A DNA stretch of 64,000 nucleotides from a virus, in IMG/VR virus record IMGVR_UViG_3300028274_000008, positions 1 to 64,000 of that record. One strand, 5' to 3'. The notes under the pieces were generated by a model. That model was not told where the DNA came from. It ran no database searches and worked only from the letters and a program-made list of their open reading frames with translations. Both the position numbers and the translations under genes were made by a program. Shown piece after piece: positions 1 to 64,000 of this stretch. How positions within the stretch are numbered: position 1 is the first letter of the stretch; the number at the start of each line of letters is the position of its first letter.

Positions 1-3000
1 GCGTATTAACCCATAATCTGTTATTGGCTAAATCAGTATTATTTGTGTTACCTGGGGTAAGAGATTCTCTATCAATACCTGTTTTATCAGTTAATTGTTC
101 AGCTAAGGGTACATGTTTTTCAGAAGCCTCAGTCTCGTCTGCTGCGTGAGGCGCAGCATCCTCGGGTTGAGAGGCTTCTTGTTCAGTAGTAGATGGCTCA
201 GACTCAGAAAATGCCGACGCGTCGTCAGCATTTTCTTCGGGTTTAGAGCCATCTTCTTTCTTTGGTTTCTTTTCAGTTGCATGCTTTGTTCTAAGTACTG
301 CTTCAATTTCTTGTCTTCTGTCAGTATTAGTTTTTTCAGTATTCTGATAAAGAGTTTGTAATTCCGCTTTGGTCATTTCTTCTAATGTTAAGAATGTTTC
401 AGATTCATCCTGACCAAAAAAAGTATCTTCCTCTTCAACTACAAAATCTTCTTGTACTGGTGTAGTTGTTTCAATATCTTGGTCTGTTTTATAGGCTTTT
501 AAACCTAATTCTTGTGCTGTTGCAGTAAGAACTTTACCTGTATTTGTTTTTATTTCAATACTATAACCAGTAACAGTTTTTACCCCATTAACTATACTGA
601 AGCTATCTGGAATCACATTACCAGTTACCTGAGCTTTAAAGGTACCAGTGTATTTAGGAAAATCAACAGTAACCCATTTTCCTTTATTTGTTTTAACTAA
701 AGAAGTTATTTCTTGCTCAGCACTCAAAGGTTGTTCATTACTTCCGACTTCCTCTGAGGAAACATCTTCCGCTGTCGCTGCAGAAATTTCCTCCTCCTCA
801 GTCTCAGACTGAACAACCTTTTCGGCAGTAGGCTGAGCTTGGGGAGGGGTGATCATATCCTGTGCAACTGAAAGAGCTTCAGACAGAGAATCAGCCTCAC
901 GCTCCATGGATTGAATTGAAGCTTCAAAGTTTGTATTAAAGTCATAATCGGCATTATAACCAATTGATGCACGTTCAGTGTTCAGTTGTTCTAAGAATTT
1001 CTGATCAGCCGCAGAGAATGTTTTAATGACTGCTTCTTGTTCTTCAGTTGTTTTAGCTTTTGCTTTAATTACTGCATCCTGAAGTCTACGAAATAAATCA
1101 GCTTTAATGGCATGTCTTTCAGTGAATGCCTGAAGATCTGATAACTGAGATTTAGCTAATTTGGTGTCCTTATTTTGTGTTGCAATGGCTATGGATTGCA
1201 GGTAGCCCTTGATACCTTTAAATTTATCTTTGATTCTACCATTGATAATATCTTGGTTCACCTGCACAGATGTCTTATTTATAGGGCTTTTTTGGCCCTC
1301 TAGAGTCGCTTTGGCACTTTTCTGATAGGAGAGTATGCGTTTGAGCTTAACCTTCGTTATACCGTCTATTTTGGGGTTATTCAGGACCTCATTGATATCA
1401 GCATCTGTAAAATCACCTTTTGAACCAAAAACAGTAAGAATAGCTTCCTGGATCTTAACAGAATCAGAACCCTTAAGAATTGTCTTAACTTCTTTGAGTT
1501 TCTCAGGTGAAGCAGTCTCTTCTCGGCCCATACTATCGATGACCGGTACTATCTGATCTATGATGGCTTTAGAGGCCATGGCTTGTTTCATTGCAGAGAC
1601 GGCTAACTCACCCTCTTCTTTAGTAAGTTCTCTTTCTTCTTTAATTGCCTGGTACTTCTGTACTTCTTTAATTTGTTCCTGGAATTCAGCGTCTACTACA
1701 TTATGGATCTCTATTGCTTTATCATGATTGGTTATTTTAACCGATGGATCCAGATCTTTCTTTTGATTAATCTGTTGTAATGCTTCAGCTGCCAATACAG
1801 GATTATCTTTATGCATGGAAATGTCTTCTGTTTCAACAGCAGCTGATAATTTATCTTCATAACCTAATTGTGCTTTAGGATTCGCTTTAACCCTGAGAGC
1901 TTTACGTTCTGCTTTACGTTCAGTAGATTCTTGCTGTTCCTGTTCTGACCGAGTAAATATTCCACCGACACTAACAACCGGTCCACTAGCAGCCCCCATC
2001 ATACCAGCATCAAACTGTTCTCTACGGGAATCAGCAGAGAAAGGATTCTTACCGGTACCCCATTGTTCGATGGCTGTTTGCGCGTACTCTTCAGCAAACT
2101 CAACAGGAGCAACTTTACCAGCGGTTACACCAACTCTAGTAGCTTTGCCAGCCACACCACTTACTTTCTTACCTAACCCACCAATGGTACTGAAACCACC
2201 TTTTAAAGCTTTTACATTAAACAGTAAATCTAAGTATTCAACAGCACCAGCAGCTACAGTAGCAGTACCTGCTTTACCTATCTGTGCCCAGGTTGGAGCA
2301 GCCTCTTGAGCTAAAGTACCAAAGATTTCACCTGCTTCTAAACCAAAACCAGCAGAACCCATACCCAACTGAGTACCTACTTTACTGGTAAAAGAAGCGA
2401 CTGCAGCTTTAGATACGGCTTCAGTAGCAGCAAGTTCTTCAATACTTGCAGTAGCAGCTCCCTTTCCTAATTTAGTTTTAGCTATTCTTTTAGCTTCTTT
2501 TTGAACCAAACCACTCATAAGTTTACTAACGGCTTTCTTGCCTGTAAACTCTACTACATTTTTGATTACTCCTGCGCCTAATAAAAGTCCAGCGAGCTGT
2601 CCACCAGTATAACCTACTGCATGGGAAAACCAAGCGGTCATGGCGTCAAAGTCACCTTCTTTAGCTTTTTCATAAGAATGTAGAAAGGAATCAGAAGCTT
2701 CTGCTTGAGAGCCAATATCTTGTTCAATCTCGTGATACTTACCAGCAGCTGCTTCTTTAATCTTGGTAGCAATACCACCTTTCCCTACAATCTTTTCAGC
2801 AACAAGGGCCCCACCAGCCACTACACCAGAGGCGAGCATTGGAAAACCTTTTGCGGATTCTACAAGGCCTCTACCTACTCTTTCTATATTAGTTGGTTTA
2901 GGGGGAGTAAAAATTGTAGTAGGATCAAGGGTAATATGTTGATTTTGCTTTTTAGTAGTACGTTGTCCAAGCAAACTCTTTTTAAATTCAGTAGTAGAAA

Positions 3001-3133
3001 TAAGATTATTTTCTTTTTTTGTAAGAGGAGAAATATCTTGTGGAAAAAATTCTTGTTCTATCTCTTGTTGACGAGCTGGCTCAGCATTTTGAAAATCTGA
3101 GTTTGCTCTGAGTTCATCAATAGTAAAGTCCAT
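1..3133 (-). CDS. Giant virion protein, N-terminal part (probable virion RNA polymerase), partial
   Basis: The frame opens at an ATG ending at 3133 and stays open for 1044 codons to the window edge, so the C-terminus is missing. The visible part has alanine/glycine-rich hydrophobic stretches near residues 90-240, long charged helical regions, and a very acidic, Ser/Thr/Glu-rich zone towards the edge. No polymerase motif is visible. In N4 the 3500-residue virion RNA polymerase (gp50) is the sixth gene after the capsid gene on the same strand and its catalytic domain starts only after about residue 1000. This gene sits in the same slot, so I infer gp50. An unrelated large internal virion protein is possible. 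Confidence 0.6.
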   Translation of the reverse strand, partial: MDFTIDELRANSDFQNAEPARQQEIEQEFFPQDISPLTKKENNLISTTEFKKSLLGQRTTKKQNQHITLDPTTIFTPPKPTNIERVGRGLVESAKGFPMLASGVVAGGALVAEKIVGKGGIATKIKEAAAGKYHEIEQDIGSQAEASDSFLHSYEKAKEGDFDAMTAWFSHAVGYTGGQLAGLLLGAGVIKNVVEFTGKKAVSKLMSGLVQKEAKRIAKTKLGKGAATASIEELAATEAVSKAAVASFTSKVGTQLGMGSAGFGLEAGEIFGTLAQEAAPTWAQIGKAGTATVAAGAVEYLDLLFNVKALKGGFSTIGGLGKKVSGVAGKATRVGVTAGKVAPVEFAEEYAQTAIEQWGTGKNPFSADSRREQFDAGMMGAASGPVVSVGGIFTRSEQEQQESTERKAERKALRVKANPKAQLGYEDKLSAAVETEDISMHKDNPVLAAEALQQINQKKDLDPSVKITNHDKAIEIHNVVDAEFQEQIKEVQKYQAIKEERELTKEEGELAVSAMKQAMASKAIIDQIVPVIDSMGREETASPEKLKEVKTILKGSDSVKIQEAILTVFGSKGDFTDADINEVLNNPKIDGITKVKLKRILSYQKSAKATLEGQKSPINKTSVQVNQDIINGRIKDKFKGIKGYLQSIAIATQNKDTKLAKSQLSDLQAFTERHAIKADLFRRLQDAVIKAKAKTTEEQEAVIKTFSAADQKFLEQLNTERASIGYNADYDFNTNFEASIQSMEREADSLSEALSVAQDMITPPQAQPTAEKVVQSETEEEEISAATAEDVSSEEVGSNEQPLSAEQEITSLVKTNKGKWVTVDFPKYTGTFKAQVTGNVIPDSFSIVNGVKTVTGYSIEIKTNTGKVLTATAQELGLKAYKTDQDIETTTPVQEDFVVEEEDTFFGQDESETFLTLEEMTKAELQTLYQNTEKTNTDRRQEIEAVLRTKHATEKKPKKEDGSKPEENADDASAFSESEPSTTEQEASQPEDAAPHAADETEASEKHVPLAEQLTDKTGIDRESLTPGNTNNTDLANNRLWVNT

Positions 3134-3146
3134 AGAATTCCTTGTA

Positions 3147-5204
3147 TTATTTTGAAACAGCAATTTGGTATTGTTTATACTCTTCAGGCGTTAATTGAAT
3201 ACGTTTACCGTTTTTATCTTTAAGAAAAAAACGAGGTTTACCTGCGTTTTTAATAGTATCCTGTTGAGCTGAAACTACAGAATCACCAAAACCTTTAGCG
3301 CTTTTAAGGGGCTGTGTAAGAAACATATTTTGAGCTGTTTGTAATGCAGGTTTAAGGCCGTGTTTCCAAAAATTAACTAGATCTTTTCCTCCTTTTTTCC
3401 ATGAATTCATGCTTTCCTGTAACTGATTAGTAGAATAGCTTATTTTATTATTGCCCGTTTCTACTTCAATTTCCCAATCTGTGATATCTGTTGGTAAATT
3501 ATATTTTGTTTTTAAGTGCTCTGCTACTATTTTCACTGTATTAGGATTAGCTACTCCAGGAATAATAGCAGAAGTATTTGGATTTTTTGAAGGTTCTGTG
3601 TGTCTATTAATAAGAGAGTTTTTAAATTTCTCAGTAGTAGACTTATTTATTGCAGCACTAATATCTTGTTGTTTGGCTTTTTGCCAGCGTTTATTAAAAA
3701 CATCGCCTAAATAATTTTCTCCAACACCAGACATTTCTTTTGTAAGAGCCTCAGTTGTTTTACCCTGTCTATTATTATGAGCCGTTATGTTTTCATAATA
3801 TTGTTTTTGTGCTACAGCAAGATCAGTCCTAGCGTTATAGTTCTCAATAGCATTACGTGTTAACCTGATTAAATTAGTATTAAAATCTTTTTCATTTAGA
3901 CCATATGTACCTGCACCTGCACTGCTAGAAGATAATTTTACAGACTCATTAACAATTGCTAAAGCAGTTCGCTGATTAATAGCACCACTATTCATAGCTG
4001 CTTTTAGTTCTTGTTCAACAACATTAGCTGCTTTTGTTCCAGTAGCTGTAATACTGGGATCAAACATGCTCATGACAGCATTAACAGTTCCGGCAAATAA
4101 ACCTTTCTCAAATCGTTCTGAAACTGCATCTAAATATCCTGAAGGACCTTGTTCTGTTGCTATAGCCTGATCCATAGAACCTTTTGGTAATTCAGTACGA
4201 TCAATACGAGTCTGTAATTGAGCTGCAGTATTCTTATAATTAGCTTCTATTAGTTTACCGGCATTAACCATCTCACCAATGTAACGAGTAAATTCTGCTT
4301 GTTCTCGTGGATTAGCTGTAGCAAATTGTCGATAAGCATTAGTTATCTGGCTGGTTAATCCAGGAACTAATTTACCTGGAACTCCATTTGTTGCAGCCTG
4401 AACAGCTGATTCTAAACTGCCTCCGTTAAGTAACTGCTGTACACCGGCTCCAAAAGAATTATCAGTAATATCTTTTTCTGCTCTAAGTTTTTTAGCCCGG
4501 GTATCTGCTTCATCTAATAGTTTATTATTAAATTTAGTTGTTGCAGCAATAGTTAATGCCTTATCATCAAGGATATTGCCATGTTTACTCTTTAATTGAC
4601 TTATGTGAGCATCAAGATCAGTACGATTCTTGAAAAGAGGAATATCATTAATTATACCTTGCGTAAAATCTGTTCTTTCTTTATTAAATCGATTCTGTAA
4701 TACCCCAGCTCCTTGTTCCCACTTAGAAGCCTGTTGCAGTGCCCAGTCATTATCAGCGCCTTTAGCAATCAGATTTTCATATACAGCCTTTGAACCAAGA
4801 GTAATATCTTTACCATCATTGGCTGCTTGAGTACCAATCCCAGAGGCAATACTGAGTGCATCGGCCCTTAGATCAGTACGAGTATCTGATATACCTGCTT
4901 TAAGTTTTTCCGGAGAGTACATCTTACCATATTTTTGTTCCATGGTACCAATGTCAAACTGACCTGCATCTTCTGCTTGGTTCAACTCACCAAGAGATTT
5001 TAACTTTTGTAAGTTAGCTTGGATACCAATATCAACATTTTCTCCTTGTTGAATAAAATTCTCTTCCTGGAGTTTTTGATGATCGGTAAGTATTTTTTTA
5101 AAAGGATCAAACCCACTAATAATATCTTCATTAGCATCACCTATTGCTTCCAGTGGTCCTTCAAAGGAGGGTGCATTTACATTCCGCCAAGTAATCTGAG
5201 CCAT
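3147..5204 (-). CDS. Virion protein, position of N4 gp51
   Basis: A 685-residue protein that ends 13 bases before the giant gene. It is mostly helical and polar with no signal peptide or membrane segment, and has repeated Gln/Asn/Ala-rich stretches suggestive of long helices. I recognise no enzyme motif. By order it corresponds to N4 gp51, between the virion RNA polymerase and gp52, so an internal or ejected virion role is inferred from context only. Confidence 0.7.
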   Translation of the reverse strand: MAQITWRNVNAPSFEGPLEAIGDANEDIISGFDPFKKILTDHQKLQEENFIQQGENVDIGIQANLQKLKSLGELNQAEDAGQFDIGTMEQKYGKMYSPEKLKAGISDTRTDLRADALSIASGIGTQAANDGKDITLGSKAVYENLIAKGADNDWALQQASKWEQGAGVLQNRFNKERTDFTQGIINDIPLFKNRTDLDAHISQLKSKHGNILDDKALTIAATTKFNNKLLDEADTRAKKLRAEKDITDNSFGAGVQQLLNGGSLESAVQAATNGVPGKLVPGLTSQITNAYRQFATANPREQAEFTRYIGEMVNAGKLIEANYKNTAAQLQTRIDRTELPKGSMDQAIATEQGPSGYLDAVSERFEKGLFAGTVNAVMSMFDPSITATGTKAANVVEQELKAAMNSGAINQRTALAIVNESVKLSSSSAGAGTYGLNEKDFNTNLIRLTRNAIENYNARTDLAVAQKQYYENITAHNNRQGKTTEALTKEMSGVGENYLGDVFNKRWQKAKQQDISAAINKSTTEKFKNSLINRHTEPSKNPNTSAIIPGVANPNTVKIVAEHLKTKYNLPTDITDWEIEVETGNNKISYSTNQLQESMNSWKKGGKDLVNFWKHGLKPALQTAQNMFLTQPLKSAKGFGDSVVSAQQDTIKNAGKPRFFLKDKNGKRIQLTPEEYKQYQIAVSK

Positions 5205-5217
5205 TTTGTCCCCCTAC

Positions 5218-5727
5218 TTAGATATTAATAGTTTTTTTCTGGTAAGAAGCATTGGCTAGTTTTCTTGCATTTTCACGCCAATTAAAATCTGCCTCAACTA
5301 ATTGTTTCTGAGCAGCATAGTTTTTATTGAATGCTTGCTTCTGGAAGTTAAAAGAATCTTCAGCCAGTCCTAGTTTCTTCAAACCAAGATAAACTTTAGC
5401 TCCCCCTTCAAGAGCATCAAATGCTCCACCAGCCCAACTACCATGTTTCATTTTAGTAAGAGGATCTTGGTATCCGCCAAGGTGTTCCATACCAGTAGCT
5501 CTATATCTGCCAAACTCATCAACACCTCCTTTACCCCAAAACTTAAATCCATCGTAGTCAGGAAGATTAAGAGGATTAGTGTTAAGATTTGCTAAATCTC
5601 CTAAACCAAAACCTTGATTAACAAAATTCTGATTCTGAGAAGACCCATATGTTTTGCCTACATCGGTTTTAAATAAATTTTCATCTATATCAAAATCAAA
5701 ATTAAATTGACCGTTATTGTTTGCCAT
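5218..5727 (-). CDS. Small virion protein, position of N4 gp52
   Basis: A 169-residue protein with an N-terminal half rich in Asn, Gly, Asp and Phe (low complexity, probably disordered) and a C-terminal helical half rich in Lys, Ala and Gln. It lies between two large virion genes in the late operon. In N4 the gene in this position (gp52) encodes a small ejected virion protein. No motif supports a specific function. Confidence 0.65.
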   Translation of the reverse strand: MANNNGQFNFDFDIDENLFKTDVGKTYGSSQNQNFVNQGFGLGDLANLNTNPLNLPDYDGFKFWGKGGVDEFGRYRATGMEHLGGYQDPLTKMKHGSWAGGAFDALEGGAKVYLGLKKLGLAEDSFNFQKQAFNKNYAAQKQLVEADFNWRENARKLANASYQKKTINI

Positions 5728-5762
5728 AGTCAGTCCCCTTATTAAAATTTATTTATTTATTA

Positions 5763-7979
5763 TTAACCTATATTTGCCATATTAGCAAAAGCATAATTAT
5801 TTGGTTCAGGTAATTTTAAAGACATATCAAAAAAATTAGGTACGATATCATGTGCAACAACAGTACCTATATTGCCTGCATGAATTGTGTACTCATAAAA
5901 CTTTTCTGGATCTGTTATAGGATGCTGTAATAACCTGGCTGATTGTGCCATTAAAAGATTCTCAGCCAATAAATTAGGTTCAAGTTCTTCTTGAATAAGT
6001 GCTAACTCATCCCATTGCTTTTCTGCAGCCAATAAGAAATTATCATACTCTTGCTTTAGGTTTTCTAACTGACCGGCTATAAACTCATTACTCTTATTTA
6101 ACAATGCAGGAACCATGGATAATAATATATCAGAAGTAAGCATGTCTTTACCGAATACAGATATACCAGAACTGGAGGGCCCTTTAAATGCTGTAATAGC
6201 AAAAATAAGAATTGCTAAAATTGCAGCACCTTCTGGCCCAATGGCTTCTACAATAAGCTGTACACCATAATTTAAAGCTACTCCAAAAACAACTTGAGGT
6301 AGGATAAAATTAATAACGGCCATATAACCTGCCGAAGCTGCAGTAGCAAGATCTAACAACCAAGGCTGAGCAGACCATAATGCAAAAGCAAGAGATGCAA
6401 ATAAAAAGATAAATTTAAACAAACTAGATTCATACCATTTAAGCTTAACAACATCTACAGCATTAATAACCAGTATAAGTGCTTCTTGATAAAGTTGATT
6501 TTGCATTATCTTATTCATATTGAAAGATACACCGTAATGCACTGGTACAATAAAGTTTAAATTATCTGCATCATCGATTACATCATTAAGGTAAGTATTA
6601 ACTGAATGCCCGGTCCATATGTCATTATTATGTCTGGGAGCGTATACAGTTACTTCTTTATATAAATTAGCTTCTGTCTGTAATTTGAAGACTACTTTAG
6701 AATTATCATCCCAAGAGCTTAAATTATAAACATCACCAACAGTATTCCGGGTAAAAGTCTTAGTGGCAGTGCCAATAGCCCCAATTGAACCAACAATAAA
6801 AACTGTAGTAATATATAAGAATTCAATTTTAAGTTTAAGGCCATACTCCACAAGAGAGGTATTCATGGTGTAGGTTTGTTTAGTATTAACATTTACTGTT
6901 GAATCTCCATTAAGAATATCATCCACATGGGTCCAAGCAGTAGCAGTTGTTAAGGCACCAATATGTTCAAAGAATTCTCCAAGGTACCAGATGCCTGCAT
7001 TACTGGTAGTCTGCATATTAACCCCAAACATTACATAAGCATGATCAATATCATCTTTATCTGGGTTATCATTTATTTGGGTCGCAATCTCATCAATATC
7101 TAATTTTATTTTCTTTAGTAAAGCTTTACCGGTAATATATTGTTGAGTACTCTGATAGGGTGCAGAAGTTAGATCAATATTTACTCTTCTAATAGGAACC
7201 ACTGGCATAAAATCAGTAGAAGTTTGTATTGTAACGGTACCACTTAAAGCTGGATGTGTGCCATCGGAAAGTTTATATGCCCACCATTTGAGTGGCAGGG
7301 TCGTTGCGCCACCAGCATCCAGCTCGTAATAAGAGGCCATACAGTATTCAGCACCTAATTCATAGCTGGAACTGATTACCTGGTCTTCATTGTAATAAGT
7401 AGCAGGATCTGATTCAACGGTAGCATTAGCCTTTGAGTGGAGAACAACGTAAGAGGTTAGAATTTTATAAGTAATGGTAACTGTAACATTATCTGCAGCT
7501 AAAGACAGTTCATACAAAGTGACTTTATTAATTGCTAAGGCACCAGTGGAACTAACAGTAGGAATAGTCATTCCTGCAGGAAAGGTAGTTATTTCTTGAG
7601 TTAAATAATCATAGGTTCGGTCAGCAGTTAAAAATGGTAGAACAAGATAGTAGATCGATAAAGGATCTGTGAAGTATGCTTCAACTTGTACTCCAAGGGG
7701 TAAGATCATATCAGTAACAATTGCAGCTGCAACATCAGCTTTAGGGGCGGTAAATAAAGTATCAGTAGTTCCTTGTGGTAAACCAAGAGTATAAAACTGT
7801 TCAGCATAGCCCATAAAGCCGGCTACTTTGGTGGCCATACCACCTAGTACAATATTAGTTAAACTGTTGCTTATATTGTTGCCAGATAAAACGGCAGAAA
7901 GGACAGCATTCTCTACAGGAGAATTATCAGGCTCCATAAGCTGCATTGTTGCGGTTGCTACTGTAACTCTAGTTGCCAT
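5763..7979 (-). CDS. Large virion protein with C-terminal membrane segments, position of N4 gp53
   Basis: A 738-residue protein. The first about 470 residues are beta-rich (many Thr/Val strands). Residues about 500-610 contain several consecutive hydrophobic stretches rich in Phe, Leu, Ile and Ala that look like transmembrane helices, followed by a charged helical tail. Its place in the late operon between the gp52 and gp54 positions supports a virion role. The membrane segments suggest a protein that enters the host envelope during DNA ejection; this is inference. Confidence 0.65.
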   Translation of the reverse strand: MATRVTVATATMQLMEPDNSPVENAVLSAVLSGNNISNSLTNIVLGGMATKVAGFMGYAEQFYTLGLPQGTTDTLFTAPKADVAAAIVTDMILPLGVQVEAYFTDPLSIYYLVLPFLTADRTYDYLTQEITTFPAGMTIPTVSSTGALAINKVTLYELSLAADNVTVTITYKILTSYVVLHSKANATVESDPATYYNEDQVISSSYELGAEYCMASYYELDAGGATTLPLKWWAYKLSDGTHPALSGTVTIQTSTDFMPVVPIRRVNIDLTSAPYQSTQQYITGKALLKKIKLDIDEIATQINDNPDKDDIDHAYVMFGVNMQTTSNAGIWYLGEFFEHIGALTTATAWTHVDDILNGDSTVNVNTKQTYTMNTSLVEYGLKLKIEFLYITTVFIVGSIGAIGTATKTFTRNTVGDVYNLSSWDDNSKVVFKLQTEANLYKEVTVYAPRHNNDIWTGHSVNTYLNDVIDDADNLNFIVPVHYGVSFNMNKIMQNQLYQEALILVINAVDVVKLKWYESSLFKFIFLFASLAFALWSAQPWLLDLATAASAGYMAVINFILPQVVFGVALNYGVQLIVEAIGPEGAAILAILIFAITAFKGPSSSGISVFGKDMLTSDILLSMVPALLNKSNEFIAGQLENLKQEYDNFLLAAEKQWDELALIQEELEPNLLAENLLMAQSARLLQHPITDPEKFYEYTIHAGNIGTVVAHDIVPNFFDMSLKLPEPNNYAFANMANIG

Positions 7980-7991
7980 AAGCTCCTACAG

Positions 7992-8018
7992 TAATGGGGG
8001 CTAATTAAGCCCCCATTA
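7992..8018 (-). terminator. Hairpin between late genes
   Basis: A perfect 10-bp inverted repeat (TAATGGGGGC / GCCCCCATTA) with a 7-nt loop lies in the 44-base gap between two minus-strand virion genes. There is no clear T-run after it in either direction, so it may be an RNA-processing or attenuating hairpin rather than a full terminator. Confidence 0.5.
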
Positions 8019-8023
8019 GTTAA

Positions 8024-9163
8024 TTAAGGAATTGGTGTAACATTTGCCCCAGCCAGAAGAACATCCAACATTGCACCAAGATTAGGATCATCTAAACGAT
8101 TGGCTGATTTAACTGTACCAACACCCATAGTAGCAGAAACTGACCAAGCATCAACCATAAGCTTAGCTGCTTTCTGTTCTGCATCCCGAGTAAATCCATC
8201 AGTCTGAGCTTGGAATAAAGCTTTCTGTTTACCAATTACTCCAGCAACGGCTACGGCTCCAGCAGTTAAGTCTTGAATCTGTGCCAATTCAGTAGCTTTC
8301 TTTTGATCTAACAAAGCCCATTCTGATGCTGTTTTAATAACTTGAGCAGCAGCTAAACCAGAAATGATAGAAGTGCTGTCCATTTCACCTAATGTTTGTG
8401 GTTTAACATCACTGGTATTAGATAGTTCAGTTACTATTTTTTGCTCAAGTAGACGCTCCTCAGTAATTGAATTTAAAACATCTTGGGTCATTACTGCTAC
8501 TTCTTGATCAATTTTAGTTTTCTCATTGGTAACTTTACCAGTTTCAGCAAGCAGTAAAGCAGTTTCCTGATCAACCTTTAATTCCTGGGCTACTAGTAGC
8601 AGTGTTTCTTTATCAACTTTTAATTCCTGAGAATTAATCAGTAAAGCTTCTTGGTCTACTTTTAGTTCCTGGGAAATTATAAGAGCTTTTTCTTCATTAA
8701 CTTTTAGTTCTTGAGCTGTAATGAGATCTGTCTCTTCAGTTGTCTTCAGTGTAACTTGTGCTGCTTGAAGTTTTTCTAAAGCCACAAGGCCTTCAACAGC
8801 CGTTGAATCATTAAAGCCTAAACCAGCTAATATCAGTTCATCAGTCTGGGCAAGTTCAGTAACAGTCTTTTGCCGTACTAAGCCGATTTCTGCCCTTATC
8901 CGTTCACTGTTTTGATGGTTGGTTAAAAAAGCAATTGACTGCTGCATAACAGCACTGAGAGCCCCTAAATAGACCTTAGAGTACTCATCACCAGTAATAC
9001 GGTCATTATTGTATTCATCAAGCAAATGAAGCTTAACAACAGCCATAAACTTATCAAATACCCCAGTACCTGTAATACTACTGGTGGTCAGCTGCTCAAC
9101 ATCCGGTACAGCCAAAGTAACATTTGGTTGTACTTCGATTGGATCAAGTTCTAAGTTTGCCAT
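8024..9163 (-). CDS. Virion protein with 17-residue coiled-coil repeats, position of N4 gp54
   Basis: A 379-residue protein. Its centre, about residues 140-225, holds tandem copies of a 17-residue unit of the form QELKVDQEALLI..S, visible in DNA as a near 51-bp repeat around 8520-8730 and giving a long coiled coil. Further degenerate copies flank it. No enzyme motif is present. By gene order it matches N4 gp54, an internal or ejected virion protein; the exact role is inferred. Confidence 0.65.
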   Translation of the reverse strand: MANLELDPIEVQPNVTLAVPDVEQLTTSSITGTGVFDKFMAVVKLHLLDEYNNDRITGDEYSKVYLGALSAVMQQSIAFLTNHQNSERIRAEIGLVRQKTVTELAQTDELILAGLGFNDSTAVEGLVALEKLQAAQVTLKTTEETDLITAQELKVNEEKALIISQELKVDQEALLINSQELKVDKETLLLVAQELKVDQETALLLAETGKVTNEKTKIDQEVAVMTQDVLNSITEERLLEQKIVTELSNTSDVKPQTLGEMDSTSIISGLAAAQVIKTASEWALLDQKKATELAQIQDLTAGAVAVAGVIGKQKALFQAQTDGFTRDAEQKAAKLMVDAWSVSATMGVGTVKSANRLDDPNLGAMLDVLLAGANVTPIP

Positions 9164-9172
9164 TTATGACTC

Positions 9173-9739
9173 CTAATCTTCTATTCTATTACCCATCGCC
9201 TGGCGTTGGGCTAGGTCTTTCAGTTCTTGTGGAGTTAAGGGATCTAAAATTTCAATTGCAAATTCTTTAACCAAATGGCCTCTTTTCTGTTTCTGGCCAT
9301 TGGGTAGTTTAATTTCTTTAAAAGCCTGGTATTTTCGTTCCTGCACCAATCTTAAAATAGCTGCTGGTACATGATATCCGACTTCAGTATTAAAAGGAAC
9401 AAACTTTTTAATAGTACCAATAACTCGATTACTGATACTAAGTATTTCTCCAGGCCAATCTTTTTTGTTTGGATTCATGCATGTTAAATTTATACGAACT
9501 AACCGGTTTGCTGTTTTTCTCAACCGGGTATTACTTTCCGCTTTACGGGTTGCTTCTGATTTCTGTTTAAATCGAGGCTTGGGTTTCTGTACAACCATCT
9601 CTTCTACTTCTTCTTCCGAGTTGAGTACTGCATTGAGTTTTTCTTTCAAAGACTTTACTCCAATTGAAGGATGAAATTTAATACCCATTAGTGTTGCTCT
9701 ATCTTTTAAAAGACTTAATTCTGTTGCTTGCTTTGCCAT
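9173..9739 (-). CDS. Basic virion-associated protein, position of N4 gp55
   Basis: A 188-residue, strongly basic protein encoded directly downstream of the capsid gene and its hairpin. The N-terminal 40 residues resemble a short helical SAP-like fold; a linker rich in Lys/Arg follows, then a compact domain with a conserved-looking region around residues 80-170. Basic charge suggests nucleic-acid contact. Order corresponds to N4 gp55. Function unknown. Confidence 0.6.
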   Translation of the reverse strand: MAKQATELSLLKDRATLMGIKFHPSIGVKSLKEKLNAVLNSEEEVEEMVVQKPKPRFKQKSEATRKAESNTRLRKTANRLVRINLTCMNPNKKDWPGEILSISNRVIGTIKKFVPFNTEVGYHVPAAILRLVQERKYQAFKEIKLPNGQKQKRGHLVKEFAIEILDPLTPQELKDLAQRQAMGNRIED

Positions 9740-9778
9740 TTGTCCACCTTTATTTGTGTCAGGTTACTGTTAAAGAAA

Positions 9779-9804
9779 CTCTTCCCCTAATTAAAGGGGA
9801 AGAG
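9779..9804 (-). terminator. Hairpin downstream of the major capsid gene
   Basis: A perfect 10-bp inverted repeat (CTCTTCCCCT / AGGGGAAGAG) with a 6-nt loop sits 42 bases past the capsid stop. On the minus strand it is followed by TTTCTTTAAC, a weak U-tract. A partial terminator here would lower expression of later genes relative to capsid, as commonly seen in phages. Confidence 0.6.
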
Positions 9805-9845
9805 AGTAAATTACATTTTACTCAACACTTAGTGTCAAGTTGATT

Positions 9846-11645
9846 TTACCACTGTGCAACAGTCCACAACACGGCCAACCGTTCTGGGCGCAAAATCATG
9901 GAACCGTAGTACCATTTGATACTCATAAGCCCAGATTCACCGTAAGGATCCTGCGTGGAAACCATCTCTTTACCTGGTTTCTTATGGAAGATGGTAAACT
10001 TGGTGCTTTTACCGCTGGTCTGGAAACCAATAGTAGTAAATGAAGCATCACCAACAACAAGCATCGGATACGCATCATAATAACCATCAGTTACACGATA
10101 ACCAGAGTTAACACCCTCAGCGATACCTACGGAACCGGCAGCACCGTTATGGTGCATCATCTCAGGAACAACAACAATTCTGAAATGTCCAATGGTACCG
10201 ATTTCACCATTAATCTCAGAACCAGCAGCCGCATAATGTGCCAGCGGGATAAATGCCTGGTTACTGAAATGATCAGTCATCTTTTCAATGGTAGGAATCA
10301 ACTCAGAACCAATATATATAATACGGGCGGAGTTAATAACCTTTGTATCAACCATTCGGGAACCGGTTATAATCTTGGTGTTCTTAGGACATCTGTTGTT
10401 ATCAAGATCAATGGAAAGCTTACTTAGATCATCATAATCAACTTCAGTCAGGGTAGAAGCAACACCAGACATATCCTCTTTACTTAAAGCATCACCGGCA
10501 TAACGAATAACACCAGCACCGTTAAGCAGATCAATCTGCAGAGCATCCTCGGTAATTTCATTGGCACCAAAGAGCATTTCACGGTTAATATGCATGGCCA
10601 TCTCAGCATCAGTATCAAAGTCCAGAGATTCCTGGGTGTACTCATCAAAGAAACCAAATTTCTCAATAGATCCTTCCAGAGTAATACGTTTGAAACCAAC
10701 ACGGTTAACTCTTCCACCAACCTCGGTCAGTGCAGGGAGTTTACCGGAGATATAACCAACATCTTTACTGGAACCATAAAGATTACCAGCACCATTTACA
10801 GAAGTGTTCAGGGTTGTTTCATAACCCAGATCGTAAATAGTATTAGCACCTTCTACAGTTTCTGCAACAGACTCAGTACCAGTACCAGCTATTGTACAGG
10901 CTACACGACTAGCCTGATAGCCAGCACGATCAAAAGTTGCAGTAAGAGTTCCACCATTAGTACCGGTACCGGTAGCAAGAGCAAGGGTGAAAGGCATAGC
11001 TGCGTAGTTTGCAGCATTTGGGGATGCAATCAAACCAGCCAGAGCAGCATCAATAGTCTGAACACCAGCCATAGTAAATTCAAGATCTACTCCATCCCAA
11101 GTGATAGTAATTACATCATCAGTAGTAAGAGTAACCAGGGTAATAGTATCAACCTGAATTGCTTCACCGGTAGCTGCCTGAATGGCATAATCGGCTGCAA
11201 CAGAAGCATGGGCCATGGTTGCATACTGATCAGGAAATTGTGATTGGATCCAGGCAACAAAAGCTGTCTTTGCAGCAGTAATAGCTGTTGCATCAACTGA
11301 TGCATGGTTACCAACAAAATATTCTTTCATTCCTGCGCCAAGGGTACCTTCACCGTCCGGACCTGCAACAGTAATGGTAGATTCAAAAGTCGTTGTTGCA
11401 CCAGCAGCATCCAATCCCTGATCATTGATATTCGCATCATCAAGTAAAGGCATGTAATGGTACCGTTTAATTGTTTTACCCATGTGTTTGGGCATGGCCG
11501 TTACATCAGCCAACTGGGAAAAGTACTGTTCTTTTTTCAGCTCAATAAGAGCTTTTTTCTGATAATACTCAGTTACTAGCTGAGTACCTATATCAGACGC
11601 CGCTCCGCCTGTTACAAAGCCTCGTCCACCGTCAGGTAGTGCCAT
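9846..11645 (-). CDS. Major capsid protein (N4 gp56-like) with an inserted domain
   Basis: A 599-residue protein preceded by a scaffold-like gene and the portal gene, in the capsid slot of the N4 order. The N- and C-terminal parts look like the N4-type HK97-fold capsid (start with a Gly-rich segment, then helix regions around YYQKKALIELK). N4's own capsid protein is about 400 residues. The excess corresponds to a Thr/Ala-rich, beta-strand-rich stretch at about residues 90-270 that looks like an inserted surface domain. Terminal hairpin downstream. Confidence 0.8.
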   Translation of the reverse strand: MALPDGGRGFVTGGAASDIGTQLVTEYYQKKALIELKKEQYFSQLADVTAMPKHMGKTIKRYHYMPLLDDANINDQGLDAAGATTTFESTITVAGPDGEGTLGAGMKEYFVGNHASVDATAITAAKTAFVAWIQSQFPDQYATMAHASVAADYAIQAATGEAIQVDTITLVTLTTDDVITITWDGVDLEFTMAGVQTIDAALAGLIASPNAANYAAMPFTLALATGTGTNGGTLTATFDRAGYQASRVACTIAGTGTESVAETVEGANTIYDLGYETTLNTSVNGAGNLYGSSKDVGYISGKLPALTEVGGRVNRVGFKRITLEGSIEKFGFFDEYTQESLDFDTDAEMAMHINREMLFGANEITEDALQIDLLNGAGVIRYAGDALSKEDMSGVASTLTEVDYDDLSKLSIDLDNNRCPKNTKIITGSRMVDTKVINSARIIYIGSELIPTIEKMTDHFSNQAFIPLAHYAAAGSEINGEIGTIGHFRIVVVPEMMHHNGAAGSVGIAEGVNSGYRVTDGYYDAYPMLVVGDASFTTIGFQTSGKSTKFTIFHKKPGKEMVSTQDPYGESGLMSIKWYYGSMILRPERLAVLWTVAQW

Positions 11646-11668
11646 TTTATATTTCCTTGTTTAATAGA

Positions 11669-12910
11669 TTATTTTACTTTAAAATCATTAGGGTCAATTT
11701 TAGCAAAATCATCATCAGACATGGATAAAGGATTATACGATACGACTGCTGGAGTACCTTTACTCTTAGTAGGGCTAGCAGCCTTCTTGCGTTCTTTCCG
11801 TTTTTCCTCTGCTTTAGAATCGATTTTAGTTGGAGCAATAACTGGTTCAGGTTTAGTTTCTGTTACAGGAGATGTTTCCTCCTTTTTAAACTGCCCTGCT
11901 TTGTATAGCTGATCACCCATCTGTTTATACGCACGAATATCAGATATCCCAGTTAAATTCCCCATGCTGCGTTCATACTCTACGGCTTTCATGACTTTAT
12001 CATAGGTCCCATCGGCAACGTGCTCATTGATTGTTTTAATAATTTGAGGTGAGTTGGCAATGATGTTACGACTGTCTTGATCCCATACATTCGTTATTAC
12101 ATTCAGGGTATCCTGATAGGTGGGCGTACTATGAATATCTTCAAGTACAGCGTCTAAATCAAGTTCTGATTCATTAACAGTATGTTGGGTCGGAGTATAT
12201 TTACTGTCATCTTTAACATTTACATCCAAAGGATCCATACCACTGTCTTTAACCAGTTTAGTAATTGCCTCTGGATTTTTGTTGTGTAGATCAATTAAAA
12301 AGTTAAGATCATTCTCTTCCATCAGGCCATTCTTTTCGAGTAACTTAAGAATGCGCATTGAAGGTTTAAGACCGGCCATCTTCTTATGATAATTGGCTCC
12401 CATCTGCATAAGACGGATAGCATCATCAGTATTCTTTACAGCCATGTCATAACCATTTGCTTTAAATGGAGCAGTGATCTTTTCATACTCAGCTTTATAA
12501 TCAATCCCCGCTTTATCAGACTTTACTTCTTTGTCTTCTTTTTTATCTGTTTTAATTTTTTTATCCGAATCCGCCTCAAGGTCAGTTTCAACCTCCTCTT
12601 TTTTCTTTTCTGGTTCTGGCTTCTTCAAATCTTTATCTTCTTCTGAGAAAACTTTACTGGCTTCTTCAGCTGCAAGCTCTTCAGCCTTTTTATTAGCAGC
12701 TGCATCAGCTTCTTCCTGGGCTTTTGCTTCAGCTTCTGCATCTTCCTCAGCTTTTTTAACTGCATCAGGATCAACCTCTTCTTCCGGCTCTTCCTCAACA
12801 ATTTTTTCTGTAAGTTCTGGAGGACCCTCTAATTTAGCAAAGTCTTCATCAGACAATTCCAGTGCCTCAATCGGTGCTTCTTCCATTTTTGTTTCTTCGG
12901 CAACAGCCAT
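11669..12910 (-). CDS. Putative capsid scaffold protein (N4 gp57 position)
   Basis: A 413-residue protein immediately upstream of the capsid gene. The first about 130 residues are extremely acidic (long Glu/Asp/Lys/Ala runs), followed by a helical centre and a Lys-rich C-terminal segment. Highly charged, helical, low-complexity composition next to the capsid gene is typical of internal scaffolds. No protease motif is visible. Confidence 0.65.
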   Translation of the reverse strand: MAVAEETKMEEAPIEALELSDEDFAKLEGPPELTEKIVEEEPEEEVDPDAVKKAEEDAEAEAKAQEEADAAANKKAEELAAEEASKVFSEEDKDLKKPEPEKKKEEVETDLEADSDKKIKTDKKEDKEVKSDKAGIDYKAEYEKITAPFKANGYDMAVKNTDDAIRLMQMGANYHKKMAGLKPSMRILKLLEKNGLMEENDLNFLIDLHNKNPEAITKLVKDSGMDPLDVNVKDDSKYTPTQHTVNESELDLDAVLEDIHSTPTYQDTLNVITNVWDQDSRNIIANSPQIIKTINEHVADGTYDKVMKAVEYERSMGNLTGISDIRAYKQMGDQLYKAGQFKKEETSPVTETKPEPVIAPTKIDSKAEEKRKERKKAASPTKSKGTPAVVSYNPLSMSDDDFAKIDPNDFKVK

Positions 12911-12913
12911 GGG

Positions 12914-13246
12914 TTACCCCTCTTCGGCTAGGATATTCTCTAGCTCTTGTTCTGCACTAAATAGTGCTTCTCTTGCAGTAACACCAGTCTGTCTCACATT
13001 AGCCAAAAATTGCTGTAAACCAGCAACACCCGTAAGCTGACACTGAGCATGAGCCTGAACCTTTGGTTCCTGGGCCTGCAAACTAGCAGTAAACGTCAGC
13101 ATACCCAGAGCAAAGTCCCTTAAATAAGTCTCAGTAAATAACTTTTTAAAGTGTTTGTTTTTCTCCAGGAAAATCAATGCATCAGCCAGTTCTACTTTGT
13201 CCCGTTCTGCTCTAATGTTTAACTCAATCTTTTCTAAATTTGTCAT
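12914..13246 (-). CDS. Small late virion-module protein, unknown
   Basis: A 110-residue helical protein with a Gln/Ala-rich middle, lying 3 bases upstream of the scaffold-like gene and downstream of a candidate late promoter. I do not recognise the family. Context places it in head assembly, at or near the N4 gp58 position. Confidence 0.6.
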   Translation of the reverse strand: MTNLEKIELNIRAERDKVELADALIFLEKNKHFKKLFTETYLRDFALGMLTFTASLQAQEPKVQAHAQCQLTGVAGLQQFLANVRQTGVTAREALFSAEQELENILAEEG

Positions 13247-13292
13247 AATTTTATTCCTCTTTGTGTCCTCCTGCGATATGCTGCAGTGAGCT

Positions 13293-13298
13293 ATTATA
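13293..13298 (-). promoter_or_regulatory. Candidate late promoter -10 box
   Basis: The 95-base gap upstream of the 13246 start contains a perfect TATAAT on the minus strand, about 50 bases before the start codon, with no good -35 box at normal spacing. N4 late promoters are read by host sigma70 polymerase with help from the phage SSB and often have weak -35 elements. The assignment is tentative. Confidence 0.4.
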
Positions 13299-13341
13299 GG
13301 TTATACCTGAGTATAAATATACTGGTCAGGCAGTAGTATTT

Positions 13342-13929
13342 TTATTCATCCGTTAGATTTTGTAGTATATCTTCTGCGTCTTCCGCACCAGTAATTACTT
13401 TAAAGGCTTGTAAAGCCGCCATAGCTTTTGGGCCGAGGAGTTTAGTACCTGCTTTAACAAAACCAACTGCAGGTTTTACAGCTTTTCCTAAACCGCCAGT
13501 AAGAGCATTAAAAGGGTCCATTGTCACTCCTGCTGCTGCCTTTTTAGCTGCGTTCATTTCTTGCCAAGACTGCGTTTGTTTAGCTCTCCAATAATCCTCA
13601 GACGATTGCCCTACTTTTTGGATAGCATTATTTTCAAAAGTTCTACCTAAAAATTCAATGTTACCCCCGACATTAGCCATAAACTCTTTAGCAACATCTG
13701 GACCAAATTCATTAACAGTAAAATCTAAAAGTTGCTTGCCCACATTAGCATAGTGTTCTGCAATTATAGTGTGCTCTGTTTTGGGATCCACTATACTTTT
13801 TTGGTTTTGTGCTATTTCTGGATTACGAATCCGTTCTTTAGCTACATCTGTTTCTAATAGTTGCTGCTCTGGAGTGGGTCTAAAAATCCAATCTGGTACT
13901 TTTTCATCAGGTGTCTGAAAAATATTCAT
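13342..13929 (-). CDS. Late protein of unknown function
   Basis: A 195-residue protein directly downstream of the portal gene (2-base gap). It begins with a Pro-rich segment, has a helical middle and ends with an Ala/Gly/Lys-rich, mildly hydrophobic stretch (about residues 140-180). No family recognised. Its position suggests a head or connector component. Confidence 0.6.
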   Translation of the reverse strand: MNIFQTPDEKVPDWIFRPTPEQQLLETDVAKERIRNPEIAQNQKSIVDPKTEHTIIAEHYANVGKQLLDFTVNEFGPDVAKEFMANVGGNIEFLGRTFENNAIQKVGQSSEDYWRAKQTQSWQEMNAAKKAAAGVTMDPFNALTGGLGKAVKPAVGFVKAGTKLLGPKAMAALQAFKVITGAEDAEDILQNLTDE

Positions 13930-13931
13930 AA

Positions 13932-16103
13932 TTATTCTCCTACTGTATCTGGTTTAACGGTATCGGATATAATTTTAGTAGTCAAATCATTTTGTGCTTT
14001 TACATCTAACTTTTCCAACTCTCGGGCTTGGTTTACCCCGGATTCTTGCTCTAAGTAACTTAAATCTTTGTTATCAGCAGCACTGGAAATATCTCTTGTT
14101 TTAGCACCTTCAGTACCTGCTTTTGCCTCATTAAGCTTACCCTGAGTAATCTCACGATAACCCTTCTCCCCATTCAATTCCGCTTCAGCAGCATGCTTGG
14201 TTGCCAATGCTTCTTCTTTAGCAATCTGAGCTTTAAGTAGATATATTTCTAATTCTCTCTTTGCTTCTTCAATTGGATCAGGTTTGGGCTCATACTCTTC
14301 AATCTTTTTAGCCATACCAGGCATCTTTCTTAAAGTAGCAATATCAGCAAGAATCATATTCCTTAAATCAGGGTCCATATTATTACCGGTAGTCTGAAGC
14401 ATGAAAGCTAATTCCTCTGCTTTCTTATTATCAGCTTCAGCAGTACTTATGCTTAACTCAAGATCAAAATGACCAGCAAGATCATCTCTACGGATCGGAA
14501 TGAATCTTTCATTGGTTACTCTAATAATTTCTTCTTCAGATAAGAATTCAGCATTCATACTGATCATCTTACGACCAATCTGGATTATACCTAATGCAAG
14601 GCGCCTAAGTATACCAAATTCACGTTTACTAGCTGCATCTAAGGCATCCCTACCACCTCCGACACTATCGCCTAATGCACGGCTATTTATACCCGAATGG
14701 AAGGCCTTCACACCGGTAAGACTCTCAGCATCAGCATTCTGCATAGCAATCATATTGGGGGCTGAAGCAGGTATTTCCGGAAAGGAGTGCATATATACTG
14801 CTTGACGGGGATCCATTACCTGATTAAATACATAATCCTCACCCCTATCAAATTTACGTTTATTAGTAAAATCAAGGAAACCTTGTTGCATACCAGTCTG
14901 ACTATTAGCTGATCGACCCAAAAGATCAATCATACCACGAGTGGTAGCACCAATAATCTGTTGATTCTCAATCAGTAATTCACCATCAGGTTGACCATAA
15001 AGGGATTTACGTACTGGTAAATACACTGCTTTAACAAAGGGATGTTCTTTATCCGGGAAAGGGTTCTCTTCCATACGGATCTTACGATCATTGACCCAAG
15101 CAGCAACAATGGGTACTACTGTACCATCACCATGGATATCCCAGTCACCCCAGTACTGTTGCACGGTAAACTGCTTACGGGGTTCATCAGTAAAATTAAA
15201 AGAATCATTATCAGGTGTCTCTTCATAATCCGGATCAGTTAAAGGAGAAGAGGCTTCTTTATTTATATGCTTTAAATTATGATACTTACCGTCTTTCTTT
15301 AAACCGGCTACTGAAGCTTTAAAAGTCTCACCAATAAAACCTGCCTTACGGATATCACCACCGCAGGACGGATCCATAACAAGATTTTTATGCTCCATCA
15401 CTTCAAGAACTGGTTGATTCTTTGTTTCCTTCATTACTTTCTCAATACGAACACCAATTTGATTGGGTGTAACCGCCTGGCCAGTTGTAGCAAATATTTG
15501 TAATGTTTGATCCATCCCGGGATTGCTGTATTCTTCGTACACATCCCGGTTATCTTTCTTAAGTTGCAATAGCTGAATGTATTTAGGAATAGTTTGCTGC
15601 AGTACTTCCGGATCAGTAATAGGAATAAATTCGTATTCAGGAATCTCTTCCTCAACTTCCTCTTCTTCTGAATCCCAGCCTACTTTAACAATGACAGTAC
15701 CTAGATCAACAGCATCCCGGATATAGGCATCAATAAAATTTACTTTATCTATCTTAGTATTAAACTGATTATTCAGTACCAGAGCATTTTGTTTAGCCCG
15801 GTCTCGGTCACCAGCAGTAATTGGATTTACATTAAAAATATCTGAAGTACTTAAGAATGGTTCAGATAAAGAAGAGTACCGCCATTCAGCCTGCTTCCGG
15901 ATAACCTTGGGCACAACAGAAGATCTACCTTTTGCAGTGGTAATCTTAGCAGCTCCAGTAATATTTAAATTCTCTAACCAGGTATCAACATTATTGATAT
16001 GCTTATCATAGTCCGACCGGGCATCATCTAAATTTTGTTTCAAATCAGCGATAGATGGCTCATTAGCCCAATCAGTAAGTTTTGTTTTAGCTGTATCTTC
16101 CAT
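13932..16103 (-). CDS. Portal protein (N4 gp59-like)
   Basis: A 723-residue protein with the features of N4-type portals: an N-terminal helical segment, a WRYSSL..PF segment near residue 80 typical of this family, an acidic loop, a long central domain, and a C-terminal helical/coiled region with many Ala, Glu and Lys. N4 gp59 is of similar size. It forms the dodecameric vertex ring for DNA packaging. Flanked by head genes and upstream of the tail genes and terminase. Confidence 0.85.
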   Translation of the reverse strand: MEDTAKTKLTDWANEPSIADLKQNLDDARSDYDKHINNVDTWLENLNITGAAKITTAKGRSSVVPKVIRKQAEWRYSSLSEPFLSTSDIFNVNPITAGDRDRAKQNALVLNNQFNTKIDKVNFIDAYIRDAVDLGTVIVKVGWDSEEEEVEEEIPEYEFIPITDPEVLQQTIPKYIQLLQLKKDNRDVYEEYSNPGMDQTLQIFATTGQAVTPNQIGVRIEKVMKETKNQPVLEVMEHKNLVMDPSCGGDIRKAGFIGETFKASVAGLKKDGKYHNLKHINKEASSPLTDPDYEETPDNDSFNFTDEPRKQFTVQQYWGDWDIHGDGTVVPIVAAWVNDRKIRMEENPFPDKEHPFVKAVYLPVRKSLYGQPDGELLIENQQIIGATTRGMIDLLGRSANSQTGMQQGFLDFTNKRKFDRGEDYVFNQVMDPRQAVYMHSFPEIPASAPNMIAMQNADAESLTGVKAFHSGINSRALGDSVGGGRDALDAASKREFGILRRLALGIIQIGRKMISMNAEFLSEEEIIRVTNERFIPIRRDDLAGHFDLELSISTAEADNKKAEELAFMLQTTGNNMDPDLRNMILADIATLRKMPGMAKKIEEYEPKPDPIEEAKRELEIYLLKAQIAKEEALATKHAAEAELNGEKGYREITQGKLNEAKAGTEGAKTRDISSAADNKDLSYLEQESGVNQARELEKLDVKAQNDLTTKIISDTVKPDTVGE

Positions 16104-16130
16104 GTGATATATCCTATTTAAATATGTTTA

Positions 16131-16601
16131 CTATTCTTTTGGAAATCTATTTTTAGCTGAACGACAAACAGCATCATATGCTTTAAGTTGCTCTTTACTT
16201 TTTTTTCTTTCTTTTGGGTCATCACTACGCAATTTAAACTGTATATCTAAATAATCATTTGAATCCGGGTATAACCACTTACGGAAAGTTGTATAGTATT
16301 TCTTTTTAAAAGCAACAGGTTCTTCACCTAAATTAATAATTGCTTTATTAAAATTATCTTCTGAATCTACATATTGTTTTAAACTGAACAAATTAGTAAC
16401 AGGAAATTCTGGATAAGGTATTGTGGGCTCTGTAACAACTAAAGTTTCAGGATTAATTATACAAGTTTCTTCATACCTTTGATCACATAAAATTTCTGTG
16501 ACTGGATCAAAATTAAGTTTAGCTTGATGAAGCGAACAACCTAAGTATTTTACAACTTTACCTGTTACTTTATTAAAAACTGTATATTCATTATTTTGCA
16601 T
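16131..16601 (-). CDS. Putative tail-fibre chaperone or accessory protein
   Basis: A 156-residue protein directly after the large fibre gene (5-base gap). The N-terminus resembles short tail-fibre assembly proteins (a valine-rich beta hairpin, then a Pro-rich linker), and the C-terminus is a charged helix rich in Lys, Asp and Arg. A fibre-assembly role follows from position and general look, not from a firm motif. Confidence 0.5.
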   Translation of the reverse strand: MQNNEYTVFNKVTGKVVKYLGCSLHQAKLNFDPVTEILCDQRYEETCIINPETLVVTEPTIPYPEFPVTNLFSLKQYVDSEDNFNKAIINLGEEPVAFKKKYYTTFRKWLYPDSNDYLDIQFKLRSDDPKERKKSKEQLKAYDAVCRSAKNRFPKE

Positions 16602-16606
16602 AATTC

Positions 16607-18850
16607 CTACTTATATGAAATCATTACTATAATACAAGGATAGCCTGTTGCGCCACCTAAAGTACCCTGTACTTTAAAAGAATATGAACCGGCTGCTACT
16701 GTTGACCAAGTTCTGCCACCAGAGTACATTCCTCCCTCACCACCAGCAGACCATATGAGTGTTGTACCTGCATAAAAATTAACAGTACAAGTAGTATACC
16801 CTACCATAGAAAACTGTACGGATATGTTTGCAGTAGAATGTGTAGAAAAATTATGAGTTAAAGTGTAATCAGTAGAAAGTCCACTATCTCCAGTAATCTC
16901 TGTTGCGGCATTAGCGTCAAGTTTACCAGTATTAACAGCTAGATCTTGGATATTACCAGTAGCAATAATATCACCGGTAACAGTTAAAGTAGAGCCATTC
17001 CAAAGAATACTTTTGGAGGAATTACCAAAAGCTAATTTATAGGTCCCACCATCATAGCCCATCCAAAAACCAGCAGTTGGATCAGCATGCGAAGTTTTAC
17101 CCCCTCTAAGGCTTCCAGTGGTTCCAACATTCAGTAAACCAGTATTAACAGAAAGAGCGGCTAAATTAGATACATTTATTTGGTTTGCAGTAATAGAATT
17201 AGTATAAATCTTTCCGCCATCAATAAAGGTTTGTCCTGGATATTTCCAGAGTACCGTTGAATTGTAGCCAAGTACCCCATTTGCAGCATCAGCAAGAACT
17301 GCAGCACCGCCATTTAATTCCCCAACAGTTATTGCTCCAGTATTTATTAAACTTGTTTGAATTTTAGTTCCTGAAATAATAGTGCCATCTAGGTTGCTAA
17401 AACCAACAGAAGATAAATAAGCCATAGCAGCTAAACTTAAAGCTGACTTAACAGATGCAGGATCTGCACCAATTGAACCAACAATTAAAGTTGTGGGGAT
17501 ATTTACATAAGTAGAATTTAAACTAATAACATCACCAGCTACTGAAAATACAGGATCAGCCGAAGTACTGGTTAACACTTTAAAAGTGTCAGCGTTAACA
17601 ATAAATTCTGATTTAGTATCATCTGGTTGAGCTGTCCAATAAGCCGGGTCTACACCAGGAGCATTGCCTGCAGCAGACGTATGAGCCAAAATACAAAGAT
17701 AAACTACATTACCATAAACAACTTTAATTTCTAATGGGTAGTCTTCGCCACTGAGCCAAATAGGATTAAGTAATAACTGAAAACCGGTTGCATAAGATTT
17801 ACCATTACCATCTTCAACAATGTTTACTGCAAATTGATTAGCCAATAAAGTTTGGGTGGCCTCTAAAGAATATTTTGTTGCACCAAGTTTCGTGCTGTTG
17901 ACTTGGGAAAGAATTTGATTAGCTGAAATTGTAGTTTCTGCAATATTTACTCGACCTGTAACACTATCAGTTGCAATTACTTGTAGATCAATAAGATCTC
18001 CTTGAATAGTAAGATTAGCTTGGTTTAAAAGCATTCCAGCATTAGTAGTAATTCTCTCTGAAGCCTCTAAAACAATACCAGCAGCATTAATATCGATAGA
18101 AGACTGCAGTGCAACAATATCACCAGCTGGTCCATTGATTTGACTTACATCACTTACTAATAATAAAATATCTGCAGCTGTTTGATCTATCCGAGATGTT
18201 TGCACAGCCAGATCTCCAGCTGCACTTATTTGTAAATCAATAACACTCTGACTAATTTGTGATGCTGTTTGCTCAATACTAGAAGCTCTTACTTCTAACT
18301 TGCCAGCAGTATCAGCTTTAATATCAACAGCAGTACTGGCAATTAGAGCATTAGTCTGTATTACTGAAGTATCTACTAAAGAAACCCCTTGTGGGTAGGT
18401 TAATAATAAATCAGTACCAATGGTTGTCCATAGAGCAGCTAATTTGTTTAGATCAGTCTCAAGGCTAGCAGTCATCTGAGCTGCTGTTAAGTTATTTCCT
18501 AATAATGCTACTAATTGATTGGTAGTATACACACCCCCAGCACCAGTAGCTCCAGTAGCTCCAGTGGCGCCTGTTGCTCCGGTATTGCCTGTAGGACCAG
18601 TAGGACCAATTGGACCACCAACACTTACTGTAACAATGGGTTTTTCATCACCAAGAACAGTAACCGGTGTTGCGCCGGTAACAGTAATCTGAGGGGTTAC
18701 ATTGCCTATAACTGTGACTTGAGAGGTAGAATTATCTGTAACAGTTATTGCAGCAATAGAACTATCAGTAATAGTTACAGTGGGTTGATTACTATTCACT
18801 GTAACGGTTACTACTGTTGGGACTACGTTTACAACAGCTGTATCGCTCAT
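16607..18850 (-). CDS. Tail fibre with collagen-like segment
   Basis: A 747-residue fibre. Residues 1-75 are short Thr/Val beta repeats; residues about 80-108 are a run of collagen-type Gly-X-Y triplets (GPTGPTGNTGATGATG); then a long region with coiled-coil and triple-beta character including DGTIISGTKIQT-like repeats seen in tail-tip fibres; the last about 100 residues form a Gly/Ser/Thr-rich beta domain that could bind receptor. It is probably trimeric. It overlaps the start of the next gene region by 4 bases (ATGA-type coupling). Confidence 0.8.
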   Translation of the reverse strand: MSDTAVVNVVPTVVTVTVNSNQPTVTITDSSIAAITVTDNSTSQVTVIGNVTPQITVTGATPVTVLGDEKPIVTVSVGGPIGPTGPTGNTGATGATGATGATGAGGVYTTNQLVALLGNNLTAAQMTASLETDLNKLAALWTTIGTDLLLTYPQGVSLVDTSVIQTNALIASTAVDIKADTAGKLEVRASSIEQTASQISQSVIDLQISAAGDLAVQTSRIDQTAADILLLVSDVSQINGPAGDIVALQSSIDINAAGIVLEASERITTNAGMLLNQANLTIQGDLIDLQVIATDSVTGRVNIAETTISANQILSQVNSTKLGATKYSLEATQTLLANQFAVNIVEDGNGKSYATGFQLLLNPIWLSGEDYPLEIKVVYGNVVYLCILAHTSAAGNAPGVDPAYWTAQPDDTKSEFIVNADTFKVLTSTSADPVFSVAGDVISLNSTYVNIPTTLIVGSIGADPASVKSALSLAAMAYLSSVGFSNLDGTIISGTKIQTSLINTGAITVGELNGGAAVLADAANGVLGYNSTVLWKYPGQTFIDGGKIYTNSITANQINVSNLAALSVNTGLLNVGTTGSLRGGKTSHADPTAGFWMGYDGGTYKLAFGNSSKSILWNGSTLTVTGDIIATGNIQDLAVNTGKLDANAATEITGDSGLSTDYTLTHNFSTHSTANISVQFSMVGYTTCTVNFYAGTTLIWSAGGEGGMYSGGRTWSTVAAGSYSFKVQGTLGGATGYPCIIVMISYK

Positions 18851-19248
18851 AATGTTATTTCGCCAGTAACCTTTACTAAGCCAACAAGAATCTTGTCAAC
18901 CACTTCAGCAACTACCGGAGGTCCGACAAGAGCATCAGTAACTAGTTCCAGGTCATAACGGCCTTCATTAAAAGTTAATGCAGCCGTGTCAGCTGCAGAA
19001 ATAAACATAGTAAGAGTAGTGGTTACTACTTCAATACCACCATTATCAGTTGTCAACTCTAACAGTGGTACCATTGGACTATTACCATGTTTTTTAATCC
19101 AAGCAGGTCTGATCTGCATACGTACCGAATCGTAAGTACTAAAATCAATTGCTATTCCTGCAGCATTCTCAGCATTAATACCTACTGAAAATGTACCACC
19201 TCTGTAAATTGTAATATCGTAATTACCAGGTACCATAATTAAGTCCAC
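18847..19248 (-). CDS. Beta-rich tail or baseplate adaptor protein
   Basis: A 133-residue, beta-rich protein whose pattern (YRGGTFSVGI, then a strand-rich middle, then NEGRYDLEL) resembles small phage Ig-like or BppU N-terminal-type domains that attach fibres. It is translationally coupled to the fibre gene that follows. A link between fibre and tail tube is inferred. Confidence 0.6.
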   Translation of the reverse strand: MDLIMVPGNYDITIYRGGTFSVGINAENAAGIAIDFSTYDSVRMQIRPAWIKKHGNSPMVPLLELTTDNGGIEVVTTTLTMFISAADTAALTFNEGRYDLELVTDALVGPPVVAEVVDKILVGLVKVTGEITL

Positions 19249-19964
19249 CCATTACTTTCAAATTTTTCGGAAGATTCCTCAGTCTTATCAGCCAAACCAA
19301 GTAACTCTATTTTTTTACATGAATTTTCATATTGGTACATAAAAGTAGTATAAAGACTTCGCTCACCTTCAGCAGCCTTAGAAGCCTTTCCCTGAAACAC
19401 CCGGGCAGCAACATAAAGCAATAGGGGCTCTAGTATCCAACTAGGAAAGAATAATTCTACTTCTTCTGGATTAAAGTCATCTTCTACTACAATTTTGGGA
19501 TAACTGGCCAAATAGATTAAAGTCAGAACTCTTAAAGGATCTTGAGGCGTAAGTCTTATAGTATCAAATGCTTGAGTGAACACCCCCAGATCCGGAAAAC
19601 GTTTATCATTAAGATGGATTGGATCATCATCAGCATCAATAACTTCAGTAATCTTAATTATATCATCTTCAAAGGGATCATCGCTATCTTCAATTAAATA
19701 ACCATTAGAGGACACAGCAGCTACAGTGCTGCTAAGGTAATCTGAACGAATTAAATAATGAGTAATACCAGTCTGTTCATAAAGATCAATTCTCTTTTCT
19801 TTAAGAGTAAAGCGCTTATAAATCTCAATAAGACCTAAATTTACATTACTAACTATCTTGGGATATTTTTCTTCGGTAATAGTGGATAACACTGAATTGC
19901 CTAGAGCCAAATTAGAAAATTCTCCAGAGGCTAAAGTGTCAAAAAACTCTTGTAAGGTAATCAT
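19239..19964 (-). CDS. Head-tail adaptor (N4 gp67-like)
   Basis: A 241-residue protein between terminase and the fibre module, the position of N4 gp67 (30-kDa connector). It starts with a helical segment, has an acidic DDD/EDD middle and a C-terminal helix-rich region (WILEPLLLYVAARVFQ) typical of adaptor proteins that contact the portal. Overlaps the next gene by 10 bases. Confidence 0.65.
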   Translation of the reverse strand: MITLQEFFDTLASGEFSNLALGNSVLSTITEEKYPKIVSNVNLGLIEIYKRFTLKEKRIDLYEQTGITHYLIRSDYLSSTVAAVSSNGYLIEDSDDPFEDDIIKITEVIDADDDPIHLNDKRFPDLGVFTQAFDTIRLTPQDPLRVLTLIYLASYPKIVVEDDFNPEEVELFFPSWILEPLLLYVAARVFQGKASKAAEGERSLYTTFMYQYENSCKKIELLGLADKTEESSEKFESNGWT

Positions 19965-19991
19965 GAGTACCCTCTACGTTAAATATTTAGT

Positions 19992-21587
19992 TTACACTAC
20001 ATAAGAATCAATTGTTGATACATTGTCTTCCTTCTCACTTTCATAAACATTATTTTGGTCTTTATGCATGATCACATTATCACTTGGTCTCCATACTGTC
20101 AAACTACTCAACATAGAAATAGTATCTATAAAGTCATCGTGTTTACTCTTCATACCGCTCGGAGAAACTAATTGCAACTCATTTATGCACTCTTGCATTG
20201 GAGGGGTGTCTTTTAATTCTAAAGGAAGATACATTTTTTTAGCCTTGAACCAAGGAACAACAATATTAAATCTAACCATTTTATGGGAGTTAGGTCTTAT
20301 ACCCGGCTGGTTACTATTATTGTCAGTTGCGAGCATAAAATAAATATTACGATCCATCATTTCACTTTGGATCCAGGGTATAAATCCACCTTGCTGGCCA
20401 CTCACCTCAACACCTACTGTCTGGGGTTGCCACTTCTGAGCCAACCTAAATAAGTCATCAATGTTATGGTTCATTAACTGCTTTTTACAAATGCCATCGA
20501 TCCAAAACCAAAAGCCTTTATTATTCAGGGCCCACACCGATATAACAGAAAAATCACTAGAACTCTTCTTACTGGTGGCAAAATCAGTAGTAATATAATA
20601 ATTAAAGGCCCCTAAATTATTTAAGATCATTTCATGTTTATACCAACAAATATCTGAATCCTGGATTAACCTGTCTTCCTGAGACATAATTCTCAACATT
20701 AACTCCTGGTTAAACGCACTGATCTCACCATTCTCTGAGAGAGTATCATACTCCTGCTGTACAAAGTCAAAGGTAAACCTGTCCTCCCAAGCGCCTTTAA
20801 AGTCCTCTCTGGCACAGGGAAACTCTTCACAGATCGGATATACTCTGGTATTCCAACCACTACTGCCTGCAGCTTCATATAATGGGTCTCTTTGATTAAA
20901 AGGGGTACCGGTCCATATAACCATACGCTTAGCAGGATGCATAGCCTGTCGAGCAGCTTTATATATAATATTCTTTATATCCCGGGTAATAGTAGCTGAT
21001 TCAGCATTCTTATCACTCATTAAATCGTCAAAGCCTGCCCAGGATGGCCTGGTCCCATATTCTTTAAATCCTCTCACACCGGTACTGGCCCCGAACCCTC
21101 TGACACAAAATCTATGGCCGGCAGCATTAATAAACTCCCATCGGACATCAGTAAAGTTTGCAGTAGGAATATAAGTTTTTAAGAATTCAGAATTATTATA
21201 CCTGAACTCTAAATTCTTACGCATACTCTTAATACCGTTATCAATGGTGTCACTGATATACATTGCCACTGACACCTCACCAAAATCAAAGAATTCACCA
21301 TATACTGCAATATATAAAAACATGTACTCATGTAGAGCAGTCGTTTTGGCACTGCCACGGAAAGACACAAATAGATTATTATTATTAGCATTTATATTAT
21401 CGAGCATATCCATATGGAAGACAGGTGACTTATTTTCTTCACCTTCAGTACCATTAACTAACTTAATAAAAGTAATATAAGCCAGTGCTTCTTCTGACGG
21501 GACATAATGCTCATTGAAAAAAGAATAATTAACTTCATTAAGTAATTTTTCTAAAGATGGGTTATCTTTTAATTTATCAGTCATCAT
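19992..21587 (-). CDS. terL: Terminase large subunit (N4 gp68-like)
   Basis: A 531-residue packaging motor. Residues near 75-83 carry an atypical Walker A (SFRGSAKTT); an aspartate-rich Walker B-like segment (WAGFDDLM) follows, then the coupling motif region WTGTPFNQ. The C-terminal half holds the RNase H-like nuclease: TTDFATSK with the first Asp, a VEVSGQQ strand, and a final KHDDFID motif. It overlaps the putative small subunit upstream by 11 bases. It cuts concatemers and pumps DNA through the portal. Confidence 0.93.
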   Translation of the reverse strand: MMTDKLKDNPSLEKLLNEVNYSFFNEHYVPSEEALAYITFIKLVNGTEGEENKSPVFHMDMLDNINANNNNLFVSFRGSAKTTALHEYMFLYIAVYGEFFDFGEVSVAMYISDTIDNGIKSMRKNLEFRYNNSEFLKTYIPTANFTDVRWEFINAAGHRFCVRGFGASTGVRGFKEYGTRPSWAGFDDLMSDKNAESATITRDIKNIIYKAARQAMHPAKRMVIWTGTPFNQRDPLYEAAGSSGWNTRVYPICEEFPCAREDFKGAWEDRFTFDFVQQEYDTLSENGEISAFNQELMLRIMSQEDRLIQDSDICWYKHEMILNNLGAFNYYITTDFATSKKSSSDFSVISVWALNNKGFWFWIDGICKKQLMNHNIDDLFRLAQKWQPQTVGVEVSGQQGGFIPWIQSEMMDRNIYFMLATDNNSNQPGIRPNSHKMVRFNIVVPWFKAKKMYLPLELKDTPPMQECINELQLVSPSGMKSKHDDFIDTISMLSSLTVWRPSDNVIMHKDQNNVYESEKEDNVSTIDSYVV

Positions 21588-22251
21588 TCACCAACGTACT
21601 CTCAGCAATGGTCTTAACTGAGTGTGAACCATTAAGAATAAGCTCTTGCTGTTGCTTAGCTAATTTGAGAGTAGTTTCTCTTAAAGTCCTGATAGAGTCA
21701 TCCTGTTTTACTGTAATATCTAACTCCAGTTTAGAGGATTCTGGGGGTTTCAAATGAACCATTACACTGTTGGCTGCATCAGATCTTACTTTCTCTGACT
21801 TGGCGTGGTGCATCAGATCAACCTGAGTATTCAAAGCATCCTGGTACGCGGGGGCATTCAGTACATGAAAGGGTACTAGTGTCTGTTCAAAAATAAGATT
21901 AACTAATTTACTCTTGTTATAGGCAGTGGTGTAACTCGCAATATCCTTTTGAGCTACACCATCTGCCAGAAAGCCTACATACTTATCCGGAAAGGTTTTG
22001 ATGTAAGCATCTTTATTTGTATGACCCAATAACTTAAAACTAACATATTTCACTGCACTGATATAGCTGGTCATCTTAAACCGGCCTTCAGTCATCACAT
22101 TGGTATAGCTTAACAGGTTCTCTCGGAAATGTTCCAAAGCCTCCGGATTCATCAGCATATCATTAATATCATCAATGATCTGAGGATTAACTAATTTCTT
22201 AACCGTTACCGGTAGTGCAGCTTTAAATTGTTCTTCAGTTATTGGGTCCAT
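21577..22251 (-). CDS. Putative terminase small subunit (N4 gp69 position)
   Basis: A 224-residue helical protein immediately upstream of, and overlapping, the large terminase gene. A segment near residues 70-90 (GHTNKDAYIKTFPDKY) resembles the HTH-like DNA-binding region of phage small terminases, and the C-terminus is a charged helix. In N4 the neighbour gp69 occupies this position. Assignment is by position and general pattern. Confidence 0.6.
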   Translation of the reverse strand: MDPITEEQFKAALPVTVKKLVNPQIIDDINDMLMNPEALEHFRENLLSYTNVMTEGRFKMTSYISAVKYVSFKLLGHTNKDAYIKTFPDKYVGFLADGVAQKDIASYTTAYNKSKLVNLIFEQTLVPFHVLNAPAYQDALNTQVDLMHHAKSEKVRSDAANSVMVHLKPPESSKLELDITVKQDDSIRTLRETTLKLAKQQQELILNGSHSVKTIAESTLVNDD

Positions 22252-22259
22252 GGTTTATC

Positions 22260-22784
22260 CTATTTTATAATCATCCAATCATCAGCCAGCATATCAGTCT
22301 GTGAAGCTAACCAGCCTGGTAACCATTTCTTATCAGCAGTCCACATTGCAATATACGGAAGCGTTACAAGGGGTGTGTCTTCACCAATCCATTTTGCGGT
22401 TCGATCATTAACCTTTCTATCTGTCCCTTGTGTTGAGAAAGGAGGTAAAGTCATTCCAGTCATAAGTACCAACCACATATCTTTACCATTCCAACCTGCC
22501 CGGGCAACCTTATGCCCAGTTTTAAGTGCTGCAATAGCTGTTCCAAAGGTCATAGAATCTTCAAGTGATTTATAAGCTGCCTCAAACACATCCATTGGGC
22601 TCCATGAGATATAATGACAACCGCTTTCCAAGGGTCCATCAAATTTACCCTTAGCATTTGGATAACCTACCATATAGCCATCAGCTAATGGTTCATCCGG
22701 AACATCCATTCTCTGTGAATCACAGTAATCACCAAGAGTCATGGGTGTTGCTTTAATAATTTTTGTACCAATAAACTTTTCCAT
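22260..22784 (-). CDS. Gp49/66-family domain fused to a DUF2829 (Tad2-like) domain
   Basis: A 174-residue two-domain protein. Residues 1-72 match the phage N4 Gp49 / Sf6 gene 66 family (FIGTKIIKATPM..., later YISWSPMDVFEAAY). Residues about 77-174 match DUF2829: MTFGTAIAALKTGHKVARAGWNG, then PYIAMW and a C-terminal W...DMLADDWMI. DUF2829 is the family of Tad2, a Thoeris anti-defence protein that sequesters the cyclic-ADP-ribose signal gcADPR. Family membership is by eye. Whether this fusion binds that signal is inference. Confidence 0.8.
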   Translation of the reverse strand: MEKFIGTKIIKATPMTLGDYCDSQRMDVPDEPLADGYMVGYPNAKGKFDGPLESGCHYISWSPMDVFEAAYKSLEDSMTFGTAIAALKTGHKVARAGWNGKDMWLVLMTGMTLPPFSTQGTDRKVNDRTAKWIGEDTPLVTLPYIAMWTADKKWLPGWLASQTDMLADDWMIIK

Positions 22785-22792
22785 CTTTCCTC

Positions 22793-22996
22793 CTAAGCTG
22801 GTTCAAGGTTGTCTTCAAAATACTTACGAGCCACATACCACTGGTCAGCATGATTCTGTGGATTCCGGGCCACCATACCCATATCATTTTCAGGGTCATC
22901 TACTTCAGCTACTGAAATATCTGTTAAATCTTCTCCTTTTACATAAGGACGCATCTCAGATAAACCTTTTCTTTTGTACTGTTTAAATTCTTCCAT
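22793..22996 (-). CDS. Small acidic protein, unknown
   Basis: A 67-residue charged protein with a good ribosome-binding site (AGGAGGAAAG) just upstream of its ATG, encoded 8 bases before the Gp49/66-Tad2 fusion. No domain recognised. Co-transcribed with terminase and the fusion gene. Confidence 0.55.
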   Translation of the reverse strand: MEEFKQYKRKGLSEMRPYVKGEDLTDISVAEVDDPENDMGMVARNPQNHADQWYVARKYFEDNLEPA

Positions 22997-23035
22997 CTTT
23001 CCTCCTCCTTGGGTTAGTGTATAGGGTAAGTATAG

Positions 23036-23266
23036 TCAAACATTTCTTAAAAGCAAGTTTTTTATTTTTAACTCTTTTAATTCTATCTCTAATTCCTTTA
23101 AAGTATTAAAAATAAAACCATCCTTTCGTTTTGGGAGTTTAACTTTAAAATCAATACGATCCATTGGGTAATTATAGCGTTGATCAACTTTAAAATTGTA
23201 ATAACCAAATTGCTGTAACAACCGTCTAAAAGGCAAAGTATTTTTATATTTAGCATCAGCTATCAT
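23036..23266 (-). CDS. Small basic protein, unknown
   Basis: A 76-residue, Lys/Leu-rich protein whose start overlaps the stop of the upstream gene by 4 bases (ATGA), which supports translation. The C-terminal half is a predicted amphipathic helix (Glu/Leu/Lys heptads). No family recognised. Confidence 0.5.
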   Translation of the reverse strand: MIADAKYKNTLPFRRLLQQFGYYNFKVDQRYNYPMDRIDFKVKLPKRKDGFIFNTLKELEIELKELKIKNLLLRNV

Positions 23267-23568
23267 AAAGAATTCCCCTCTATTTTAAAAGCATCTATAG
23301 TAAAATTAGCATATTGGGGCTTATTTACCTTATCCAGCAATAGGTCTTTCATCTTTAATTCGTTATTATGTTTTTTAACAGCCTCAATACATTCTTCTTC
23401 TGAACCAAAAATATAAACTAACAGCATACCTAAAGACTCAACGTAAGCATGGCATGCACAGCTGGAGTCTTCTTTGTAAACACTGGCCCCAGAACGCTTA
23501 TGCTTCACAGCAAACAAGCAGTTCCTTTCCCACTTCTTATCCTGGAATAATTCACGGTTATCAATCAT
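23263..23568 (-). CDS. Small Cys-containing protein, unknown
   Basis: A 101-residue protein with a short CAC-type cysteine cluster around residue 38 and a charged C-terminus. It is coupled to the next gene by a 4-base overlap. No recognised family. It lies just downstream of the GC-rich inverted repeat at 23615-23714 on the minus strand. Confidence 0.5.
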   Translation of the reverse strand: MIDNRELFQDKKWERNCLFAVKHKRSGASVYKEDSSCACHAYVESLGMLLVYIFGSEEECIEAVKKHNNELKMKDLLLDKVNKPQYANFTIDAFKIEGNSL

Positions 23569-23614
23569 TAAATTCCTTTGGTTTAGTTTATTTAAAATAA
23601 TATTTTTTATTTAT

Positions 23615-23714
23615 ACCCCTTGGGAATACACTACGCAATTTACGCCGGACTCTCGCTGCGCTACGCTTGCTCGCCCGGTCTCATTGCTCCGTATTCCCTG
23701 CGGGTAATGGGGGT
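23615..23714. repeat. GC-rich long inverted repeat / structured RNA
   Basis: A GC-rich island in otherwise AT-rich DNA. Nested complementary arms are visible: ACCCC 23615-23619 with GGGGT 23710-23714; GGGAATAC 23622-23629 with GTATTCCC 23691-23698; GCAAT 23635-23639 with ATTGC 23683-23687; CCGG 23645-23648 with CCGG 23675-23678. Together they form a hairpin of about 100 nt. It follows the winged-helix gene on the minus strand, so it could act as a terminator or a stable RNA. Composition suggests a foreign origin. Confidence 0.6.
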
Positions 23715-23735
23715 TGGTGTCTTACTATATAATAT

Positions 23736-24164
23736 TTATTTTTCATTGGTTAATTCTCCTTTATTCTCCCACTGTTCAAGCACATCATCAAAAGTAGAGA
23801 AATCTGATAGAACTGCCCGGGGGTTAATCAAGTAATGCTGCTGTTTAATCCGTCTAACTAATCCCAAACCCTCAAGGGCTTTGTAGGCCACGCTTAACCG
23901 ATTAATAGCAACTTTACCCTCTGGCCGGTAAACAGCAATATTAGTGTAAGGGTCTCTTGAATCAACCAACTCCCACCATAGCCAGGCTACCTGCTTAGAC
24001 ATAGCCTGAATGGTCTTATACAAATGTGGGTAATTCTTAACTCTGGTCTGGTAACGCATATTCCCTCCAATACAATCATAAGATGGTGTTACTACTTTAT
24101 GCTTAACCTTCCGGCTAATATAAACCTCTTCATCATCCCCAATAACCTCTACAAACTGTGTCAT
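23736..24164 (-). CDS. Winged-helix DNA-binding protein, RepL-like
   Basis: A 142-residue protein, the first gene of the leftward operon. Residues about 60-125 look like a winged helix ending in RIKQQHYLINPRAVLS, a signature seen in RepL-type replication initiators and related phage regulators. A second protein of this kind is encoded at 48530-48976 (GSYIINPNLIL). It could be a transcriptional regulator or a replication factor acting near the adjacent repeat-rich region. Confidence 0.6.
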   Translation of the reverse strand: MTQFVEVIGDDEEVYISRKVKHKVVTPSYDCIGGNMRYQTRVKNYPHLYKTIQAMSKQVAWLWWELVDSRDPYTNIAVYRPEGKVAINRLSVAYKALEGLGLVRRIKQQHYLINPRAVLSDFSTFDDVLEQWENKGELTNEK

Positions 24165-24455
24165 AGTTTATCCCCTTATTTTATGGATAAACACAGCATA
24201 CCATATAAAACATGTAAGTCAAGGACTATTTTCCCATAAAAAGTGTGGTAAGAAATTGCTCATAACTATTTGAAATTATTAGTGATTCGCAGATTGGTGA
24301 CGTCTATATATATATTATTTGCGCGTACATGCGCGCGCGTATATAAGAGCATGCTGCGCATACCCATGTTTCGTTACGCTCAACTAAGAGCAACTAAAAC
24401 TGAACCAAAAAGAAAGAACACAAGATCGGTAGATCTGTAACCGATTATTAAGGGT

Positions 24456-24468
24456 GCGCCAGAGGCGC
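24456..24468 (-). promoter_or_regulatory. Three-base-loop hairpin, possible leftward virion-polymerase promoter
   Basis: GCGCC-AGA-GGCGC is a 5-bp stem with a 3-nt loop, the geometry of N4 virion RNA polymerase promoters. Its purine loop is on the plus strand, which would make the plus strand the template and direct transcription leftward. Sequence downstream on that strand does not match the block conserved in the rightward promoters, so this is weak. Confidence 0.3.
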
Positions 24469-24476
24469 GTAAAAAG

Positions 24477-24511
24477 AAAAAGGACCGAGTTTACCAAGCC
24501 CGATCCTTTTT
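24477..24511. terminator. A/T-flanked hairpin, bidirectional terminator type
   Basis: AAAAAGGACCG (24477-24487) pairs with CGATCCTTTTT (24501-24511) with one mismatch and a 13-nt loop. The A-run on one arm and T-run on the other allow termination in both directions. Confidence 0.55.
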
Positions 24512-24540
24512 CAACAACCACTAACCAAAAGGAGTTTAAC

Positions 24541-24582
24541 ATGTCCCATGAGAAGACATTAACTAAAACCTATACTAATTAA
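24541..24582 (+). CDS. 13-residue leader peptide ORF
   Basis: ATG...TAA of 14 codons preceded at ideal spacing by AAAAGGAG. The peptide is Thr/Lys-rich. The ribosome-binding site is of the same kind as at the neighbouring early genes. It is followed by a terminator-like hairpin at 24608-24641, so it may be a small translated leader. Coding status is uncertain. Confidence 0.35.
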   Translation: MSHEKTLTKTYTN

Positions 24583-24607
24583 ATTTAACTTGCAAGTAAT
24601 AAAACTA

Positions 24608-24641
24608 AAAAAGAGTAAACTAATTAAAGTTCACTCTTTTT
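24608..24641 (+). terminator. Hairpin terminator
   Basis: AAAAAGAGT (24608-24616) pairs with ACTCTTTTT (24633-24641), and the inner AACT with AGTT, with one mismatch between. The arm ends in five T. This follows the 13-residue ORF. Confidence 0.6.
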
Positions 24642-24740
24642 CAGGGAGGTTAAAAAAAGGCCCGTGAGAATCCTTAATATTACTATTATATTATATAATT
24701 AACTTAAGCAAGTAATTTTAATTTTTTGCAACTTTTCTCA

Positions 24741-24862
24741 AAAAATAAAATTTGAGTACACCGGTAGTTCGGTTCCAGGTTTTTGTCAAAAAAATAAATT
24801 ATGTACAGATGAAGAGTTTGCGAGTTTTTTAAAAAAATAAAAATTACGTACACCGGTAGTTC
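24741..24862. repeat. Three spaced A-tract plus GTACA repeats
   Basis: An A5-7-TAAA-TT element ending in GTACA occurs three times, with GTACA at 24756, 24803 and 24848 (spacing 47 and 45). The outer two share the longer GTACACCGGTAGTTC, while the middle copy has only the A-rich part and GTACA. No gene lies between 24583 and 25004. Regular spacing suggests protein-binding sites, for example replication iterons or early regulatory sites near the genome end. Confidence 0.6.
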
Positions 24863-24946
24863 TGCTCTGTAAAGAGCCTACAACACAAACCCACCCCCGG
24901 GTGCTTAAAACTTTAGGGCTACGTTTTCATCACCCACCATCTGCCT

Positions 24947-24967
24947 GGCCTCTGGCTATATCAATGG
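24947..24967 (+). promoter_or_regulatory. Early promoter 1, virion-polymerase hairpin type
   Basis: GCC-TCT-GGC (stem 3 bp, loop TCT) followed by TATATCAATGG, matching the block CCTCYGGYYATATNWWYGG found at five early sites. The loop complement on the template strand is AGA, as in known N4 promoters. A short hairpin TGGC/GCCA (24965-24978) follows at the expected transcript start. It drives the gene at 25005. Confidence 0.65.
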
Positions 24968-25004
24968 CACTAACGCCACAATCCCTAGCTAGGAGATTAC
25001 TATC

Positions 25005-25262
25005 ATGTTTCAAAATCTAACTCGTTCCATCACCGGCACCACTGACGCACTACTTGATACCTTGGACCTTCTTAAGATCAATGTAACTTCGCTTAAAGCC
25101 ATAAGCGAAGGCGGTAACATCAAAGCTGAGGACTTCAAAGCAGCATGTATTGCTGATGCTGCGCTTGCTGCGGACAAGCGTAAGTATGACATCACAAAAC
25201 AACGTATTGACCTCGATGCCAATATGCAAGCGCTTCTGGCCACTCCTAAACCTAAGAAATAA
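25005..25262 (+). CDS. Early protein, 85 residues, unknown
   Basis: First real gene of the rightward early region, directly behind promoter 1, with AGGAG upstream of the ATG and a strong terminator behind. It is helical and Ala/Lys/Asp-rich with a basic Pro-Lys tail. Being the first gene expressed by virion polymerase suggests a host-takeover role, but nothing in the sequence identifies it. Confidence 0.65.
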   Translation: MFQNLTRSITGTTDALLDTLDLLKINVTSLKAISEGGNIKAEDFKAACIADAALAADKRKYDITKQRIDLDANMQALLATPKPKK

Positions 25263-25270
25263 CCCTAACC

Positions 25271-25310
25271 AGCCATACCCAGTCCATCGGGTATGGCTTT
25301 ACTCTTTTAC
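25271..25310 (+). terminator. Rho-independent terminator
   Basis: AGCCATACCC (25271-25280) and GGGTATGGCT (25289-25298) form a perfect 10-bp stem with an 8-nt loop, followed by TTACTCTTTT. It closes the first early transcription unit. Confidence 0.8.
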
Positions 25311-25507
25311 TACACAAAGAACACATTAAGATAGTTGCTTTAAGATTGCTGTTTAGCTCCGTGCGTAAGAGGTCGTAATTACCTGTAATAACACTGTTAT
25401 TTAAATGTTTACACTGTTTAGCTTGATTTAACATAGTTCATCACTCCGACCATCGGTCACTATACCTACCCGACATACTAACACCTTCAGTCTGTATCAA
25501 CACCTCT
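25311..25507. other. Non-coding gap between early units
   Basis: No ORF with a ribosome-binding site is visible in either strand. The stretch precedes promoter 2. A weak alternation of short complementary segments is present but no clear hairpin. Confidence 0.5.
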
Positions 25508-25527
25508 ACCTCCGGTTATATAAACGG
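25508..25527 (+). promoter_or_regulatory. Early promoter 2, virion-polymerase hairpin type
   Basis: ACC-TCC-GGT followed by TATATAAACGG, same block as the other four. The loop TCC corresponds to GGA on the template strand, the loop of N4 promoter P1. No gene follows for 470 bases; it appears to drive the structured RNA. Confidence 0.65.
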
Positions 25528-25880
25528 ATAGTTGTTATAAAGGCAAGTTCATCCATGTGACATATCTCCGTAACGAGATATATGCACGTTGAACCAGCAA
25601 AGCATAACAACTGTTCCTTTGCTAGAAAGACATTACCGCCGAACGGCAATGAGCGGTAGTATCATGCATCGAAACTATAAATAAAGCCGACAAGCTTAGT
25701 GCACTTGGAACTCCCAACGCACTAATTCACACCTTGGACCGTGTGTCTTAAATTACTAACCAGTTGGTTAGTCCATTATTTGATTGACCAGAATGGGGAG
25801 GTGTTTGAAAAGAATATGCATAGCTCGTTGCTTAATAACTGCAAGCATATCACCTAAATCTACATTGGTCTAATCATCTT
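25523..25880 (+). ncRNA. Structured early non-coding RNA
   Basis: About 355 nt without an ORF but full of helices. ATATCTC 25562-25568 pairs with GAGATAT 25575-25581; GTTCA 25547 with TGAAC 25590; AGCAAAG 25597 with CTTTGCT 25617; TACCGC 25634 with GCGGTA 25653; AGTGC 25698 with GCACT 25719; CACAC 25728 with GTGTG 25741; ACTAACC 25755 with GGTTAGT 25766; and a long arm 25781-25876 built from TGATTGACCA/TGGTCTAATCA, AGGTG/CACCT, ATATGC/GCATAT and TTGC/GCAA. AGTTGTTAT (25530) is complementary to the loop of the AGCAAAG hairpin. The 5' end lies at promoter 2. Function unknown; no known RNA family recognised. Confidence 0.65.
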
Positions 25881-25894
25881 AAAGCTATAACCTC

Positions 25895-25921
25895 TGGGCA
25901 AGGTTAAAAGAATACTGCCCA
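25895..25921 (+). terminator. Hairpin after the structured RNA
   Basis: TGGGCA (25895-25900) pairs with TGCCCA (25916-25921), followed by TTAATTTG. It is a weak terminator candidate for the promoter 2 transcript, immediately upstream of promoter 3. Confidence 0.4.
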
Positions 25922-25932
25922 TTAATTTGCCC

Positions 25933-25953
25933 AACCTCCGGTTATATCAATGG
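25933..25953 (+). promoter_or_regulatory. Early promoter 3, virion-polymerase hairpin type
   Basis: AACC-TCC-GGTT (4-bp stem, 3-nt loop) followed by ATATCAATGG. A perfect 16-bp palindrome GAAGTATT/AATACTTC (25953-25968) follows directly and would fold at the transcript 5' end. It drives the gene at 26001. Confidence 0.7.
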
Positions 25954-26000
25954 AAGTATTAATACTTCTTTAAACTTAAATTAAACTATAGGAGCTTATT

Positions 26001-26273
26001 ATGACCAGTTATGAAGTTGCCATGAATGATGGCTATTGTACATTATGCGGCGCTCATATGAATGACACATCTCAATGTCCATCATGTGGTTCCATCACTG
26101 AAGATCTAACAATTACTTGCCCTACTTGTTTAAGAAAACATAACCGGGAAGGTGGTGATTGCTTTCTACATTCTTATGAAACTGAATCATCTTGCCCGGC
26201 ATTTGAGGATCCCACCATTCTTGGTAAATGCTATAATTATGCCGAAGTACCTGAATGGGAAATACCTTTCTAA
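26001..26273 (+). CDS. Zinc-ribbon early protein
   Basis: A 90-residue protein with three CxxC pairs (CTLC, CPSC, CPTC) and further Cys/His residues, the pattern of one or two zinc ribbons. The C-terminus is acidic with aromatic residues. It is the first gene behind promoter 3, with AGGAG seven bases before the ATG. Likely binds nucleic acid or a host protein; target unknown. Confidence 0.7.
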   Translation: MTSYEVAMNDGYCTLCGAHMNDTSQCPSCGSITEDLTITCPTCLRKHNREGGDCFLHSYETESSCPAFEDPTILGKCYNYAEVPEWEIPF

Positions 26274-26286
26274 TTAAATTATATAA

Positions 26287-26310
26287 GTGTGGGCCTAACC
26301 GGGCTCACAC
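26287..26310 (+). terminator. Intergenic hairpin
   Basis: GTGTGGGCCT pairs with GGGCTCACAC (10 bp with two G-U pairs, loop AACC) between the zinc-ribbon gene and the next. There is no T-run, so this is a processing or attenuation hairpin rather than a clear terminator. Confidence 0.45.
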
Positions 26311-26331
26311 ATTAACCAAAGGAGATAGACC

Positions 26332-26496
26332 ATGCGTAACCAAATCGGAGCACGTTACCTACATCACTGCATCAATCGTACTGATAAGTCATTCAATGGC
26401 ATCATTAACATTGCCAACCGACAATATGTTAGACTATCAGCAACTACCCTTAAACGCACTAAAACAGGAGATAATCATACCAAAGATAACAGGTAA
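26332..26496 (+). CDS. Small basic early protein, 54 residues
   Basis: ATG preceded by AAAGGAGATAGACC, an ideal ribosome-binding site. The product is basic (Arg/Thr/Asn-rich). A second frame open from about 26418 to 26611 overlaps its 3' half and also looks protein-like (ending WCNYVKPSGVIDLSMRRFSPF), but it has no good start signal. Either a frameshift joins the two or the second is accidental. Confidence 0.5.
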   Translation: MRNQIGARYLHHCINRTDKSFNGIINIANRQYVRLSATTLKRTKTGDNHTKDNR

Positions 26497-26738
26497 ACTT
26501 AAACTTGCTTCTGAAACTTGGATTGAACAGAATAAACATACTTTATGGTGTAACTATGTTAAACCTTCCGGTGTTATTGATTTATCAATGAGAAGATTTA
26601 GCCCCTTTTAATGCCATCAAACGGTTAAGGGATCATATCATGTAAACTTGGCATACAACCCGTATTTCAATCAAATGACACCTTCCTATGATGATCCAGT
26701 GAAGGTTTTATATTTTTCTAAAACAGGAGACTTAAATA

Positions 26739-27275
26739 ATGGAAAATCATTCAAGCAGTTCAGAAAATACAAAGAAAATAACCAGGTTTTGGGATGACCT
26801 TAAATCCGGGCATTTTGCGTCTATGATCAAGGAATCCAGTAAGGGCAATGCTTTATCAAATGCCCAGGAGGTCTGTAATATCATGAAGCCTTTCTTTGCC
26901 AGGCATGACGACATCGAAAAAATGTACTGTATCTTACTGGATGCCAAAAATCACATCATTGCTATCGAAAAGATGTTTTCTGGCTCAATCACAAGTTCCG
27001 CAGTATACCCCAGAGAAATTGTAAAAAAGGTGTTGAAAAATAAAGCTGCAGCAATAATTTTGACACATAACCACCCGTCGGGCTCCACAAAGCCATCATC
27101 TGAAGATCTTATGATTACAGCACGAATTGGAATTGCACTTTCAAGCATTGATGTAACCTTGCATGACCATCTGATTATTGGAGAAAATTATTACAGTTTT
27201 TCTGAACAGGGATGGTTAGAGAAAACAAACCAAAAATATCAGGATTTCATCTTTGCCAGCATCATAGCAGATTAA
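26739..27275 (+). CDS. radC: RadC-family JAB/MPN-domain protein
   Basis: A 178-residue protein with the JAB/MPN metalloprotease-like motif of RadC: ILTHNHPSGSTKPSSEDL around residues 106-124 (HxHPSG...S..D). It also has the N-terminal RadC-type segment, without the UPF0758 HhH domain. Its ribosome-binding site is AAAACAGGAG. It has its own strong terminator and a composition a little different from the neighbours, so it looks like an acquired cassette. RadC-type proteins occur in many mobile elements; the biochemical role is unsettled. Confidence 0.85.
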   Translation: MENHSSSSENTKKITRFWDDLKSGHFASMIKESSKGNALSNAQEVCNIMKPFFARHDDIEKMYCILLDAKNHIIAIEKMFSGSITSSAVYPREIVKKVLKNKAAAIILTHNHPSGSTKPSSEDLMITARIGIALSSIDVTLHDHLIIGENYYSFSEQGWLEKTNQKYQDFIFASIIAD

Positions 27276-27300
27276 ACCCAGTTCAATAAAAATTAATAGA

Positions 27301-27337
27301 AACCTTTTGGAGTTGTTCCAAAGGGTTTTTTGTTTTT
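27301..27337 (+). terminator. Strong rho-independent terminator after radC
   Basis: AACCTTTTGGA pairs with TCCAAAGGGTT (11 bp, one G-U, loop GTTGT), followed by TTTTTTGTTTTT. It is the most canonical host-type terminator in the window. Confidence 0.88.
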
Positions 27338-27362
27338 GAATTAATAACCAAGGAGAAGACCA

Positions 27363-27638
27363 ATGGCCAAAAAGCCTCATAACATTAAATTACAAGGCAT
27401 CCTTCCTGACGGTCATATTGCTAAAACATCTGATGCTGACCAAGTATCAGCCTTCGTATCAATTGACCGCAAAGTATCTGTGGTAATACGCCCAGACAGA
27501 GCATTCCTTAGAACTCCCAAGGGTCACTATCAGCTTACCAAACATAAGAGTGCCAACCGGTACCAAGGCATTGTAGAGGGAAATAAAACCCACATAACCG
27601 CCAAAGCAATAGTTGGTAAAGTAATATGGTGGGCATAA
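27363..27638 (+). CDS. Small basic early protein, unknown
   Basis: A 91-residue, Lys/His-rich, beta-strand-rich protein with GGAG upstream of the ATG. No domain recognised. It lies between the radC terminator and promoter 4. Confidence 0.55.
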   Translation: MAKKPHNIKLQGILPDGHIAKTSDADQVSAFVSIDRKVSVVIRPDRAFLRTPKGHYQLTKHKSANRYQGIVEGNKTHITAKAIVGKVIWWA

Positions 27639-27661
27639 CTACAACAGCTGGAGGTCGAACA

Positions 27662-27682
27662 GGCCTCCGGCTATATCTTTGG
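27662..27682 (+). promoter_or_regulatory. Early promoter 4, virion-polymerase hairpin type
   Basis: GGCC-TCC-GGCT followed by ATATCTTTGG, matching the five-site block. A TATTAATA palindrome follows. It drives the gene at 27713. Confidence 0.65.
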
Positions 27683-27712
27683 GTATTAATATTAAATAAA
27701 GGAGTAATTATT

Positions 27713-27994
27713 ATGGTTCAATCGTTTTGGGATAGGCCTTCACCGGTTCTTACTCAACAAGAGTTAGAGTATTGTAAAAGTGCCAAAGAATCTATTAGAA
27801 TTAGGGGAGTAACTAACATATGTCCTTTCAATGGCAATGGCTGTTATACAAAGTGTAAAGCAATGCTACCAGCCTTAGATATCAATAAAACCTGTCCTTG
27901 TGGGTCTCAGTATAAACCCTTGCATCTTATCCGCGTACTTAATAAGTTAATCAGAGAGAATACTTACCGATTAAATAAAACAAAAGGAGACTGA
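27713..27994 (+). CDS. Cys-rich early protein
   Basis: A 93-residue protein; the start is chosen at the ATG behind AAAGGAGTAATT, directly after promoter 4, rather than a longer upstream frame that would overlap the promoter. It contains CPFNGNGCYTKC and CPCG cysteine clusters, probably binding zinc or a metal cluster, and a helical C-terminus. Function unknown. Confidence 0.65.
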   Translation: MVQSFWDRPSPVLTQQELEYCKSAKESIRIRGVTNICPFNGNGCYTKCKAMLPALDINKTCPCGSQYKPLHLIRVLNKLIRENTYRLNKTKGD

Positions 27995-27999
27995 ACCAA

Positions 28000-28191
28000 A
28001 TGCCAAAGTATAAAATACATTGGACAGAAATCAGACAAGTCAGTTATCATACTGAAATAATTGCTGATAATAAGATTAGTGCCCAAAAGATGCTCTTTCA
28101 TGATACTGATGAAGTTAGATCATCTGTTGAGAAAGTAGATGAAGACTGCTTTGATTATATATCTAAAATTAAAATAGAGGAGATCAAATGA
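28000..28191 (+). CDS. Small early protein, unknown
   Basis: A 63-residue protein six bases after the preceding stop, overlapping the next start by 4 bases (ATGA). It looks like a short alpha-beta fold of the DpnD/PcfM kind (first strand YKIHWTEIRQVSYHTEIIAD). The family guess is weak. Confidence 0.55.
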   Translation: MPKYKIHWTEIRQVSYHTEIIADNKISAQKMLFHDTDEVRSSVEKVDEDCFDYISKIKIEEIK

Positions 28192-28520
28192 CTATTGAAA
28201 TTATGAATTTACGTAACAAACGGCCAACTTATAACTATGATGTAAAAATTGACCGTACATCTGTTCTTGGTAATCCTTATCACATGCTCAATGAGAAACA
28301 AAGAGATCTGGTATGTGCTCAGTATGAAGACTACCTGAAAATCAGAGCTGCAGCGGGTCATCTCATGGAGAATAGATCATTTATCAAGGAATTGGAAAGG
28401 CTGGTTGAGCTGTATAAAGAACATAAGCAACTCAGATTGTTCTGCTGGTGTGCCCCGAAACGTTGCCACGGTGCCTCTATTAAGCGTTGGGTACTAAACG
28501 AATGCCATAGTACCAGTTAA
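28188..28520 (+). CDS. DUF4326 protein
   Basis: A 110-residue protein with the pattern of DUF4326: an N-terminal NLRNKR segment, LGNPY near residue 28, a helical middle, and the C-terminal CWCAPKRCHG signature near residues 86-95. The family is common in phages and mobile elements and has no firm biochemical assignment. It is translationally coupled to the gene before. Confidence 0.8.
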   Translation: MTIEIMNLRNKRPTYNYDVKIDRTSVLGNPYHMLNEKQRDLVCAQYEDYLKIRAAAGHLMENRSFIKELERLVELYKEHKQLRLFCWCAPKRCHGASIKRWVLNECHSTS

Positions 28521-28526
28521 TCACTT

Positions 28527-28546
28527 AAGGGTCTTAAATGGCCCTT
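28527..28546 (+). terminator. Intergenic hairpin
   Basis: AAGGGTC pairs with GGCCCTT (7 bp with one G-U, 6-nt loop) just after the DUF4326 stop, followed by TATACCCCC. Termination would be weak. Confidence 0.4.
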
Positions 28547-28574
28547 TATACCCCCTTAAAAAGGAAATGAATAT

Positions 28575-29027
28575 ATGATGAAAGAATTAATCAAAGAAAT
28601 CATAACTGATCCAATGAAATTAAAGATACCTTGTCGACCAATTGGTAAGCTGCAGAATAATGCTTTGCTTGATGAGATAGTTATGTATCTCACTGATACT
28701 TACAAAGCTAACCAGAAGAGATGCTTAGGTCTTGCAGCTAATCAGATAGGCTACCAGAAGAGAGTTATACTGGTTAGGATAACCCAAGGGTTTGTTATTA
28801 TGATTAACCCGGTTATTGTACCCAGTCTGATCCATGGTCGGATTACCAAGAAAGAGAACTGCTTAAGCTTCCCGGGACAGGTATTCAGAGTTAAACGATA
28901 TAAACGTATCAAAGTTATCTATCATCCGTATACCAAGGAACCAGTATTACAGACTCATAAATATACTGGTCTTGCTGCTCGTATTGTTCAACATGAGGTT
29001 GATCATCTTAATGGTGTACTCAGATGA
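28575..29027 (+). CDS. def: Peptide deformylase
   Basis: A 150-residue enzyme with all three deformylase motifs in order: CLGLAANQIG (GxGLAAxQ), ENCLSFPG (EGCLS, with Asn in place of Gly), and VQHEVDHLNG (HExxH metal ligands). It removes the formyl group from nascent N-termini. Phage deformylases are usually short and lack the C-terminal helix, as here. Overlaps the next gene by 4 bases. Confidence 0.93.
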   Translation: MMKELIKEIITDPMKLKIPCRPIGKLQNNALLDEIVMYLTDTYKANQKRCLGLAANQIGYQKRVILVRITQGFVIMINPVIVPSLIHGRITKKENCLSFPGQVFRVKRYKRIKVIYHPYTKEPVLQTHKYTGLAARIVQHEVDHLNGVLR

Positions 29028-29266
29028 CTTTTAAGTGGGAACCAACTGATTCGGGTGGTATGCGAAGAGTCCGAGTATACAATATTTATGAGGCTATTGA
29101 TTACATCTGGACAAACCAAGACAATGTAAAAGCTAAAAGTCATTTGCACAGAGATGCTAAAATGTGGAACATACTCTGTCATATTATTGAGAACAGCCCA
29201 GATACTGTATTTACTGTGGAACAGCTTGATAAGTTTTTACTGGTTTGTGAAGGAGTATACATTTAA
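29024..29266 (+). CDS. Small early protein, unknown
   Basis: An 80-residue protein coupled by ATGA overlap to the deformylase gene. Rich in Trp, Asp and His; predicted mostly helical. No family recognised. Ends 8 bases before promoter 5. Confidence 0.55.
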   Translation: MTFKWEPTDSGGMRRVRVYNIYEAIDYIWTNQDNVKAKSHLHRDAKMWNILCHIIENSPDTVFTVEQLDKFLLVCEGVYI

Positions 29267-29273
29267 CCAAACA

Positions 29274-29294
29274 GGCCTCCGGCCATATGAACGG
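29274..29294 (+). promoter_or_regulatory. Early promoter 5, virion-polymerase hairpin type
   Basis: GGCC-TCC-GGCC (perfect 4-bp stem, 3-nt loop) followed by ATATGAACGG. A 9-bp hairpin with two G-U pairs (29292-29300 with 29306-29314) follows at the expected 5' end of the transcript. It drives small genes and then the RNAP1/RNAP2 operon. Confidence 0.72.
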
Positions 29295-29340
29295 GAGTAC
29301 ATTACGTGCTCCTGTTTACATTAAACTAAAGGAGATTACC

Positions 29341-29424
29341 ATGGCTAAGAAATTTGCATTTAACATTATGTCTACCAGACGGTGGCTCACCCGATGTGTA
29401 TCAAGCTTATCAAACAAAGATTAG
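29341..29424 (+). CDS. Short early ORF, 27 residues, possibly frameshifted
   Basis: ATG after AAAGGAGATTACC, an ideal site, but the frame stops after 27 codons. A different frame beginning in it (29394-29513) is also protein-like. Joining them at about 29392 would give one small basic protein of about 56 residues. Either the gene is broken, or a frameshift is programmed, or there are two short genes. Confidence 0.4.
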   Translation: MAKKFAFNIMSTRRWLTRCVSSLSNKD

Positions 29425-29513
29425 TTGATAAGGATCCTGCAGGGACAAAGTTCACTTTATGCTACAAACATTGGCACCAACAAGAATATAACAGGAGAGG
29501 CAACCATGTGTAA
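29394..29513 (+). CDS. Second frame of the short early gene, 39 residues
   Basis: Frame open from an ATG at 29394 to TAA at 29511-29513. It is rich in Lys, His and Gln with a plausible C-terminus (CYKHWHQQEYNRRG), and overlaps the next gene's start by 8 bases. It lacks its own good ribosome-binding site. Confidence 0.3.
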   Translation: MCIKLIKQRLVDKDPAGTKFTLCYKHWHQQEYNRRGNHV

Positions 29514-29703
29514 GATTATCGGATTTACCAAAAGAGTTGATGGCTATCGTACTGCTGCTGGTTTCATGAAAACTGAACTGTTTAAAACTGCTTGTAAACG
29601 TACAGCTGCAGACACTGAAACCAAACTGAAAGACCTTTATACCAAACGCCAAGCCAGTAAGTTCCTTAAAGGCAGAGGTATTGTATTTAACCACTTAAAT
29701 TAA
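29506..29703 (+). CDS. Small basic early protein, 65 residues
   Basis: Start at the ATG behind ACAGGAGAGGCAACC. Lys/Arg/Thr-rich, likely helical, with MCKIIGFTKR at the N-terminus. No family recognised. Basic character suggests nucleic-acid binding. Confidence 0.55.
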   Translation: MCKIIGFTKRVDGYRTAAGFMKTELFKTACKRTAADTETKLKDLYTKRQASKFLKGRGIVFNHLN

Positions 29704-29712
29704 GAGGTTCTT

Positions 29713-29850
29713 ATGTTTGATAGATTCTTGGTACTTGTAGGTATTGTTGGTTTGGTTCTGGCTTGTAATGAATCAAACTATTGGGAAGTTAATGTATTGG
29801 GTGTCGTGCTGTTAGCTACTTCAGTAGCACTCTTTAACTTTAAAAGCTAA
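29713..29850 (+). CDS. Small membrane protein, 45 residues
   Basis: ATG behind AAGAGGTTCTT. Two hydrophobic stretches (residues 4-17 and about 28-41) separated by a short polar turn, giving a two-pass hairpin. It may be an early inner-membrane effector. The family is unknown. Confidence 0.5.
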   Translation: MFDRFLVLVGIVGLVLACNESNYWEVNVLGVVLLATSVALFNFKS

Positions 29851-29903
29851 AATGGGAGTATTCGCTCTCTATAAATTCAACCATTAATCAAGGAGTATGT
29901 AAC

Positions 29904-30185
29904 ATGGAAAAGAAAGGCAAAAAGAAAGACAAACAACGTGCTGCAGCATGGTTTAATTGGGAAGTTGCCCTTGCAAACGGTAACACCCTTAAGTCTGATC
30001 GTGGATTCCCTATCTTTCAGAATCCGGAATACCCGAATGCTAAAGAGGACATGCTTGTTACAGCAGCTGGTAAGACAAAGAATGGCATTCTTGAATTGAC
30101 CATGAAAGTTCGTATATGCCTCAATGCTCCGGAAGAATCTACCATTACTGCCGATGATCTGTTTGCTTCCAATATCAGTGAATAG
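29904..30185 (+). CDS. Early protein of 93 residues, unknown
   Basis: ATG after CAAGGAGTATGTAAC. N-terminus strongly basic (KKGKKKDK), then a beta-rich domain (residues 20-75) and an acidic tail. It could be a small DNA- or RNA-binding fold, but no motif confirms this. Confidence 0.6.
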   Translation: MEKKGKKKDKQRAAAWFNWEVALANGNTLKSDRGFPIFQNPEYPNAKEDMLVTAAGKTKNGILELTMKVRICLNAPEESTITADDLFASNISE

Positions 30186-30237
30186 TGTTCAACCTGAAAT
30201 TTGTTCTAAATCGGTTTACTGAGGCATAATAAACCGT

Positions 30238-30267
30238 AATGGGCTATCCTTAATTGGGTAGTCCATT
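30238..30267 (+). terminator. 12-bp hairpin before the RNAP1 operon
   Basis: AATGGGCTATCC pairs with GGGTAGTCCATT (12 bp with two G-U pairs, loop TTAATT), followed by AAAAATTT. A second hairpin CGGTTTA/TAAACCG lies just upstream. There is no T-run, so partial termination or RNA protection is likely. Confidence 0.5.
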
Positions 30268-30289
30268 AAAAATTTAAAAGGAGATAAGC

Positions 30290-30463
30290 GTGTTTAAATA
30301 TAAAATATATATTTATATTGAGCAAGAACCAGATGAATACGAATGTGTAGAATACAGTGATAAAAACTGTCCTGATGTTATTGGTTCATTTGATACTCTT
30401 AATGATGCAGCTAAATACCTTAATAATATTTTAAAAGGAGCTAAACATGTTAAACCAGAGTGA
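30290..30463 (+). CDS. Small early protein, GTG start, 57 residues
   Basis: GTG after AAAGGAGATAAGC. Acidic (Asp/Glu/Tyr-rich) with a short helical C-terminus. Its 3' end overlaps the RNAP1 start by 17 bases, so the two are probably translated together. No family recognised. Confidence 0.55.
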   Translation: MFKYKIYIYIEQEPDEYECVEYSDKNCPDVIGSFDTLNDAAKYLNNILKGAKHVKPE

Positions 30464-31271
30464 ACAATTTGTACTTGACTATATCATTGCTGAAGGTGGG
30501 CTCAAAGAGATCCCTGAAGCTATTGAACTGATTAGACAATACTGGCGTAAAGACCACTATAAATCTAAAAATATAAGACTTAAACAATGGGCTCCTCATA
30601 ATGCTGACTCATTAGAGATAATTATATCAGTATTTACTGTTACTTTAATGGAAGAGACTATTACTTATCAGGCTATGGTTGGTAAGTTAAACCATTTGAT
30701 TAAAGTAAAAGATAGTCTTGATAGATTTAAGATAATAGCTGATGTGGTTGCTCTAATCAGTCAAACTGGTTTGATAGACATTGTTAGTCCCGGGCAAGGT
30801 GCCAGTATACTCATTAGTACTGATTATGAGATACCTGATATCCCTGAACCCGATAAGCATGTTATTCTTACTCACCGGCCACAACCTATTGAATCTAACT
30901 GGGATCCAGAGCTGGGCTCAATGCTGTTGGGGCATAACATGAACCATCATGATGAGGAGATCTGTTTACAGCACTTGAACCAATTAAATCAAATACCTTT
31001 GCAACTAAATAAGGCTTTTGTAAATATGTATACCGAGGCGCCTAGGAATGCCCCTAATAGTGTAAAAGCTGAACAACAATGGTATCAGTTTATGCATGAA
31101 TCCTTTGGTAAGTATCAAGAGATTCTAAACCATAATAATTATTTCTATTTGGGTCATAAATATGATACCCGTGGTAGAACTTATGCTTGTGGTTACCATG
31201 TTACTACTCAGGGTAATTCTTATAAGAAAGCCATTATTGAATTGGCTAATGAGGAATTAGTGGAGGGCTAA
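30447..31271 (+). CDS. RNA polymerase II subunit RNAP1 (N4 gp15-like)
   Basis: A 274-residue protein equal in size to N4 gp15. It is the N-terminal part of a split T7-like RNA polymerase: a helical fingers/thumb-type region and, near residue 240, the motif YDTRGRTY, equivalent to the T/DxxGR motif of T7 polymerase. The palm catalytic residues are on RNAP2. Together they form the phage RNAPII that reads middle promoters. The last residues are altered by an inserted cassette (see 31241). Confidence 0.9.
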   Translation: MLNQSEQFVLDYIIAEGGLKEIPEAIELIRQYWRKDHYKSKNIRLKQWAPHNADSLEIIISVFTVTLMEETITYQAMVGKLNHLIKVKDSLDRFKIIADVVALISQTGLIDIVSPGQGASILISTDYEIPDIPEPDKHVILTHRPQPIESNWDPELGSMLLGHNMNHHDEEICLQHLNQLNQIPLQLNKAFVNMYTEAPRNAPNSVKAEQQWYQFMHESFGKYQEILNHNNYFYLGHKYDTRGRTYACGYHVTTQGNSYKKAIIELANEELVEG

Positions 31272-31487
31272 TATTATGGAACTACCCTACGAAATCATTG
31301 AAAAATTATTAGAGATAGAAATTAAAAAGAGGTTTACACTACATAAACTAAATGTAAATAAGTATAAAAGAAATCCGCTACATCGAGTGCAAATGCTTAA
31401 TAGTAAAAAGCGTTGGAAAGATGCTGAACACGCTCTTACTTGGTTTATGCGAAATACATATTAATTAAATTGGCTAATGAGGAATTA
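31241..31487. repeat. 19-bp direct repeats flanking the 62-residue gene
   Basis: ATTGGCTAATGAGGAATTA occurs at 31241-31259, inside the RNAP1 3' end, and again at 31469-31487, just before the 31492 gene. The copies are 228 bases apart. In the second copy, the RNAP1 frame would end LANEELING*, a better natural ending than the present ELVEG*. This looks like an insertion with target duplication. Confidence 0.75.
31276..31464 (+). CDS. Inserted small protein, 62 residues
   Basis: Basic, Lys/Arg/Leu-rich helical protein lying between two copies of a 19-bp direct repeat. The repeats suggest the gene arrived as an insertion between the RNAP1 and downstream genes. No transposase or homing motif is visible in it. 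The function is unknown. Confidence 0.6.
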   Translation: MELPYEIIEKLLEIEIKKRFTLHKLNVNKYKRNPLHRVQMLNSKKRWKDAEHALTWFMRNTY

Positions 31488-31491
31488 ATAA

Positions 31492-31740
31492 ATGGTTGAT
31501 TCAAGAATTAAAAAGAAAACCTTTGAAGAGAAGCAATTTGAAGAGGCTCGTAGACAGATTATGGAGTTATGCACTAATGCCTTTGAAGAAGGTAAACGTC
31601 AACAAATAGGAATAGACAAAAAAGGCTTAGGTTATGGTAGAGTAGGTTTTGTGTATACCCCGACTTATAAAATTATTATGAGTCTTAAAACTGTTAATGA
31701 ACAGATAACTGAATTACTATTGAAAGGAAAAGGTTTATGA
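31492..31740 (+). CDS. Small protein between RNAP1 and RNAP2, 82 residues
   Basis: ATG preceded by the second copy of the 19-bp repeat, which supplies GAGGAAT as ribosome-binding site. A helical N-terminus rich in Lys/Glu precedes a short beta segment. Overlaps the next gene by 4 bases. The family is unknown. Confidence 0.55.
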   Translation: MVDSRIKKKTFEEKQFEEARRQIMELCTNAFEEGKRQQIGIDKKGLGYGRVGFVYTPTYKIIMSLKTVNEQITELLLKGKGL

Positions 31741-31958
31741 GAATTAAAGAAAACTCACATTACTGGGCCCTTACTAAAGACTTGAACCCAGAATTACTGG
31801 TTGTAATTTGTATAGATGCTGATACTGATCAGGGTGCCTTCGATGTATGTGGTGATTGGGATCAGCCAATGGTTGGTGAAAACTTGATAATCCTTGAAGA
31901 AATTAATAAACCTAAAATTCATCAACATACCCCTTTATATTATGGAGTTAACATATGA
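31737..31958 (+). CDS. Small protein before RNAP2, 73 residues
   Basis: Coupled by ATGA at both ends to its neighbours. Acidic, rich in Asp, Trp and Ile, probably a single alpha-beta domain. Position in the RNAPII operon suggests a transcription-related role; no motif supports it. Confidence 0.5.
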   Translation: MRIKENSHYWALTKDLNPELLVVICIDADTDQGAFDVCGDWDQPMVGENLIILEEINKPKIHQHTPLYYGVNI

Positions 31959-33169
31959 GATTGTATACCGGTAAAGAGTACTTACAAATAGATATGGCTA
32001 ATAATTTTGGTTTAGATAAATTTCAGTTTGGTGGTCGATTGAAGTGGGTACAAGATAATGAAACTCAACTTGAAGCATTAGTAGAGCAAGCCAAGGAACC
32101 CTTTAGATTTGCTGCTGCACTAATGGCTTACCGCAAGACTCAGGCTGGGCAACCCACTGGTTATTTAGTTGGTTTTGATGCTTGTGCTTCCGGACCACAG
32201 ATTATGAGTACCTGGGTGGGTTGTAAAGTAGGTGCCCGTAATACTGGTCTCACTGGTCAAACCAGAATGGATATTTATAAAGAAACTGTTAAAGCAATGG
32301 ATAAAATTCTTGGTAAAAACAGTAACTATAATCGTGATGCAGTGAAAATTAGTTTAATGACTCATTATTATGGTTCAAAGGCTGAACCTAAGAATGCCTT
32401 TGGCGAGGATACCCCAGAGCTTGAAGCCTTTTATGAGGCACAGAAGATAGTTGCACCTGGGGCAAGTGAATTGATGCATCACCTGTTAAATGCCTGGCAA
32501 CCCTTTGCACTACAGCATACATGGATCATGCCAGATGGTTTCTTTGTTAACAAGAAAGTAAAAGATATGGTTGATGATAAAATTGAGGTAGATGAGCTTG
32601 AAGGCCATCCTTGCTTCATCTATCGGCATACTGAGAATGTAGGCTTAGAAGAAGGTATTTCATTAGCTGCTGATTGTGTCCACAGTGGTGATGGCTTTGT
32701 AGTAAGAGAGATGAATTACCGATGTAACTATGATCGTACAGCATTGAAAAGAGCTGAACGTATGCTACATTACCGGTTATTCCAAGGCATACCTGCTATA
32801 GGTGCTACCAGTAAGATAGAACGTTTAGCTGATCAGCATCAGTTTATATCTTTGGCTGGTGCACATAACTTGACCCAAGAAAGAGTGAATAGTTATAGTT
32901 ACGAATATGCTTACAATTTATTGAAATTAGTTAGGCAGACATTAGCTAAACCCGCATTTCCAATAGTATTCATCCATGATGATTTTAAATGCCATGCTAA
33001 TAATATGAATATAGTTAGACAGACTTATAATGACATATTTGCAGAGATGGCTAATAGCAATATGATTAATGCTATTCTTACAATGATTACTGGTAAACCA
33101 ACAAATATTACTAAATTATCTGATGACTTGTCTGTTGAAATTAGAAGTTCTGAATACTTCCTATCTTAG
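31955..33169 (+). CDS. RNA polymerase II subunit RNAP2 (N4 gp16-like)
   Basis: A 404-residue catalytic subunit of the split T7-like polymerase. Motif A (VGFDACASGPQIM) has the first catalytic Asp at residue 75; motif B (VKISLMTHYYGS) has Lys near 131 and the conserved Tyr; motif C (FIHDDF) has the second Asp at about 342. It pairs with RNAP1. In N4 the same pair transcribes the middle genes, and here those start directly downstream. Confidence 0.95.
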   Translation: MRLYTGKEYLQIDMANNFGLDKFQFGGRLKWVQDNETQLEALVEQAKEPFRFAAALMAYRKTQAGQPTGYLVGFDACASGPQIMSTWVGCKVGARNTGLTGQTRMDIYKETVKAMDKILGKNSNYNRDAVKISLMTHYYGSKAEPKNAFGEDTPELEAFYEAQKIVAPGASELMHHLLNAWQPFALQHTWIMPDGFFVNKKVKDMVDDKIEVDELEGHPCFIYRHTENVGLEEGISLAADCVHSGDGFVVREMNYRCNYDRTALKRAERMLHYRLFQGIPAIGATSKIERLADQHQFISLAGAHNLTQERVNSYSYEYAYNLLKLVRQTLAKPAFPIVFIHDDFKCHANNMNIVRQTYNDIFAEMANSNMINAILTMITGKPTNITKLSDDLSVEIRSSEYFLS

Positions 33170-33182
33170 TTAATTGAAGTAT

Positions 33183-33235
33183 ATCCTATAGGGCTCACCT
33201 CCGGTGAGTTCTGTAGGATTATTTCTTATTTTTTT
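33183..33235 (+). terminator. Terminator after RNAP2 with a TCC loop
   Basis: ATCCTATAGGGCTCACC (33183-33199) pairs over its full 17 bases, with three G-U pairs, with 33203-33219, leaving the 3-nt loop TCC. TATTTCTTATTTTTTTTT follows. The hairpin end CTCACC-TCC-GGTGAG has the same loop and flanks as the early promoters. Confidence 0.88.
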
Positions 33236-33239
33236 TTAA

Positions 33240-33396
33240 GAGTGAAGAAATACTTCTTTCCGATATACTAATAGTTCTGAATTTAGCATTTTTGACTATA
33301 TACAGACTATAACGTAACTGCTATATTTTAGTTAAAACTATATTTTAAGTAAAATCCATAAAATAACACTTTTAGACTTTAATAGGAGGTCCAAAC
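33240..33396 (+). promoter_or_regulatory. AT-rich gap, candidate middle promoter region
   Basis: No gene lies here. The stretch follows the RNAP2 terminator and precedes the first middle gene, and is very AT-rich with repeated TTTTAGTTAAAA-like elements around 33325-33345. N4 RNAPII promoters are short and AT-rich, so one is expected here, but no single element stands out. Confidence 0.35.
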
Positions 33397-33567
33397 ATGT
33401 CAAAAAAATCACTAATAGGTTTAATTCCAAGACATATCCACAATGAAAAAAGAATCTGGGAAATTATATTAGCAATAAATCGTTATGCTGCTGTAAGAAA
33501 AGTAATTCCAAATGAATGGATGGAAGAGTTAAAAGAATTATACCCAAAAGAAGCACAGGAGGATTAA
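33397..33567 (+). CDS. Small middle protein, 56 residues
   Basis: ATG after AATAGGAGGTCC. Basic N-terminus (SKKSLIGLIPRH), then a helical segment ending in a charged tail. Unknown family; conserved-looking first gene of the middle region. Confidence 0.5.
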   Translation: MSKKSLIGLIPRHIHNEKRIWEIILAINRYAAVRKVIPNEWMEELKELYPKEAQED

Positions 33568-33569
33568 TC

Positions 33570-33725
33570 ATGCCAGATAGACAAACCAGTTGTCCAGAAT
33601 GTGGTGCCAGTATTGATGTATTTAATAATAAAGATGGAGATATTTTTCCTTGTTCTGATTGTGGAGAAAGTTTGGAATTAATAAAGAACACTGGAAAAGA
33701 ACCAGAATTAATCTATAATTATTAA
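33570..33725 (+). CDS. LysW-like zinc-finger protein
   Basis: A 51-residue protein. Cys8-x2-Cys11 and Cys28-x2-Cys31 with spacing and residues (CPECGASIDV, GDIFPCSDCGESLEL) typical of LysW/ArgW amino-group carrier proteins. LysW ends in the conserved EDWGE that carries the amino group. Here the C-terminus is different, so the carrier function is probably absent. Overlaps nothing; ATG follows AGGAGGATTAATC. Confidence 0.7.
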   Translation: MPDRQTSCPECGASIDVFNNKDGDIFPCSDCGESLELIKNTGKEPELIYNY

Positions 33726-33740
33726 CAGGAGTAATGAGCC

Positions 33741-33925
33741 ATGGGTATGAAGATAAACAGTAAAGAGGCGGTTAAATTTATAATTGCTGCCATGAAAGCA
33801 AATCTTGTTACCATGATATCTGGTTCCCCGGGTATTGGTAAAAGCGCTATTGTACAACAAATTGCTGATCAATATAATCTTGAACTAATTGATGTAAGAT
33901 TAAGCCAATGTGATCCAACAGACCT
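33741..33925 (+). CDS. MoxR-type AAA+ ATPase, exon 1
   Basis: N-terminal 61 residues plus two bases of a codon, starting behind AACAGGAGTAATG. Carries Walker A GSPGIGKSA (residues 28-36) and ends in LSQCDPTD. The frame then runs into a group I intron and stops soon after if unspliced. Joined to the exon at 34836, it gives a 342-residue ATPase (DPTDLLGFP across the junction), the family member paired with the VWA protein at 36086, as in N4 gp24/gp25. Confidence 0.9.
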
Positions 33926-34835
33926 TAAGTTACAAAGGGCTTCATAAGAGTAATCTTATGTCGAAAACTATCTAAACGGTGAAACACCTTGACTAATGGA
34001 AACCCTTAGCATATAGTGGGGTAACTATTAATTTTAAAGCGAGGTCAATACCGTGCTAAATACTAATAATGTAAAAGAAGTTTGGGTACCAATTTTAGAT
34101 TTTGAAAAGAGATACGAAATATCTAATTTAGGTAATGTAAGATCCATACAAGACAATCATCATAATTATCGTATTAAAAATATAACAAATTACTTAAGAT
34201 CTAGAACTTGTAAATATTTATATGTTCAATTATGGAGAAAAGACAAACCAGTAACTAAAGCAATTCATAGATTAGTTGCCATTGCATTTGTTCCTAATCC
34301 CCACAATAAACCACAAGTAAATCATAAAGATGGGGTTAAAATAAATAATACTGTAGATCTAAATGATTTATTAGGACCGGGAACAAATATTGAATGGGCT
34401 ACTTGCTCAGAAAATCATAAACATGCTTGGGCTACTGGACTAAAAGATCGAGATAAACACACAAAAAGAATGATTGGAACTAAATTTAATGCTGCGTCAA
34501 ATTACAAAAATGTATCTTGGGATAGCTCAAGAAACAGATGGATTGGCGGCGTTAAACATAAAGGAAAAGTCATTAAAAACAAACGCTTCAAAACAGAAAT
34601 AGAAGCAGCTTTGCATGTTAACTGGATCATAGATACCTATGGATTAGATAGACCCAAAAACATTATTAGTTAAATTGCGTAACGACCATCCCGCAAGGGA
34701 GTACACTCAAGTGAGTGGAAACGGTAGTCGTCCTACTTATAATAGTAGGATGTTGATATGGTCTATTCTGCATGGTAACATGCAGCAGTTCATAAGAGAA
34801 CGGATAAAGATTAACGAACTTTATCGAATATTAAG
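33926..34835 (+). ncRNA. Group I intron with HNH gene, in the MoxR ATPase
   Basis: 910 nt. The guide sequence CAAAGGG pairs GGG with exon end CCU (U-G at the splice site) and CAAA with UUUG at the start of exon 2. Core pieces: CUAUCUAAACGG near 33967 and, near the 3' end, GACCAU (34684) with AUGGUC (34757) for P7, and GAGUACACUCAAGUGAGUGG for P8. The last base is G. Splicing restores an intact ATPase. Confidence 0.85.
34053..34673 (+). CDS. HNH homing endonuclease in intron 1
   Basis: A 206-residue protein, GTG start after GCGAGGTC. Residues 10-30 form a NUMOD4-type domain (VWVPILDFEKRYEISNLGNV), followed by an HNH motif (NHKDGVKINN ... WATCSENHKHA) and a C-terminal AP2-like DNA-binding domain (YKNVSWDSSRNRWIGGVKHK). 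Typical of homing endonucleases that spread group I introns. Confidence 0.92.
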   Translation: MLNTNNVKEVWVPILDFEKRYEISNLGNVRSIQDNHHNYRIKNITNYLRSRTCKYLYVQLWRKDKPVTKAIHRLVAIAFVPNPHNKPQVNHKDGVKINNTVDLNDLLGPGTNIEWATCSENHKHAWATGLKDRDKHTKRMIGTKFNAASNYKNVSWDSSRNRWIGGVKHKGKVIKNKRFKTEIEAALHVNWIIDTYGLDRPKNIIS

Positions 34836-35679
34836 TTTGGGCTTTCCTTTTATTAGTGAAGACCGGAAGAAAGCATCTTATGTACCTATGGATATATTTC
34901 CATTGGAGAATACTCCGATACCCAAAGGCAAAGTAGGTTTTCTTTTATTCTTGGATGAGATCAATGCATCCTCATTAGCAGTGCAGGCAGCGAGTTACAA
35001 GCTGATACTGGATGAGAAGGTAGGACAGCATCACTTGCATCCAATGACCAAGATGGTGGCTGCTGGTAACCTTGCTACGGATAAGGCCATTGTGAACCGA
35101 CAAAGCACTGCAATGCAGTCCAGACTGGTTCATCTTGAACTGGTAACAGATCCGGAACTATGGCAGGAGTGGGCAGCTAAAGAAGGTATTGATCATCGTA
35201 TCATTGCTTATATCAACAGTAAGCCAGATGATCTTTATAATTTTAACCCAGAGCATAATGACCATACATTTGCTTGTCCTCGTACCTGGGATTTCCTTTC
35301 AAAGATTATTGGTAGCATTGAAACTAAACAATTGCATACATATTTACCTTTGATTGCTGGTACTGTTAGTGAAGCCATTGCTCGATCATTTGTAATGTTC
35401 ACTAAAATCTACACCAGTATGCCTGATTTCCAAGAAATAATGGCCAGACCAGAATTAGCTCGTTTGGACAATGACCCATCTTTTAGATTTGGTGTATCCC
35501 ATATGATTGCTGCTTATACTAAAGCAGATAATATTTCTACTTTAATGACATACATTGAACGCTTACCCCTTGAGTTCCAAACAATTACCCTTCAGAATAT
35601 TATGCGTAGAGATCCAGAAATGATCAAAGAAGATTGTGTTAAGAGGTGGATCTCAGTTAAAGGCCAACAGTTATTTTAA
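34836..35679 (+). CDS. MoxR-type AAA+ ATPase, exon 2
   Basis: The C-terminal 280 codons. It carries Walker B FLLFLDEINAS, sensor 1 and arginine-finger regions (NRQSTAMQSRLVHLEL) and a helical lid domain. Without splicing it has no ATPase start. MoxR ATPases act as chaperones on VWA partners; the partner gene follows at 36086. Confidence 0.9.
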
Positions 35680-35689
35680 GGAGTAACCA

Positions 35690-35866
35690 ATGAAAAGACA
35701 TATTGCTTTTATCGTATACCATGTAGAGCCCTGTAAAATGGGTGATAATCACAGAGTAGTGTTAGAGTTCGTAAATGAATTAGATGCTATAGAATTTTTA
35801 AATACTTGGTATCAAAAATATGACTTTAATTTTACTTGTTTAGTTTTAATGAAAGTTTTAAGGTGA
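35690..35866 (+). CDS. Small protein, 58 residues
   Basis: ATG after AAGGAGTAACCA, the ribosome-binding site form that recurs in this region. Beta-alpha fold with hydrophobic strands (HIAFIVYHVE, FTCLVLMKVL). Family unknown. Confidence 0.5.
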   Translation: MKRHIAFIVYHVEPCKMGDNHRVVLEFVNELDAIEFLNTWYQKYDFNFTCLVLMKVLR

Positions 35867-35870
35867 TCCA

Positions 35871-36086
35871 ATGAATATTTACCCTAATATTAAACAAATA
35901 ACCTTATCCAGAATTATCATAGCTAAAGAAACAGCAAAATTAATTGTTAAAGCTGGTGGTAATCTATGGGGAAACCATTCTAAATATCCTACAGAAGATT
36001 GGAAAGATGAGGTTATGGGCGGTAACACTCATCAAGGTTACTGGGAATGGGTATTCAGCCAAATTGAGGCAGAGGAGAATGACTAA
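35871..36086 (+). CDS. Small protein, 71 residues
   Basis: ATG after AAGGTGATCCA. A helical N-terminus, then a Trp/Gly-rich segment (TEDWKDEVMGG..HQGYWEW). It overlaps the next start by one base. It lies between the AAA+ and VWA genes, so it may belong to the same module. Unknown family. Confidence 0.5.
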   Translation: MNIYPNIKQITLSRIIIAKETAKLIVKAGGNLWGNHSKYPTEDWKDEVMGGNTHQGYWEWVFSQIEAEEND

Positions 36087-37240
36087 TGAGTAAGAAACCA
36101 GAAAACCTAGCCTTAGAAAAAGCTAAGATCCAATTAATGATGATGCCAAATACTGTATTTATTACTACTATTTTATTCTCATTAGTCCAGGAATGGAAAG
36201 ATGATATTGAGACCGCTCAAACCAATGGTACCTTCTTGTATATCAACCCTAAATGGTTTTTAAGTTTAGATGAGAAAGAAAGAGTAGGATTGCTGGCTCA
36301 TGAAGTAAATCATGTTGCTTTCAGTCATATGACTCGTAGGGGCCCTAGAGACCCTGGAATATGGAATGGAGCTGGTGACCAGGTTATTAACCTTGAATTG
36401 ACAGGTGCTGGTTATACAATACCTAAAGGTGGTTTATGTGACAGGCAATATCAAAACATGAATACTGAACTGGTATATGATAAATTATTTGAAGAAGCAG
36501 AACAGAATCCTGGTGGTATGTTTGGAGCCAATGGTTCTGGCGTACCTGGAGGACAAGACATATCTTACCCAGAAGACTCTAAAACGCTTGAGGCTACTAA
36601 GAAAGCTATTGCTGATACAGTATTAAGAGCAGTAGTACAATCCCAAGCTGCAAATGAAGATCCAGGAACCATAGCTGGTGAAATAAATATTCAATTACAA
36701 AGTGTTATTAATCCAAAATTACCCTGGAATATTATTTTACAGAACCATATGCAAAGTATTCTGAAAGATGATTTCTCCTGGCGGAGACCTAATAAACGGT
36801 TCATGCCAGATTATTATTTACCTACTGCTTTCAGTGAGGCTATTTGTAATATTGCCGTAGCAGTTGATAGTAGTGGTTCAGTTATGCCAGATGAGTTTAG
36901 TTTCTTTATTGTTGAAATTGCTACTATTCAAGAATTAATGAAACCAGAGTTAATTACCTTAATTGACTTTGATACTAAAATACGAAGTATCCAGGAAATT
37001 ACTGAGGGTACTGATTGCTTCCGCGATCTCAAGTTTACTGGTGGTGGTGGGACTGATGTACTGGATATGCTTAAATGGGCTAAAAAGAATAAACCTGATG
37101 TATTGTTAGTATTTACTGATGGTGAGTTTCATATGCCTAACAAAAAACATTATCCATCCTGCCCAACTATCTGGTTAATTCATGATGATCCCAGATGGAA
37201 GAGTGACTTTGGAGAAGTAGTGCACTACGATATATTTTAA
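36086..37240 (+). CDS. VWA-domain protein with metallopeptidase-like segment (N4 gp25-like)
   Basis: A 384-residue protein. A metal-binding HEVNH segment near residues 71-75 (LLAHEVNHVAFSHM), and a C-terminal VWA domain with the MIDAS motif DSSGSVMP near residue 260. This combination (DUF2201-type metallopeptidase plus VWA) is encoded next to a MoxR ATPase in N4-like phages. The AAA+ protein probably remodels it. Substrate unknown. Confidence 0.85.
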   Translation: MSKKPENLALEKAKIQLMMMPNTVFITTILFSLVQEWKDDIETAQTNGTFLYINPKWFLSLDEKERVGLLAHEVNHVAFSHMTRRGPRDPGIWNGAGDQVINLELTGAGYTIPKGGLCDRQYQNMNTELVYDKLFEEAEQNPGGMFGANGSGVPGGQDISYPEDSKTLEATKKAIADTVLRAVVQSQAANEDPGTIAGEINIQLQSVINPKLPWNIILQNHMQSILKDDFSWRRPNKRFMPDYYLPTAFSEAICNIAVAVDSSGSVMPDEFSFFIVEIATIQELMKPELITLIDFDTKIRSIQEITEGTDCFRDLKFTGGGGTDVLDMLKWAKKNKPDVLLVFTDGEFHMPNKKHYPSCPTIWLIHDDPRWKSDFGEVVHYDIF

Positions 37241-37262
37241 TAAACTAATAAGGAGACATAGA

Positions 37263-38132
37263 ATGTCAGAATTAAACGTAAACACAGCCAATATAGCATA
37301 CATGAATTATTTAATTAGAACCTATCAGGCAGTTACAAAAGTGATTGCATCCACTAAGAACAGGCTCCAAAGTCTTCCTGGTGACCATCCAGTAAAATTT
37401 GATAATATTCTACATGGAGAAGACAATGGGAAAAATAAAGAAGTTGGTCTTATAACTATCAAAGGGCGTATTGCCCGAATGGTAGGTAATGAACTAATTC
37501 ATTGGGATATATGGAATTTATGGTTAAAAGATATCCCAGGTATTGGTCCTGTTACTGCGGCTGAACTAATTATGCTGTACTACTATAGGTTCATACCTGT
37601 CTGCTCTAAATGTAAGACCGACATTGAAAAGATAAACGATACTTACTGGTGCAGTAAATGTGAGAAATCTCTTAAAGGTGATGGCCTTTTAAATTACCGA
37701 ACTGAAGAAAAAGATTTTGCAAATATCTCTAAATGGTGGGCTTACATGGGTCGTGATATTAGAGATGGTGCCATGAGAAAAAAGAAAAAGGGTGAGCAAA
37801 TGAACTGGTCAGCAGCAGGTAGGAAGTTAGGCTTCCTCATCGGTGAATGCTTCAACAAACAACAACCAGATCATTTGTATAAAAAAGTATGGTTGGAAGA
37901 GAGAGCCAAATACCATAAGGTACCAGAAAAGACTCGCTGGACAACAGGCCATATTTATAATGCATCAAAAAATAATACTGTTAAATTGTTTCTGGCTCAC
38001 TTCTGGACAGTAGCCAGGACTCTTAGTGGTAAAGATGTAACACTGCCATATGCCATGACAATCATGGGACATACAGGATATGTAGCACCATTTTACTTTG
38101 ATCCCAAGGTTGCTAAAGAAATAGCAGCATAA
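37263..38132 (+). CDS. Tas-like protein (Nop/IS110-related RNA-guided domain), no nuclease seen
   Basis: A 289-residue protein behind AAGGAGACATAG. Residues 91-102 (IPGIGPVTAAEL) form the helix-hairpin-helix of IS110 C-terminal and Nop-type domains. A zinc-ribbon insertion follows, with CSKC at 114-117 and CSKC at 130-133. Residues 152-164 (FANISKWWAYMGR) and 181-199 (NWSAAGRKLGFLIG) match the rest of the IS110/Nop-type fold. The N-terminal 80 residues are helical. No IS110 DEDD/RuvC domain or HNH motif is present. An array of 36-nt guide-like units follows 4 bases after the stop. I infer a TasA-type (nuclease-free) TIGR-associated protein. Could also be an orphan IS110-derived protein. Confidence 0.85.
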   Translation: MSELNVNTANIAYMNYLIRTYQAVTKVIASTKNRLQSLPGDHPVKFDNILHGEDNGKNKEVGLITIKGRIARMVGNELIHWDIWNLWLKDIPGIGPVTAAELIMLYYYRFIPVCSKCKTDIEKINDTYWCSKCEKSLKGDGLLNYRTEEKDFANISKWWAYMGRDIRDGAMRKKKKGEQMNWSAAGRKLGFLIGECFNKQQPDHLYKKVWLEERAKYHKVPEKTRWTTGHIYNASKNNTVKLFLAHFWTVARTLSGKDVTLPYAMTIMGHTGYVAPFYFDPKVAKEIAA

Positions 38133-38136
38133 AATA

Positions 38137-38505
38137 TTAAAGCTACTAACACATTGAAATCTAGGCAAATTATGCGAGTCATAATTGGTTTGAAACCTGT
38201 TGTTAAAATACAAACTACTCCGGCTATGAAACCTATACTGAGATTGTGAGTTAGAAATATGCTGAAATCTATCTGTGCTGTGCGAGTTACAGGATGATTG
38301 AAACCTATTATGTTCATGCGAGTTACGATTGACTTGAAATCTATTACCAATATACGAGTTAAAGGAAAAATAAAATCTAAGGATTAAATACGAGTTACCA
38401 TGCAATTGAAGTCTATGAACAAACTACGAGCCAAAAATATTCTGAAGTCTAAAATGCGGGTGCGAGCTACTATATGCATGAAATACATAAAGAGTTTGCG
38501 TAACA
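38137..38505 (+). repeat. TIGR-like array: 36-nt units with paired 9-nt spacers
   Basis: Ten units of exactly 36 nt: 9-nt repeat E2 (consensus TRCGAGTTA), 9-nt spacer, 9-nt repeat E1 (consensus TGAAAYCTA), 9-nt spacer. E1 copies begin at 38155 and every 36 bases to 38479; E2 copies begin at 38137 and every 36 bases to 38461, with a degenerate last copy at 38497. Spacers differ in all units. End copies are degraded (TTAAAGCTA first; TGCGTAACA last; TACAAACTA at 38209). The array sits between the Tas-like gene and the gene at 38531. Not a CRISPR: repeats are 9 nt and alternate. Confidence 0.92.
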
Positions 38506-38530
38506 TTAATTTTAAAGGAGAATTCATAAA

Positions 38531-39136
38531 ATGAAAAAGAAAAATCTAAAACAGAAATATGAAAAAAAGACTATTGCACAGATTGAGAAATCAATTAAAC
38601 TGAACTTTGAAAAGTCCATGGGTCTTAAATTAGAAGCAATGTTAGGCTTATATTTCCTAAAAACATCCAAAAGGTATAAAGAAAATCCTCTATATAAAAA
38701 GAGCAGCTTTAAGGTTTACCTTGAGAGCGTTTACAATATGAGAGAAGGTACATTTGATGATAGTATAAGAGCAGCCTTAAGATTTCCTGATGAAGCCACT
38801 AAATATGGAATCGGTCTTGTAGCCAAAGTTTTTAGAGATTGTGGTTTTAAAAAAGAAAAAATAGTTTTTAAAGAGATTGCTATTAAAGCCAAACAGCTTA
38901 AGACTCCAATCAAACGAGGGCAGATTGACACCATTATTAAAAAATATGCCAAACCATTACCACCGGCCAAACCTGCATATAAAGAATTATATGTCACTGA
39001 AAAAGCTGCTCATGATAATCTGATTGCCCAATACAACGATCTCATGACAGCTTATAAGTCTGCCCAGGAACAAATTAAGTTTTTAAAAAAATCAATAGCT
39101 AAGTGCCATAGTCTATTAGGCGAGGATGCAGCATAA
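38531..39136 (+). CDS. Array-adjacent protein, unknown
   Basis: A 201-residue, Lys-rich protein starting just after the guide-like array, with AAAGGAG before the ATG. The N-terminal 40 residues are charged and helical, the middle is a compact helical domain, a Pro-rich hinge (KPLPPAKPAYKE) follows near residue 145, and the C-terminus is a coiled coil. No nuclease motif seen. Its position makes it a possible partner of the Tas-like protein. Confidence 0.6.
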   Translation: MKKKNLKQKYEKKTIAQIEKSIKLNFEKSMGLKLEAMLGLYFLKTSKRYKENPLYKKSSFKVYLESVYNMREGTFDDSIRAALRFPDEATKYGIGLVAKVFRDCGFKKEKIVFKEIAIKAKQLKTPIKRGQIDTIIKKYAKPLPPAKPAYKELYVTEKAAHDNLIAQYNDLMTAYKSAQEQIKFLKKSIAKCHSLLGEDAA

Positions 39137-39149
39137 TAGATAAAACAGT

Positions 39150-39241
39150 TTAGCAGGGCACTCCATCGGGGAGAGAGTATATTTTTTAAACGAATGAAAT
39201 TAACATATCTTTAGTTTTTACTCATGCCCTGCTAATTTTTT
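39150..39241 (+). terminator. Long stem-loop ending in a T-run
   Basis: TTAGCAGGGCA (39150-39160) and TGCCCTGCTAA (39225-39235) form a perfect 11-bp stem with a 64-nt loop, followed by TTTTT. Inner GAGTA/TACTC can pair. The loop includes a tiny ORF MKLTYL. It could be a terminator or the boundary of a small RNA. Confidence 0.55.
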
Positions 39242-39253
39242 AAGGAGAATATC

Positions 39254-39427
39254 GTGTTTAAAAAATTATTTAAATCTAAACCTAAATATAAACAATATTT
39301 ATTTACACCAAAAAAAGATATTACTGCGTATGAGCTAGCTATAATATGGATTGCTCATAGAAGTTCAAAAGCTGTAAATAATTTACCTGCTAATTGTTAT
39401 AGGCATTTAGAGGAAATAAAAACTTAG
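39254..39427 (+). CDS. Small basic protein, GTG start, 57 residues
   Basis: GTG after TAAGGAGAATATC. Lys-rich N-terminus (FKKLFKSKPKYKQ) and a helical C-terminus. Unknown family. Ends nine bases before the helicase gene. Confidence 0.5.
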   Translation: MFKKLFKSKPKYKQYLFTPKKDITAYELAIIWIAHRSSKAVNNLPANCYRHLEEIKT

Positions 39428-39436
39428 GAGTAACCA

Positions 39437-40708
39437 ATGCCCAATATAACATTGACCCAAGACCAAGATAATGCTCTTAACTCTTTTCTTGATTTTCTTA
39501 ATCAACCAAAAGAGAAATACATGATAATCCAAGGAGCTGCTGGATGTGGTAAGAGTACCCTTATTAAATATCTGATGAGAGCACTGGAAGCTCAATATAA
39601 AATGTATGCACTCCTGCTGCAGACCAATAAAAAACAAAGTAAATTTGAAGTAAGGGTTTCAGCAACAACCAACCAGGCAGTCTCAGTACTTGAAGAATTA
39701 ACGAACTGTGATGCAACTACTATCCATTCTCTTCTTGGTTTAAAAGTTGTTAATAATATTAAAACTGGTAAAACTGAACTTGAACGTAAAAAAGATTATG
39801 CCCCTCTTTATAATAAATTATTTATAATTGATGAAGCCAGCATGATTGATGATAACTTATTAAAAGAAATTGATGCTACAGCTAAAAACTCTAAAATAGT
39901 TTTAATTGGAGATGAATGGCAACTTGCTCCAGTAGGACAAAAGATTGCAACCATGTCCACTCTTAATTTCAGAAAAGTTAAAATGAATAAGATTTTAAGA
40001 AATAGTGGTGCCATCATGCAGACGGGTGCACAATTCCGAGAGACAGCTGAAACAGGCATCTTTAAACCAATTAAACAAGATCCCACTGTTGCCCATGTTA
40101 CTGGATCCAAGTTTCAAAGATTAGTAGATGCCGCTTTCATGGATCCAAATTATGTAACCAATTCAATTAAAGTACTGGCTTGGACCAATGCCAGAGTACA
40201 GGCCTACAATGCTCATATCCGTCAAATCAACGGGTACGCCAAATTACTACAAGCTGGAGAATATGCAATTACTAATAATGCCCTTAATGAAAGAGGTTAT
40301 TTTTATAAAACAGATAGTTTTGTTAAAATTACTGATGCAAGCAGTGAACGAGAAAGATTAGGAGTACGCGGACGCAATATTGAAATCAATGGCAAATTAA
40401 TTGGTTTCATGGCAAATGATCCTCATGATGTTAAATTACTTTTAAAATCATTAGCTGCACAGAAAGAATGGACTGATTATTTCAGTGTTAAAGAGACTTG
40501 GTTTGACCTCCGACCAGCATATGCCAGTACAGTGCATAAAGCCCAAGGTAGGTCCTACAATACTGTATTTATTGACCTGGCAGATATAAGTAAATGCAGG
40601 GTTGCATCAGACGTTGCGAGAATGCTATATGTTGCCATCAGTCGCAGTAAACATCAGGTCTATTTATACGGCCAATTACCCCCTAAATATGGAGGTTACA
40701 AACCATAA
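39437..40708 (+). CDS. Dda-like SF1B DNA helicase
   Basis: A 423-residue helicase of the Dda/RecD2 type. Walker A GAAGCGKST (motif I) near residue 34, motif Ia (TTNQAV), motif II IIDEASMID, motif III GDEWQLAPVG, and motif V/VI STVHKAQGRSYN...YVAISRSKHQVYLYG. 5'-3' unwinding during replication, equivalent in position to N4 gp37. ATG after AGGAGTAACCA. Confidence 0.93.
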   Translation: MPNITLTQDQDNALNSFLDFLNQPKEKYMIIQGAAGCGKSTLIKYLMRALEAQYKMYALLLQTNKKQSKFEVRVSATTNQAVSVLEELTNCDATTIHSLLGLKVVNNIKTGKTELERKKDYAPLYNKLFIIDEASMIDDNLLKEIDATAKNSKIVLIGDEWQLAPVGQKIATMSTLNFRKVKMNKILRNSGAIMQTGAQFRETAETGIFKPIKQDPTVAHVTGSKFQRLVDAAFMDPNYVTNSIKVLAWTNARVQAYNAHIRQINGYAKLLQAGEYAITNNALNERGYFYKTDSFVKITDASSERERLGVRGRNIEINGKLIGFMANDPHDVKLLLKSLAAQKEWTDYFSVKETWFDLRPAYASTVHKAQGRSYNTVFIDLADISKCRVASDVARMLYVAISRSKHQVYLYGQLPPKYGGYKP

Positions 40709-40719
40709 GGAGTTGAACC

Positions 40720-41253
40720 ATGGATATGAATCCAATCCAAGCTAGGATGTTAATGATTAGACAGTTACAAAATAACATGCTTGCTTACTTATATTCCGCT
40801 CAGGAAAAGTCAGAAGTTAAACAACTCTGTAAAATAGCAATTGAAAACCAACTGTTATTAAAGTGTGATACAGCTTCTTTTACTTTTAATGGTCGAATGC
40901 ATGGATCAATTGATTCTGCAGTACCAACCAATAAAATAAACAAAGAACTACACCCTTCTTTATTAAAACAAGTATCTGACATATTAAGTAAACATACTTT
41001 TGATGCTACTGCTATTAAAACCCACATCAGTCATATGTTTTCCACTGTTTTAATGAAAGCCAAGCATGTTAATGATTTAAAGCGCCTATTACCTAATGCT
41101 TTTTTAACTCAAATTCGAGCAGTAGATCCAGATATATTTAATACTGGTGATCCACTTTCGGATCAAGAGATTGCTAGTATTCAAAAACACTCAGCAAAAA
41201 GTATCGCTTATATTAATGAGTTATGTTTAACTCGTTTATTATTAACCAAATAA
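40720..41253 (+). CDS. Protein of unknown function, 177 residues
   Basis: Helical, with GGAGTTGAACC before the ATG. It sits between helicase and DNA polymerase in the replication operon. No motif recognised. A replication-accessory role is inferred from context. Confidence 0.55.
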   Translation: MDMNPIQARMLMIRQLQNNMLAYLYSAQEKSEVKQLCKIAIENQLLLKCDTASFTFNGRMHGSIDSAVPTNKINKELHPSLLKQVSDILSKHTFDATAIKTHISHMFSTVLMKAKHVNDLKRLLPNAFLTQIRAVDPDIFNTGDPLSDQEIASIQKHSAKSIAYINELCLTRLLLTK

Positions 41254-41265
41254 CTGGAGTCAATC

Positions 41266-41697
41266 ATGAGAAAATTTGAAATTGAACATTTAACCAACAG
41301 AATTACACAAGTTATACAGTGCACTAAAGGAACCATAAGTACTTTTATTAATGCAAAAAGTAAACCAATAGCTTACACACAGCAAGAACGATTAGAGCTG
41401 ATCCGAGCAGGTAAAGGTATTTTAAAATCAAACACAGAATTAAAAGATGGTAATGGTTCTTACGCATCGGATTCAATGGCAGTACTTATTCGTTGTTACG
41501 AGTTTCCGGAAACTGCTACACAAAAAGCAAATAAAGCTTTTAATAAAAGACTAGTAGCAAAAAAAGATGATATATGGGCTGCTATTGATACAGTTAGTAA
41601 ACGTCTTTTGGATAATGCGGTATTAGGATTAATCCCTATTGAATCTCTTCCTCATGAGTTGGAAAAACTCAACGAAATGAGTGAATTAATTAAATAA
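41266..41697 (+). CDS. Protein of unknown function, 143 residues
   Basis: Helical, basic protein preceded by CTGGAGTCAATC. It has no recognised domain. It follows the previous unknown by 12 bases and is followed by a long stem-loop (41706-41796), suggesting the end of a sub-operon. Confidence 0.55.
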   Translation: MRKFEIEHLTNRITQVIQCTKGTISTFINAKSKPIAYTQQERLELIRAGKGILKSNTELKDGNGSYASDSMAVLIRCYEFPETATQKANKAFNKRLVAKKDDIWAAIDTVSKRLLDNAVLGLIPIESLPHELEKLNEMSELIK

Positions 41698-41705
41698 TTA
41701 ATCAC

Positions 41706-41796
41706 GCCTGTCTCAAGTATATATAATCCATAAGGAGTCAATGCAGTGAGGGCCTATACCATTGGATATACTTAAGGCTTTACCACCGAGACAGGC
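41706..41796 (+). promoter_or_regulatory. Long stem-loop carrying a ribosome-binding site in its loop
   Basis: GCCTGTCTC (41706-41714) pairs with GAGACAGGC (41788-41796), and AAGTATAT (41715-41722) with ATATACTT (41766-41773), giving a 17-bp continuous arm except for an unpaired segment on one side. The loop contains AAGGAGTCA plus ATG CAG TGA, a two-codon minicistron, and a GTG frame of nine codons. It may be a leader or a small RNA. Confidence 0.5.
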
Positions 41797-41819
41797 CACA
41801 ACTTTAAACAGGAGTAGCT

Positions 41820-42017
41820 ATGAAAGATCCTATAGAAATAACTGTAGAAATTTTAACAGAAACAGATGCCGCTTACAGGGTAACTGATACTGATGATCTT
41901 GACAGCAATATTTGGGTACCTAAATCTCAAATTGAACTATTACACCCAGCTGGTGTAGGGGATATAGTTACAATTGAAATGCCAGAATGGTTAGCTTTAG
42001 ATAAAGGTTTTATTTAA
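41820..42017 (+). CDS. Small acidic protein, 65 residues
   Basis: ATG after ACAGGAGTAGCT. Beta-rich, Asp/Glu/Thr-rich. It resembles small conserved N4-like proteins with the pattern WVPKSQIEL, of unknown function. Confidence 0.55.
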   Translation: MKDPIEITVEILTETDAAYRVTDTDDLDSNIWVPKSQIELLHPAGVGDIVTIEMPEWLALDKGFI

Positions 42018-42018
42018 T

Positions 42019-42192
42019 ATGAATGGTTATATGTGTTTTTATAAAAAGAAACAAACTGAAATATACGCAAATACGACTTTAGAGGCTCAGGAAAAAGCTG
42101 CTAAGTTTTTTAAAGCTAAAAAATCCTGGGAAGTGACAGTTGTTCTTGCAGAGAAAAATGGAAAACAAATAACCCATACTGCAGATTTTTAA
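42019..42192 (+). CDS. Small basic protein, 57 residues
   Basis: ATG directly after the preceding stop (one-base gap). Pattern CFYKKKQTEIYANTTLEAQEKAA..F resembles a small family found near DNA polymerase genes in N4-like phages and bacteria. No function known. Confidence 0.5.
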   Translation: MNGYMCFYKKKQTEIYANTTLEAQEKAAKFFKAKKSWEVTVVLAEKNGKQITHTADF

Positions 42193-42204
42193 ACAGGAGT
42201 AACT

Positions 42205-43161
42205 ATGCAACATATTCTTTTTGGTTCAGATTCTTCTTTAGTTTCTATTGCTATTTTAATTAAAACTACGGCTTTTGCTAAAAGTACAATCCAAAGGGCT
42301 TATGTAACCCCATCAACTATTCCTTCTGAAAAATTTATAGCTTTTGATTTAGCATATACTTTAAATAATAAATGTCCTGCTAAACTGGCTAAAGAACATC
42401 TTGAAGACTTACTGCCTGAAATAAGTATTTTAAATGTAACTACTCTTTTGGTTTGTGATCCAATTTACTTTAAAATATTAACCAAATTAAAAAAGGTTAA
42501 TGACTGTTATGGGCATATTTATGAATGTGCCATTAAAGATTATGAATACTTAGATATTATTTTAGCACCCAACTACCAATCAGTACTTTATAATCCTGCA
42601 ATACAAAGTAAGATCGATACAGCCAATGAAACCCTCATTGATCATGTGGGCAACACTTATGTAGTTCCAGGAACTAATGTTATTCATTCTGCCTATTATC
42701 CAGAAACTATATCCGCTATTAAAGCAGCTTTACATGATCTGCAGCAATATCCAGCATTAACATGTGATATTGAAGCAACTAGTTTAAAATTCTATAAAGC
42801 AAAGATAGAAACAATAGCTTTTGCTTGGGATAAACATAATTTTATTGCTTTTTGTGTAGGAAGAGACAACACCACAAATACACAAATTCAAATACAAACC
42901 ATGTTACGAAAGTTTTTTACGTTGTACAAAGGTACAACAATATGGCATAATGCAAATTATGATCATAAAGTTTTAATTTATAATCTATGGATGCAACATT
43001 TAGCTGATTATAAAAATATGATTAAAGGAATTAAAATTATGACTAAAAACTTTGAAGACACGAAACTAATAGCTTATCTTGCAACTAATAATGCTATTCA
43101 AAACAAGTTAAGTTTAAAAGAACTGTCTTCCCCTTTTATGGGTAATTATGGAGTACTTTAA
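42205..43161 (+). CDS. DNA polymerase, N-terminal fragment (Exo I and Exo II)
   Basis: A 318-residue fragment of an N4 gp39-type family A DNA polymerase. After about 180 residues of an N-terminal region it carries exonuclease motif I (CDIEAT, Asp188/Glu190) and motif II (WHNANYDHK, Asp253). The frame ends shortly after SLKELSSPFMGNYGV. The missing Exo III is on the fragment at 43813. The break was caused by the homing gene at 43163, so proofreading would need the two chains to assemble. Confidence 0.9.
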   Translation: MQHILFGSDSSLVSIAILIKTTAFAKSTIQRAYVTPSTIPSEKFIAFDLAYTLNNKCPAKLAKEHLEDLLPEISILNVTTLLVCDPIYFKILTKLKKVNDCYGHIYECAIKDYEYLDIILAPNYQSVLYNPAIQSKIDTANETLIDHVGNTYVVPGTNVIHSAYYPETISAIKAALHDLQQYPALTCDIEATSLKFYKAKIETIAFAWDKHNFIAFCVGRDNTTNTQIQIQTMLRKFFTLYKGTTIWHNANYDHKVLIYNLWMQHLADYKNMIKGIKIMTKNFEDTKLIAYLATNNAIQNKLSLKELSSPFMGNYGVL

Positions 43162-43162
43162 A

Positions 43163-43813
43163 ATGAAACAAAAATTAGTAGGTAAACGTTTTGGTAAATT
43201 ATTAGTCATTAATGAAGAACCAGAAAGAGCAAACAATTCAAGGTATTTTAAAGTACTTTGTGATTGTGGTAATACCCCTGTAATGCATATGTCTAGTATA
43301 AAACGTAAAATAGCAGGTATTAAAAGTTGTGGTTGTGCTAATAAACATAATGGTACTGGGACCCGTTTACACAGTATTTGGCAAAATATGAAACAACGCT
43401 GTTTAAATCCAAAAAATACTAATTATAGAAATTATGGAAAAAAAGGTATCACAATCTGTACTCTTTGGTTAGAAGATTTTACTTTGTTTCGTACTTGGGC
43501 TTTAAATAGTGGATACCACGCTAATTTAACTATAGACAGAAAAAACGGAAAATTAGGATATACACCATTAAATTGTAGATGGGTAGACCAAATAACACAA
43601 ACTCGTAATTCTTATAAACGAAGGAAAACCAATTCAAAATATATTGGAGTATGTTTTTACCAACGTACTAAATTATGGGCAGCATATATTAATGTTGACA
43701 AAAAACGTATCCATTTAGGTTTTCACTCTTCCGAATATAAAGCGGCTATAGCTAGAGATTCTTATATTGTAGCACATAATTTACAAAATTTTATTATGAA
43801 TGAGGTGTTATAG
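43163..43813 (+). CDS. Free-standing HNH/AP2-type homing endonuclease splitting DNA polymerase
   Basis: About 216 residues from the ATG at 43163, which has GGAG nine bases upstream within the polymerase 3' end. N-terminal zinc-binding motif (CDCG ... SCGC) and the family signature LHSIWQNMKQRCLNP, YGKKGI, then a C-terminal AP2-like domain (YIGVCFYQRTKLWAAYI). The gene fills nearly all the gap between the polymerase fragments, so no group I intron can fit. Its stop overlaps the GTG of the next polymerase fragment. Confidence 0.9.
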   Translation: MKQKLVGKRFGKLLVINEEPERANNSRYFKVLCDCGNTPVMHMSSIKRKIAGIKSCGCANKHNGTGTRLHSIWQNMKQRCLNPKNTNYRNYGKKGITICTLWLEDFTLFRTWALNSGYHANLTIDRKNGKLGYTPLNCRWVDQITQTRNSYKRRKTNSKYIGVCFYQRTKLWAAYINVDKKRIHLGFHSSEYKAAIARDSYIVAHNLQNFIMNEVL

Positions 43814-45447
43814 TGGGTGTTACTGCAAAAATAGCAACTCCAGATTTATTAAAGTATAATGGTCAAGATTGCTTGGCTACCTGGTACGTTAATGAGACCC
43901 ATAAACCAACAATGATAGCTGATCAACAAGAGCAACTATATGAAGAATTATTTAAACCAACAGTAATTACTCTCTTGCAGACTGAGCTGTGTGGCATGCC
44001 AATTAATCCAAAAAAAGTACAATTTGCTAAACTTCATTTAGTTTCTATTGAACATACCTGTTTAGATTATTTTAATAATTCTAAATTAATCCAAGATTTT
44101 CATTTTACTCAATTAATAGCATTAGCAGAAAAGATGACTGCTAAAGCTAAAAAGAAAATTTACGATATCACTGATCCAATCATTGCCCGGGAAGTATTTA
44201 ATCCTGGCAGTGATACCCAACTCAGGGCTTTAATCTTTGATTATATGGGTTACGATATAATCAATCTTACAAAAGGTAAACAAGCCTCTACCAGCAAGGG
44301 TACCATTGAGAAGTTAATTAATCATGCCAAGACTCCTGAACATAAAGAAATATTTGAACATCTTATTAAATTAGCTGATGTCAGTATCTTACTTTCAACT
44401 TTTATTCCTTCAATGGAGAAAGCACAAAGATTACCTGATGGTAGTTACCGGTTATATGGTAACTTTAATCTTGGCGGAACCCAAAGCTTAAGGCTATCCA
44501 GTTCAGATCCTAATCTGCAAAATATTCCATCACATTCAATATTTGCTCAAATCATTAAAGAATGCTTCGAACCGATTATTGGTTGGTTATTCTTTGGTTC
44601 AGACTTTGATGCACTGGAAGATAAAACAAATGCTCTAATAACTAAAGATCCAAATAAATTAAAAATCTATACTGATGGTTTTTGTGGCCACTGTCTTCGG
44701 GCATTCTCTTACTTTGGCGATAAAATGAATGGTATTATTGAAACAGTTACTTCTATTAATTCCATTAAAAAACTCTATCCTGATCTAAGACAAGATTCTA
44801 AAGCCCCTACCTTTGCACTTACCTACGGGGGAAGTTTTCATACTTTAATGAAGAATTGTGGATTTACTAAACCTCAAGCCAAACAAATTGAAAAGATGTA
44901 CCACCAGCTTTACACCGTAGCAGATAAATGGGTTGATAATCTTGTAGAGCAAGCCAAAAAAATAGGATACATTCCATTAGCATTTGGTGGCCGGATACGT
45001 ACCCCATTGCTCGCTAAAACCGTAGGGAAGGTCAAAGTACCCTTTGCAGCTCAAAAGGAGGCTAGGAGTGCAGGAAATGCTGCTACACAGTCATATTGTT
45101 TCCTAACCCAACGTGCAATGAATGAATTCAGAGAAAGAGTATGGGCTTCACCATATATTTACACTATATTACCTGCTGCTACAATTCATGATGCAGCTTA
45201 TTACGTGGGACAAGATAATGCTGATCTGATCAAATGGGCCAATGATAATCTCATTGATTGTATGGCTTGGCAGCAATTACCTGAACTAATGCATCCTACG
45301 ATTAAAATAAGCTCTGGATTAGAGATTTACTGGCCTTCCTGGGGTAATAAGGTCAAAATACCCAATAACGCTTCTAAACAGCAAATTAAAGCCCTTTGTT
45401 TGAAAGCTGAACAAGAAGAAAAGGCTAAACAATTAATTACACCATAA
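43813..45447 (+). CDS. DNA polymerase, C-terminal fragment (Exo III and polymerase domain)
   Basis: A 544-residue fragment with GTG start (ribosome-binding site GAGGTG). Exonuclease motif III (YNGQDC, Tyr15/Asp19) is at the very N-terminus. Polymerase motif A is in SDFDALEDKT, motif B in RQDSKAPTFALTYGG, and motif C in IHDAAYYV. Together with 42205-43161 it totals 862 residues, normal for N4-type DNA polymerase. Start at GTG overlaps the homing gene stop. Confidence 0.92.
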   Translation: MGVTAKIATPDLLKYNGQDCLATWYVNETHKPTMIADQQEQLYEELFKPTVITLLQTELCGMPINPKKVQFAKLHLVSIEHTCLDYFNNSKLIQDFHFTQLIALAEKMTAKAKKKIYDITDPIIAREVFNPGSDTQLRALIFDYMGYDIINLTKGKQASTSKGTIEKLINHAKTPEHKEIFEHLIKLADVSILLSTFIPSMEKAQRLPDGSYRLYGNFNLGGTQSLRLSSSDPNLQNIPSHSIFAQIIKECFEPIIGWLFFGSDFDALEDKTNALITKDPNKLKIYTDGFCGHCLRAFSYFGDKMNGIIETVTSINSIKKLYPDLRQDSKAPTFALTYGGSFHTLMKNCGFTKPQAKQIEKMYHQLYTVADKWVDNLVEQAKKIGYIPLAFGGRIRTPLLAKTVGKVKVPFAAQKEARSAGNAATQSYCFLTQRAMNEFRERVWASPYIYTILPAATIHDAAYYVGQDNADLIKWANDNLIDCMAWQQLPELMHPTIKISSGLEIYWPSWGNKVKIPNNASKQQIKALCLKAEQEEKAKQLITP

Positions 45448-45457
45448 GGAGTAAATT

Positions 45458-45814
45458 ATGTCAGATCTAAGTCATTACCCAAAAACAGATAAATTTGAAA
45501 TTATAGATACCATTGGTACCCCTCACCCATTTTGTATTACACCCCGTCATGTAGTATTTGCCTCTGATCATCATGGAGGTATGCTGGGAAAAGAGGCAAT
45601 AGAAGCCTATGAAAAATCAAAAGGATCCTGTCATTGTGGGGTAAAAGGATGCCAATTATCTTTTGCAGAACATGAGACTGCTTTGCTTATTGCAGTAGAT
45701 GACTCCCGGGAATTAGGGGCGATACCAGAATTACCTACTTATTTATTAAAATGTAAACCTATCTGTGAAAAAGATGGTTATGCTGGTTTTGCTTTTATGA
45801 AAAAGAAATCATGA
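45458..45814 (+). CDS. His/Cys-rich protein, 118 residues
   Basis: ATG after AAGGAGTAAATT. A HVVFASDHHGG segment near residue 30 and a CHCGVKGC cluster near 55 suggest metal binding. It is common in phages as a hypothetical protein behind DNA polymerase. Overlaps the next gene by 4 bases. Confidence 0.55.
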   Translation: MSDLSHYPKTDKFEIIDTIGTPHPFCITPRHVVFASDHHGGMLGKEAIEAYEKSKGSCHCGVKGCQLSFAEHETALLIAVDDSRELGAIPELPTYLLKCKPICEKDGYAGFAFMKKKS

Positions 45815-46014
45815 CACCTGAAGACATAGACTTACATAAACTTGCTATTGGTCAATTAGACCATACTGACATGGCAATCATACATCGATTTGCTCCTTCG
45901 GAACACCCATTCTTTACAGTGGATACCGGTCTATCTAAATATTTCAATGATAGATTTAAAAAACTTGGAGGGATGACTCCAGAAATATCTAAATTAATAG
46001 GATGGCAAATGTGA
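45811..46014 (+). CDS. Small protein, 67 residues
   Basis: Coupled to the previous gene by ATGA. It is acidic with a Phe/His-rich segment (FAPSEHPFFTVD) reminiscent of small phage proteins of unknown function. Overlaps the next start by 13 bases. Confidence 0.5.
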   Translation: MTPEDIDLHKLAIGQLDHTDMAIIHRFAPSEHPFFTVDTGLSKYFNDRFKKLGGMTPEISKLIGWQM

Positions 46015-46220
46015 CTCTTATCTGTCCATTCTGTAAAAGCAAAGCAGTAAGATATTATGCAAAACGCACACGCGGAGGACTGAGACCTCTTTCGCATATT
46101 GTCTTTTGTATAAGTTGTGAGGCTAAAGGACCTAAAGCTCTAACCAAAAAAGAAGCTATTAAATTATGGAGCATAACACTATCTACTGGCGAAAGGAAAA
46201 TATATGATCTTATCAGTTGA
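46002..46220 (+). CDS. Lar-like restriction-alleviation zinc-ribbon protein
   Basis: A 72-residue zinc ribbon with CPFC near residue 9 and CISC near residue 38, followed by EAIKLW. This is the pattern of Lar/restriction-alleviation-type and related small proteins (CPFCGs...C..C...AI..WN). Function as an anti-restriction factor is possible but not shown here. Confidence 0.6.
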   Translation: MANVTLICPFCKSKAVRYYAKRTRGGLRPLSHIVFCISCEAKGPKALTKKEAIKLWSITLSTGERKIYDLIS

Positions 46221-46461
46221 AATACCAAAAAGATGTTATTGTGATAATACTCATCAAAACAATCAAACTGTTTGTATAGAATGTTGGGTATTGGGTTATA
46301 GGTATAATTCACCATTTTATCCACGAGTTTGGTGGAACCCTATTTTAACTAATATACACGCAGTAAAAATAAAAACTGAATATGCTAAAGGAAATATTTC
46401 ACAAAGAACTTTAGCTAAAAAATATAATATAAGTCAAAGTAACATGCATAATCAATCTTAA
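46204..46461 (+). CDS. Small HTH protein
   Basis: An 85-residue protein. The N-terminal half has a CYCD..C..C cluster; the C-terminal half is a helix-turn-helix (YAKGNISQRTLAKKYNISQS) like those of small regulators. Overlaps the preceding gene by 17 bases. Likely DNA binding. Confidence 0.6.
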   Translation: MILSVEIPKRCYCDNTHQNNQTVCIECWVLGYRYNSPFYPRVWWNPILTNIHAVKIKTEYAKGNISQRTLAKKYNISQSNMHNQS

Positions 46462-46481
46462 AGCTTATAAGGAGGCTTAAT

Positions 46482-47078
46482 ATGGTACTTTCAGTTGATC
46501 CAGGATTATCTAATTATGGTTATGCCGTTTGGAATGAGTATGGAGAGATCTGTGATACTGGTCTTCTTCAAACCAAAAAAACTAAAAGAAAGAATATATT
46601 GGTAGCTGATGACATGGTGCACAGGATGGCTAGGCTTACCGTTGATCTTGAATGGGTTATCAGAGCATTTAAGATCAAAGCAGTCATTGGAGAACGCCCA
46701 GGATTTGCCAGTCAGAATTCAGCAGCAATGAGAGATATGTCAGCCAGTATGGCTGTATCAGTGGCTGTATTTACAATGCTTAATTTATCAATGGAATGGG
46801 CAACCCCAGAAGAAGTTAAAGTAGCTTTTACTGGTAAAAAAACAGCTTCTAAAAAAGAAATGATGATAAAGGTTTGTAAACGGCATTCTTGGAATATTAC
46901 TACTAAAAGGGTTAATTTTAAAAATTCTAAACAACTTAAACGTTTAGATAATATTTACCATCCAATGGGTGTACCAATGGGAGCCAATAAATTTGAACAT
47001 ATTGCTGATGCAGTTGCTGCAGCTCATGCCTTAAAGAACGGTAACATTATTAAAATGTATTTAAATAAAAGAAGATAA
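46482..47078 (+). CDS. RuvC-like Holliday junction resolvase
   Basis: A 198-residue RNase H-fold nuclease: LSVDPGLSNYGYAV (catalytic Asp6), a second acidic residue in VIGERP near 70, and C-terminal HIADAVAAAHA with the last catalytic Asp. ATG after AAGGAGGC. Resolves recombination intermediates before packaging. An alternative is that it provides a nuclease to the guide-array system, but nothing shows this. Confidence 0.88.
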   Translation: MVLSVDPGLSNYGYAVWNEYGEICDTGLLQTKKTKRKNILVADDMVHRMARLTVDLEWVIRAFKIKAVIGERPGFASQNSAAMRDMSASMAVSVAVFTMLNLSMEWATPEEVKVAFTGKKTASKKEMMIKVCKRHSWNITTKRVNFKNSKQLKRLDNIYHPMGVPMGANKFEHIADAVAAAHALKNGNIIKMYLNKRR

Positions 47079-47084
47079 CCAATT

Positions 47085-47162
47085 TAAGGGCAACACTACA
47101 CTGGGTGGGGGATTAAAATTAAAGTTTCCTCATATAGTTTCTTTGATTCCCAGTTGCCCTTA
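47085..47162 (+). terminator. Long stem-loop after the resolvase gene
   Basis: TAAGGGCAAC (47085-47094) and GTTGCCCTTA (47153-47162) pair perfectly over 10 bases with a 58-nt loop. Inner TGGG/CCCA can pair. CTTTTAAACC follows. Same design as at 39150 and 41706. Confidence 0.5.
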
Positions 47163-47187
47163 CTTTTAAACCAAAAAGGAAAATATT

Positions 47188-47475
47188 ATGCATATTATAA
47201 TAGGAGATCTTGTATTACGCAGTGGACCTAATGATTTTGTAATTTCTGATAAAGAACCCTTCATAAGTAAAAAAGGAATAAAAACATATTACAATGCTAC
47301 TTATTACCCTACAATAGAATCAGCCTTAAATAACGTGTTAAAGAGACGTTTACTCAAAAGTGATGCTACTACCCTCACAGAACTCAGAAACGAATTGTTG
47401 GCACATAGACAGGAGCTGAGTGAGATATTTAAAGAGATTATTACAACCAACCCTGAACCAAAGGAAAAAGAATGA
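47188..47475 (+). CDS. Protein of 95 residues, unknown
   Basis: ATG after AAAAAGGAAAATATT. First half beta-rich, second half a helix with many Leu, Glu and Arg. The fold resembles small phage helper proteins with YYPTIESALNNVLKR-like segments. It overlaps the next gene by 4 bases. Confidence 0.55.
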   Translation: MHIIIGDLVLRSGPNDFVISDKEPFISKKGIKTYYNATYYPTIESALNNVLKRRLLKSDATTLTELRNELLAHRQELSEIFKEIITTNPEPKEKE

Positions 47476-47792
47476 AAAAATTAACTTACTATTTGCCCTT
47501 AGTGGGCCCTAAGACCACTGCAGTATTTTTGATGTATAATGAAGATACTTTTAAGGCTGTTGCTAGAGGAGTTGCCTTCTGTAGTGACAAAGATCAATTC
47601 AATAAAAAAAGAGGAAGATCTATTGCTGCTGGTAGAGCATGTAAAGCTTTCATGAATGCTGAGACCTGTCCCAATAATAAAATTCGAAGAAAGACTGTAC
47701 CTGCTATAGATTTCACTAATAAATGCACTTACCTCCCTACTCTTACTGAATTTGAAAAGACTCTCATAGCCAAAATAAATAATTTAGATTAA
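47472..47792 (+). CDS. Protein of 106 residues, unknown
   Basis: Coupled to the previous gene by ATGA. Basic with a central KKRGRSIAAGRACKA segment resembling a nucleic-acid contact loop. No family recognised. Confidence 0.5.
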   Translation: MKKLTYYLPLVGPKTTAVFLMYNEDTFKAVARGVAFCSDKDQFNKKRGRSIAAGRACKAFMNAETCPNNKIRRKTVPAIDFTNKCTYLPTLTEFEKTLIAKINNLD

Positions 47793-47796
47793 TAAT

Positions 47797-48105
47797 ATGA
47801 GTGTATTTGAAGTAGGAAGATTTATAAACCGAAAATATGAAAAACATCCACACATGCATCGATGGCCTGCTGAAAAGACATTACCAATTGCTTTTGGGTT
47901 AAAAGAACTTGAACTCCAACAAGAACCCGATAATATCACTGAAAATGTTTCAGATGAGCATGGAAGATACGAAGAAATTAATAATAGAGGTATTTATGGT
48001 TTCTACAGAGAATCTGTTTGTCTTACTGAATACAGACAAGGTAAAGTAATTCAGCCAGCCCATACTTTATCTGAAATAGGTCAAGTGATACTCCGATGTG
48101 ATTAA
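47797..48105 (+). CDS. Protein of 102 residues, unknown
   Basis: Start at ATG four bases after the previous stop, with weak ribosome-binding signal, so probably reinitiated. Composition acidic and aromatic. No motif seen. Confidence 0.45.
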   Translation: MSVFEVGRFINRKYEKHPHMHRWPAEKTLPIAFGLKELELQQEPDNITENVSDEHGRYEEINNRGIYGFYRESVCLTEYRQGKVIQPAHTLSEIGQVILRCD

Positions 48106-48142
48106 TAATATATTTAAATAATATTTAATTTAAATTCCACGC

Positions 48143-48276
48143 AGTCTTGTCGTACAGGGTACTATCGTCGACCCGAGCTAAAGCTCTCTCTCCTCTGCAC
48201 CCTTCCCGACCGACTGCTGGAGTGAGCACAGAGGGCGCGAGCGAAGCGAAGGCGACCGGTAAGTGCGTCTACGACA
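48143..48276. repeat. GC-rich structured island
   Basis: TGTCGTA (48148-48154) pairs with TACGACA (48270-48276), and CCTCTG (48192-48197) with CAGAGG (48229-48234), inside a GC-rich block. Segment GGGCGCGAGCGAAGCGAAGG resembles, on the opposite strand, the island at 23615-23714. Possibly a shared mobile repeat or a stable RNA. Confidence 0.5.
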
Positions 48277-48379
48277 GCAGGAAGGTCATATAAATTATAT
48301 ATAAAACCTCTTTATATACTATATGTGTACATGACAGAATGTTTATTGGCAATAAATTCAGATAGTTACAAAAGACAAA

Positions 48380-48429
48380 ATCAAGTATATATTTTTGTTT
48401 TTAAAGTAAAATTCAAATATATACTTGAT
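48380..48429. promoter_or_regulatory. 15-bp inverted repeat upstream of winged-helix gene
   Basis: ATCAAGTATATATTT (48380-48394) is perfectly complementary to AAATATATACTTGAT (48415-48429), with a 20-base spacer, followed by CTTTTAACAGG. It could be an operator or a terminator hairpin. Confidence 0.55.
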
Positions 48430-48463
48430 CTTTTAACAGGTACCAGATAAGATGGCATAAACG

Positions 48464-48503
48464 AAATAAGACACAGTATCCCCATACTTTAATAGTCTTA
48501 TTT
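48464..48503. promoter_or_regulatory. 9-bp inverted repeat just before the winged-helix gene
   Basis: AAATAAGAC (48464-48472) with GTCTTATTT (48495-48503), 22-base spacer, ending 27 bases before the ATG. It is an operator candidate for autoregulation by the protein encoded downstream. Confidence 0.45.
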
Positions 48504-48529
48504 TCTAAATAATGAGGTCACTATAACAG

Positions 48530-48976
48530 ATGCCACAAATACAAAGCAACATTAATATTATTGAGATTAAAGGTAAGCGTCTCATTGTCAGTGAAACGCA
48601 TAAAGAAAAACTCGGTAAATTCCAAGCAATAGGGAGAATTAATAGTATGTACAGTAAAAAGGAAACAAACTTGGATATTTTTAATTTATTGGATCAAGTG
48701 TCTAAACCAGCTTATTCTTTATTTAATCAATTAAAAAGTAACCGCAATCCTACTAATAATATTTCTTTTATAAAAACATCACAGATGAATAAAAGCCAAA
48801 AGACTATGTTCAGCTCCAGGATCTTAGAATTAAAAAAACAAAATATTATTAAAAAAGCATTCACCATTGACCGCACTAAACCAATTCAAAAAGGCTCTTA
48901 CATAATTAACCCAAATCTGATACTTTGTCCGGGACATCAAGAAGAAGCCCTTAGAATATGGGACTATTTAAAATAA
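48530..48976 (+). CDS. Winged-helix DNA-binding protein, RepL-like paralogue
   Basis: A 148-residue protein. Residues about 60-130 look like a winged helix with the C-terminal signature KGSYIINPNLILCPG, similar to the protein at 23736 (HYLINPRAVLS). Preceded by two inverted repeats. It could regulate its own operon or act in replication. Confidence 0.65.
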   Translation: MPQIQSNINIIEIKGKRLIVSETHKEKLGKFQAIGRINSMYSKKETNLDIFNLLDQVSKPAYSLFNQLKSNRNPTNNISFIKTSQMNKSQKTMFSSRILELKKQNIIKKAFTIDRTKPIQKGSYIINPNLILCPGHQEEALRIWDYLK

Positions 48977-48989
48977 AAAGGAGTAACAC

Positions 48990-49250
48990 ATGACTGACAT
49001 GAACATCTTACCGCTCTATTCAAATCTTATTAAAGATCCAGATAGTAAATCAGTTTTACCTGAAGATAATTTTTATATAGCTAAAAGATTTGGGGATCAA
49101 TGGCATATTATTGAAAGTGCTATTGATGTCTCCCGGGCAGCTGCTGCTCGAATGATCATTATGAAGCAAGACCACAAAGCCCATCCTGAAACCCGGCCCA
49201 CCGATTATCGTATATTTAAAAAAGGCTTAAATAAAATTATAACTAAATGA
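48990..49250 (+). CDS. Protein of 86 residues, unknown
   Basis: ATG after AAAGGAGTAACAC. Mostly helical with a Pro/Asp-rich N-terminus. No motif seen. Directly downstream of the winged-helix gene. Confidence 0.5.
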   Translation: MTDMNILPLYSNLIKDPDSKSVLPEDNFYIAKRFGDQWHIIESAIDVSRAAAARMIIMKQDHKAHPETRPTDYRIFKKGLNKIITK

Positions 49251-49264
49251 TATATTTAGATGAC

Positions 49265-49280
49265 TGTCTCAAATGAGACA
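49265..49280 (+). terminator. Short hairpin
   Basis: TGTCTC-AAAT-GAGACA, perfect 6-bp stem. It has no T-run. It may be an attenuator between two small genes. Confidence 0.35.
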
Positions 49281-49312
49281 CATTAACAGTATAACTACTT
49301 ATTGAGAGGACT

Positions 49313-49576
49313 ATGAATAAATTTAAAAAATTAGAAGAATTATTAATTAAGTGGAAGGCCGTTCAGGAAAATTTCTACCATGATTGTACTCACTACACAC
49401 CGAAGAGCATTGATTCTTTTGTTAAAGCTTTAGAAATGGCCATTAAATATGCTAAACAGCCGTCCAATACTCAGTTGAAGCTCGATGGGCTAAAGTGTGA
49501 GGTATGCAACGGAATAAATATACATAAAGCTACTTGTAGTGCGGGTTTTGGCGCAATAATCCCGCCCACGACTTAA
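49313..49576 (+). CDS. Protein of 87 residues with a Cys/His cluster
   Basis: ATG after GAGAGGACT. Helical first part, then CEVCNGINIHKATC, a zinc-finger-like cluster, near the C-terminus. Unknown family. Confidence 0.5.
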   Translation: MNKFKKLEELLIKWKAVQENFYHDCTHYTPKSIDSFVKALEMAIKYAKQPSNTQLKLDGLKCEVCNGINIHKATCSAGFGAIIPPTT

Positions 49577-49600
49577 CCACGTTATTGATAGGACAAAAAC

Positions 49601-49783
49601 ATGCATAAAAAGATTTTCTGTGACCAACATAAATGTCTATTACGAGAGTGCGGATGCGATATCAAAGAAGCCTCTCAATCAGTAAATGCAGCGGTTGCTT
49701 ATTATACTTGCAAAAGTTGTGGCAACTATAACCTTTGGCAATATCACCGGGATTTTTGCCCAAAATGCAAAACGCACCGATGA
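49601..49783 (+). CDS. Zinc-ribbon protein of 60 residues
   Basis: Cys-rich: CDQHKC, CGC, CKSC and CPKC pairs indicate one or two zinc ribbons. ATG lies 24 bases after the previous stop with weak GATAGGA signal. Probably nucleic-acid binding. Confidence 0.5.
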   Translation: MHKKIFCDQHKCLLRECGCDIKEASQSVNAAVAYYTCKSCGNYNLWQYHRDFCPKCKTHR

Positions 49784-49829
49784 TTAAAATATTACACTAA
49801 ATAATATATCAAGATTAATTTAATAATAG

Positions 49830-49844
49830 CCAACCTCCGGTTGG
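49830..49844 (+). promoter_or_regulatory. Hairpin with TCC loop, not a full early-promoter match
   Basis: CCAACC-TCC-GGTTGG has a 6-bp stem and the same 3-nt loop as the early promoters, but the ATAT block is absent and the next gene starts only 15 bases later behind AAAGGATT. It might be a promoter of the virion-polymerase type, a relic, or a translational hairpin. Confidence 0.4.
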
Positions 49845-49859
49845 TTTAAAAGGATTACT

Positions 49860-50042
49860 ATGAAAAAGCCAAAATCTTTTACATTAGTTAATGCTATTGG
49901 TTCAAATGATAAATCAAAGATGTATCAAATATGTTGGGAACCATACCGTAAAGAATTTATTGAACCAATAACAAATAAAGAGGCTGAATCTGTACTTGGA
50001 AAAATAATCTATTGGGAGTATATGAAATGTCTAATCCGGTAA
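49860..50042 (+). CDS. Protein of 60 residues, unknown
   Basis: ATG after AAAAGGATTACT. Small alpha-beta protein with a CWEPYRKEF segment. Overlaps the next gene. No family recognised. Confidence 0.5.
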   Translation: MKKPKSFTLVNAIGSNDKSKMYQICWEPYRKEFIEPITNKEAESVLGKIIYWEYMKCLIR

Positions 50043-50212
50043 TTCTATTAGAATGTTCTTGTTGTGGTAAATGTACAAAAGGCAGACAATGGTGGAATCG
50101 AGATAATGGTTATGGTTTATGCCCTGATTGTGCTAAATGGCTCAGAGATAAAGGTAATTTAATGATATATGAAAACTATGGAACAAGAGGAGTGCACTAT
50201 GAAATATACTAA
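50027..50212 (+). CDS. Zinc-ribbon protein of 61 residues
   Basis: ATG chosen at 50027 behind GGGAGTATATG rather than the upstream TTG. CSCCGKC and CPDCAKW cysteine pairs mark a zinc ribbon. It overlaps its neighbours on both sides, as typical in this operon. Confidence 0.6.
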   Translation: MSNPVILLECSCCGKCTKGRQWWNRDNGYGLCPDCAKWLRDKGNLMIYENYGTRGVHYEIY

Positions 50213-51221
50213 TACAGAAAACCAATCACTTTCAATAGCCGTATGGCTTGTAACCGATTCTTATGATAAAGATCCCTTTCCCGGGCAATTGCATATAAGT
50301 GTCACTGGACTACTTAAACCAGCCAGAATGATTGTTTTAAGTGGTAGACTTACTGATGCCCAGGCTGTAGACCCAGAAGAAACAGAATATGATATTTCAA
50401 TGAATATACCCAATAGAATGGGTACTGCTATTCATAGTGGTATCGAGAATGCTTGGATCAAAAACTATAAACAAGCATTAAAAGATCTGGGTTACCCACA
50501 AGCAATAATTGATAGAATTGTTATTAACCCATCATACAATGACCGACAAGCAGTTCCTAACTGTATTCCAGTTTATATGGAACAGCGTATACATAAAACC
50601 ATTGAAGGCTATATTGTCAGTGGTAAATATGATTTTGTTGGTGAAGGAATCATAGAAGACTTCAAATCAACTGGTGTATATGGTTACATGAAGAAAGATC
50701 CACATGATGATGAACTTAAAATATTACAGGGTAGTATTTATCGTTGGCTCAATCCTGATATTGTTACTGCAGATCATATGCTTATCCAATATGTATTTAC
50801 TGATTGGTCCAAGCTTGATTCAAAGATCAGGGCTAAACGAGGTTACCCAGCATCTCGCATTGTACCCAAAAAATTAATGCTCAAATCTATTCCGGAAACT
50901 GAATCCTGGATCCGTCAGAAGATCCAATTAGTTAAATCTTTAGAATTGGTTCCAGAACATGAATTACCCCTTTGCACTGATGAAGAACTATGGCAGAGCA
51001 AACCAGTGTATAAATACTTCAAAAACCCTACTAAAACGAAGAGGAGTACCGCAAATTTTGATGATTACCACTTAGCCCATGCCAGACTACTCAAAGACGG
51101 TAATTGTGGCTTAATCAAAGAATTTAAGGGCACAGTACGCCGATGTGGTTATTGTACCGCATATGAACTGTGTACTCAGAAAAATGCATATTTAAACAAT
51201 GGAACACTACAGTTACCTTAA
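50199..51221 (+). CDS. PD-(D/E)XK exonuclease, RecB/Cas4-like
   Basis: A 340-residue protein from the ATG at 50199 (behind AAGAGGAGTG). Motifs of PD-(D/E)XK nucleases: GTAIHSGIE near 75, EQRI..TIEGYIVSGKYDFV, then IEDFKST (D...ExK type), and LQGSIYRW. C-terminal cysteines (CGYCTAYELC) suggest an Fe-S cluster as in Cas4/AddB-type enzymes. Role in replication or recombination as in N4-like phages (position of gp41). Confidence 0.82.
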   Translation: MKYTNTENQSLSIAVWLVTDSYDKDPFPGQLHISVTGLLKPARMIVLSGRLTDAQAVDPEETEYDISMNIPNRMGTAIHSGIENAWIKNYKQALKDLGYPQAIIDRIVINPSYNDRQAVPNCIPVYMEQRIHKTIEGYIVSGKYDFVGEGIIEDFKSTGVYGYMKKDPHDDELKILQGSIYRWLNPDIVTADHMLIQYVFTDWSKLDSKIRAKRGYPASRIVPKKLMLKSIPETESWIRQKIQLVKSLELVPEHELPLCTDEELWQSKPVYKYFKNPTKTKRSTANFDDYHLAHARLLKDGNCGLIKEFKGTVRRCGYCTAYELCTQKNAYLNNGTLQLP

Positions 51222-51232
51222 AGGAGGAATAA

Positions 51233-53389
51233 GTGAGAGATTTACAGACGTTAACTTTTCATCCAACTGCTGAAAAGATTGTAGACATACTCTGTAAGAA
51301 AACCCAGAATACCAATCCAATGTTCTTCAGAGTATTAATCAGTTATTATCTTGCAAAGATTACAGCTATGATGCGGGTTAAGATTGCTACTCAGGATAGA
51401 GGTGAAATACCTGTAAATCTGTATGCAATTAATTTAGCGCCCAGTGGACAGGGTAAAGGCCATTCAACTAATATAATTGAAGAGCAGTTAATTGATAAGT
51501 TCAGATCAACATTCTTTGATGTAACTGAACCAATTGTATCAGCTGAAAACTTAGCCAAACTGGCAGTAGAACGGGCCTTTGTACATAATGAGGATCCAGA
51601 TACTGTTGAAGTGAGAGTTAAATCAGAATTTGCTGCTTTAGGCGCCTTAGCCTTCTCATTTGATTCAGGCACTACTGCTGCTATCAAACAGATGCGGTAT
51701 AAACTATTAATGGGTGGTATTGGTTCAATGAATCTGGAGATAGATGAGATTGGCAGCAATCTATTAGGTAATGCTGATGTACTCTCTTCTTTCCTGGAAC
51801 TATTTGATGTTGGTAAAATCAAACAGAAGCTAACCAAAAATACAAAAGAAAACCTTAGAGCAGAAGAGATTGATGGTAGGACGCCTACTAATCTTTTACT
51901 ATTTGGTACACCCAGTAAATTATTAGATGGTGGCCGAACTGAAGCTGAATATGATTCTTTTCTGGAAACCGGTTATGCTCGTAGATGTATCTTTGGTTAC
52001 ACTAAAACAACCAAAAAAGACAAAACCTTAACACCTGAACAACGGTATAACTCTTTAACGGATGCTACAATAAGTGATTTTATATCAGATACCTCAATTG
52101 CTTTTGGGGAACTGGCTAACATAGCCAATTATAATAAAACATTATTGGTATCCAAAAAAGTAAGTATCCTAATTATTGAGTATACCATGTATTGTGAAGA
52201 TTTAGCTGAAAAGATGGGTGAGCATGAAGAGACGGCTAAAGCAGAGATGGCTCATCGATACTTTAAAGCCCTTAAGTTAGCTGGCTGTTATGCATTCATT
52301 GGTAATGAAGTAGAAATCACTGAAGATAATTTTTATCATGCAGTTCATATGATCGAAGAATCAGGTAAAGCTTTTAATCGTATGTTAACCCGGGACAGGG
52401 CTTATGTAAAATTAGCTAAGTATATTGCCAGTATCGGCCGAGAGGTTACCCATGGCGATCTGTTTGAAGACTTGCCATTCTATCGTGGTTCTAATCAAGT
52501 AAAACAAGAGATGATGCAATATGCTATTGATTGGGGTTATCGTAACCATATCGTAATTAAACATGTTACGAATAATGGTATTGAGTTCATTACAGGCGAG
52601 ACCCTTAAAAGAGTTGATTTAGGAGCTTTACGAATTGCTCATAGTGCAGACATCTCAGATAATTATGCAAATGATCCAGCACCATGGGACAAGATGCACA
52701 TCTTAACTCAATTGCCTCATCATAATTGGATCAACCATTTTACCATGAATGGCCATCGAAGTAATGATACCCTTAAGCCAGGCTTTGATTTAATTGTTTT
52801 GGATATAGATGATAAAGGCGTTACTATTGAAGCAGCTTCAAAATTATTAGAAGACTACAAATTCTTCTTATATACTACAAAACGTCATACACCAGTTCAT
52901 CATCGATTCAGAATAATCTTACCAATGAATTACCGGTTAACACTGGACACAGATGATTACAGTGAGTTCATGTGTAATATATTTGAATGGTTACCATTTG
53001 ATGTGGACATCCAGGCAAAAGACAGATGCCGTAAATGGCTAACCCATAAACACTTCTTTACTTACAATACTGGTATTAAATTAATTGATGCCAGATTATT
53101 CATTCCTCGAACCAGTAAGAATGATGAAAGAAAGAAAACAATTCAAACATACCAGTCTTTAAGTAATATACAGCGTTGGTTTGTACAGAATTCTACTATG
53201 GGTGGCCGTAACAACCAATTAGTCCGTTATGCTTTAGTTTTAGTGGATATGGGCTATCCAGTAGATATAGTTGAAACCCAGGTTAAGAAACTTAATGCCG
53301 GGTTACCTGACAGTCTGCCGAATAAAGAAATTGATGATACTATTATGAGAACAGTATCTAAAGCAATTATTAAAAGAGAAAAACCATAA
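51233..53389 (+). CDS. Primase/helicase: DUF3987-like N-terminal domain plus AEP primase and PriCT
   Basis: A 718-residue protein (start GTG after AAAGGAGGAATAA). The N-terminal part carries an ATPase loop-like SGQGKGHSTN near residue 75 and resembles DUF3987. Residues about 500-610 show AEP-primase features: LIVLDIDDKG, then TTKRHTPVHHRFRIILP and DVDIQAKDRC. The last 90 residues resemble PriCT (STMGGRNNQLVRYAL). N4 gp43 is of this kind. Primes DNA synthesis in the phage replisome. Confidence 0.82.
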   Translation: MRDLQTLTFHPTAEKIVDILCKKTQNTNPMFFRVLISYYLAKITAMMRVKIATQDRGEIPVNLYAINLAPSGQGKGHSTNIIEEQLIDKFRSTFFDVTEPIVSAENLAKLAVERAFVHNEDPDTVEVRVKSEFAALGALAFSFDSGTTAAIKQMRYKLLMGGIGSMNLEIDEIGSNLLGNADVLSSFLELFDVGKIKQKLTKNTKENLRAEEIDGRTPTNLLLFGTPSKLLDGGRTEAEYDSFLETGYARRCIFGYTKTTKKDKTLTPEQRYNSLTDATISDFISDTSIAFGELANIANYNKTLLVSKKVSILIIEYTMYCEDLAEKMGEHEETAKAEMAHRYFKALKLAGCYAFIGNEVEITEDNFYHAVHMIEESGKAFNRMLTRDRAYVKLAKYIASIGREVTHGDLFEDLPFYRGSNQVKQEMMQYAIDWGYRNHIVIKHVTNNGIEFITGETLKRVDLGALRIAHSADISDNYANDPAPWDKMHILTQLPHHNWINHFTMNGHRSNDTLKPGFDLIVLDIDDKGVTIEAASKLLEDYKFFLYTTKRHTPVHHRFRIILPMNYRLTLDTDDYSEFMCNIFEWLPFDVDIQAKDRCRKWLTHKHFFTYNTGIKLIDARLFIPRTSKNDERKKTIQTYQSLSNIQRWFVQNSTMGGRNNQLVRYALVLVDMGYPVDIVETQVKKLNAGLPDSLPNKEIDDTIMRTVSKAIIKREKP

Positions 53390-53408
53390 ACTATAAAGGA
53401 GGTTAAGT

Positions 53409-53525
53409 GTGGTCGATCAAAATGATAATCTTGTATTAATTGTTGGTTCAAGTGGTGGTGGTAAATCAGCATCATTACGGGATATTAAAGATCCCCAAAA
53501 TGTATATTACTTCAATTGTGAAGCT
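53409..53525 (+). CDS. Sak4-like ATPase, exon 1
   Basis: Starts at GTG behind AAAGGAGGTTAAGT; encodes 39 residues ending YYFNCEA. Walker A GSSGGGKSA at residues 13-21. The frame stops right after. Joined to exon 2 at 54454 it gives a 243-residue ATPase (FNCEA followed by NKKLPF), like Sak4-type or N4 gp42-like recombination/replication ATPases. Confidence 0.85.
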
Positions 53526-54453
53526 AAATAATTGGCTTCGTTAAACCCATTGAATTGCTGGAAACCCCAAACAAATAATGTTGTGGGCAATCAGCAGCGA
53601 AGACTTAACGTGTCTTGACAGAGCAGTTTAAATATGGTACTTTGAACAACTTCTCAATTAAATAAAGGAGAAATTGTATGAAAGAATACATAGAAGAAAC
53701 TGAAACTGGAATTTACAGAATAACCGAAAGAGGTAAGATCTTTTCCCAAAGTAAGCTTAAAATACCTATTGTGGGAAAAGGTATGCAACATACAGGAAAA
53801 TTCCACATGATAACAAAACCTGAAAGGGAACTAACATATACTCTCAATAATAGAGGGTATTTATCAGTAGGAATTATGAAAAAAACTTTTATGGTGCATA
53901 GATTAATCGCTAAAGTATTTGTAATTAATCCGTGTAATAAGCCTCAAGTGAACCATATTGATGGTAACAAACTAAATAATTGCGCTTTAAACTTGGAATG
54001 GTGTACAGCCCAAGAAAATATCCAACATGCTTATAGAATTGGTATAAATAAAGGATGTCTTGGGCTAAAACGCATATATAGTAGTGCCCAAATTAAAGCT
54101 AAATGTCTTGCAAATTTAAAGAATAAATCTAAACTGACTCCTGATGAAGTCAAATATGTTAGAAAAGTATATATTGCAAGAGATAAAAATTTTAGTTGTA
54201 CTGCATTAGCTACACAATTTAATGTTAGTATCGCCGCCATGAGTAAAATTGTAAAAAGACAGTCCTATCAACACATTAAGTAACGTTCAACGACTATCGA
54301 AAGCATCTTATATAAGATAAGCAAGTAGAGTACACCCAAGTGGGTGGAAGCGGTGGGACGTAGAAATACGTATGATATAGTCTACTCTCATATGAAAGTA
54401 TGAGCAGAGTTAAAAGCTCGATATTAGCGTAACGAACTAATATGAATATAAGG
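53526..54453 (+). ncRNA. Group I intron with HNH gene, in the Sak4-like ATPase
   Basis: 928 nt. P1: exon end GAAGCU pairs with GGCUUC (53534-53539), with U-G at the splice site. Core: GCUGGAAACCCC, GUGGGCAAUCAGCAGC, GACUAU (54291) and AUAGUC (54377) for P7, GAGUACACCCAAGUGGGUGG for P8. Ends in G with in-frame junction. Closely related to the intron at 33926 by its 3' core. Confidence 0.88.
53678..54283 (+). CDS. HNH homing endonuclease in intron 2
   Basis: A 201-residue protein behind AAAGGAGAAATT. HNH core NHIDGNKLNNCALNLEWCT ... NIQHA near residues 92-115. The C-terminal 60 residues (LTPDEVKYVRKVY ... CTALATQFNVSIAAMSKIV) form a helix-turn-helix for DNA recognition. Typical intron homing enzyme; distinct from the one in intron 1. 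Confidence 0.92.
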   Translation: MKEYIEETETGIYRITERGKIFSQSKLKIPIVGKGMQHTGKFHMITKPERELTYTLNNRGYLSVGIMKKTFMVHRLIAKVFVINPCNKPQVNHIDGNKLNNCALNLEWCTAQENIQHAYRIGINKGCLGLKRIYSSAQIKAKCLANLKNKSKLTPDEVKYVRKVYIARDKNFSCTALATQFNVSIAAMSKIVKRQSYQHIK

Positions 54454-55068
54454 AATAAAAAATTACCATTTCCAGCTAAATTTCAACAGTTTAATATTAC
54501 CAATCCTTACCAGGTTCATGAGGGATTAGTACATGCTGAATCCAAACCTGATATTCATACTATTGTAATTGATAGTTTAACCTTTTTAATGGATATGTGT
54601 GAGTTACAGTTTATTCTGGATGACCGGATAACTGATACAATGAAAGGATGGGCCGAATACCAAAAATTCTTTAAAAAACTTATGCAGGAACATGTTGCAA
54701 AGTCTACAAAGAATATCATATTCACAGCCCATGTTCAGTCAATCCTTAATGAGACAGATATGGTTCTTGAGAAAAAGGTACCTATTAAGGGTGCTTTAAA
54801 AGCAAATGGTGTTGAGGCTTATTTCAGTACTATTGTGAGCGCACGAACCATAACGGTAAATAAACTGACAAACTTTAAGAATCCACTACTTACTGTTACA
54901 CCTGAAGAAGAAACTTTAGGATTTAAGTATGTATACCAAACCCAATTAACCAAAGAAACAGTCAATGAAAGGATCCGTGCCAGTATGGGTATGTGGACCC
55001 AACAAGAAACTTTCATTGATAACAATGCACAATTTTTAATGGATCGATTACATAAATACTATGTGTAA
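54454..55068 (+). CDS. Sak4-like ATPase, exon 2
   Basis: 204 codons of the C-terminal part. Walker B-like TIVIDSLTFLMD near residue 30, then a helicase-like core with KNIIFTAHVQS. Apparent ATG at 54442 lies inside the intron end and is probably not used. The intact protein is an annealing or RecA-like ATPase. Confidence 0.85.
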   Translation, partial: NKKLPFPAKFQQFNITNPYQVHEGLVHAESKPDIHTIVIDSLTFLMDMCELQFILDDRITDTMKGWAEYQKFFKKLMQEHVAKSTKNIIFTAHVQSILNETDMVLEKKVPIKGALKANGVEAYFSTIVSARTITVNKLTNFKNPLLTVTPEEETLGFKYVYQTQLTKETVNERIRASMGMWTQQETFIDNNAQFLMDRLHKYYV

Positions 55069-55100
55069 TTGATTTTAATTTTTAACAAGGAGAATACCGT

Positions 55101-55853
55101 ATGAGTTTACTTGATCAACTAACAACTGATGACAAAGACATCCAGCAAGAAACTGATTCCGTTGGAACCAGTTTTTCACCCTTAGAGAGTGGTCTATATC
55201 TGCTGAAGGTTATATTTGCTTATATCACCATCTCAGCAGGTGAAGCCATGGCCCTAAACATTCTGTTTGAGACCCCAACTAAACAGAGAATCAGACAGCA
55301 GTTCTGGATGACTTCCGGCAAGGACAAAGGTAAGAAGAATTTCTATATCAACAAGAAGACTAAAGAAAAACACTACTTACCTGGTTTTAACCAAGCTAAT
55401 GGTATTGCCCTGCTGACTTGCAACAAAGGCATTAACCAGATGGTAACTGAAACCAAAACCATTAATCTCTATGATTATGATCAGAAAAAAGAAGTACCAA
55501 AAGACGTTGACATGATTGTAGAGCTGATTGACAAAGAAATTACTGCCGGTGTCATTAAACAGATTGTTGATAAAAATGTTCAAAATGATACTGGAGCATA
55601 TGTACCTTCCGGTGAGACCCGAGTTGAAAATGAAGTAGATAAGCTTTTCCATACTGATGGCCGTACCATTACTGAAATCCGGGCTAAAAAACCAGCTACT
55701 TTTAAAGATACCTGGCTTGAACGTTGGGAAGGAAAAGTTAAAGACAAATCTGCAGCTAAAGCAGGAGTAGTTAGTGGGGCCCCTAAAGCCAATAAAGTCC
55801 AGACTGCTACTGGTGGAACCACTGCTAAAGCAGATTCACTCTTCCAGGATTAG
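55101..55853 (+). CDS. Single-stranded DNA-binding protein (N4 gp45-like)
   Basis: A 250-residue protein after ACAAGGAGAATACC. A beta-rich OB-type core is followed by a Lys/Ala-rich linker and a short conserved tail ending ADSLFQD. In N4, gp45 SSB uses its C-terminal tail to activate host polymerase at late promoters. The next gene product has a similar tail (VDSLFNT). Assignment is by size, position and tail, so moderate. Confidence 0.65.
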   Translation: MSLLDQLTTDDKDIQQETDSVGTSFSPLESGLYLLKVIFAYITISAGEAMALNILFETPTKQRIRQQFWMTSGKDKGKKNFYINKKTKEKHYLPGFNQANGIALLTCNKGINQMVTETKTINLYDYDQKKEVPKDVDMIVELIDKEITAGVIKQIVDKNVQNDTGAYVPSGETRVENEVDKLFHTDGRTITEIRAKKPATFKDTWLERWEGKVKDKSAAKAGVVSGAPKANKVQTATGGTTAKADSLFQD

Positions 55854-55866
55854 TTTTTAAATTACC

Positions 55867-55894
55867 AAAGGTCCTATTAAACAGTAGGGCCTTT
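55867..55894 (+). terminator. Hairpin after the SSB-like gene
   Basis: AAAGGTCCTA pairs with TAGGGCCTTT (10 bp, one G-U, 8-nt loop), followed by ATCATT. Partial terminator or stabiliser. Confidence 0.55.
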
Positions 55895-55926
55895 ATCATT
55901 AATTCATATTATAAGGAGATTAAAAT

Positions 55927-56301
55927 ATGGAAATCAGTATTAACGAGGACAAGATCCTTAAAACCATTAAAAAGCATGGTGGTGCTATCATTGAAGCTGG
56001 GATTATTCAGGCCATTAAAGACTATGCTGGCAATGTAGTCAGTGACAGTCTTATTGAAGGACCGACTACTGTTGGTGGTGCAATTGCTGAACATGTAGGA
56101 CCTGAAGTTAAACCAATGCCAGCCAAGCCTAAACGTAAAAGACGTTCTCAGGCTGAAATGAAAGCAGATGCTGCAGCTAAACAAAAAGCTGAAGAAGAAG
56201 ATAAAGCTAAAGAACCAAACAGTGATCCAGTGGTTGAAGGAACCCCAGTGCCTCAGACATCTACGGTCAGATCAGGCGTTGATTCGTTGTTTAATACTTA
56301 A
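55927..56301 (+). CDS. Protein of 124 residues with SSB-like tail
   Basis: After AAGGAGATTAAAAT. Helical N-terminus, strongly basic Lys/Arg patch near residue 65, Lys/Glu/Ala-rich linker, and the C-terminal tail SGVDSLFNT, close to the SSB-like protein's tail. It may bind the same partner. No family recognised. Confidence 0.6.
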   Translation: MEISINEDKILKTIKKHGGAIIEAGIIQAIKDYAGNVVSDSLIEGPTTVGGAIAEHVGPEVKPMPAKPKRKRRSQAEMKADAAAKQKAEEEDKAKEPNSDPVVEGTPVPQTSTVRSGVDSLFNT

Positions 56302-56303
56302 TC

Positions 56304-56468
56304 ATGTGGAAACTCTGGGATGATGTTAAAATCATTGGGAGTTTGATATTAATTGCTTTTTTTGGTTTCTTATTCTTATTAAGTGTTCCATTTATAATTA
56401 TATTTGGTATTAGTCTTGCTTTAGGTTTTATTGGCTGGATCCTATTTACTGATAAACCACTCCCATAA
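56304..56468 (+). CDS. Small membrane protein, 54 residues
   Basis: ATG two bases after the preceding stop. Two hydrophobic segments (residues about 10-28 and 30-48) fold as a two-pass hairpin. Function unknown. Confidence 0.5.
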   Translation: MWKLWDDVKIIGSLILIAFFGFLFLLSVPFIIIFGISLALGFIGWILFTDKPLP

Positions 56469-56489
56469 CAATTAATTAACTAATCAAAT

Positions 56490-56513
56490 GATCCCCTTGA
56501 AATATAGGGGATC
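56490..56513 (+). terminator. 8-bp hairpin
   Basis: GATCCCCT pairs with AGGGGATC (8-nt loop), followed by TATTTAAAAAA. Weak terminator or attenuator. Confidence 0.45.
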
Positions 56514-56533
56514 TATTTAAAAAAGGAGTACCA

Positions 56534-56722
56534 ATGGCTAAAATTCAAAGAGAACCTATCCCATTTATTCCATATATTTTAACTATTGAGTCACAAAAAG
56601 AACATGATTTCTTAGAAGGTTTATTTTATGCCAGGGAAGGAGAAGCAAAAGAAAGATGTCGAAATTTTGATCCTACTCTTGATAAAGAATTCCATGCACT
56701 TATTAAATCAATGGAGAAATAA
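56534..56722 (+). CDS. Small protein, 62 residues
   Basis: ATG after AAAGGAGTACCA. It resembles short conserved proteins with the pattern IPFIPYILTIES..HDFLEGLFY. No function known. It overlaps the ligase start by one base. Confidence 0.5.
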   Translation: MAKIQREPIPFIPYILTIESQKEHDFLEGLFYAREGEAKERCRNFDPTLDKEFHALIKSMEK

Positions 56723-58020
56723 TGGAAACTATTACTTATTTAATTCAAAAGAATACCAATGGTAAAATTAAATTTATCCAATTTGCTCTTAATGGTGCAA
56801 CATTAACCCGGGAATGGGGTTTAATTGGTGGTGTATGTCAAGGTACTGTTAACACCTATGAAGCAATTAATGTTGGCAAAGCTAATGAGCAATCACCTGA
56901 AGAAGCTGCAGAGGCTAAATACAAATATATCTGGAATAAAAAAATTAAAGAAGGCTATGTACCCACCCCATCTTTAGATGCTATCCCAGCACTACCTGAT
57001 TTCTTATCTAAACTTGACCTGGATAATATTCCTAAATCTTTCTGTCTTTCCAAACCAACTGCAAAGATATCTGATGCAGCAATGGGTACCCTATTGGCTT
57101 CAGGCCATGCCAGAATATTTGTAAAGTATAACGGCGGATGTCATTATGTTGTTATTGGTTCAAAAGGCAATGTTGAGATATACACCAGGCGCTGGGATAA
57201 CCATACAGCTAAGTATCCTAAAATAGTACAAACAATTTTAGATGAAAAATATCCTCCTAACTCTTTATTTGCAGTTGAATTATGTATTGATCCATTATTG
57301 AATCTACCTCACATGACATGTCTTAAGAATGCAAGTAAGGTAGCCAAAACGAATAATAGCGGGGGAACTCTTAAAGCAGACTTGACCAAGAGCCATGCAC
57401 TGCAAGAGGACCCGCTATATTCTATTAAAGCTGCAGTGTTTGGAATCCTTTATTATAATGGTGCTCAACTTTGGAACCAACCATATGAAATTATGTTAAA
57501 ATTAATTGAAAAGATTGTTCCACTACTCAGTACTCAGCAATTAATATTTCAACCACAAAATATTGGTCTGAATACAGTTAAAGCTGTTATTGATGCAGCT
57601 ACTGCTAATCAAAAATTAATTGAAGGTTTTGTTATCTGGGATACTACTAAAGCCATGGAAGTTACCATGAATGGTAAACCGGTTAGAAGAGCTGCATACA
57701 AAATCAAAATTAAAAATGAAAAGGATGTGATAGCTTATGGTTGGGAAAACGCTAATAACAAACCTGCTGGTATTATTGGGGCCCTTAAAATTTGTCAATA
57801 TGACGCCAAAGGTAATATGGTTGATCTTGGTACTGTTGGAGGTCTCAAACCAAAAGAAGGAGAGACCGACCCAGCTAACTGGAGCTTCCCCTGTGTCATC
57901 GAAGTTGGCTATGATAATCGGTTCCCTGAAACAGGCAGATTCCAATTTGGGCATTTTAACAAAGTACATGAAGACAAAGTTCCGGAAGAAGTAGAAATCT
58001 TTGACTTAAAAGAACTGTAA
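56722..58020 (+). CDS. DNA ligase with N-terminal WGR domain
   Basis: A 432-residue fusion. Residues 1-85 form a WGR domain (REWGLIGGVCQG). The ATP-dependent ligase core follows: motif I VKYNGG (Lys about 135), motif III FAVELCID, motif IV EGFVIWD and motif V YKIKIKNEKDVIAYGW. A C-terminal OB part ends in FGHFNK. The WGR fusion is unusual for a phage ligase; WGR usually binds DNA ends in PARP-type proteins. Confidence 0.82.
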   Translation: METITYLIQKNTNGKIKFIQFALNGATLTREWGLIGGVCQGTVNTYEAINVGKANEQSPEEAAEAKYKYIWNKKIKEGYVPTPSLDAIPALPDFLSKLDLDNIPKSFCLSKPTAKISDAAMGTLLASGHARIFVKYNGGCHYVVIGSKGNVEIYTRRWDNHTAKYPKIVQTILDEKYPPNSLFAVELCIDPLLNLPHMTCLKNASKVAKTNNSGGTLKADLTKSHALQEDPLYSIKAAVFGILYYNGAQLWNQPYEIMLKLIEKIVPLLSTQQLIFQPQNIGLNTVKAVIDAATANQKLIEGFVIWDTTKAMEVTMNGKPVRRAAYKIKIKNEKDVIAYGWENANNKPAGIIGALKICQYDAKGNMVDLGTVGGLKPKEGETDPANWSFPCVIEVGYDNRFPETGRFQFGHFNKVHEDKVPEEVEIFDLKEL

Positions 58021-58244
58021 TGAATAAAAATGGTCCTATAAGTGCAACTGCTTTGAATGCTGGAGTAACTTCAAGAAATGCTATTACAATAGCTACAGCT
58101 GTAGCAAGTAGTGATGCAGTTCTTGACTTACAGGAACGGGTAGCTAAACTTGAACAGGCACTCACTGCTAAAATTAGTGAATTGGTTCAAAATGATCCAG
58201 ACTTTAAAATGATTAAATTACTGTTTCAAAAAGGAGAGCTATGA
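58020..58244 (+). CDS. Small helical protein, paralogue pair A
   Basis: A 74-residue protein overlapping the ligase stop by one base (TAATG). The C-terminus NDPDFKMIKLLFQK matches the protein at 58469 (NDPEFKMVKLLLNK), so the two are paralogues. A leucine-heptad segment (LQERVAKLEQAL) suggests dimerisation. Function unknown. Confidence 0.55.
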   Translation: MNKNGPISATALNAGVTSRNAITIATAVASSDAVLDLQERVAKLEQALTAKISELVQNDPDFKMIKLLFQKGEL

Positions 58245-58459
58245 AATCAGAAGATTTTATAAAAATAGTTAATACACACAGAAGAAAGAATAAGAACACT
58301 TGGTATTCTTTTAATGAAATTGTGGAAAATAAAAAGGTTAAATTATCAGGTTATAATACTTGGTTGCGTACTTATTTAGTTGATGGTACGGTCTATTCAG
58401 GTCTTCATGGTTTGTCAGTGAAAGAATTTAAAGAAGAATTATCCCAACCTTTTAGGTAA
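58241..58459 (+). CDS. Small basic protein, 72 residues
   Basis: Coupled to the previous gene by 4-base overlap. Basic with Lys and aromatic residues; no recognised motif. It sits between the two paralogues. Confidence 0.5.
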   Translation: MKSEDFIKIVNTHRRKNKNTWYSFNEIVENKKVKLSGYNTWLRTYLVDGTVYSGLHGLSVKEFKEELSQPFR

Positions 58460-58468
58460 GGAATTGTA

Positions 58469-58717
58469 ATGACTGATCTTAATGAAATCTGTACTTATAT
58501 ACATATGTCTTTAACAGAATTAGGTGCACACGTACAAGCATTAGTGGTGGCATTAGAGGAGCAACAAAATAAAAATAAAGCTGAAATGAATGTCTTACGT
58601 GCAGATCTTAAACTTCAGATCCAAGAAACTATAAGAAATGACCCAGAATTTAAAATGGTTAAATTATTACTAAATAAGGAGACCTATAAAAATGAACCAA
58701 AAAGAAAAAGATCCTAA
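58469..58717 (+). CDS. Small helical protein, paralogue pair B
   Basis: An 82-residue coiled-coil-like protein whose C-terminal region repeats that of the 58020 protein. It overlaps the 58692 gene by 26 bases. Function unknown. Confidence 0.5.
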   Translation: MTDLNEICTYIHMSLTELGAHVQALVVALEEQQNKNKAEMNVLRADLKLQIQETIRNDPEFKMVKLLLNKETYKNEPKRKRS

Positions 58718-59168
58718 TAACATTGATCAACATGATCCAGGTGCTAAACTAGACCAAGGTAAATTATTGGCTGGAATACTTCAACAATTTTCATTAGCCC
58801 TTACTGCAGTTCTGGAGGTAGCCACCTTTGGTGCAAATAAGTACAGCAGAGGGGGCTGGAAACACGTCAAGAATGGCCAAGAAAGATATTCTGATGCTAT
58901 GATACGCCATTACCTCAAAGAGGCCTTAGAACCGCTTGATCTGGATTCAGGGTTACTGCATGAAGCCCACCTTGCATGGAATGCTTTGGCTCGACTTGAA
59001 CTTAAACTTCAAGAGATAGGCCAAGAGGCTACTTTATTTGAATCTTCTTGTGCCTTTAGTCACAAATGTGCTCTTATAAGTATGGACTGCTATTCTGGTG
59101 GTAAACGTTGTTTTACAACTAAAGCAGAAGCTGATATTAGAGCAGAGCAGGTAACTAATGAAAAGTAG
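58692..59168 (+). CDS. dATP/dGTP diphosphohydrolase-like protein (DUF5664 type)
   Basis: A 158-residue protein. Features of the family: AKLDQGKL at the start, then TFGANKYSRGGWKH, RYSDAMIRHYLKEAL and LDSGLLHEAHLAWNAL with conserved Glu/His/Asp that could bind metal. A C-terminal extension of about 50 residues with several Cys is not part of the family core. Probable nucleotide pyrophosphohydrolase. Starts behind AAGGAGACC. Confidence 0.75.
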   Translation: MNQKEKDPNNIDQHDPGAKLDQGKLLAGILQQFSLALTAVLEVATFGANKYSRGGWKHVKNGQERYSDAMIRHYLKEALEPLDLDSGLLHEAHLAWNALARLELKLQEIGQEATLFESSCAFSHKCALISMDCYSGGKRCFTTKAEADIRAEQVTNEK

Positions 59169-59346
59169 CAAAGAATGGGAACGGGTCCAACGGATGCGAA
59201 GAGAGCATGATCCATTAGTTAAAGGTGGTCATTACCATGAAGTACCAGACTTTGGTGCTTACGATGGTACTGGTAAAGGGATGCCAAATCATAATAAAAA
59301 GAAAGCCCTTAAACCAAAGAAATCATATTACAAGAAAAAGAAATGA
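59158..59346 (+). CDS. Small basic protein, 62 residues
   Basis: Overlaps the previous gene by 11 bases. Strongly basic, ending in KKALKPKKSYYKKKK, with a Gly/Asp/His-rich centre. Nucleic-acid binding is plausible. No family. Confidence 0.5.
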   Translation: MKSSKEWERVQRMRREHDPLVKGGHYHEVPDFGAYDGTGKGMPNHNKKKALKPKKSYYKKKK

Positions 59347-59522
59347 ATAAATTATTTATTATATTTTTGGTTCTATTACTTTCAGCCTGTAATCAGGTTA
59401 AAACAACTGAACTAGAAGAAAAGAAATATTGGCATGAGTTGAGGAAGAAATATGTTCCTTTAAGATCTTCAGCAATCATAAAACATATTAAACGACATCC
59501 AGGATTAAAGGAAAAGAGATGA
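59343..59522 (+). CDS. Small lipoprotein, 59 residues
   Basis: Signal peptide with lipobox LLSAC (Cys16) after a hydrophobic core. The mature part is basic and helical. Coupled at both ends by ATGA. Its position next to a small membrane protein and a peptidase suggests a lysis function of the outer-membrane spanin type, though it is not proline-rich. Confidence 0.55.
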   Translation: MNKLFIIFLVLLLSACNQVKTTELEEKKYWHELRKKYVPLRSSAIIKHIKRHPGLKEKR

Positions 59523-59638
59523 AGATCTTTATTGAGAATTTAATTACACTTTGTTTTGTAATTTTCCTTAATGTAATGCTTTTCTGTTATGGTAGAAAGA
59601 ATGTTAATAAAATATTTTTAGAGGAAAAATACAGATGA
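59519..59638 (+). CDS. Small membrane protein, 39 residues
   Basis: Single hydrophobic helix (residues about 7-24) followed by a basic tail. Overlaps the lipoprotein and the peptidase by 4 bases each. Could be a small holin or inner-membrane spanin. No family assigned. Confidence 0.45.
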   Translation: MKIFIENLITLCFVIFLNVMLFCYGRKNVNKIFLEEKYR

Positions 59639-60030
59639 GATCACCAACTGGTTCAAATGAAATAAGAATGGATTCAATGGGTAGTGGTGTATATGGTGCT
59701 CCCAGAGGCCACAGAAAGCATCGAGGTACTGATTATATCGTTATTCCGGGCGCAGCAGTAGTAGCACCTATCTCAGGTGAAATAACCCGTATAGCGATAC
59801 CTTACGTGGGACAGGAGTATAGTGGCCTGGTTATTACCAGTAAAGCCATGACAGTTAAATTATTTTACTTTAAACCACTATCAGAAATTGTTGGGAATAC
59901 TATACGAGAAGGAATGGTTATTGGATTTGCTCAGGATGTTTCAAAGATGTATGGAGAAGACATGCTCCCCCATATACACCTTCAAATAGATAGAATCAGT
60001 CAGAACCCTGCAGATTGGATAAATCTTTAG
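59635..60030 (+). CDS. M23-type peptidoglycan endopeptidase
   Basis: A 131-residue, single-domain protein. Active-site metal ligands of the LytM/M23 family: HRGTDYIV (H...D) near residues 30-36, and HIHLQ near residue 115 (HxH). No signal peptide. Such enzymes cut peptide cross-links during lysis. Converges with the minus-strand gene at 59996 (35-base overlap). Confidence 0.85.
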   Translation: MRSPTGSNEIRMDSMGSGVYGAPRGHRKHRGTDYIVIPGAAVVAPISGEITRIAIPYVGQEYSGLVITSKAMTVKLFYFKPLSEIVGNTIREGMVIGFAQDVSKMYGEDMLPHIHLQIDRISQNPADWINL

Positions 60031-60424
60031 AATGCTTGTGTTGCCCAGCCAAAGCAATAAATGCTTTGGCATTCCTTTCAATATGTTTTGCGTTATTTGC
60101 TATTAGTACAGCATTACTAGTGGTAAAAACTCTATTAATTCCCATTGCACCAAACAGAATAACAAATAAACCAACGGCAATACCAATAATTTTAAATGAA
60201 CTTTGTTTACTGGTTTTGTCGTCAATCTTGGTATACACACCACCGATTCTTTCGTCACATTTGTCTTCACTTCTTTTCATAAAATCTTTTAAATCTTTTT
60301 GAGTTACTGTATGGGCTAAACATACCGCAGTCATTTTAGTAGATAGTTCAATGAGAATATCATGATCTGATGCTTTTGTCAGATGATCAGTATAACGTCT
60401 TTTAAGTAATTGAGGGGTACTCAT
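59996..60424 (-). CDS. Membrane protein with one TM helix, XhlA-like or holin-like
   Basis: A 142-residue protein. An N-terminal helical domain of about 75 residues, one transmembrane helix near 78-100 (IIGIAVGLFVILFGAMGI), and a short C-terminal tail. The pattern soluble helical part plus single TM is like XhlA-type lysis proteins. Its late-strand orientation fits lysis. It overlaps the M23 gene 3' end. Confidence 0.6.
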   Translation of the reverse strand: MSTPQLLKRRYTDHLTKASDHDILIELSTKMTAVCLAHTVTQKDLKDFMKRSEDKCDERIGGVYTKIDDKTSKQSSFKIIGIAVGLFVILFGAMGINRVFTTSNAVLIANNAKHIERNAKAFIALAGQHKHSKDLSNLQGSD

Positions 60425-60447
60425 AATCAGCTCCGGTGTGCGTTAAA

Positions 60448-60651
60448 TTATTCTACCCAACCTTCAAAACTATAAGCGATACCTGCACCAGTTGCAGTAC
60501 CAATTGCTCTTACATCAATATCAGCTGCAGCAATAATAGGTACATGCCTGGAAACGTTAAGTGTTGTTTTTACTGTAGTAGTAATCGTCCCCCAAACAAG
60601 TGAGGGTACCAGACCAAGTAATAAGATAAAAATTGAAAGTGCACGTTTCAT
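60448..60651 (-). CDS. Secreted small protein
   Basis: A 67-residue protein with a clear signal peptide (MKRALSIFILLLGLVPSLVWG, cleavage after about residue 21). The remaining 46 residues are Thr/Ala/Val-rich, likely a beta segment. Could be periplasmic or virion-associated. No family. Confidence 0.5.
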   Translation of the reverse strand: MKRALSIFILLLGLVPSLVWGTITTTVKTTLNVSRHVPIIAAADIDVRAIGTATGAGIAYSFEGWVE

Positions 60652-60663
60652 ACTGTTTTCCTT

Positions 60664-61008
60664 TTATGTAGTTAAAACTGCATCATCTTTTACAATAAGA
60701 GTAAATTGTGACCAGAGTAAGCCACCAACATTATCAGCAGCATCATAAACAATAAACTCTACTAAATCTCCTTTCTTTCTGGAAGCAGCTAAACCAAGAG
60801 AATACGGTTTAATTGTTACTTGGCCATTAGGAGCGTCATCAACAAAAGCAAGAGGATACGTATCTGAATCATAATAAGTATCCTGATACTTAATCTCGTA
60901 TTTAGTTATATTATTCATATCTAATTCAGGTAGAGTAACCCCATTTTTAACCAAAGTAATCAAAATAGGGTTACTACGATCTTCATATATTATTGCTTTA
61001 GCAACCAT
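60664..61008 (-). CDS. Beta-rich virion protein, 114 residues
   Basis: A beta-rich domain with short strands separated by Asp/Asn/Gly turns, similar in style to the fibre adaptor at 18847. Follows the appendage genes. Probably a tail or appendage component. No family recognised. Confidence 0.55.
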   Translation of the reverse strand: MVAKAIIYEDRSNPILITLVKNGVTLPELDMNNITKYEIKYQDTYYDSDTYPLAFVDDAPNGQVTIKPYSLGLAASRKKGDLVEFIVYDAADNVGGLLWSQFTLIVKDDAVLTT

Positions 61009-61018
61009 AATTTACTCC

Positions 61019-61843
61019 TTAATCAAGATCTACATCAAAGGCGCCGGCTACCAGTTGAACTGTATCACCAGTGGTTGGAGTCTGATCAATTATGTTGGTA
61101 TTATCAAATGCCAGCAGATCACCACCAACACCTGACAGATCATCAATAATAAAGAGAGAGGTTACCAAGCCCCATGAACCAGAAGGAATATTAAACACTA
61201 TTCCTGTATTGTTTTGGGTTACTCCCTGTAAAGCTGCATCGATACTTGAAGCAGGTACAGGTTCCCGGGCATAATTATTACCAGAGCATTCAGTAACATC
61301 CCCAATACCATCTGAATCAGAAATAGTAGCAGTAGCCAAACCAAAATGAATAGTTGCATTAGGAGAAGGCCAGGGTTGGTTCCTAAACATTAAATCTAAC
61401 ATTTGATGTACTGCTACATCAGTAAAGCCATTGGTAGAGGCACCAATTGATATCTCTATTTCAGCTGCAGGAATCTTTGGGGTGTTACCATTCACAACAT
61501 TCCAAGAGCTGTTAAATGCACCAAAAGCAAGCATATTTCCAGCAGAAGCGGCATCACAGATAGCATAATGAGTAATAACACTACCAGAAGCTCCACCAGC
61601 TTGAGCAAATTCAATATCCAATGCCTGAACAATCTTTCTTAAAGCAGCTGCATTGAAAGAAGTTACGGTAAAAGATTTTCTTACATAATTAGTGTAATCA
61701 GTTTCCACAATAGTTGAACCGGTACTCGCAGCAGTTGGTGCTGCAGTGCACAATGCAAGATATAAAGTTGCAGCTGGAGTGTATGCTGCCTTAAAAATGT
61801 GGTCTACAAGCTCAGTTGTAGCAAAATCGGATAAAGTTCCCAT
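61019..61843 (-). CDS. Tail fibre or appendage protein with two related domains
   Basis: A 274-residue protein whose halves resemble each other. Each has an N-terminal LSDFATTEL.DHIF- or FTDVAVHQMLDLMF-like helix, a strand-rich middle with NYVRKS or NYAREP, and a later WGLVTS/SVITHYAI.DA segment. This resembles a domain found in phage tail fibre proteins. A receptor-binding role is inferred. Confidence 0.65.
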   Translation of the reverse strand: MGTLSDFATTELVDHIFKAAYTPAATLYLALCTAAPTAASTGSTIVETDYTNYVRKSFTVTSFNAAALRKIVQALDIEFAQAGGASGSVITHYAICDAASAGNMLAFGAFNSSWNVVNGNTPKIPAAEIEISIGASTNGFTDVAVHQMLDLMFRNQPWPSPNATIHFGLATATISDSDGIGDVTECSGNNYAREPVPASSIDAALQGVTQNNTGIVFNIPSGSWGLVTSLFIIDDLSGVGGDLLAFDNTNIIDQTPTTGDTVQLVAGAFDVDLD

Positions 61844-61855
61844 AATCTCTCCTGT

Positions 61856-63682
61856 TTAATTAATATTTACAATCATATTATCTTGCGTAACACTTAAGGC
61901 TAAAGCATCAGTGGCATTTATTATAGTCAAAAGGTCTTGGCTGGTTATAAAACTTAAAACATCTGTTGGCAATAAAATTAATATATGTGTAATAATTGCC
62001 AGGTCATCAGTAGTTAAACTTTGATTAGCTAAAGCAGCAACCAAGTTTAATAAGAATTCCATTGTGATGTCAGTTGTTAAAGAATCATTTTCTAAAGCCA
62101 TAAGTAAATTTAAAACTAAAGCATCATCAATTGTACTGGTACTACTGGTGTTTAAAATCTCTGTAATCAATGGACGGATAACATTAGCATCCATACCAGT
62201 GGTACTTGATGTATTAACTAAATTAGTAATCAATCGGTAGATAAAAATTTTATCAACATCAGTAACACTGGAAGCATTGGCAATATCAGCAATTAACTGT
62301 AAATATATTTTATGATCAATTGCAGTTGTAGCCGAAGCATTAGCCAGGCTTGTAACAAGAGATCTTATAAATCCATGGATTATTCCGGTAGTAGCAGATA
62401 AATTATTTATAACTGCTAACAGCAGTCTATTAACTATTGGATCAATGCCAGGAGTAATAGAAAGATTATTTATATTAGTTAATAAGTCCCTGGTAAATTG
62501 TAAATCAATAGCAGTAACAGTTGAGGTATTAGCTAAATTAACAATAATGTTAGCAAGTCTTTCCCAATCTATATCAGTAACTGCTGAAGTATTAGTTAAA
62601 GCACATAAAATATCTCTAGTAGTTATTGGGTCAGTAGTAGTTACAGCTGAAGCATTAACCAGATCAACCAATAAATTAATGTTAGCAACAAGACCAGCAT
62701 CGGTAGTAAAAGAGCTATTAGCAAGATTAACAAGAAGGAAACGTTCCCTTGTTTCCATTATTAAATCATACCCATCTTCTAATAAGAGAAAACCAGAATC
62801 ATCTTCAAGTATGATTCGATCATACTGAGCATCAAATAAATTATCAATATCAGCAGTTAAAGAAGCATTAAGTAATGCTGCAACAAAAACTCTAGGTACC
62901 GTCTTATCTATACCAGCTACAGCAGAAAGATTGGTTAGAGTAGCAGTTATTGTTTTTTTAACTGTCGGATCAATTCCAGATGTAACTGAAGTATTAGCCA
63001 AAGCTGAAACCAAATAAAAAACATACAGATAATCAATATCTGAAGTAAGTGTATCATCTAGTAAAACAGTTGTAATACTCCGAGTTACCGTTGGTACTAC
63101 AATACCTGTGGTAGATGAAGCGTTAGCTAAGTTTGTTGTTTGGTTCAAAGTTTTTTTCAGATCTATGGCTGTAGTAGCTGAAGCATTAGCAAGACTGGTG
63201 GTAAGCAGTCTAACTGTAGTTGGATCTACTGTAGTTAGAGCAGAGGTATTCTGTAAATCAGCAACTACTGGTCTTGTGATAATTATATCAGAAGCAGTAA
63301 TTACAGAAATATTATTTAAATCAACAATATACTTTATAGTAATTTGTTGGTCTATTCCTGTTTCTAATATAAGCTTAAACCCATCTTCTAGTAATAAATT
63401 ATTATCATTTTCTAATGCTAAAGTATCTCCTCCTGGTAGAGTTGATGTATTTAATGCCATTACAGAGAGGTTCCGGGTTACCGTAGGGGATACATCCAGT
63501 AAAGCAGAAACATTGCTTAAATCGACTATTATGGCCCTTGTGTGGGTTATTTCAATAGCAGTAGTAACTGAAGTGTTTTCAATAGATGTAGTAAGGTCAA
63601 TAAATGTCTTTTCTAATTCAAGACTAAAACCGTCTTCAAGGAGTAGATTGGAACCATCTTCTAATAATAATATATCTGCCAT
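61856..63682 (-). CDS. Virion protein with about 22 copies of a 21-residue repeat
   Basis: A 608-residue protein. The ends and centre carry LLLEDG-type segments seen in phage appendage proteins (residues 4-18, near 90-105, and near 290-305). Most of the rest is a tandem 21-residue repeat of the form xxLxNxSxTTxIDxxxxRxL, about 22 copies. It may form a long beta or alpha solenoid stalk. Composition and context indicate a tail or appendage protein. Confidence 0.75.
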   Translation of the reverse strand: MADILLLEDGSNLLLEDGFSLELEKTFIDLTTSIENTSVTTAIEITHTRAIIVDLSNVSALLDVSPTVTRNLSVMALNTSTLPGGDTLALENDNNLLLEDGFKLILETGIDQQITIKYIVDLNNISVITASDIIITRPVVADLQNTSALTTVDPTTVRLLTTSLANASATTAIDLKKTLNQTTNLANASSTTGIVVPTVTRSITTVLLDDTLTSDIDYLYVFYLVSALANTSVTSGIDPTVKKTITATLTNLSAVAGIDKTVPRVFVAALLNASLTADIDNLFDAQYDRIILEDDSGFLLLEDGYDLIMETRERFLLVNLANSSFTTDAGLVANINLLVDLVNASAVTTTDPITTRDILCALTNTSAVTDIDWERLANIIVNLANTSTVTAIDLQFTRDLLTNINNLSITPGIDPIVNRLLLAVINNLSATTGIIHGFIRSLVTSLANASATTAIDHKIYLQLIADIANASSVTDVDKIFIYRLITNLVNTSSTTGMDANVIRPLITEILNTSSTSTIDDALVLNLLMALENDSLTTDITMEFLLNLVAALANQSLTTDDLAIITHILILLPTDVLSFITSQDLLTIINATDALALSVTQDNMIVNIN

Positions 63683-63696
63683 TTGTCAGCTCCGTA

Positions 63697-64000
63697 TTAC
63701 ATTAATTCTTTTGGTTCACCGGTTAATTGTTTTGTTTCATCAAATATTGGAAGCAGGCAATCATCTATTGGAGTCATCTCACTTGCATTAATTGGTCCAA
63801 TAACACCTGCTCGTTCCATACCCTCAGCGTAAAGCTCTGAACAGAAAAGCTTATCAAAGTCTTCTTTCTGATCAGGCAGGAAATCAATGGCACTACCCAA
63901 TGCTTGAACCAAATCATAAGGCTTACCCTCTTGGGCTCTCATCCAGGTAAAGAATTTATCCTCATCAAATAAAGCTCTGGCTGACTTGGATAATGGTAGC
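63697..64000 (-). CDS. Permuted papain-like peptidase/amidase C-terminus, partial
   Basis: The frame is open to the window edge; the visible 100 residues are the C-terminal part. The sequence FCSELYAEGMERAGVI ... MTPIDDCLL is the pattern of YaeF/YiiX-type permuted papain-fold (C92-like) enzymes, with the Cys in the CSEL motif as nucleophile. Found in many phages next to virion or lysis genes. Start lies outside the window. Confidence 0.72.
   Translation of the reverse strand, partial: LPLSKSARALFDEDKFFTWMRAQEGKPYDLVQALGSAIDFLPDQKEDFDKLFCSELYAEGMERAGVIGPINASEMTPIDDCLLPIFDETKQLTGEPKELM

What the first reader, a model, noticed from the sequence alone, without database searches (positions are those of the whole stretch)
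42205..45447. DNA polymerase split inside its proofreading domain by a homing gene
Exo I (Asp188, Glu190) and Exo II (Asp253) are on a 318-residue protein, while Exo III (Tyr15, Asp19) and the whole polymerase domain are on a 544-residue one. The gap of about 650 bp is nearly all the homing endonuclease ORF, so it cannot be a group I intron, and stop codons exclude an intein. Both fragments have their own ribosome-binding sites: GAGGTG and GTG for the second, GGAG for the homing gene. The proofreading active site must be rebuilt from two chains. Comparable split enzymes are known, for example Aeh1 ribonucleotide reductase split by mobE.
Basis: partly seen in the sequence, partly recalled or inferred. 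Interest (0 to 1): 0.82.

Follow-up and report, generated by a model that had tools for sequence, protein, structure and literature searches.

The report
Phage DNA polymerase split by homing gene
In an N4-like phage from a metagenome, a mobile endonuclease gene has cut the DNA polymerase gene in two inside its proofreading domain, so the error-correcting site probably has to be rebuilt from two separate proteins; such splits are known in this phage family, but this position is rare and arose at least twice.

Summary
In an N4-like (Schitoviridae) phage record, the family A DNA polymerase is encoded as polN (318 aa, Exo I and Exo II) and polC (544 aa, Exo III plus the whole polymerase domain), separated by a complete HNH/AP2 homing endonuclease gene. 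A second assembly with 90-99% identity elsewhere carries the same split, so it is not an assembly error. No group I intron is detectable (a control intron in a related phage is), and the insert is essentially all endonuclease ORF. Split inteins are ruled out.

The closest relative, L118 (872 aa), is intact. 124 of 126 distinct polymerases covering the site, and all 464 matching phage records, are uninterrupted there. The one other interrupted case, L121, sits elsewhere in the tree and has two small non-endonuclease genes at the site. So this loop was probably broken twice, and a split can exist without the homing gene beside it.

Homing-gene splits of N4-like polymerases are already published or deposited, but in the polymerase domain; some of those fragments carry conserved extra tails, which the exo-site split lacks. 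All catalytic residues are kept and no rate acceleration is seen. Two-chain proofreading is likely but untested.

The parts
42205..43161 (+). polN: N-terminal part of family A DNA polymerase, 318 aa; holds Exo I (D188, E190) and Exo II (N249, D253); ends ...MGNYGVL*
   Evidence: ORF with GGAG ribosome-binding site; PF01612 2.7e-5, PHROG 17 1.7e-38; about 34-47% identity to intact N4-like polymerases over residues 1-316
43148..43813 (+). HNH homing endonuclease gene (HNH region plus C-terminal AP2-like domain); likely start ATG 43163, whose GGAG at 43149-43154 lies inside the polN codons for Gly-Val
   Evidence: PHROG 374 6.5e-60; full-length relatives free-standing in phiA41 (38.6%) and L138 (40%); AF2 model with AP2 domains among the top Foldseek hits, though weak, E about 0.09
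43802..43808 (+). GAGGTG ribosome-binding site for polC, supplied by the 3' end of the endonuclease gene
   Evidence: sequence
43813..45447 (+). polC: C-terminal part of DNA polymerase, 544 aa, GTG start; holds Exo III (Y15, D19) and motifs A (D264, E269), B (R326, K330, Y338) and C (H459, D460)
   Evidence: PF00476 7e-36; PHROG 17 1.5e-77; alignment with intact relatives; only PF00476 match in the record

Best explanation
A free-standing HNH/AP2 homing endonuclease gene inserted into the flexible loop just before the Exo III helix of an N4-like family A DNA polymerase, breaking it into polN and polC. The three genes are most likely translated separately from one message: the endonuclease uses a GGAG that lies within polN codons, and polC uses a GAGGTG at the endonuclease 3' end. 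polN (the RNase H-like exonuclease core) and polC (the last exonuclease helix with Y15/D19, plus the polymerase domain) most likely associate non-covalently through the native interface, giving a two-chain polymerase with an intact polymerase site and a proofreading site built from both chains. Shown: sequence anatomy, absence of a detectable intron or intein, retained catalytic residues, intact sister gene, a second occurrence of the split. Inferred: association, activity, and homing by the endonuclease.
For: Clean anatomy with every catalytic residue kept. Second assembly with the same split. Closest relative L118 intact, joined with the window at support 1.0. The split maps to residues 328-342 of intact L003, a low-confidence loop (pLDDT block 76 in a model of mean 91.9) between helices 324-327 and 343-370. 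Window and L118 show similar numbers of unique changes: N 26 vs 31, exo 14 vs 11, C 40 vs 35. No other family A or B DNA polymerase in the record. No group I intron at the site, with a control intron found in pVa5. Precedent: phage 25 gp43A/43B co-purify with polymerase activity and split Aeh1 NrdA is functional (PMC2988022).
Against: No biochemical or transcript data. The rate test cannot detect recent relaxation, because most of the branch may predate the split. The exo-site fragments lack the extra tails seen in polymerase-domain splits, so association rests on the native interface alone. The record is incomplete (66.6 kb; its giant virion RNA polymerase ORF runs off the end), so another polymerase cannot be fully excluded.
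Confidence: 0.7

Rival explanations
1. polC works alone as an exonuclease-deficient polymerase and polN is a leftover on its way to loss.
For: polC contains the complete polymerase domain; no docking tails at this split.
Against: polN is a complete ORF in both assemblies with all exo residues intact and no excess of changes relative to the intact sister. L121, apparently split independently, also keeps all five exo residues.
Confidence: 0.13
2. The insert is a self-splicing intron, so one full-length polymerase is made.
For: Homing genes often lie in group I introns, and introns found only by RNA sequencing occur: ICP1 tape-measure and terminase (PMC10448857). Earlier authors suggested introns for N4-like HNH-split genes (PMC3670811).
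Against: All but a few bases of the insert is the endonuclease ORF, homologous over its length to free-standing genes. No RF00028 match at the site even at E up to 10, whereas a real N4-like intron scores 99 bits.
Confidence: 0.05
3. The locus is a decaying pseudogene in a lineage that uses another polymerase.
For: The record is not complete.
Against: Both frames open in two assemblies; all catalytic residues kept; no second family A or B polymerase in the record.
Confidence: 0.06
4. Assembly error or a rare population variant.
For: Metagenomic origin.
Against: The same junctions in a second contig that differs by up to several percent elsewhere; breakpoints coincide with complete, overlapping genes with ribosome-binding sites.
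Confidence: 0.02
5. Trans-splicing by a split intein joins the two chains.
For: Split inteins flanking homing genes are known in phages (fractured genes; cited within PMC6892783).
Against: polN ends two residues after the homology and polC starts within the loop; there is no sequence for intein halves.
Confidence: 0.01

Closest known systems
HNH-split DNA polymerases of N4-like phages (Pollock, Pylas, U1G, PGN829.1, Shigella phage B2, Vibrio phages phi 1 and JA-1)
   Same: Same polymerase family, HNH genes, separate ORFs, no recognisable intron in the loci tested
   Different: Their inserts lie in the polymerase domain (L003 positions about 500, 570, 603, 622, 641-652); several carry conserved N-tails and C-heads. 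The window is split in the exonuclease domain and has no tails
T4-like gp43A/gp43B of Aeromonas phages 25 and 44RR
   Same: Replicative polymerase in two chains, associated with a homing gene in one phage and an untranslated spacer in the other; chains of phage 25 co-purify with polymerase activity (PMC2988022)
   Different: Family B polymerase; different endonuclease family (seg); exact split position not checked here
Aeh1 NrdA split by mobE
   Same: Homing endonuclease creates a functional genes-in-pieces enzyme (PMC2988022)
   Different: Different enzyme and endonuclease; from memory, its assembly uses element-derived tails, absent here
L121, IMGVR_UViG_3300002231_000753
   Same: Same split loop: polN ends GNYGVF*, Exo III on the next fragment
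   Different: Insert is two small genes without endonuclease homology; a second HNH split makes three polymerase pieces; separate branch of the tree
PhAPEC7 polymerase, annotated as intron-interrupted
   Same: HNH gene within an N4-like polymerase
   Different: Palm site near L003 570; annotated as an intron, although no Rfam intron was found

Membership tests
Genes-in-pieces created by a homing endonuclease | Intact homologous gene in relatives, insertion at a discrete site | tested here: met
   L118 intact 872 aa, 57.5% identical; 124 of 126 distinct polymerases and 464 of 464 phage records uninterrupted
Genes-in-pieces created by a homing endonuclease | Intervening ORF is a homing endonuclease | tested here: met
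   PHROG 374 6.5e-60; relatives free-standing. By sequence only; nuclease and homing activity not tested
Genes-in-pieces created by a homing endonuclease | Fragments separately translated, with no splicing | tested here: inconclusive
   Separate start signals and no intron found; no RNA data
Genes-in-pieces created by a homing endonuclease | Fragments assemble into active enzyme | not testable with these tools
   Needs biochemistry
N4-like (Schitoviridae) family A DNA polymerase | Exo motifs I-III and polymerase motifs A, B, C of the family | tested here: met
   All 14 residues checked match the family; neighbouring helicase, exonuclease, primase and RNA polymerase genes are of N4-like families
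Group I intron | Conserved catalytic core (RF00028) | tested here: not met
   No match at the site at E up to 10; control intron in pVa5 found
Intein or split intein | Intein sequence in frame next to the extein halves | tested here: not met
   polN and polC end and start within a few residues of the homology; stop codons between
HNH endonuclease with AP2 domain (IPA-HNH type, PMC10448857) | HNH region plus C-terminal AP2 domain | tested here: inconclusive
   PHROG 374 HNH is strong, but AP2 at 163-202 has E 0.0046, below the Pfam cut-off; AP2 structures are among the top Foldseek hits, E about 0.09. Direct comparison with the ICP1 genes was not made

The most novel reading that the evidence does not exclude
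The loop before Exo III is a natural fission point of N4-like polymerases, broken independently at least twice, and the two-chain form can exist without the homing gene; proofreading then resides partly on a dissociable subunit, so error correction could vary with the polN:polC ratio.
Probability: 0.1. Interest if true: 0.75.

Novelty: new variant of a known kind. Interest (0 to 1): 0.47.

Why it matters
It would be a natural split of a proofreading active site in a family A polymerase, with an intact sister gene, a second apparently independent split at the same loop, and a set of otherwise similar polymerases split elsewhere with added tails. That makes it testable how split replicative enzymes reassemble with and without docking tails, and whether proofreading survives. 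For annotation, such genes should not be called pseudogenes or introns by default.

Tried and rejected
Group I intron: rejected by lack of space and negative Rfam scans with a working control. Rfam gathering scans of 15 other split polymerase loci found no intron either. Intein or split intein: no sequence for it. Degenerate polymerase: the odd residues in polC (for example GGTQSLRLSSS) are shared with intact L118, so they are clade features, not decay. Common ancestry of the window and L121 splits: disfavoured, since their common ancestor spans 117 of 124 tips, almost all intact at this site; support at that node is weak, but the window-L118 pairing has 1.0. Recent loss of constraint: only 6 differences between the two assemblies, 2 of them amino-acid changes, too few to conclude. 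Sequence search of solved structures for the endonuclease found nothing; its model gave only weak AP2 hits. The genome collection scan gave one N4-like polymerase (L197), interrupted at a polymerase-domain site. My tblastn junction query had one mistyped first residue; this does not affect the result.

Full report
What is there. The window is part of a 66,617-base IMG/VR virus record. Its helicase, RNA polymerase subunit, primase, exonuclease and capsid genes match families found in N4-like phages, and the left end is a truncated giant ORF at the position of the N4 virion RNA polymerase. At 42205-45447 three overlapping or abutting ORFs lie in one direction: polN (318 aa), an HNH gene, and polC (544 aa). 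polN and polC match adjacent parts of PHROG 17, DNA polymerase (profile positions 514-782 and 805-1256), and polC holds the whole PF00476 domain.

Boundaries. Intact relatives read GNYA-QEEINDIT-RIPLAELLEYNLVD (N4) or GNYAEDTTDTSKIPIKDLLTYNLRD (L118). The window reads ...MGNYGVL* and then (GTG)GVTAKIATPDLLKYNGQD. So the gene was opened in the variable loop just ahead of Exo III, with at most a few loop residues lost. GTG 43813 is the first in-frame start and keeps Y15 and D19. It has GAGGTG a few bases upstream, inside the end of the HNH gene. The HNH gene probably starts at ATG 43163 with GGAG nine bases upstream, and that GGAG is part of the Gly-Val codon pair of polN. L121 has the same GGAGT before its own inserted ORF.

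Not an artefact. A second contig (131 kb; itself apparently a join of an N4-like genome with another phage) shares about 92-99% identity with the window in blocks and carries the identical split, with six substitutions in 3,243 bases, four of them synonymous, and none in the HNH gene.

Not an intron or intein. The polN stop to polC start distance is 651 bp and the HNH ORF fills it. The HNH protein is homologous over its length to free-standing genes in phiA41 and L138. Rfam scans found no group I intron at the site with gathering or relaxed thresholds, while the published intron of the N4-like phage pVa5 was found at 99 bits in the same way. The two chains carry no extra sequence that could be intein halves.

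How rare is this site? A tblastn query across the loop matched 464 phage records, all uninterrupted. In IMG/VR, 126 distinct polymerases (under 98.5% identity, including a few isolates) have both sides of the loop; only the window and L121 are interrupted there. Interruptions elsewhere are frequent: at least five sites in the polymerase domain, near L003 positions 500, 570, 603, 622 and 641-652, including deposited genomes annotated as split (Pollock, U1G, B2) or as intron-containing (PhAPEC7). HNH splits of the N4-like DNA polymerase were reported in 2013 and thought to be possible introns (PMC3670811).

Two events. In a tree of 124 polymerases the window pairs with intact L118 (support 1.0) inside a clade of six whose other members are intact at this site (support 1.0). 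L121 groups elsewhere with intact L082, L174 and L189 (support 0.97 for the four). Two insertions into the same loop is the simplest reading. In L121 the insert consists of a 67-aa and a 168-aa ORF, the second of a family (PHROG 5434) of unknown function found in other phages. L121 also has a second HNH split in the palm, so its polymerase is in three pieces. Either a homing gene made the L121 break and was replaced, or other genes can be inserted there; in both cases the broken form exists without the endonuclease next to it.

Structure. An AlphaFold2 model of intact L003 (mean pLDDT 91.9) has the family A fold; the closest solved structures are phage G20c Pol I and Klenow-type fragments. The break falls in a loop at 328-342, the least confident stretch of that region, between a short helix and the long Exo III helix 343-370. 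The exonuclease core therefore stays on polN and its last helix, with Y15 and D19, stays on polC. Docking of polN against that helix and the polymerase domain would restore the site; this is inference.

Selection. All exo and polymerase catalytic residues checked are present in the window and in L121. Against four outgroups, window and L118 have similar numbers of unique changes in N, exo and C parts (26/31, 14/11, 40/35). This gives no sign of decay but has little power if the break is recent.

Tails. Polymerase-domain splits at about 622 and 641-652 add about 27-53 residues to the N fragment and about 9-29 to the C fragment, and the N-tails of the two sites are related in sequence for at least two members (profile E 3e-9 and 7e-6 in a small test set with shuffled controls; best shuffle 0.007). 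They have no intein hallmarks by eye. They recall the tails that, from memory, help the Aeh1 NrdA pieces assemble; that comparison was not tested. The exo-site split has none, so if it works it works through the native interface.

Verdict. A real homing-gene split at an unusual place in a polymerase family where such splits are common. Two-chain proofreading is the most likely outcome, supported by the precedent of phage 25 gp43A/43B (PMC2988022), but not demonstrated.

Noticed in passing
L008:3847-3978 (Pollock), L197:5669-5797, L094:5859-5990, L083-L099 at L003 positions 622 and 641-652: N4-like polymerases split in the polymerase domain carry 27-53 aa tails on the N fragment and short heads on the C fragment; related tails occur at two different insertion sites, suggesting portable docking peptides linked to the homing genes.
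   Followed up: partly
L121:4001-8199: DNA polymerase in three pieces: an exo-site break filled by two small non-endonuclease genes and a palm break filled by an HNH/AP2 gene.
   Followed up: yes
L127, L167, L188, L023: Other N4-like polymerases with two insertions each, all in the polymerase domain.
   Followed up: no
53474-53676 and 54184-54404: Two weak, below-threshold matches to the group I intron family downstream of the primase gene (19.5 and 21.6 bits).
   Followed up: no
L012-L018 (IMGVR_UViG_3300024299_000001): 131-kb contig looks like a join of this N4-like phage with a different phage that has its own polymerase-like 654-aa ORF and a 3,275-aa protein; the halves share short repeats and the contig ends overlap by 115 bases.
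   Followed up: partly
window 39548-49311 against L017: Identity between the two related phages varies in blocks from about 92% to 99.85% and is highest over 39548-49311, which contains the split polymerase; this would fit recent exchange around the homing gene.
   Followed up: no
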